Position numbers and translations under genes: made by a program
Source of the DNA: a virus
Direction: 5' to 3' (one strand)
Length of the DNA stretch: 23,918 nt
IMG/VR virus record: IMGVR_UViG_3300027687_000072
Coordinates: 1-23,918 of that record
Part shown: positions 1 to 23,918 of the stretch, piece after piece
Position numbering within the stretch: the first letter of the stretch is position 1
Layout of the letters: every line of letters starts with the position of its first letter
The notes under the pieces: model-generated
What the model saw: only the letters and a program-made list of their open reading frames with translations
Database searches by the model: none
What the model was told of the DNA's origin: nothing

Positions 1-322
1 CCTCTTCGGTTACAGCGGGTAAATCCAAAGAAGTATCTTCCAAACTGGATTCCAACTCTGGTTGTGCAAACACATCCGACCCGTCGCTTGCACTCGTCGC
101 AAGGTCTTCCCCAAAATTTGGAGAATCTATTTTTTCAATCATAGACTTTTCCGCAGGGGCTTCACTGACTTCTGTGCTGTCCTCTTTTTCTTTTTTCTTA
201 GGCTTTTTCTCGCCAAGCCTTTCTACGGGATAATTTAACCTTGCGGCCTCTCTTAAGGCAGCATCTCTTTCTTCCACTGAGCTAAATGTAAATTCTTCTT
301 CGTTAATAAGGTATCTAAACAT
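1..322 (-). CDS. Partial CDS: N-terminus of acidic, low-complexity virion-type protein (3' end outside window)
   Basis: An open frame starts with ATG at 322-320 and runs off the left edge without a stop, giving 107 codons. The product begins MFRYLINEEEFTFSSVEERD and continues into an Ala/Glu/Lys-rich stretch with a lysine-rich patch (EKKPKKKEKE), then a Ser/Asp/Glu-rich tail. It starts 24 bases after the stop of the 506-residue internal-protein-like gene, and the leader is A/T-rich with no Shine-Dalgarno sequence, as elsewhere here. The position downstream of two ejection/cargo-like genes suggests a further internal virion protein, possibly a very large one, but no catalytic domain is visible in this fragment. 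The reading frame is solid; the function is inference. Confidence 0.75.
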   Translation of the reverse strand, partial: MFRYLINEEEFTFSSVEERDAALREAARLNYPVERLGEKKPKKKEKEDSTEVSEAPAEKSMIEKIDSPNFGEDLATSASDGSDVFAQPELESSLEDTSLDLPAVTEE

Positions 323-346
323 GTAGTATTTTTTTAATTTTATAAT

Positions 347-1867
347 TTAATTTGAAAATGAATTTGCTTTTTTAGATAAAGCCGTAGCTAAAGTATCCAG
401 CTGGGTTGGATCATATATTCCTGTTTTGTTTCGGATAAAGTTTTCAGCCTCTTCAATTTTTCTAAGATCGTACTTCTGAGTGCTATCGTAATCGCCTTCT
501 CCATCTCCTACGGTAATAGTAGCTATAAAATTGTCGTTAAGAGTTATCTCTTTTGTGGCATATCTATTACTAGATCCTCTCGATATAGTAGCCCCTTCCC
601 CTAAGTTTGCAAATCTAATTATTTCTTGCACTGCATCTGCTGCAGTGGTAGTGGTATTAAGCTTAGTTATTCCGGTAGAATACTTTTTATACACTTTGCT
701 TAATTGCACGTCTTTTTTAGACGCATCCGAAACTTTTTCCCCGCGAGATTCTAAGTAATATTCACCTTCGTCCTCTTTCATGTTGTATGTCTGCAAAAAG
801 TTATCTTTAACACTGTCTTCTACCATAGAGGTTCTTTCTTCAGGAGTGGCATTATCATAAACCGTAGGGCTTATTCTATAGTCTCTAAGAAAAAGATTTC
901 TTTTACCTTTTGGCAAGTCTTCTATTTTAGTAAGCACCCTTAGTTGTTCCGGAACAATTATTTGGTCCATTTTTGTTGAATTTAATTTTTGTCTATTTAT
1001 TAAGTATCCGTCGGGGTCCACTGAGCTAGTTTTTTCTAGCGGTACTGCTAAGGGTTTTTCTTCAGACCCTTCTTCAGCCGGAGTAGTAGCAAATAAGCTT
1101 TTCTGTATTTCCTCCCCGTCGTTAGTATCAATCATTACTAAACCCTTAGTTGAATTTTGCATTTCCTGAGGACCGCTTTCTTCTCTTTTATCATAAAGAG
1201 GCCCTATTGATTTTAAATCATTTTGACTTAATTTAAAATCTACTCCATCCGGTCCTATAATTTGTAAATAATTTTTTCCATCTTCTTTTACTAAATCGTA
1301 ACTATATCCCTCTGACCCCATTATTGCATTTATAGTGGTTTTAGCCTTAGTCCCGTCGTCACCACCTATCGATGTATAAGATACATTGTTCATTATGTCG
1401 GAAGAAGCTAATTGAGAGTAGTTAGACGCTTCTGGAAGGTACGCCCCCCAATCGGTTATGATTTCATTAAGTGCCGCTATTTCTTCGTTTGCTTCTTTAA
1501 TTTGTTTTATTTTTTCAGGGCTTTTGTCATTTATAAAATCTATATTATATTGACCAAGCCTACTTACCGCTGACTTCATATTAGCTCCAAAATTATCGCC
1601 AACATTTTTCATGTTTCCTTGAACTCTGTTATATTGTGCTTGAGCATTCTTAGAGTTTTTTTCAATAACTGCTACTTGGGCATTTGCATCAGCGGTCGCT
1701 TTTCTTTCATCAATTTCTGCTTGTTTCGCTGCGCGCTCCTTAGCTGCTCTGTTTTGAGCCTCCATGCCTATAATGCCTTTGGCTATATTCTGTGCGCCCT
1801 GAGCAATTGCTTGGCCTAATACAGCACCTGATTGATCGTTTACTATTGTTGGATTTCTATAACTCAT
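347..1867 (-). CDS. Putative internal virion (ejection/cargo) protein, 506 aa
   Basis: No named family is recognised with certainty. Roughly residues 10-90 are rich in Ala, Gln, Lys and Glu and look helical or coiled-coil (for example GQAIAQGAQNIAKGIIGMEA and the following AKERAAKQAEIDE). The rest is mixed, mostly polar and acidic, with no signal peptide or clear membrane segment. It lies 18 bases downstream of the 248-residue Ala/Gln-rich protein and directly upstream of another long acidic gene. Podoviruses usually place internal core/ejection proteins downstream of the tail genes; in crAss-like phages these are called cargo proteins. ATG at 1867 is chosen because A-rich leader sequence precedes it. 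A tail-associated structural protein is the main alternative. Confidence 0.6.
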   Translation of the reverse strand: MSYRNPTIVNDQSGAVLGQAIAQGAQNIAKGIIGMEAQNRAAKERAAKQAEIDERKATADANAQVAVIEKNSKNAQAQYNRVQGNMKNVGDNFGANMKSAVSRLGQYNIDFINDKSPEKIKQIKEANEEIAALNEIITDWGAYLPEASNYSQLASSDIMNNVSYTSIGGDDGTKAKTTINAIMGSEGYSYDLVKEDGKNYLQIIGPDGVDFKLSQNDLKSIGPLYDKREESGPQEMQNSTKGLVMIDTNDGEEIQKSLFATTPAEEGSEEKPLAVPLEKTSSVDPDGYLINRQKLNSTKMDQIIVPEQLRVLTKIEDLPKGKRNLFLRDYRISPTVYDNATPEERTSMVEDSVKDNFLQTYNMKEDEGEYYLESRGEKVSDASKKDVQLSKVYKKYSTGITKLNTTTTAADAVQEIIRFANLGEGATISRGSSNRYATKEITLNDNFIATITVGDGEGDYDSTQKYDLRKIEEAENFIRNKTGIYDPTQLDTLATALSKKANSFSN

Positions 1868-1885
1868 AATTTATTTTTTAATTAT

Positions 1886-2632
1886 CTATGTCTTGCCGTA
1901 TGTTCCGCCTTGTGCAAATGCACCAGAACTCATTAATCCTCCTACTGAAGATGTTATACCGCTGATCATACCCGCTTGGGCTTGTGCTCCCGCCATATTA
2001 GCATTAGCAATACCTTGCCTAGCTTGAGATTGCTGCCCGCTCATTCTGTCCAATGTTGCAACATCCCTATTTTCTTGAGCGCCAAACATAAACGCTTTGC
2101 CTTGTGCTTGAGCATTTTGCACCCTAGCTTCTTCGCTCATTTCCATTTGAGTAAGCTGCAATTCTTTTGCTTGTAATGCTTCTTCTCCTTGTGCTGCCAT
2201 TTTTTCGTTTGCTACTTCTTGCTGCTCTATATTTGCCGCAACATCTTTTTTGCTTCGTGCAGCTGCTTGAGCCAATGCTGTAGCTCCTCCGGCGCCCGCC
2301 CCTGTTGCTTGCAATGTATCCAATGTATTTGCTAAAGCAATATCTGTTTGTTCCATCTGGATCTCCGCAGCGCTTGTAGCCACTCCTAGGTCAGCAAATG
2401 GGTTGCTTAAGCTATTACGCATTTGATCAACTAATCCTGATAATGATTTAACGTCCGAATATGGGTTTATTATTGCCTGACGCCCAGCCTCAAAATTTCT
2501 TATCTGCCTGTCTAGTCTTTCTTTTTCTGCTTGAGCTGCTCTTCTTTGTCTATCAGCAGCTTTTCCGCCCATAATACCGCCAGCTATACTGCCTACTATA
2601 CCGATTCCTGCGGCTACTATTATTCCTGACAT
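1886..2632 (-). CDS. Putative internal virion/DNA-ejection protein with N-terminal glycine-zipper segment, 248 aa
   Basis: Residues 4-23 form a small-residue hydrophobic segment with repeated GxxxG spacing (IVAAGIGIVGSIAGGIMGG), a typical membrane-insertion or helix-packing motif. It is followed by a long Ala/Gln/Glu/Met-rich helical region (about 25-190) and a Gly/Ala/Ser-rich C-terminus. This composition and order resemble the small internal virion proteins of podoviruses (T7 gp14-like in character, not shown to be homologous), which are ejected and help form a channel across the host envelope. The start overlaps the last 13 bases of the upstream cupin gene, implying translational coupling. 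The stop is TAG. The role is inferred from composition and context. Confidence 0.6.
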   Translation of the reverse strand: MSGIIVAAGIGIVGSIAGGIMGGKAADRQRRAAQAEKERLDRQIRNFEAGRQAIINPYSDVKSLSGLVDQMRNSLSNPFADLGVATSAAEIQMEQTDIALANTLDTLQATGAGAGGATALAQAAARSKKDVAANIEQQEVANEKMAAQGEEALQAKELQLTQMEMSEEARVQNAQAQGKAFMFGAQENRDVATLDRMSGQQSQARQGIANANMAGAQAQAGMISGITSSVGGLMSSGAFAQGGTYGKT

Positions 2633-3087
2633 AATTTTTCTTTTTTATTATATTCCTCAAGTGTTATTGAGAAAAAATTATTTTCTATTTGCTCCATATT
2701 TTTTGTATCAGTGGGGTTGGCTATTACATTGATCCACACGCAGTCCTCGATGCATCTAACAAGTCTTTTTGTTCCTTTAATAGAATAAGACCAGCAAGGT
2801 GCAACGTGCTCTACGACCTCGTTATCTGACTCCACTATAACTTTGCCTGAAAGTAAAAACCAAAAATGATTTGTGTGGTGAATTGCACTAATAACTACAG
2901 TGTCTGCTTTCATAGTAAGGTGCCTCATATAAAGACCATCTGTAAAATTGTTTATTATAGGGAACTCTTCATTGTTAACTAAAGATTTTCCATCACCGTA
3001 TATTCCTTCTACTTTATTGTTTTCTATGAAAACATTCTGCAATGTTTCTAGTTGTTCTATAAAATTTGTTGATAATTCTTTATTCAT
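2620..3087 (-). CDS. Small cupin-fold protein, 155 aa
   Basis: The central part (about residues 45-125) reads as a single cupin-type beta-barrel. The segment around residues 68-83 (AIHHTNHFWFLLSGKV) matches the cupin motif-1 layout, with histidines at 70, 71 and 74 before the conserved Gly81. The usual Glu position is taken by a histidine, and the second motif lacks a clear metal-binding histidine, so metal-dependent catalysis is uncertain. The gene lies between the tail nozzle-type gene and the internal virion genes, 9 bases after the former and overlapping the latter by 13 bases, so it is co-expressed with late structural genes. It could be a virion component, a tail assembly factor or a sugar-binding protein; nothing in the sequence decides this. 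Confidence 0.65.
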   Translation of the reverse strand: MNKELSTNFIEQLETLQNVFIENNKVEGIYGDGKSLVNNEEFPIINNFTDGLYMRHLTMKADTVVISAIHHTNHFWFLLSGKVIVESDNEVVEHVAPCWSYSIKGTKRLVRCIEDCVWINVIANPTDTKNMEQIENNFFSITLEEYNKKEKLCQE

Positions 3088-3096
3088 TTAATTTAA

Positions 3097-4668
3097 TTAT
3101 GATGATAATCCAAAAGTAGAGTTAACAGCAAATAATTCTTTTGCTCCTCCAGGGTTAGTGTAGTCATCGGTTTCTATTACCACCGTACAGTAGTATCCTT
3201 TTATACCGGTTATTTCATTACCAAATCTAACTTCACCTGCTGTAGGCTGGGAATTATTTACTAGATTTGCATAGTACCTATTTTCTTTTCTTGTAAATCC
3301 AGCATAAAATCTATTATAAGGAGGATTGTCCGTTCCAAATACACTTACATAATCTGTTCTGTAAACAGCTGTACCAAATGTTGTTTCTGCTGATCTAGGA
3401 TCTATTATGTACTCTCCTTCATAATAGCTGTATATGCCGTTTGTAGTATCTCTAGTTTCCGGAGGTAATAACCATTGAGGAACATTGGATGAATTAACTT
3501 CTATACTATCAACACCTGTTATGTCAGATACATACGAAATAACTTCCCAACCATTGCTTCCTTCGTAATCTACAGTTCTAAACACTTTGCTTCTACCTAT
3601 TTCTGGGTTAACTACAAATGTTATATTTGATTTGTATTTAACTGAATAAAATTCTGATCTATCAGAACTAGAGTCGTTATGCAGCCATACAAGATCGCTT
3701 GTTGCACCGCCTTTTGCTACACTATAAAACCTACCACCTAAGCTAAACATCCAAGTTGGCTTAAAACTATAAAAGGAGGGCCAGCCCAGTACAGACTCGT
3801 CAAATTGTAGCGTACTATATGGTGGCTGAAGAGGGTTTTTACTATTTTTTTGCAAAGAAACAGTATACTGTTTTGTATATATATCCCAGCCGCCTACTAT
3901 TTTACCTGGCCCAGTGCTAATTGAATCTACCGTTCTAAGATTGTCTCTAAACCAGTCTATCATACCATTGTTAGAAATTTCCGTTATACCATCTCTGGAT
4001 AGTCTTAAAACAGAATTTCTATTTTTGTCTACAAAATATTTTCTATACCCATAAACAGCAAAGCTTTCGGGGTTGTCCGCTATACCAAAGTTACCAGCAT
4101 AAGGGGTTATTTGACCCACTACTAAATTTAATTGGCTAACAGGAATGCCGCCTCCTTCCGCTGTATATATAGCGTCTTTGTCAATCAACGCTCTACTCAC
4201 TTTTTTCTCAGAAAATATTATTAAATTGCTGTCCTCTGCATACAGTCTCTGTATGCTTCCCCCCGCTGGGTCGGTTGCTTTTGTTATATCATCTGCTACA
4301 GAAAACTGATTAGTTTGATTAATCCCCGTTCTAGAGTTAAATATACCCGAATATATCATCGCGTTGCCTCTAATACTTCCTGCCGGCTCGTCTTCCACTA
4401 AGTAAGCTTTAGCGCCAAGAGAAACAGAAGTATTATTATAACCGCCTCTAATCCTGGATTCTTCTATAGCCCAATTAAGGGAATCACCACCTGCGGTTGG
4501 CGGGGTATTTGGGGACGTAAAGTAATAACCATAACCCCCTATATCCTCGGGTATTCCTTGCGATCCAAAAAACGTTGGCTGTTCATTTGGAGTGTCAGGA
4601 ACTGTTTTTACTGCTACACTTTTTCTTAATGTAAATGAATTAAAATATTTTACTTCTATTAATGCCAT
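3097..4668 (-). CDS. Tail stabilization/nozzle-type beta-propeller protein, 523 aa
   Basis: The sequence carries blocks I associate with the stabilization or hub proteins of short-tailed marine and crAss-like phages: ESRIRGGYNNTS near residues 69-80, a segment around residue 105 ending in GIFNSRTGINQTNQF, then KVSRALIDKDAIYTAEGG, and RKYFVDKNRN followed by VLRLSRDGITEIS. The repeating Tyr/Asp/Asn-rich strand pattern suggests a beta-propeller or beta-sandwich, as in P22 gp10/T7 gp12-type tail nozzles, though that link needs a profile search. It starts 32 bases after the stop of the 1724-residue nozzle gene, so the two are probably co-transcribed partners. It has its own clean ATG in an A/T-rich leader, so a frameshifted fragment is unlikely. 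Confidence 0.72.
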   Translation of the reverse strand: MALIEVKYFNSFTLRKSVAVKTVPDTPNEQPTFFGSQGIPEDIGGYGYYFTSPNTPPTAGGDSLNWAIEESRIRGGYNNTSVSLGAKAYLVEDEPAGSIRGNAMIYSGIFNSRTGINQTNQFSVADDITKATDPAGGSIQRLYAEDSNLIIFSEKKVSRALIDKDAIYTAEGGGIPVSQLNLVVGQITPYAGNFGIADNPESFAVYGYRKYFVDKNRNSVLRLSRDGITEISNNGMIDWFRDNLRTVDSISTGPGKIVGGWDIYTKQYTVSLQKNSKNPLQPPYSTLQFDESVLGWPSFYSFKPTWMFSLGGRFYSVAKGGATSDLVWLHNDSSSDRSEFYSVKYKSNITFVVNPEIGRSKVFRTVDYEGSNGWEVISYVSDITGVDSIEVNSSNVPQWLLPPETRDTTNGIYSYYEGEYIIDPRSAETTFGTAVYRTDYVSVFGTDNPPYNRFYAGFTRKENRYYANLVNNSQPTAGEVRFGNEITGIKGYYCTVVIETDDYTNPGGAKELFAVNSTFGLSS

Positions 4669-4700
4669 TGTATATTGTATTAGATGTTATAAGGCTACCC

Positions 4701-7700
4701 TTAAACTAAAGGACCTTCTTTACCAAAAGATGTTTTAGCGTATTTTATTCCGGTGGATACATCCATTTTGCAAGCCCATCTTCTTTCGTATGAATCAAAT
4801 TGAGGAGCTTGATTTGCAGCATTTTCAGACGCCATATTAGCGGTTAACCCTGGATCGGTAGTCTCTGAATCTGGATCTTGACCGTTTACCTCGTTATTAA
4901 TCCCGTATGGCGCATTATAGTCAGCGGTGCCGTTCTCAACACATGAATAAGCTATCCAGCCATCAACGCCTTCCCATTGCGTTAAAGAGCTCGCGATGGT
5001 AACCGGAATGGTTAAACCAGGATCTGCATAGAACTGGCTAACATACCTAGGAATCCCCTCTTCAGCATATAATATTTTTGTAAATGTGTTAACACCCACG
5101 TTGCCAATATTAGCGTCTAAAGCATCCGCCATGTTTTCTGCATCATCTGCTCCTCCAGAAAAAGTAGCAACATGCACTATATATCCAAAAGCTCTTGGGC
5201 TATCTACGGGTCTTAGATCGTAATAAAAATCCCCTATGTTAATAACCCCCGCTTCCGGCCCGTTTATGTTCCTGAACGGGTTTATAGGCTGAGGGCCTGG
5301 CCCACCCGCTTGTCCCCCGCCGAAATTCGTAAACTCCACTAATTGGCTTTGGCAGCTAAGTGACTGGCCACCTATATTTTGTATTATTATTCGGTACTCA
5401 CCAAAGCAAGGGGGCGCGATAGTATTACCGTAGATAGGGCTGTTCCCCACAGCAACCCATTTACTGATAGGTGATTGTAGTGCGCTATTTGAAGGAGAGT
5501 TTTCCGCTTGATATCGTATGAAATTAGCAGGGATCTGGATACTGTCAGTAGCACCTACTAAAGTAGCGCATCCGTATTGTTGGGCTGAGGGAGCCGGATT
5601 TCCGCCTGAAGGAGATTCATCTACATGAAGTGCATCACTAAATGGAGCAACACCACCAGTTGGAAATATTCCTTCTAAACTTAATCCTGATTGCTGAGGA
5701 TTTGAAAGAGGATCAGCGGCGGGTGGAGTCGTATTAAGTAGAACGTTCCAAGAAAGTACATTACCTTCTATATCCGTAGCTGCTTTCCATGGTTGTACAA
5801 CATCATTAATAATCTCTCTATATTCTACTGCCCAAGAAACTTCGGATTTTTGATATGGCTGAAGAAAAACGCCGGTGGGTAGGGGGGTATTCTCTATTTG
5901 TTCTTGGGTAATCCCCTTCAATATCATTTCTATGTTTATATAACCCGTACCCTGAGTTAATGGTCCGTCAAAATTATTACCTGCAGCCTGCTGAAGATTT
6001 AGTGTTTGCTTGCCAGCCTCAGCGCCATCCGATTCTGGTATACTATTGAACATTCTTCTACCTTTCCAAAGCAGGGATTGCCCTATTCCTCCTAAAACAC
6101 CGTTGTTGCTAAAGTTACCTGCAAGTCCAGGAACAATTACCACTCCATCGGCAGGACCGTTCCCGGCACTAGTTGGATTGCTGGGACTACTTATAGGTAC
6201 AGGATCTAATAAATCTTGCAAGCGCCCTGGCTCAGGATACGACTCATTAAAAATCGATTGCGAAACTCCTGTATAGTTTGTCCTACCATCTATTGGTAAT
6301 TGAGCGTATGCCCAATCGGCATCTGGAGGGAAGTTGTCATGCGTCAGTCCGTTTCCTAGCGTCTGATGTAGATTAATAATATACGAATTGTCGTATTCAA
6401 GTTGTATTGCATTTGCCCCACGAATATTTTCATTCCAAGATCCAGTGGCTGTAGGCCTTCCAATTGTTAGTTTAAGATTAAAATTAGCTACAACACTGCT
6501 ATCTCCAGAATCAAGACCTATTGTTAAAAAATATAATCCTATTCCTGTTCCCGGGGCTATTTCGCTTAATATACCCGTGACTGCATCTATTTGAAATATA
6601 TTTATACCTCCAGGCATGTTATCTACTGGATCTTCTTCAGTGGGAGGCGCTAAAAATGGTTGTTGTTGTGCTATTATTGACCATTGAAGTGTTTCTTGGT
6701 TAGGAAACGGGGCACTTATACCTCCGTTATTATTGCTATTAGCTCCATTCATTCCAAAAAACTGAACTAAATTTCCAGTCGTTTCGCCGTACTCAAAAAA
6801 TATTCCAGGGGATGGCGGGTTTGGTGCGGGATCTAAGAAATTAAGTATAGGCTGAGCAATTTGCCCCCACTGATCTTGATCTGAAGTTGCAGGTAATTGT
6901 TTTGCACCAACATGTATGGTTGCTAAATCTGTAAGCACCGTGCTGTTTAGGTCCGGTGTAAAAGTTTTAGTAAAAGGCGGAGCCCCTGCCCCTCCTGCTA
7001 CATCTTTAGCTGTTATTGTAATAGTAAAATTTTGTGCGGGGTCATTGGAAACTAAAAACACTCTATGCAACTTGTTAACTATTATAAACGAATCATGAGT
7101 ATAAGCTGGAGTTGGAGTCGCTTGATTAGGACCCGTTAAGCCCTGGTAATTAGTGTATGTGCCCGGTCCTGCTATGGGAGAAGAGGCTGTTCCATATATT
7201 TGTAATAAATCAAAATCACTAGTAACGTCAATGGCAGCATTGTTAATTATTTTAAACTCAACTATTTCAACATTGTCTATAGGTACATTTAGCCCATCTA
7301 TAAAATAAAACTGAGAATTAGTTTCTTCCTCGTCACCAATAACAGATCTAAATCTACCTAAATATCCGTTATCTGCTATCGGTATTATTGGTAAAGTACC
7401 TGGTTCAGGGGAACCTAAAACTGCTGGGTCCCAAGGAATCGAGGCAGCTGTTTGCACACCCCAATATTCTGAAAGACCCCAACCAAACCCCTCTATATCA
7501 AATATGGTTTGATTACCAGTAGCTATAACTTGCTCGTTTAAGTCTTTTATAGTACCACTGGTGCTTGTTTCCCAATATATGTCTAGTTTTGACTCTACAG
7601 GCTCTGTCTCATATACCGCTAGGTTTTGTATTGAATAAAGTGGCGATGAGCCTGGTTCTACTTGACCTATTTTTTTTGATGTGTTTATCCTAGCTATAAG

Positions 7701-9875
7701 CGGGTTTGATTCCGCTTCGTAAAAAGCTCTATTAAATTCTAGCGGAAGAGCTGAGCTGAGGTCTATATTAAATAGATCAAATTCACCCTGTATTATAGAA
7801 ACAGTGTCTGAGGTTCTTCCTGGGTAATATTGTTGATTAACAACCCCAAAGTTTGATACAGGGGGCGGCGAAGTCGCTGGTATAACTAGAGCTTTTGTTG
7901 TATTCTGTACTCTACCAAATAATTGCACGGAACTTCTAAACTGTTTCTGTTCAGGCCCAACATCGGCTAAATCCCTAGGTACCTTATTTATATTGTCACT
8001 AAACAACACCATGTGAGACGTAAGTCCTAGCTCTTTTGTAGAATCTTCTGGATATGAAGCTAATATTCCAGGCAAATAAACGTTGTAATAGTCTTGCTCT
8101 TGTTGTTTAACAACAATTTTCCAAGTCTCAAAGCCTAAAGGATTGTATGTCGGAAGAGTTGGATCCCCAACGTATAATCCGGGATATAATGTTGCTTGTA
8201 TAGGTGTCTCGTTTATTGTTTCATTAACTGAAACTAAAAGAGTATCCCCCGGCCATGAACCTATGTCTACAGCGTTATTGTTATAAGGAGAGTATATCGT
8301 AGACAGATTTTTAATTATTCCAACACTAGCGGTTGCTGCATTTGAAAGTAAAGTTGATGTTGTTCGCCCAAATCTATCAGATAAAACAAATCCTGCTTGA
8401 TAATTTCTATTTTGTTTTAAAGTATGGTTAGGATACTCAACAATACTGGTTCTCCATTCAACAGGTGTCACAGGGGTGGTTACATCAAAAGTTCTTTTTG
8501 GGCCGGTCCCTACATTGTAATTAAGCGTAGGAGGAGGAGTATGTCTTGTTTGGAAATTACTATAAATAACTCTATTGCTTATAATTTCTTGGGCTAAAGC
8601 TTTAACGGGGATCTTGTCGTATACCCTAGTAAGTTGATCTTCTGGCAGCGTTCTAAAAGGCTTTGTTCCAGAATAAGTATATTCAAATGTGTTTGTCTGA
8701 GGGAAAACAAGTGGGCTTTGTTGAGCTTTTATTTCATCAGCGGATATAGTATCAACCACTAGTACCGCAGCTCCGTCGGATTCTTTGAATAATATTTCTA
8801 TTTCTGTTATCTTAAAGTAGTCTGTGGTATTTAACAAGGTTGTCGCAGGGAACGCGGGATCGCCATTAGAAGGCATTTCAATAAGCAAAGTTAATTGATT
8901 GACTTTGTTTTCCATGAAGTCAACTATGGTGCTTCTAAACGCTGCTGACATATCATTATTCTCTACCTCTGTGACCGTAGACGGAAAAAGAAAGTAACCG
9001 TCTTGCTTAGGTATAAAACACTCTTGAGTAAATGGCGCGAATACAGAGTATTCTCCATCATCAAACCTAAACCTATAGCTAAATCTTACAAATTTTTCTT
9101 CTAAGTAATCGGGGTCTCCTCTATATACTGGATCGTAATAAGGATTTGGAACGGGGTTTATTCCAGGAGCAGGCAGCCCTTTGTTAATAGGATTTTCTGG
9201 CAGATTTTCGCTAACTACGTCTTTCATAGTTGTTTGATAATCATTTACACCTTCACCCGTGAATGGGGTAGGGAATTCTGCCGCCATTGAGGCTGTTATT
9301 TTTTCCCACAATATAGGTGCAATGTATGGCATATACTTAGCTACACTAATAGTGTCTTCTATAGTATAATAGGTAATGTCATTTTCAGCAGATTGCACAT
9401 TTATTTTTCTAGGCTGATTTCTATTGTCGGTCCAAAATAACAAGTTTTCTAGTAAGTTAACACCATATATTGGAGCTCCCTCCCAAAAATTTAAAAAAGC
9501 GCCTTTGACTAAAATTGTATTTTGAGTAGAAGATCCTTGCGATATAGCGGATCTAATTATAAAGTTCTGTTTGGTTTCAATGTACTTGCCGTTTCCATTT
9601 GCGGCTAAGGTATTGTCTGTTAAAAAGAAAAACACACAAGAGTTAACCTCAGATACTAAATAACCAATACATACCACATTGGTATTACCTGTTACTTCGC
9701 TGAAGTTAATTAACTTACTATTACCTAGAACGTTTTCTAGCGCACCAACATCCGAAGACTCTGATTTGCTGACCTGTATATTTAACGCGTCTCTATACTC
9801 ACCCTGTGGCAACAAGCGATCATCAAGATCCTTGTTCATTTTAGATTTTATAAAAACATTTTTAAACTCTGCCAT
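4701..9875 (-). CDS. Giant tail nozzle/muzzle-like protein with Ig/cadherin-like C-terminal region, 1724 aa
   Basis: The N-terminus has the conserved nozzle/stabilization start: KSKMNKDLDDRLLPQGEYRD, then SDVGALENVLGN (residues 10-52). LLFWTDNRNQPRKIN follows at about 145-159. Further conserved blocks include ISNRVIYSNFQTRHTPPP, NRNYQAGFVLSDRFGRT, WKIVVKQQEQDYYNVYLPG and, near residues 750-770, YETEPVESKLDIYWET. Residues about 770-1150 look like stacked beta-sandwich domains. A cadherin/Ig-like signature lies at about 1090-1145 (FQIDAVTGILSE, then GLYFLTIGLDSGDSS). The remaining roughly 570 residues are Pro/Asn/Gly-rich and beta-like. The protein would form the distal tail tube or muzzle, with the C-terminal part projecting for host contact. 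It starts 6 bases after the 407-residue adaptor gene. Confidence 0.75.
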   Translation of the reverse strand: MAEFKNVFIKSKMNKDLDDRLLPQGEYRDALNIQVSKSESSDVGALENVLGNSKLINFSEVTGNTNVVCIGYLVSEVNSCVFFFLTDNTLAANGNGKYIETKQNFIIRSAISQGSSTQNTILVKGAFLNFWEGAPIYGVNLLENLLFWTDNRNQPRKINVQSAENDITYYTIEDTISVAKYMPYIAPILWEKITASMAAEFPTPFTGEGVNDYQTTMKDVVSENLPENPINKGLPAPGINPVPNPYYDPVYRGDPDYLEEKFVRFSYRFRFDDGEYSVFAPFTQECFIPKQDGYFLFPSTVTEVENNDMSAAFRSTIVDFMENKVNQLTLLIEMPSNGDPAFPATTLLNTTDYFKITEIEILFKESDGAAVLVVDTISADEIKAQQSPLVFPQTNTFEYTYSGTKPFRTLPEDQLTRVYDKIPVKALAQEIISNRVIYSNFQTRHTPPPTLNYNVGTGPKRTFDVTTPVTPVEWRTSIVEYPNHTLKQNRNYQAGFVLSDRFGRTTSTLLSNAATASVGIIKNLSTIYSPYNNNAVDIGSWPGDTLLVSVNETINETPIQATLYPGLYVGDPTLPTYNPLGFETWKIVVKQQEQDYYNVYLPGILASYPEDSTKELGLTSHMVLFSDNINKVPRDLADVGPEQKQFRSSVQLFGRVQNTTKALVIPATSPPPVSNFGVVNQQYYPGRTSDTVSIIQGEFDLFNIDLSSALPLEFNRAFYEAESNPLIARINTSKKIGQVEPGSSPLYSIQNLAVYETEPVESKLDIYWETSTSGTIKDLNEQVIATGNQTIFDIEGFGWGLSEYWGVQTAASIPWDPAVLGSPEPGTLPIIPIADNGYLGRFRSVIGDEEETNSQFYFIDGLNVPIDNVEIVEFKIINNAAIDVTSDFDLLQIYGTASSPIAGPGTYTNYQGLTGPNQATPTPAYTHDSFIIVNKLHRVFLVSNDPAQNFTITITAKDVAGGAGAPPFTKTFTPDLNSTVLTDLATIHVGAKQLPATSDQDQWGQIAQPILNFLDPAPNPPSPGIFFEYGETTGNLVQFFGMNGANSNNNGGISAPFPNQETLQWSIIAQQQPFLAPPTEEDPVDNMPGGINIFQIDAVTGILSEIAPGTGIGLYFLTIGLDSGDSSVVANFNLKLTIGRPTATGSWNENIRGANAIQLEYDNSYIINLHQTLGNGLTHDNFPPDADWAYAQLPIDGRTNYTGVSQSIFNESYPEPGRLQDLLDPVPISSPSNPTSAGNGPADGVVIVPGLAGNFSNNGVLGGIGQSLLWKGRRMFNSIPESDGAEAGKQTLNLQQAAGNNFDGPLTQGTGYINIEMILKGITQEQIENTPLPTGVFLQPYQKSEVSWAVEYREIINDVVQPWKAATDIEGNVLSWNVLLNTTPPAADPLSNPQQSGLSLEGIFPTGGVAPFSDALHVDESPSGGNPAPSAQQYGCATLVGATDSIQIPANFIRYQAENSPSNSALQSPISKWVAVGNSPIYGNTIAPPCFGEYRIIIQNIGGQSLSCQSQLVEFTNFGGGQAGGPGPQPINPFRNINGPEAGVINIGDFYYDLRPVDSPRAFGYIVHVATFSGGADDAENMADALDANIGNVGVNTFTKILYAEEGIPRYVSQFYADPGLTIPVTIASSLTQWEGVDGWIAYSCVENGTADYNAPYGINNEVNGQDPDSETTDPGLTANMASENAANQAPQFDSYERRWACKMDVSTGIKYAKTSFGKEGPLV

Positions 9876-9881
9876 TTAATT

Positions 9882-11105
9882 TTAGTGTTTTATCCATTTA
9901 GATTTACCTCTCATAACTTGCACTATTTCACCAAGTTTTATATTAGATAATCTTATTTTTGCGTTTCTTAATTTAGAGCTAGCTTCTCTTTTTAATCTTT
10001 GTACTATGTACTCTGGTTGGTTTATTCTGCTAGCCAGGACAGCATGTGATAGGTACGCATATAAAGCGGCTTCCGCTAATTTAGGTACTCTACTATCCAT
10101 ATCGTAAGCTAAACCATCAGATACGTACTCTAGTATAATTAAACGACCCACTAAGTTGCTTGAAAAAGATATTTTACCTTCCCTGTCGTTCATATTGAAC
10201 CAGCCATTTGTTTGCGCATATTGAGGGTCTAAACCATACAGTCTACCATAGTTTCGATTAAGCATTTGCCCATTACCCCAATCGTAGCCAGACCAGCTAA
10301 CATTAGCGTTAAATTGTCCTTCTTCAAAAACCCCTTTATTTCTATGCCATCTTTCTTCGGTTATCGATGTCCCTTCTAGGTTTTCCCCAAAGTTGTCCTG
10401 AGTCGGGATACCCTCCGCATCTTGCAAAGGAGTATAATAAGGAGAATTGGTTAAATTGTTTGCGGGATATATTATTCTTTGTATGCCCTGTGCATCTATC
10501 CAGGACATGCGAACATAATTTACGTAATCCTGAGGTATTACTACACTTAAACTAGGTGGTATATTAAGCTCTTGGGATTTAACACTTTTAAGGGTGTCGT
10601 AGCTAAATTCCTGCAAAGCTCTTTTAGCATGAAATACTAAGTCTGTCCTTTTCACGCTAGGTATTAACTTGCCCGCACCTACATAAGCAACTATAAAATT
10701 GTTTACGATATTGTTTAGTGTTATATACTCGTAGCTTCCATAGTTGTTTTCTGTTGTTGTTCCAAAAGCATTTCTGTCGCCATAGCTGCCCCCATCTAAT
10801 CTTTTTAACTGGCACACTAAAACACTGTTTTGAGGAAGGAGCACGGGCGCTAAAGCTGTTCCAAGAGATATTGTGTTACCGGTTACAGTATATGAAGTTA
10901 TGTACTCTGTATAAGTTATACCATCAGCACTGCTATATAGTTTAAAGTTATTTAGAGCGTAGTCCGCTGCTGTTGGATCAAAAGATCCGAACACTATATC
11001 TGTATCAAATGTAAATGTAAAACTGGTTTGACCTACTGCGTTTTCAACCGCGAAGCCCTGGGCTCCCGCGTAGTATTGTTGATTAGTTTCGTTTATAACT
11101 CCCAT
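9882..11105 (-). CDS. Neck/tail adaptor (ring or tubular-type) protein with N-terminal beta insertion, 407 aa
   Basis: Residues about 15-115 form a beta-rich domain (SFTFTFDTDIVFGSF onward, ending PQNSVLVCQLKR). A helical adaptor-like core follows, beginning near 128 with TLNNIVNNFIVAYVGAGKLI and continuing with VKRTDLVFHAKRALQEFSYD. The C-terminus (about 330-407) is helical and basic, including LAEAALYAYLSHAVL. Helical-bundle proteins of this kind in this position are the head-tail adaptor/ring proteins of podoviruses (T7 gp11 or P22 gp4-like in role) and of crAss-like phages. It lies 3 bases after another ring-type gene and directly before the giant nozzle gene. The role is fairly clear from context; the exact ring number is not. 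Confidence 0.7.
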   Translation of the reverse strand: MGVINETNQQYYAGAQGFAVENAVGQTSFTFTFDTDIVFGSFDPTAADYALNNFKLYSSADGITYTEYITSYTVTGNTISLGTALAPVLLPQNSVLVCQLKRLDGGSYGDRNAFGTTTENNYGSYEYITLNNIVNNFIVAYVGAGKLIPSVKRTDLVFHAKRALQEFSYDTLKSVKSQELNIPPSLSVVIPQDYVNYVRMSWIDAQGIQRIIYPANNLTNSPYYTPLQDAEGIPTQDNFGENLEGTSITEERWHRNKGVFEEGQFNANVSWSGYDWGNGQMLNRNYGRLYGLDPQYAQTNGWFNMNDREGKISFSSNLVGRLIILEYVSDGLAYDMDSRVPKLAEAALYAYLSHAVLASRINQPEYIVQRLKREASSKLRNAKIRLSNIKLGEIVQVMRGKSKWIKH

Positions 11106-11108
11106 CTA

Positions 11109-11924
11109 TTAGCTTTTTTTATTTATTTCTTGCCCTTGAGCTTGCTGTAAGGCTACTTGAACTATAGAAGGATCTTGTATTATTATTCCAGCATATGCTA
11201 GTATTCTTAATATAACATTAACCTGCTCTGATTCATGTAATTCAAAATCTCTAGAGCCTGTGCCAAAACTAGAATTAAAGTAATTGTTATTAAATATGTA
11301 CTGACCTCTGCCTGCTGTTGTAAAGCCCCATATAGGTGAAATAGGTTTTCTTATATAATCAACTTCTATATTACTTACTATGCTGGTCGGGTTTACATAC
11401 ATTACATTTTGTAAATGCCTGTTTATAGCCGAGCCCGGTGCGTTTACATCGCCTCTATTTTCGTATAAATACGTAGGAAAACTTTTTGTTGCTTTTGTTA
11501 ACGGGGATCTTTCTATGTTATAGAAATCCGTTTTTGGTAATCTTTGCAGTTCTATTTGATTACCTCTATCGTCTTTGTATATTACAGTACCTAATCTGTA
11601 AAAGTCTACAGTAGCTCCGTATTCGTCTACGGTTGGTAAAGTGAAATATGCTAGACCTGGATTACTTGTGTTGTTGTACACAGCGGATCCAAATGTTTTA
11701 AATATAGCTAACTTTTCGTCAAGATTCATTATCCTGTCAGCGTAGTCAACATCCGCTTGTGGTACCCTTAATTGTTGATTTAGATCTTCAAAGTATTTTT
11801 CAAATATATCTAATTGAACTTGGGTTCCTACTCTATTAAATTCAGCAGGGGTCAAATAACCTCTTTGTTCCTTATTTATTATAGATAATACCGTTTGGTA
11901 TACAGTGTTTACATTTATAGCCAT
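11109..11924 (-). CDS. Head-tail connector/ring-type protein, 271 aa
   Basis: The N-terminus reads INVNTVYQTVLSIINKEQRG followed by YLTPAEFNRVGTQVQLDIFE. I recognise this helical start from neck/ring proteins in crAss-like and related phages of Bacteroidota. The middle is beta-rich and the C-terminus helical, with ESEQVNVILRILAYAGIIIQ and a Gln-rich end. Its place between capsid genes and the nozzle gene fits a ring that joins portal and tail. It is preceded by a 106-base gap holding a repeated promoter-like element and a hairpin, so it may begin its own tail-gene transcript. The leader is A-rich (TTAAAAAAAGT before ATG) with no Shine-Dalgarno sequence. Family-level similarity is from memory. 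Confidence 0.68.
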   Translation of the reverse strand: MAINVNTVYQTVLSIINKEQRGYLTPAEFNRVGTQVQLDIFEKYFEDLNQQLRVPQADVDYADRIMNLDEKLAIFKTFGSAVYNNTSNPGLAYFTLPTVDEYGATVDFYRLGTVIYKDDRGNQIELQRLPKTDFYNIERSPLTKATKSFPTYLYENRGDVNAPGSAINRHLQNVMYVNPTSIVSNIEVDYIRKPISPIWGFTTAGRGQYIFNNNYFNSSFGTGSRDFELHESEQVNVILRILAYAGIIIQDPSIVQVALQQAQGQEINKKS

Positions 11925-11948
11925 ACTTTTTTTAATTATAATACACTA

Positions 11949-11970
11949 GGGCACCATCAATATGATACCC
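11949..11970 (-). other. RNA hairpin in the leader of the ring-protein gene
   Basis: On the minus strand GGGTATCA (11970-11963) pairs with TGGTGCCC (11956-11949) around a 6-base loop. Two of the eight pairs are G-U, so the stem forms in minus-strand RNA but would carry mismatches in the opposite transcript. It is not followed by a uridine run, so a leader structure or mRNA-end structure fits better than a terminator. It lies 24 bases upstream of the ATG at 11924. Confidence 0.4.
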
Positions 11971-12001
11971 CAATATATTAGCATTACTTGCTTATACTCT
12001 A

Positions 12002-12030
12002 ATATAATCACATAGTTTTTTTAAAAACTA
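12002..12030 (-). promoter_or_regulatory. Repeated 29-bp intergenic element, copy B
   Basis: Read on the minus strand the element starts TAGTTTTT and ends TGTGATTATAT, with an A-tract between. It matches the element at 22989-23017 at 25 of 29 positions without gaps. It begins immediately after the TAG stop of the 279-residue gene and lies 77 bases upstream of the 271-residue ring gene. The outer parts TAGTTTTT and AAAAACTA form a perfect inverted repeat. An A/T-rich upstream element with a TATAT core suggests a phage promoter, but a short structured mRNA end is also possible. Confidence 0.45.
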
Positions 12031-12870
12031 CTAATTAAACTTTTTTTCTATGGATCTAAATACTTCTCCGCCTTCGTCGGTTTTAAAGTAAGCTGCCATT
12101 GCAGAGTACGGGTTTTCGTCAAATGGCACACTCATAAGCTTTCTGCCATTAGATGCCCAAGAAAATGTTCTTTGATCCTGCGACAAATTTATTATACCTG
12201 ACTCTGTTGCCTTAATTGCCAAATTGCGTAGCCCTACATTTTCATCTTGAGCTAATTCTAAAAATAATTCCGGGTTTGCATTTGCAAATAACCTTAGATC
12301 TCTTTTGATCTCCTTAGATGATAATTGATTTACCGAGGTACCCATTTCTACACGAAGGATTGCTTCGGCCTCATCAATATTCATTTCTCTTGCAATAACC
12401 GCTGCGTCTGTTTGTAAATCAAGCATTTCTAAATCATCGTATGCTTCCACCTCTGGGTCAAACTCGTCATATATTCTACCTTTTAAAGGGTGGTATAAAG
12501 ACAGCAGTTTTTGTAAATTTTGTTGTGTTTTAGAGACTTTTAAATCTCCGTCCCTAAACATAATATGCCCCATTGTAGCTTCTCCGTTCTGTTCTTCTTT
12601 AAAAGGGGAATCGTGGTTTGTTGCATATCTAAGTTCTTTTTGCTTACCTGTTTTGGGATCAAAATAAAGTAAAGCATGCTTTCGCGTATGCTTACCTGGT
12701 ATTGTTAAAGTTAAAGGAGTATGCCTACCTGTTAAGTAATATATCCTATCTTTAATTTCCCATTCTGGTTTAGCTGGTTCTTCTTTTTTGGCCGGCATCG
12801 GAGCTGTGTGTTCCTGCATAACCTCTTCTACTTTTTCGACTTTTTTAGTCACTGTTTTTTTATTTGCCAT
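12031..12870 (-). CDS. Conserved structural protein of unknown role downstream of major capsid gene, 279 aa
   Basis: The first 35 residues are a low-complexity Lys/Glu/Pro tail (KKTVTKKVEKVEEV). A beta-like block follows with YYLTGRHTPLTLTIPGKHTR and KHALLYFDPKTGKQKELRYA, then an acidic helical second half (about 125-279) including LQTDAAVIAREMNIDEAEAI. No catalytic motif is visible. It sits between the major capsid gene (81-base gap with a hairpin) and the neck genes, where crAss-like and related phages encode head-completion or auxiliary capsid proteins, so a minor head or neck component is the best guess. The leader is purely A/T (TTATATTATATT before ATG) and the stop is TAG. Confidence 0.6.
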   Translation of the reverse strand: MANKKTVTKKVEKVEEVMQEHTAPMPAKKEEPAKPEWEIKDRIYYLTGRHTPLTLTIPGKHTRKHALLYFDPKTGKQKELRYATNHDSPFKEEQNGEATMGHIMFRDGDLKVSKTQQNLQKLLSLYHPLKGRIYDEFDPEVEAYDDLEMLDLQTDAAVIAREMNIDEAEAILRVEMGTSVNQLSSKEIKRDLRLFANANPELFLELAQDENVGLRNLAIKATESGIINLSQDQRTFSWASNGRKLMSVPFDENPYSAMAAYFKTDEGGEVFRSIEKKFN

Positions 12871-12904
12871 AATATAATATAATTTAATAGTTTAAAAGTA
12901 ATAA

Positions 12905-12931
12905 TTACCCCCGTTGATATAACGAGGGTAA
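12905..12931 (-). terminator. Terminator-like hairpin after the major capsid gene
   Basis: On the minus strand TTACCCTCGTT (12931-12921) pairs with AACGGGGGTAA (12915-12905) across a 5-base loop, giving an 11-bp stem. One pair is U-G in minus-strand RNA and would be a C-A mismatch in plus-strand RNA, so the structure favours the direction in which the genes are read. It is followed by a moderately U-rich stretch (UUAUUACUUUUAAAC). It starts 20 bases after the capsid stop codon. It may terminate or attenuate transcription, or protect the 3' end of the capsid mRNA. Confidence 0.6.
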
Positions 12932-12951
12932 GAATTACATAATTTGAATCA

Positions 12952-14421
12952 TTAGATTCCTCTAAATAGTACAAAGTTGTTAGCAGCTTGCGTTACTAAA
13001 CATCTTTCAGATAGGAAGTTTACTTCCATTGCATCAAGAGTTGAGTTACTTGCTCCACCAACAGACCCTGTTAACCAAGATTTCATTCTACGGTCATCAG
13101 TCTGAGAAGCTCTGTATCGTACGTGCAAAAATGGACGTCTGATATTTGTTCCTAATACTTGATCGTAAACAGTTGAAGTTCCAGCTGGTACCAATACACC
13201 TTCGATTGAATTAACTCCATTGATAGCTCCACGAGTAGATGCATCATTTAAGTACTTCCAATCAGTTTTATAGAAATCATAAGATCCTCTACGGAATCCA
13301 GTAAATCCTAAGTTAAGTGCCATTTCTGCAGAATTTTCAAATAAACCATAAGCAGTTCCTCCTTGTGATCCGGAAGATAGTGCAGCTAGCATATCATCAA
13401 AGTCTAAAGAAGTTTGACGCTGTAAAAATAGCATGTTCTCTTCAATAGCTCCTTGAGTATCAAGATTTTTAAGAATTGCGTCAAAATCAGTTATACCTGC
13501 TGATGCAGTAAACCCAGTTTGTACATTTCCTCTAGCTTGGATAGCGGCAAATAAACCTTGTGTTCCAGGCTGAAGCAAATTTTGATTAGCTAATGCTCCT
13601 AAATTCAGGTTTAATTCCCCTTCTACCATTGCCATTTCTAAATAATCTTCAAAACGTAAACGTGTTTCAGATGCTGCTTTTAAATACCATAAGTATCCGT
13701 CAGTCCCATCTTCAGTTGCTACATTCACCCATCCGATCTGCGCAGTATCTGATCCAGATACAACATACTGATCTCTAATAATAATTGGTGAATTTGAAAA
13801 CTGCGTTAATACAGGTTCAACACTTACTCTTGGGTTAGAATTTCCGGCGCCACCAGCAACCATTGAAGTTCCTTTAGAATAATCAGATCCGTAAACAAAT
13901 ATCTTAAGGGCAAGAGGTGCTCCGAAAGTTGCTCCTAATGTTAATCCGCTATAAAGCTGAACTGTTAAAGCCCCTGTTCCTGCGGCAGCCCCTGAAGCTG
14001 TAACAATACCTTTTGCTTCTACCCCAGTTGCTGGGTCAAGAATAACAATAGTATCATTAATAGATATTACGTTAATTATTCCTGCGGCAATAGGTATTGC
14101 TAATCCTGTTCCGGCAGCACCACCAGTAACGGTAACGTTGTCGTAAGAAATATGTAAACGGTTTTGTTCAGACCAAATAACTTGATCAGATGTCATTGGC
14201 ATTTCAGCGCCAACCATTTGTAAGAATCCAGATAACGTTCTGTTTCCATAACGCTCTACTTCTGCTTCGTAGATTTCTGGTAAATACTGCTGTGCAAAAT
14301 CAGCAAAGTTTCCTGGAATTCCAGCTGCTCCGCCATTATTATTCCATTGCAGGTAATTTGTCGCAAGTAGCGACTGTTGTTGTGAAGGGACAATTGCCCC
14401 AAATTGTGGTAATAAACTCAT
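12952..14421 (-). CDS. Major capsid protein, crAss-like (HK97-type fold expected), 489 aa
   Basis: The N-terminus (SLLPQFGAIVPSQQQSLLAT), the block ending in PEIYEAEVERYGNRTLSGFL near residues 49-66, and the C-terminus (DAMEVNFLSERCLVTQAANN, then FVLFRGI) match the pattern I associate with crAss-like major capsid proteins. The length of 489 residues fits that family (about 490-500). Several hundred copies would form the icosahedral head. A beta-rich insertion spans about residues 95-180, probably the surface-exposed part. It follows the probable scaffold gene by 5 bases and is itself followed by a hairpin, an arrangement that suits separately tuned high expression. The leader TTAATAAAA before ATG lacks a Shine-Dalgarno sequence. 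No protease-cleaved N-terminal extension is evident. Confidence 0.9.
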   Translation of the reverse strand: MSLLPQFGAIVPSQQQSLLATNYLQWNNNGGAAGIPGNFADFAQQYLPEIYEAEVERYGNRTLSGFLQMVGAEMPMTSDQVIWSEQNRLHISYDNVTVTGGAAGTGLAIPIAAGIINVISINDTIVILDPATGVEAKGIVTASGAAAGTGALTVQLYSGLTLGATFGAPLALKIFVYGSDYSKGTSMVAGGAGNSNPRVSVEPVLTQFSNSPIIIRDQYVVSGSDTAQIGWVNVATEDGTDGYLWYLKAASETRLRFEDYLEMAMVEGELNLNLGALANQNLLQPGTQGLFAAIQARGNVQTGFTASAGITDFDAILKNLDTQGAIEENMLFLQRQTSLDFDDMLAALSSGSQGGTAYGLFENSAEMALNLGFTGFRRGSYDFYKTDWKYLNDASTRGAINGVNSIEGVLVPAGTSTVYDQVLGTNIRRPFLHVRYRASQTDDRRMKSWLTGSVGGASNSTLDAMEVNFLSERCLVTQAANNFVLFRGI

Positions 14422-14426
14422 TTTTA

Positions 14427-15548
14427 TTAATTTTTAAACTTTTTAATTTTTAGTTTTGTTGAGTCCGCTCCAGAAACTGATTTTACTTTGTATGCCCCAA
14501 ACCTTGCCCCGTCTATCGGCGCGGCTTTTCTTGCTCCACTTGAAGTGTTATTAGATTTGTTTACAACATCTCTAATTGCATCCGCTTTGCCTTGTTCGTA
14601 AAAGTGATTTGCCATTTTATCGGCATTTGCACCTGCATACAATGCTTTATGATACCCTGCGGTATCTTCAATCGCGCCATCTTTGCCAAGGAACTTCCCT
14701 ATAAAATTACTGATGTCTGATTGTGTTTCTGCTACCTGTGATGGGTTTTGTACGCCATATCTAAATTTTTTTTCACCTAATGTAAAATCGAAACCTTCGA
14801 AATTTTCATTAAGTAATTGATTAGTGCTGGCTTTAAACTTTTCGTGGTTAGCAACGTTTCTTTCCTGGTCCTCTTTATATCGATTAAAAAAATCCGATGC
14901 TTTAGTTTGATCCTCCGTAAGCGTAGGCGACTTCAACTTGATGTCATCGTAATACTTATCCTTGGTTTCGTTTAAAAACGTACGGGCTTTTGCAACCTCT
15001 TCTTTATATGCAAGTTTTTTTCTACGGATGTCTCGCTCCTCATCTAAATCCTCGTCAAACGCAAAGTTGTCCTCGATCATAAAATCGATTTCTTCTAAGC
15101 TTAAGTGGGACTTAGCGTTTTTGTAATATTCTTTTACTAATACGTCTCGATCTACATCGTCATAATTAGTATTTAATCTTAAGTAATCTTGCATTGTGCC
15201 TCCTGTTTCCTTCATAAAATCTACCAACTTGGTAATGTTTTCAGGCAACTCAGGCTGTACTACAACTGGTTTTACTTCTTTTTCTTGTTTACTTTCTTCG
15301 GTAACTTCTTTGATGACTTGCTCGGATACTTCTCCGACCATTGCCGGGCTATCTCCGGCTGATTCATCCACATCCACTTTTTCTGTGCTTGGCTCTTGAA
15401 CGGCATCTACTCCTTTTTTAGGTATTACTACTCTAGTTACATTACTTGGGACATCCACTAGTGGCTCTTTATTTCGAGCAGCTATTTGTTCTTCAGTAAG
15501 TCTTGGCTTGGTTTGAATCTTAAAAGACCCTTCTGTTTTTTCACTCAT
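14427..15548 (-). CDS. Probable capsid scaffolding/head-assembly protein, 373 aa
   Basis: The protein is highly charged with an unstructured, acidic and Val/Glu/Pro-rich N-terminal region (about 1-100) and a helical middle. The middle includes ITKLVDFMKETGGTMQDYLR, LSLEEIDFMIEDNFAFDEDL and KEEVAKARTFLNETKDKYYD. The C-terminus turns basic (KLKIKKFKN), as in many scaffolds whose basic C-terminal end contacts the coat protein. It lies between portal (32-base gap) and major capsid (5-base gap), the standard position for a scaffold in tailed phages. No protease motif was seen. The function is inferred from position, charge pattern and helicity; a virion head protein is the main alternative. Confidence 0.72.
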   Translation of the reverse strand: MSEKTEGSFKIQTKPRLTEEQIAARNKEPLVDVPSNVTRVVIPKKGVDAVQEPSTEKVDVDESAGDSPAMVGEVSEQVIKEVTEESKQEKEVKPVVVQPELPENITKLVDFMKETGGTMQDYLRLNTNYDDVDRDVLVKEYYKNAKSHLSLEEIDFMIEDNFAFDEDLDEERDIRRKKLAYKEEVAKARTFLNETKDKYYDDIKLKSPTLTEDQTKASDFFNRYKEDQERNVANHEKFKASTNQLLNENFEGFDFTLGEKKFRYGVQNPSQVAETQSDISNFIGKFLGKDGAIEDTAGYHKALYAGANADKMANHFYEQGKADAIRDVVNKSNNTSSGARKAAPIDGARFGAYKVKSVSGADSTKLKIKKFKN

Positions 15549-15580
15549 GATATGATATTATATAATTATTAAATAGATAT

Positions 15581-17992
15581 TTATTGAGGATTGAATTGAG
15601 ATAAATCAAACCCCCCTAGATTATCATTACCAGCCGACTCAAAGTCTTTAGGTAATCCTTGTGTTTGTCTTTGTTCTATTAACTGGCTTTGTTGCGACCC
15701 CTCTTTTTCGATTCTTTTATCTTTGCGATCTTCAATCTCTGCTTCTTTACTTTTTGTAGCCTGCATTTGCGCTTTAGCTAATTGCAAACTGTATTGAAAC
15801 TCTGTTGCCATTAATTCTTTTTTAATTTGCGCCTCCGCCTGCATTCTTTGCATTTCAAAGTTAGACTTAGCTTGTTCTATTGCAACTTTTTCCGCTGTTA
15901 ACGCTTGCTGCTTTTGCACTTCAGCCATTGCAGATTTTTCAGAAGCCTGGGCATTAGCCTGCGCTTGCGCTTGTATGTTTTGTTGTACTAAAGCCTGCTC
16001 TCTTTCTTGCTTCTTTTTACGCTTAAGTTTTAGCATTTGATTAGCTAGCTTAAGGTTTCTAATTTGATTTATATCAATTGAATCTTCTATATCAATTTCT
16101 TTGGTTTGTAGAGCAATTGATATATTTTTTTGCAGCTCAGCTCTTTCTTCATCGTCTGGTTCCATTTCCAAAAATATACCAAAATCATGAAGATTAAGAT
16201 TTACAATTTCTTTTAATGTTTCTACATTAAATGTGGACACACTATTCATTAAAGAATTTTTAGTAAGAGGGAAGCTTAAAACATCCGCTATTTTAAGGGA
16301 TATGTTTTCGCAAGTGCTTAATGTTAATTGTATGCTGGCATCTTGTATATGTTTTGTAGCTGTGTTAGACGTGTTTGCTGCCATTTTTTGCAGCCCTACT
16401 AGAGCGTTGGCATCTGGCATGCTTCCGTCGCGGGCTTCGTTTAATCCGGTTACATCTCTAATCATTTGCATATTGTAGTTGTATGCGGTAATTAAAGATT
16501 GTATTTTAGATATACCAGACGAGCTAGCTAATTCCTGTATCGGAACCTTACCTCTATTCATATCTCCATCTTGCGTCAGTGATCTACCAATAACTGAACC
16601 TGTTTGGAAGTACATGTTTAACGCTTCCGCTGGATTGTAATTTGTGCCATTACCTAAATCAACTTCGGCTAACCCATCAACATCTAAAAATATCCCGTCA
16701 GGAACCATTCTAGATAATACCTGTTGTATTTTAAGATGAGTAAGCTGTATAACGTCAGCAAACCCTATACATTTACTTATAAGCGACTGTATTGCTCCTT
16801 TATACATTCTAGGGGCAGCTAAAGAATAATTCATTTCTACTCTAGTTGTATCCGCTAGAGGGCGAGTCATATTTTCAGCCAGCTTCCAATCTAGCATTAT
16901 ATCTGTTCCAATAACTTTAGCCCCTTGATATAATACTTCAATAGATCTAGACACTCTTTCAAAATTGTCATTAGGCGGAGGGTCAAACTCACTGGTTTTT
17001 TCAATTGCTTTTTCTAACCCGCTATCTGTCCTCTTTATTTTAAATACCTGATCTGTATAGGTTTTGTATTCAAAATACAAGACTTGTACCGTGTTGTAGT
17101 CGTAGTTTTCAAATCCACGTATCAATCGGCGATTGCCTGGTGATTTTTGAATTCTTTCGAGTTCCTCATTAGATATATTAGGAAATTCTTTTTTAAGTTC
17201 TGGTATGGTTATAGACTTAACTTCCCCTATATAATATATGTCGTTAAAATTAGGATCTTCCGTGTAAGACCAAACGCAGTAAGCTGGATCCACATAGTTT
17301 AGAACTATGCCTTCCGCTGTATTAAACGACGTTTTAGTTATACCTATCCCGATATTAACTAAATCTTGATTTACTCTTGCCCGAATTAAATCGTATTCGT
17401 TTGTAGCTAATACAGTATTAATAGCTTCTTCTTCTGCAATTTCTATAGCGGGTTTATATTTAAGTTGCATGTGTAAGTCTCTTTCCTCCATTGACTCAGG
17501 TAGCTTTTCATCCGGAATACCGGATTTACTTAAATTCATGGGTATTACAGATCCAGCTTCAGCTCTTGCTTCTACGGTTACCATGTCAAAAAGCAAGTCC
17601 TGTGCATATTTGGTTCTAGCCTTTAACGAATCGGGATCCTGCGAATATGCGGATATATCGTATTGCTTTTGAGTAATACCATTTGCAACTATATTTGAAA
17701 ATTTTGAAAGGATAGGTACTGGTTTCCAATCTAAATTCAAATAAGACAAATCACCATTAATAGCTAATTCGTCTTTATATTTTTGGACACTTTGTTCTCC
17801 TCTTGCATATAATCTAAGATTGTGAAAGTTATTCCAATTACTTGCATATCTATTTGATCCCGCTCCCCCATAATTAAACCACTCTTGCTCAATAGCGCGA
17901 GAAACCTGTAGTCCATATTCCAGTGTTGCTTTTTCGGCATCACTTACTACCTGATCAGGAAATGTACTATTAATATTTGTACTTACATTCAT
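15581..17992 (-). CDS. Portal protein, crAss-like, 803 aa
   Basis: This forms the dodecameric portal at one capsid vertex, through which DNA is packaged and later ejected. Family-like blocks include YLNLDWKPVPILSKFSNIVA (84-103), a segment ending in GIGITKTSFNTAEGIVLNYV then DPAYCVW, and, further on, SLTQDGDMNRGKVPIQELAS, NMQMIRDVTGLNEARDGSMP and LVGLQKMAANTSNTATKHIQ. The length of about 800 residues fits crAss-like portals. Residues about 650-765 are a long Gln/Ala/Lys/Glu-rich helical segment, consistent with the portal barrel extending into the capsid. The start is immediately adjacent to the terminase stop (TAG then ATG), indicating coupled translation. Confidence 0.92.
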   Translation of the reverse strand: MNVSTNINSTFPDQVVSDAEKATLEYGLQVSRAIEQEWFNYGGAGSNRYASNWNNFHNLRLYARGEQSVQKYKDELAINGDLSYLNLDWKPVPILSKFSNIVANGITQKQYDISAYSQDPDSLKARTKYAQDLLFDMVTVEARAEAGSVIPMNLSKSGIPDEKLPESMEERDLHMQLKYKPAIEIAEEEAINTVLATNEYDLIRARVNQDLVNIGIGITKTSFNTAEGIVLNYVDPAYCVWSYTEDPNFNDIYYIGEVKSITIPELKKEFPNISNEELERIQKSPGNRRLIRGFENYDYNTVQVLYFEYKTYTDQVFKIKRTDSGLEKAIEKTSEFDPPPNDNFERVSRSIEVLYQGAKVIGTDIMLDWKLAENMTRPLADTTRVEMNYSLAAPRMYKGAIQSLISKCIGFADVIQLTHLKIQQVLSRMVPDGIFLDVDGLAEVDLGNGTNYNPAEALNMYFQTGSVIGRSLTQDGDMNRGKVPIQELASSSGISKIQSLITAYNYNMQMIRDVTGLNEARDGSMPDANALVGLQKMAANTSNTATKHIQDASIQLTLSTCENISLKIADVLSFPLTKNSLMNSVSTFNVETLKEIVNLNLHDFGIFLEMEPDDEERAELQKNISIALQTKEIDIEDSIDINQIRNLKLANQMLKLKRKKKQEREQALVQQNIQAQAQANAQASEKSAMAEVQKQQALTAEKVAIEQAKSNFEMQRMQAEAQIKKELMATEFQYSLQLAKAQMQATKSKEAEIEDRKDKRIEKEGSQQSQLIEQRQTQGLPKDFESAGNDNLGGFDLSQFNPQ

Positions 17993-20206
17993 CTATTGTA
18001 TTATTTTTGAAGTGGCTCCGTTGTTGTCGTATTTTTTAAACCCTAGGGAGTATTTTTTTGTTACGATAGCTCCCTTGGGGCTATATCTGTGCTTGTTGCA
18101 TGCCATTAAAGCTAAGCCGGAGCTTATTGATGCATCATGCTTTGTTCTGTTGTTTATATCAAACTTGGCCCAGTCTTCTAGTGTTCTTTGTAGATAAACA
18201 TCACCGTACCCCTCTTTTGTTTGACCAACAAAGTCTTCTATATAAGTTTCAATTGCCGAGGCATGCGCCTGCTTAATATCTTCACTTGAATTAGGTATTC
18301 CCCCCACTTCTTTTTCAGACAAAGATAACTTATTATAAGATCTATCCGGTCTATTAATACTAAAGCCTCTATATCCCCTGCGCTTTAAATAGTAAAGCAG
18401 TCTTGGTTTGTTGTTTTCGCATAATATCGGCATACCGTAAAACACTATAGCCATAAGTACATCTTCAAAAAACATTTCAGCAGTTGAAGGTCTAGCTATG
18501 TATTCTAAAAAGAAATGATTAGGAGGTACATCCTCCATTGAAAATTTAGTTAATCCATGTAAAGCTCCGTTAGAGCCGCCGCCGCCAACGACACCACTAA
18601 TATCGTAACTGTCACAACCAAAGGCACCCATGTGCTCATTTCCTGGATACTTAATACCATTCTTTATTATTATGTGATTCTGTTGTTCTTGATTAGGGAC
18701 CCAAGTAATATAAAACCTTCCGTCTTTGTTTGGATAAAACATTACTTTTGTATCTTTAATTCCGTGTTCCCATTGAAAGTTTCCTTTCGTAACCATTGTA
18801 TTGTTTTTTAGCTCATCGTTGTAATCTATTTGTTGATAGATCCTAGTTAAGTTAAATAACGATTGCTTAGACTCGTCTCTAAAAGCGTGTTGTTCTGTTC
18901 GTGGGAATTGACGATAATACTCGTTTAACGCATCCGGATCGTCTTTTAATCCTTCAACTTCATTTTCCCAATGATCAATGACGCCCTCATCAATAATGTC
19001 ACCTTGAGGACCAAGAAGATCTTTCTTAGGTACGTCAAAAACCGGCCAACCGTGTTCATCAATGAATCCTTCATAGTTCCACTCCATCGGTATAAAAAGC
19101 TTATATAACCCGCTTTTTGTTTGCCCATTTTTATTTCTTTTTGTAACGTCTGAATCGTTATATAATTTTTTAAAGTTTTTACCCCCCTTGTCTAATGCAT
19201 TTGAGGTTGAGCCCATCATACATTTACCAATAATACGGCTACCTAATCTTAAACAAGTTTTTGTAACTCGCCAGTTGTTAAGTATATTAGTAGGCCTTTC
19301 CCACTTACCGCTTTCATCGTGTACTAATAGCTTTAGTTTTTCTCCATCGTAAGAGTTGTCCCCGGTGTTTTTCCAGTCGACCGTTGTATCGAGACCTGTA
19401 ATTTCCTGAAGTTTTTCGTTTGAATCGAGTTTCCTTCTTGTGAGTTTTGAGGCCGGTACTCTGTACGCAAGCTCTGTCTTTGGGCGGTCCATCCCGTCCT
19501 GTATGGGTTTGAAGAAGAATGGATAGTTAACTGATATCGGAACAACTTTGTCTGTAAACATTTTCTTTGCATCGGGTCCAGACTTGGACAGTATGCCAAA
19601 TCTAGCATCCGTAGATATTGTTGCTTGGTTAACAGTCTCTCCTGAGGCCATGAAAGAAAAGCCTGATCTTCTGTTCTTAAGGTAGCACATGCCATAGCTT
19701 CGTCTGTCTGCTTTGCAAGCTTCCCAAAAAATGTAGAACAATCTGTTTGATTCTCGAAAGTCTGGGTGCCCAACGTCAATCTTGGACCACTGCAGGTACA
19801 TGTAATGAGTACCAGTAATATAAGTAGGCTTGTCTTGGTTAAGAAACCAAAAACCTTCTTCACGCCTGTTAAACTCTGTGTCAATATATCCATACCACTT
19901 TTCTTTAAATGCAGTTGGATACTTTTCCCAATCCGCTTCGCTTTTAATTTTACTTAATTCTTTTGGGTATTCTTTTGGTGCCCACTTATTAATTCCCTTA
20001 CTGAGTTTATCCTCTAGCAAAGGTAATGCAATATGTAAACCACCAACAGCGTATATATCTCCTATCTTACCTGTTCTGCTTATTATAACAAGGTCGTATT
20101 CTTTATCATAACCGTACTCCCATTTAGCGTAGCGATTTTTTTTCTTAATCACTTGCGGCTTAATATGGTCTTTGGTTATATAGTATAATTCCTGCTGATA
20201 CGCCAT
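17993..20206 (-). CDS. terL: Terminase large subunit, crAss-like, 737 aa
   Basis: This is the DNA-packaging motor with an N-terminal ATPase and a C-terminal RuvC-like nuclease. The family block GTHYMYLQWSKIDVGHPDFR (132-151) precedes a Walker A-like loop, RRSGFSFM (179-186). That loop lacks the usual GK(S/T) lysine: Phe183 takes its place. Walker B is LLVHDE (293-298), and MMGSTSN (330-336) fits the coupling motif. Nuclease acidic residues are visible at GCDSYD (Asp532/Asp535), LCENN (Glu597) and KHDASISSG (Asp691). The start codon overlaps the upstream stop in TAATG, and the TAG stop abuts the portal gene. The length suits crAss-like terminases. Identification is firm; the subfamily call is from memory. 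Confidence 0.96.
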   Translation of the reverse strand: MAYQQELYYITKDHIKPQVIKKKNRYAKWEYGYDKEYDLVIISRTGKIGDIYAVGGLHIALPLLEDKLSKGINKWAPKEYPKELSKIKSEADWEKYPTAFKEKWYGYIDTEFNRREEGFWFLNQDKPTYITGTHYMYLQWSKIDVGHPDFRESNRLFYIFWEACKADRRSYGMCYLKNRRSGFSFMASGETVNQATISTDARFGILSKSGPDAKKMFTDKVVPISVNYPFFFKPIQDGMDRPKTELAYRVPASKLTRRKLDSNEKLQEITGLDTTVDWKNTGDNSYDGEKLKLLVHDESGKWERPTNILNNWRVTKTCLRLGSRIIGKCMMGSTSNALDKGGKNFKKLYNDSDVTKRNKNGQTKSGLYKLFIPMEWNYEGFIDEHGWPVFDVPKKDLLGPQGDIIDEGVIDHWENEVEGLKDDPDALNEYYRQFPRTEQHAFRDESKQSLFNLTRIYQQIDYNDELKNNTMVTKGNFQWEHGIKDTKVMFYPNKDGRFYITWVPNQEQQNHIIIKNGIKYPGNEHMGAFGCDSYDISGVVGGGGSNGALHGLTKFSMEDVPPNHFFLEYIARPSTAEMFFEDVLMAIVFYGMPILCENNKPRLLYYLKRRGYRGFSINRPDRSYNKLSLSEKEVGGIPNSSEDIKQAHASAIETYIEDFVGQTKEGYGDVYLQRTLEDWAKFDINNRTKHDASISSGLALMACNKHRYSPKGAIVTKKYSLGFKKYDNNGATSKIIQ

Positions 20207-20478
20207 TATTTAGATCTTGATTCTGCAAATCCTTTAAAAGCAGGCTTTGTTGAATCACTAGTGGATTCGTTTATCATTTGCTCTTCTTCTTGAATTCTTG
20301 TAAGAATTTCAAAAGCATCAAATATGCATAATTTTTTAGTAGCGGCAGCATTTTTAAGTCTGTCAGCTGATATATCTTCATCTGAGTCAACGATCTTTTC
20401 CTCTGCTACCTTTACTAATTCTTTAATTGCTTTGCGTCCAGCGGCTATTATATTCCTCTTCGTTTCTATCGAGTCCAT
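20206..20478 (-). CDS. Small helical protein in the terminase-small-subunit position, 90 aa
   Basis: The product is largely helical: AAGRKAIKELVKVAEEKIVD, then SADRLKNAAATKKLCIFDAF and EILTRIQEEEQMI, ending in a polar tail. The short basic-then-acidic helices and the location directly upstream of terL (stop and start share TAATG) fit a small terminase subunit that recognises packaging DNA, but a helix-turn-helix is not obvious. ATG at 20478 puts the first 56 bases inside the end of the upstream GroES-like gene, in another frame. The next in-frame ATG lies far downstream and would remove most of the helical part, so the overlapping start is preferred. Confidence 0.6.
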   Translation of the reverse strand: MDSIETKRNIIAAGRKAIKELVKVAEEKIVDSDEDISADRLKNAAATKKLCIFDAFEILTRIQEEEQMINESTSDSTKPAFKGFAESRSK

Positions 20479-21028
20479 ACTTTATAACAATATCATTTGA
20501 TTTCATGCAATACATAAGTTGGCTATTTACAACAAACTCCCATTCGCTATTTGGCGTGAACCCAACTATGTCTCCTGGATTGATTCCAGACTCCTCTAAG
20601 GAGCTATTACCTATTTTTAGTATACCAATAAGGCCAGCTAATTTATCCGTGCTTAAAAGGTCTTTATTCTTAACAGGTGCAACAAAGCATCTATCTCCGA
20701 ATGATTTCCAAGTATCCTTTCTTTTGTATAAGTATACTTGATCAACCGCACAAAAAAATAAGTCGTCTTTTAAGAAAGACCTACTGTTCTTTTTGATTCC
20801 TTTCATGTCATAAAATACTCTGAATACATTGTGATGTACCATAATCAAATCACCCTTCCTTATAGGGGTTGCAAATGCAACTGGCGTTTCAACTACCTCA
20901 GCAATATTATTAACATGCTTAAAACTTTCTATAGAGCTGTTTGTTATAAGGGTATGCTCTCCAACCTTTACCTCGTTATCATACCTTTTGCCTACCGGCT
21001 TTATGATAAAGTCATATACACTCCGCAT
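20423..21028 (-). CDS. Putative tandem GroES-like co-chaperonin-type protein, 201 aa
   Basis: Two consecutive segments follow a GroES-like layout. In residues about 5-103, DFIIKPVGKRYDNEVKVGEH and a loop (TLITNSSIESFKHVN) lead to IAEVVETP, then IRKGDLIMVHHNVFRVFYD and DDLFFCAVDQVYLYKR. This resembles GroES: an N-terminal strand, the mobile loop, a VVAVG-like strand, VKVGDRV and the ILRESDILAVI-like end. Residues about 111-185 repeat the scheme with GDRCFVAPVKNKD, GLIGILKIG, INPGDIVGFTP and YCMKSNDIVIKYG. T4 gp31 is the known precedent for a phage co-chaperonin needed to fold capsid protein. The gene is coupled to its neighbours (TAATG upstream, 56-base overlap downstream) and lies next to the packaging genes. 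The fold needs structural confirmation; a virion or DNA-binding role is possible. Confidence 0.5.
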   Translation of the reverse strand: MRSVYDFIIKPVGKRYDNEVKVGEHTLITNSSIESFKHVNNIAEVVETPVAFATPIRKGDLIMVHHNVFRVFYDMKGIKKNSRSFLKDDLFFCAVDQVYLYKRKDTWKSFGDRCFVAPVKNKDLLSTDKLAGLIGILKIGNSSLEESGINPGDIVGFTPNSEWEFVVNSQLMYCMKSNDIVIKYGLDRNEEEYNSRWTQSN

Positions 21029-21255
21029 TAATATTCTAAGTCATATTCAACGGATATTGCCATGTTAGAGTTAAATTTCTTCCATGGCATTATCTCGTCT
21101 ACTTTCTTTATGAATATATTATAAGAATTATCAGACTCTTCAAATAGTATGTGAGAGATCTCGTGACCGCCGTAAACTGTCTGTTTAACAGAGTAATGCA
21201 TTGCTTCGTTTTTATAGTCAGCCCCGATACTAATCTTTCTTATAATACTATCCAT
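21028..21255 (-). CDS. Small conserved phage-type protein of unknown function, 75 aa
   Basis: The compact product has a beta-like pattern (KISIGADYKNEAMHYSVKQT, then SYNIFIKKVDEIMPWKKFN and AISVEYDLEY). I recognise the general pattern from small hypothetical proteins in phages of Bacteroidota but know no function. There is no signal peptide, membrane segment or catalytic motif. The stop overlaps the start of the GroES-like gene (TAATG), and it lies 4 bases after the 90-residue coiled-coil gene, so all three are probably made from one message. Confidence 0.65.
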   Translation of the reverse strand: MDSIIRKISIGADYKNEAMHYSVKQTVYGGHEISHILFEESDNSYNIFIKKVDEIMPWKKFNSNMAISVEYDLEY

Positions 21256-21259
21256 AATA

Positions 21260-21532
21260 TTACTCTATAACAGCTTCCGGTACAATCTCTTCGAAAGTTC
21301 CATCTACAAGATTAATATTAACTGGTCCGTACTTGGCCTCGATATCTTTTTTAGTTTCGTCCATTTCTTTTTCAAGAAGATTAACGTGATAGATAGTTTT
21401 TGCTTTTTGAACCTCTAGTACTCCGATGTTTGCTAAATAAGATTGCAATTCTCCCTGCACTTTTTTAACGTTTGCTAATTCTTCTGCTGTAATAGCGTTT
21501 ACTTTTGATTTCATTTTTTTTACTTTACTCAT
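21260..21532 (-). CDS. Small coiled-coil protein, 90 aa
   Basis: After a basic start (SKVKKMKSKVN) the region at about residues 14-68 is a continuous heptad-like helix: ITAEELANVKKVQGELQSYL, then LEVQKAKTIYHVNLLEKEMD and ETKKDIEAKYG. It ends in a short strand-like acidic tail (VNINLVDGTFEEIVPEAVIE). Similar small coiled-coil proteins ending in KYG plus a short beta tail occur in marine phages, with no assigned role. It precedes the 75-residue gene by 4 bases. An assembly or accessory role is possible but not shown. The leader is A/T-rich (TTAAATTAAATCAA before ATG). Confidence 0.65.
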   Translation of the reverse strand: MSKVKKMKSKVNAITAEELANVKKVQGELQSYLANIGVLEVQKAKTIYHVNLLEKEMDETKKDIEAKYGPVNINLVDGTFEEIVPEAVIE

Positions 21533-21556
21533 TTGATTTAATTTAATTGTTAATTG

Positions 21557-22615
21557 TTAATTTCTTTTCCTTTTAGCAATTTTAGCCGCTCTTTCTTTAT
21601 TTTTTTTCGCTATAGCTGCTTTTTTTGATGCTGTTACGTTTGCTCTATTTTTTGCTACGGCCGCTGTTTTTGTTGCTTTTGCTGTGTCTAGATTTTTCTT
21701 TTTAGCTATTCTGCTTGCTTTCTCTGCGGCCTCCTTTGCTGGTCTATTTTTGTTAGCAACACGAGTTCTGCCCCCAGTCATAGTTGAAGCTTCTGCATCA
21801 TAAACATCCCTAAAGCTATCTACTGTTGACAAATTGTTAGCGATGAGATTTTTACCTTTGCTTAACGCGTTTGCCAAGCCCTTTTCATTCACTTTGCCTT
21901 TTAAGTTTTTTGTTATGTTTTCAGGGTTGTATCTTTCCTTTAGTTCATTGTTGTTATAGCGTACTAACGCCTTAAGACGAGTTGCTTCAGAACGGGTGGC
22001 AACTGTTTCTTCCATGGTGCGTTCCCGCAAACCACCGCCAACTAATGTACCCATCTCTCTTCTTGGCCTATTACTATCCCCCGGTTCGTGGCCTCCACCC
22101 CCTCGGGATGTGCTTATGGCTACAAGATCCGAAAAAGGTTTTGCTTTTATAGCAGGCGCTTTAATTTCAGGCGTTTGCGTTTTTATTCCATAAGGCTTAG
22201 GTGTTGCCACAGCGGTCACACGGTCCGGCTGGAATCGAGTTGCACTAGTTGAGCTTGATGATCCAGGCGTATCAGGTGTCTTTGTTGGCTTTACTGGCTT
22301 ACCCTTAGACCCAAATGGCGCATCCATAAATTCTTTATAAGTTTGCCCAGGTACTGCCGGATTATTAAAAGGTTGCCCTGGTTTTCCAGGAGTCTTTTTT
22401 CCTGAAGTTCCATCATAGGCCGTAGTCACAGTGTCTGTATATAAGGTACCTTTTCTTTTAGAATCAGGAAAGTCCGGGTTAGTTACACCGGTTTTAGAGG
22501 TAGTCGTAGTGGTCGATTTACCTTCTTTTTTCTTTTTCTTTTTATCTCCGTCCGTTAAGTAATTAACCGCCGCGCTTTCTACGTTAGCTCTTCCTGCTTG
22601 TTGTTCGTATGCCAT
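21557..22615 (-). CDS. Disordered basic protein with histone-like Lys/Ala C-terminal tail, 352 aa
   Basis: No known domain is seen. The N-terminal half is low complexity, rich in Lys, Gly, Pro, Ser and Thr (KKKKKKEGKSTTTTTSKTG near residue 25), with repeated Pro-Gly-Lys motifs. A more ordered segment lies at about 190-285 (MEETVATRSEATRLKALVRY onward). The last ~65 residues are almost entirely Lys, Ala and Arg (AKKKNLDTAKATKTAAVAKN, then ending ERAAKIAKRKRN), resembling a histone H1 or HU-type tail, so nucleic-acid binding is likely. It sits 12 bases after the secreted protein gene and 24 before the coiled-coil gene. It could be packaged in the virion with DNA or be a head-associated linker protein. 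Confidence 0.6.
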   Translation of the reverse strand: MAYEQQAGRANVESAAVNYLTDGDKKKKKKEGKSTTTTTSKTGVTNPDFPDSKRKGTLYTDTVTTAYDGTSGKKTPGKPGQPFNNPAVPGQTYKEFMDAPFGSKGKPVKPTKTPDTPGSSSSTSATRFQPDRVTAVATPKPYGIKTQTPEIKAPAIKAKPFSDLVAISTSRGGGGHEPGDSNRPRREMGTLVGGGLRERTMEETVATRSEATRLKALVRYNNNELKERYNPENITKNLKGKVNEKGLANALSKGKNLIANNLSTVDSFRDVYDAEASTMTGGRTRVANKNRPAKEAAEKASRIAKKKNLDTAKATKTAAVAKNRANVTASKKAAIAKKNKERAAKIAKRKRN

Positions 22616-22627
22616 AATGTTTTTAGT

Positions 22628-22972
22628 TTAATATAATCTTGTTAAAGCGTAAGTTCCGCGAACGTCGCCAGTGTATTTTATAGAGATTGAATCTCTGGTT
22701 ATAAGTGTGTATTCTATTGTTACTTTGTATCCGTTGTCGGGGTTATGTAATCTAGTTGCAAAACTTGTTTCTCCCTCGTCAAATATTTCTTCAGTGATAA
22801 CATCCTGTTCTTCAAAAGAAGTATTAAAGCATTGTAGTACAGCGTAGTCTGACGCAAGTATTGTTTTTAAATAACTGCTTCCTTCGTTTTTCCATATTCC
22901 ATTAAATGCTTCTTGAGCTGTTAATGTTAATGACGTTAAAACTAAGCATAGTGTAATAAATAAATTTTTCAT
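22628..22972 (-). CDS. Small secreted protein with signal peptide, lipocalin-like mature domain, 114 aa
   Basis: Residues 1-19 form a classic signal peptide, with positive MKN then a hydrophobic core (LFITLCLVLTSLTL) and a TA-Q cleavage site after residue 19, a pattern common in Flavobacteriia. The mature part begins FNGIWKNEGS, a G-x-W start like small lipocalin-type beta-barrels, and continues as regular strands to VTIEYTLITRDSISIKYTGD and YALTRLY. One Cys (Cys48) remains in the mature protein, and there is no lipobox. It is presumably exported to the periplasm during infection; superinfection exclusion or envelope modification is possible but unsupported. A repeated promoter-like element lies 16 bases upstream of its ATG. 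Confidence 0.68.
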   Translation of the reverse strand: MKNLFITLCLVLTSLTLTAQEAFNGIWKNEGSSYLKTILASDYAVLQCFNTSFEEQDVITEEIFDEGETSFATRLHNPDNGYKVTIEYTLITRDSISIKYTGDVRGTYALTRLY

Positions 22973-22988
22973 AAGATTGGATTTTATT

Positions 22989-23017
22989 ATATAATCACAC
23001 GTTTTTTTGAAAAACTA
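22989..23017 (-). promoter_or_regulatory. Repeated 29-bp intergenic element, copy A
   Basis: Read on the minus strand the element starts TAGTTTTT and ends TGTGATTATAT, matching copy B (12002-12030) at 25 of 29 positions with identical spacing. It begins 4 bases after the TAA stop of the 92-residue gene and ends 16 bases before the ATG of the secreted-protein gene. The core runs on into TATAAT-like sequence (ATTATATAATA), so it may be a promoter with an upstream A/T tract; a transcript start would then give a very short leader. Confidence 0.45.
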
Positions 23018-23021
23018 TTTA

Positions 23022-23300
23022 TTATTCTCCTTTAGGTGGTATTTTGCCATCACCTTCTTCTGATTCGCCTGGAAATGTTACTTTAAACTCTGACGGCTTA
23101 CCCATTGTTTTACCCATAGACTCATCATAGCGCATATACCAAAAAGTTGGTTTGTCAAAAGCGGCTTCTTCGTAATCCTGCCAATATATAGTAACATCAC
23201 CTTTCCCTCTTGGAAGTCCTTTAGCAATAACTAGTCCTGATCTTTTTTCAGTAGCTATTTCTTTTTCAAAAAATTGATACCCTGTTATTATCTTCTGCAT
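23022..23300 (-). CDS. Hypothetical protein, 92 aa
   Basis: Not recognised. The sequence begins MQKIITGYQFFEKEIATEKR, followed by an aromatic, beta-like segment (VTIYWQDYEEAAFDKPTFWY) and a Pro/Gly/Glu-rich, probably flexible C-terminus (FPGESEEGDGKIPPKGE). No signal peptide, membrane segment or catalytic motif is seen. Its ATG shares TAATG with the stop of the upstream jelly-roll gene, so it is probably translated by coupling and may be an accessory or chaperone of that protein. Its stop is followed after 4 bases by the repeated intergenic element. Confidence 0.6.
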   Translation of the reverse strand: MQKIITGYQFFEKEIATEKRSGLVIAKGLPRGKGDVTIYWQDYEEAAFDKPTFWYMRYDESMGKTMGKPSEFKVTFPGESEEGDGKIPPKGE

Positions 23301-23918
23301 TAGTATATAGAATAATGAGTGTTAATATTGCTTTCGATAGCAGTTGCGTTTGATGCAGGATCAGCAAGGTACAATATAAATTCCTGAAGTCTTATCTTAG
23401 AATGACCGTCAGGAATAGTATTGCTGCCTATATATATTGTGTTGATGTCCTTGGCGCCATTAGCTGCGAGTGAAGATATATTTTGGCCATTTACATTTAC
23501 TACTGACTGAGCAACAGGCGAATCTATTTGTCTATTATAGTATAGGCTTTGCAATGTAGGATTGGTTGTCATTGTACCGACAAGGTCTGATGTGCCTCTT
23601 AATTTCAATTCGGTAACTGGGAGGGTTTGGTTTATGTAAGAACTCATCTGAGTTGGATTTATAGCGCCTGGATCATTTAAACCATAAATGTAGTATTTGT
23701 CCTCCCCTATTGGACCTACGAAGGCGTTTACGGCAAACAAATAGTAGCTACTAGCATAAGGCGCGGGTAGTAAAACCTGTAAAGTATCGTCAACCCCGTC
23801 AAACTCCATGCATGGTTTTCCGTTTTGAAGTAGTAAGCCACCTTCCTCTCCGTGATAGATTAAAGGCTGCTGCAACGCAGTAAAGTTATAGACGTTCAAG
23901 CTATTACTTTGATCATAC
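23300..23918 (-). CDS. Partial CDS: C-terminal concanavalin/LamG or arabinofuranosidase-like jelly-roll domain of a larger surface protein
   Basis: The frame is open to the right edge of the window, so the 5' end is missing. A TTG at 23899-23897 could be read as a start, but conserved residues continue upstream of it (YDQSNS). The motif D-Q-S, then QQPLIYHGEEGGLLLQNGKP and MEFDGVDDTLQVLLP, is the recurring signature of jelly-roll carbohydrate-binding domains of the LamG or arabinofuranosidase-B type found on phage tail fibres and secreted proteins. The end is also domain-like (RLQEFILYLADPASNATAIE, then SNINTHYSIY). It probably binds polysaccharide as part of a virion appendage. No catalytic residues can be assigned from this fragment. 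Confidence 0.72.
   Translation of the reverse strand, partial: YDQSNSLNVYNFTALQQPLIYHGEEGGLLLQNGKPCMEFDGVDDTLQVLLPAPYASSYYLFAVNAFVGPIGEDKYYIYGLNDPGAINPTQMSSYINQTLPVTELKLRGTSDLVGTMTTNPTLQSLYYNRQIDSPVAQSVVNVNGQNISSLAANGAKDINTIYIGSNTIPDGHSKIRLQEFILYLADPASNATAIESNINTHYSIY

Follow-up and report, generated by a model that had tools for sequence, protein, structure and literature searches.

Two copies of one element in the late-gene block

What is a 29-base sequence that occurs twice among the late genes of a phage, each time just past a stop codon? We addressed this question in a window of 23,918 bases, i.e., the whole stretch of DNA analyzed here, which represents the extent of the known sequence of this phage genome. 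This window covers part of the late-gene region of a marine podovirus, to which phi38:1, elemo, and MW202828 are related. Its late genes lie on the minus strand, with PHROG matches to a terminase, a portal, and other virion proteins, and its nearest named relatives are MW202828, the Flavobacterium elemo phages, and Cellulophaga phage phi38:1 (Pervagoviridae), with phi46:3 (Pachyviridae) more distant. The core late-gene order is the same in the window and in these named relatives. A first guess of a crAss-like phage was rejected, as no crAss-like name appeared among the matches listed for the terminase and capsid, which comprised elemo, Cellulophaga, Tenacibaculum, and Maribacter phages along with MW202828. 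Bacterial contigs with similar terminases came from metagenome-assembled genomes (MAGs) and were assigned to Bacteroidota more often than to anything else, MAG binning being weak evidence. Shine-Dalgarno motifs were not enriched in the clade (23 vs 21 of 790 starts), as expected for Bacteroidota-type hosts. In one related contig (G038:C1:41111-43213, the contig of locus L131), the terminase frame is split into three overlapping pieces.

Both copies are on the minus strand: copy A (TAGTTTTTCAAAAAAACGTGTGATTATAT) at 22989-23017 and copy B (TAGTTTTTAAAAAAACTATGTGATTATAT) at 12002-12030. They are identical at 25 of 29 positions without gaps, and the pair tops the list of repeats in the window. Copy A starts 4 bases past a TAA stop codon (23022-23024) and copy B directly after a TAG stop codon (12031-12033). 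The gaps that contain them (49 and 106 bp) rank among the three longest of the window, together with one of 81 bp. Second-order Markov simulation of the window produced a direct pair of 29-mers with at least 25 matches in only 1 of 235 runs, and the complete record contains TGTGATTATAT at exactly two places. The original prediction, that two similar copies placed in longer gaps just behind stop codons are unlikely to be due to chance, was thus borne out. Its suggestion that the element divides the late genes into units also agrees with the gene content, since copy A heads a unit that begins with a 114-aa gene and continues towards the terminase and portal, while copy B heads the tail unit, the first gene of which encodes 271 aa.

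The element recurs between genes across the clade

A search for further copies in relatives had been set beforehand as a test of this prediction, and such copies were present. In loci around terminase relatives, the same core was found between genes, and these loci were used to train a matrix. A first motif search, which included gaps with a second, ATG-adjacent element (see below), drifted to that element, and the search was repeated leaving these gaps out. The matrix was then evaluated on capsid-gene loci from 42 relatives, which have almost no 40-mers in common with the training loci. This test set yielded 40 intergenic matches on the sense strand (3.05/kb) and 0 on the antisense strand, compared to 12 matches per one million coding positions inside genes on both strands (0.012/kb), i.e., a rate ~250-fold lower. 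Loci around the sigma gene described below showed the same polarity (88 sense vs 1 antisense matches), and nearly every site of the element stood in a tandem gap (154 vs 1 in a divergent gap). Within the window, copies A and B scored 18.9 (the best score) and 13.6, respectively; equally good matches in coding sequence, which would have spoken against a signal, were looked for, and the next-best match to either copy reached 20/29, with none as good inside genes. At the junction corresponding to copy B (site B), the core was detected in most of 21 relatives, and L062 and L065 lack it.

The element is bipartite, with a GTAAA box (ATAGT or GTAGT in the window), ~15 bases, and then the core ACNNGTRAYWATA. 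Among 114 non-redundant sites, GTAAA stood 19 bases from the core G in 10 and 20 bases in 28, so that a third of the sites (38/114) carried an exact GTAAA at one of these two offsets, and at any other offset it was found in ≤2 sites. The matrix did not cover this box, which hence provides independent support. Aligned to the GTAAA position of relatives, for which the offset peak is 19-20, copy A displays the −35-like box ATAGT at 23014-23018 and the extended −10-like core GTGATTATA at 22990-22998, both on the minus strand. In copy B, the corresponding box GTAGT lies at 12027-12031, its G being the last base of the upstream stop codon, and the same core GTGATTATA lies at 12003-12011 (both minus strand). 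The two conserved ends that had been noticed in the repeat thus coincide with the two boxes, the TAGTTTTT end lying on the upstream box and TGTGATTATAT on the core. On sequence grounds, GTAAA and a core at fixed spacing represent promoter anatomy, a −35 plus an extended −10, and a conserved two-box element that is intergenic, on the sense strand, and fixed in its spacing is what would be seen for a phage sigma-dependent promoter class. The two repeats accordingly read as copies of a putative gene start signal common to a very common marine phage group.

The element takes the place of host-type promoters

The −7 box of flavobacterial housekeeping (sigma-A) promoters is TAnnTTTG (PMC9723704). 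In phi38:1, elemoA, and MW202828, the portal-scaffold junction and those on either side of the 279-aa gene, i.e., the capsid-279 and 279-271 junctions, mostly contain this box, often following a terminator hairpin. Gaps with TAnnTTTG were more frequent in sense than in antisense orientation in MW202828 (12/5), phi38:1 (8/2), and elemoA (12/5), as well as in two sister contigs of 65 and 62 kb (9/2 and 15/4), and the element was absent from all five. Contigs of the window clade, by contrast, displayed 0-3 sense TAnnTTTG gaps vs 1-6 element gaps, and the TAnnTTTG box (−12 to −5) was absent from copies A and B, as from almost all gaps of the clade. Over whole records, counts indicated one promoter type or the other.

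Classified records with a terminase identity below ~68% were of the host type and almost all of those above ~71% of the phage type, with three records at 71-73% (L288, L295, and L296) owing their host-type label to one match each. On a terminase tree of 99 rows, promoter type required 2 changes, where the labels of short fragments are based on one or two gaps each and are noisy, and the phage label includes the ATG-adjacent element. An E. coli-type promoter scan of the region (TTGACA/TATAAT, spacing 16-18) yielded 49 matches vs 48.5 expected, and the conserved boxes of the element differ from those of E. coli-type sigma-70 promoters. A host-type promoter set has been swapped for another within one phage lineage. 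The exchange at the same gene junctions, together with recurrence in relatives and sense-only intergenic placement of two boxes at fixed spacing, argues for the phage-specific promoter originally proposed.

A sigma-70 family protein is the likely reader

Long contigs of the clade encode, for example at G003:C1:38439-39200, a 250-253-aa protein of the sigma-70 family in their replication module (PHROG 351, E = 3e-21; PDB profile search, E = 4e-9). Its AlphaFold model (mean pLDDT 76) matched sigma-A chains with a Foldseek probability of 1.00, and Pfam regions 2 (E = 2e-6) and 4 (E = 7e-4) were detected in different members, three of four Pfam matches being below the curated cut-off. Regions 2 and 4 and the sigma fold place this candidate reader in the sigma-70 family. 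PHROG 351 was found in 5/6 long clade contigs and 0/4 complete named relatives, and the near-complete sister contigs of host-promoter type (G060:C66 and G061:C8) have no sigma gene, while G062:C28 (terminase 72%) does. Conversely, the terminase in 34/35 sigma-bearing contigs is similar to that of the window, with 71-77% identity in nearly all. Further contigs yielded no match in the sigma searches; the six that were checked (G009 and G013-G017) contained no replication gene at all and look like late-only fragments, so that the missing sigma gene is uninformative there. The sigma gene is thus a feature of the clade, the record of the window ending before the replication module, and the phage of the window would be expected to encode it as well. 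In one contig (G002:C1:891-11497 and 67371-76963), the replication module is present twice as diverged copies, which may represent an assembly chimera of two related phages.

The element stands ≤150 bases after the sigma gene in 72/77 loci and just before it in 0, so that the sigma gene lies ahead of its presumed promoter class. Taken together, we consider the element to be a phage-specific late promoter, read by the clade's own sigma-70 factor with the host core polymerase, with a probability of about 0.78. In this model, a −35-like box (GTAAA, here RTAGT) and the extended −10-like core ACNNGTRAYWATA, with the core G 19-20 bases from the start of the box, would direct post-early (late) transcription, and the reader would most likely be the sigma-70 factor of the replication module acting with host core RNA polymerase.

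It is rather unlikely that the promoter is instead read by a housekeeping or alternative sigma factor of the host, perhaps aided by a small phage activator, while the phage-encoded factor recognizes a different promoter class, for example the ATG-adjacent element. The early promoters of the clade also differ from TAnnTTTG, which could mean that the sigma factor of the real host is unusual, and co-occurrence of the element with the sigma gene does not prove which protein reads it. However, element and sigma gene occur together in one lineage and are both missing in sister phages, the element stands behind the sigma gene and in no case ahead of it, and its boxes misfit the flavobacterial consensus (PMC9723704).

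More improbable still is that the element works in the RNA of a long late transcript, as a processing or mRNA-stability site making new intergenic 5′ ends. Such a site could also be sense-only and confined to gaps between same-strand genes, where nearly all copies stand, and a stable hairpin does lie downstream at site B. Yet copy A does not fold, and a constant distance of 19-20 bases between two boxes, with the spacer free to vary, is better explained by a sigma factor bound to DNA than by folded RNA. Relatives have ordinary promoters in the syntenic gaps, and in some genes the core extends right up to the ATG, so that there is no leader left to process. Of the original alternative "promoter or processing site", the promoter half is thus retained and a processing site appears less likely. 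Finally, a terminator or hairpin in which TAGTTTTT pairs with AAAAACTA can be dismissed: copy B can fold TAGTTTTTAAAAAAACTA and stands after a stop codon, but G-C pairs are nearly absent from this stem and no T run follows it, unlike the G/C-rich stem and T run of an intrinsic terminator, the pairing of copy A is no better than that of shuffles, relatives keep the outer boxes and not the pairing, and a terminator scan does not report the element.

Comparison with known promoters and sigma switches

An Rfam search returned no match, and no account of such a promoter or sigma factor in flavobacterial phages was found among the open papers searched. The putative promoter shares gene junctions, orientation, two-box layout, and short leaders with the flavobacterial sigma-A promoters of phi38:1, elemoA, and MW202828, from which it differs in having no TTTG, a GTRAYWATA core, and a GTAAA upstream box; these phages do not carry the element, and TAnnTTTG is missing from almost all gaps of the window clade. 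Compared to the E. coli extended −10 promoter, in an alignment of our own, it has the equivalent of G at −14, A at −11, T at −7, and a start ~7 bases past the −10 hexamer, but its −35 box is GTAAA or GTAG and not TTGACA, position −15 is not T, and its core includes an extra conserved AC at −18/−17.

Phage sigma-factor switches are known from SPO1 (gp28 and gp33/34) and T4 (gp55). As in these phages, a phage sigma factor coincides here with a phage promoter class for later genes, the differences being a 250-aa sigma-70 protein of predicted function with regions 2 and 4, a two-box promoter, and phages of Bacteroidota. Uncultured relatives thereby gain a concrete promoter consensus and a likely reader, and the matrix allows operon maps to be drawn from metagenomic contigs. 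In Bacteroidota, a sigma factor and promoter pair that takes no account of host promoters could also be developed into an expression tool.

Transcription start and ATG-adjacent elements

Numbering the invariant A of the core −11 and its invariant T −7 places the core G at −14, and transcription would start ~14 bases downstream of this G. The start codon is no closer than 13-14 bases to the core G, except in one of the 114 sites (11 bases), there is a small peak at this shortest distance, and the ATG is at exactly +14 in 8 sigma loci. This suggests that the start predicted from the core is the A of the start codon in some genes, and that some messages may be leaderless. For copy A, the predicted start is 22984, 12 bases ahead of the ATG at 22972, and for copy B it is 11997. 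A second, weaker core in the copy B gap (GCAAGTAATGCTAATATA, 11974-11991, minus strand, score 8.4) sits just before a hairpin, where the core of relatives stands in the same gap.

Other junctions carry the ATG-adjacent A/T element, which is 21-26 bases long and kept in dozens of relatives. Before the scaffold gene, in the portal-scaffold gap, it is represented by ATTTAATAATTATATAATATCATATC (15549-15574, minus strand; ~38 relatives). This stretch includes an 11-base match to the A/T core at 15556-15566 that had been set aside as possibly due to chance, and which instead belongs to a separate, conserved element. Before the 279-aa gene, it is represented by ACTATTAAATTATATTATATT (12871-12891, minus strand), also conserved in relatives, and at both genes "ACTATTTAATTATATTATATT-ATG" or close variants abut the start codon. 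The core of this element looks like the promoter core minus its G, and no upstream box was seen. Its role may be that of a strong, nearly leaderless promoter or of a signal for translation start.

Early genes of the clade (G003:C1:28104-36334, locus L092, and sigma loci L109-L187) display another sense-strand motif, approximately TTACAAACTAAATACGA...GATAATATAAATGTAAC. In the form GATAATAT, it was found in 192/878 upstream regions vs 13 on the antisense strand, and it is also unlike the flavobacterial TAnnTTTG. A wholly private promoter code for early and late genes, under which transcription at entry may need a particle-carried factor, is conceivable but unlikely. Two ~2,700-3,300-aa giant virion proteins tested had no recognizable RNA polymerase domain; under a private code, the carried factor could be, for example, a packaged sigma factor or an unrecognized polymerase in this giant protein.

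Hairpins at late-gene junctions

Between copy B and the 271-aa gene, a strong hairpin at 11940-11979 (minus strand) could be a leader stem-loop or the terminator of the upstream unit, and the surrounding region (11925-12000) folds at −24.9 kcal/mol (z = −5.7). A G/C-rich hairpin occupies the same place in nearly all relatives, where the right half of the core is itself often part of the pairing. Our guess is that the message of the tail block begins with this stem-loop. A terminator-like hairpin also lies between the capsid gene and the 279-aa gene (12898-12938, minus strand, z = −4.9). In the distant relative phi46:3 (L106), small opposite-strand genes stand inside the late block (record positions 53168-55387 and 48911-49207), including in the gap equivalent to site B.
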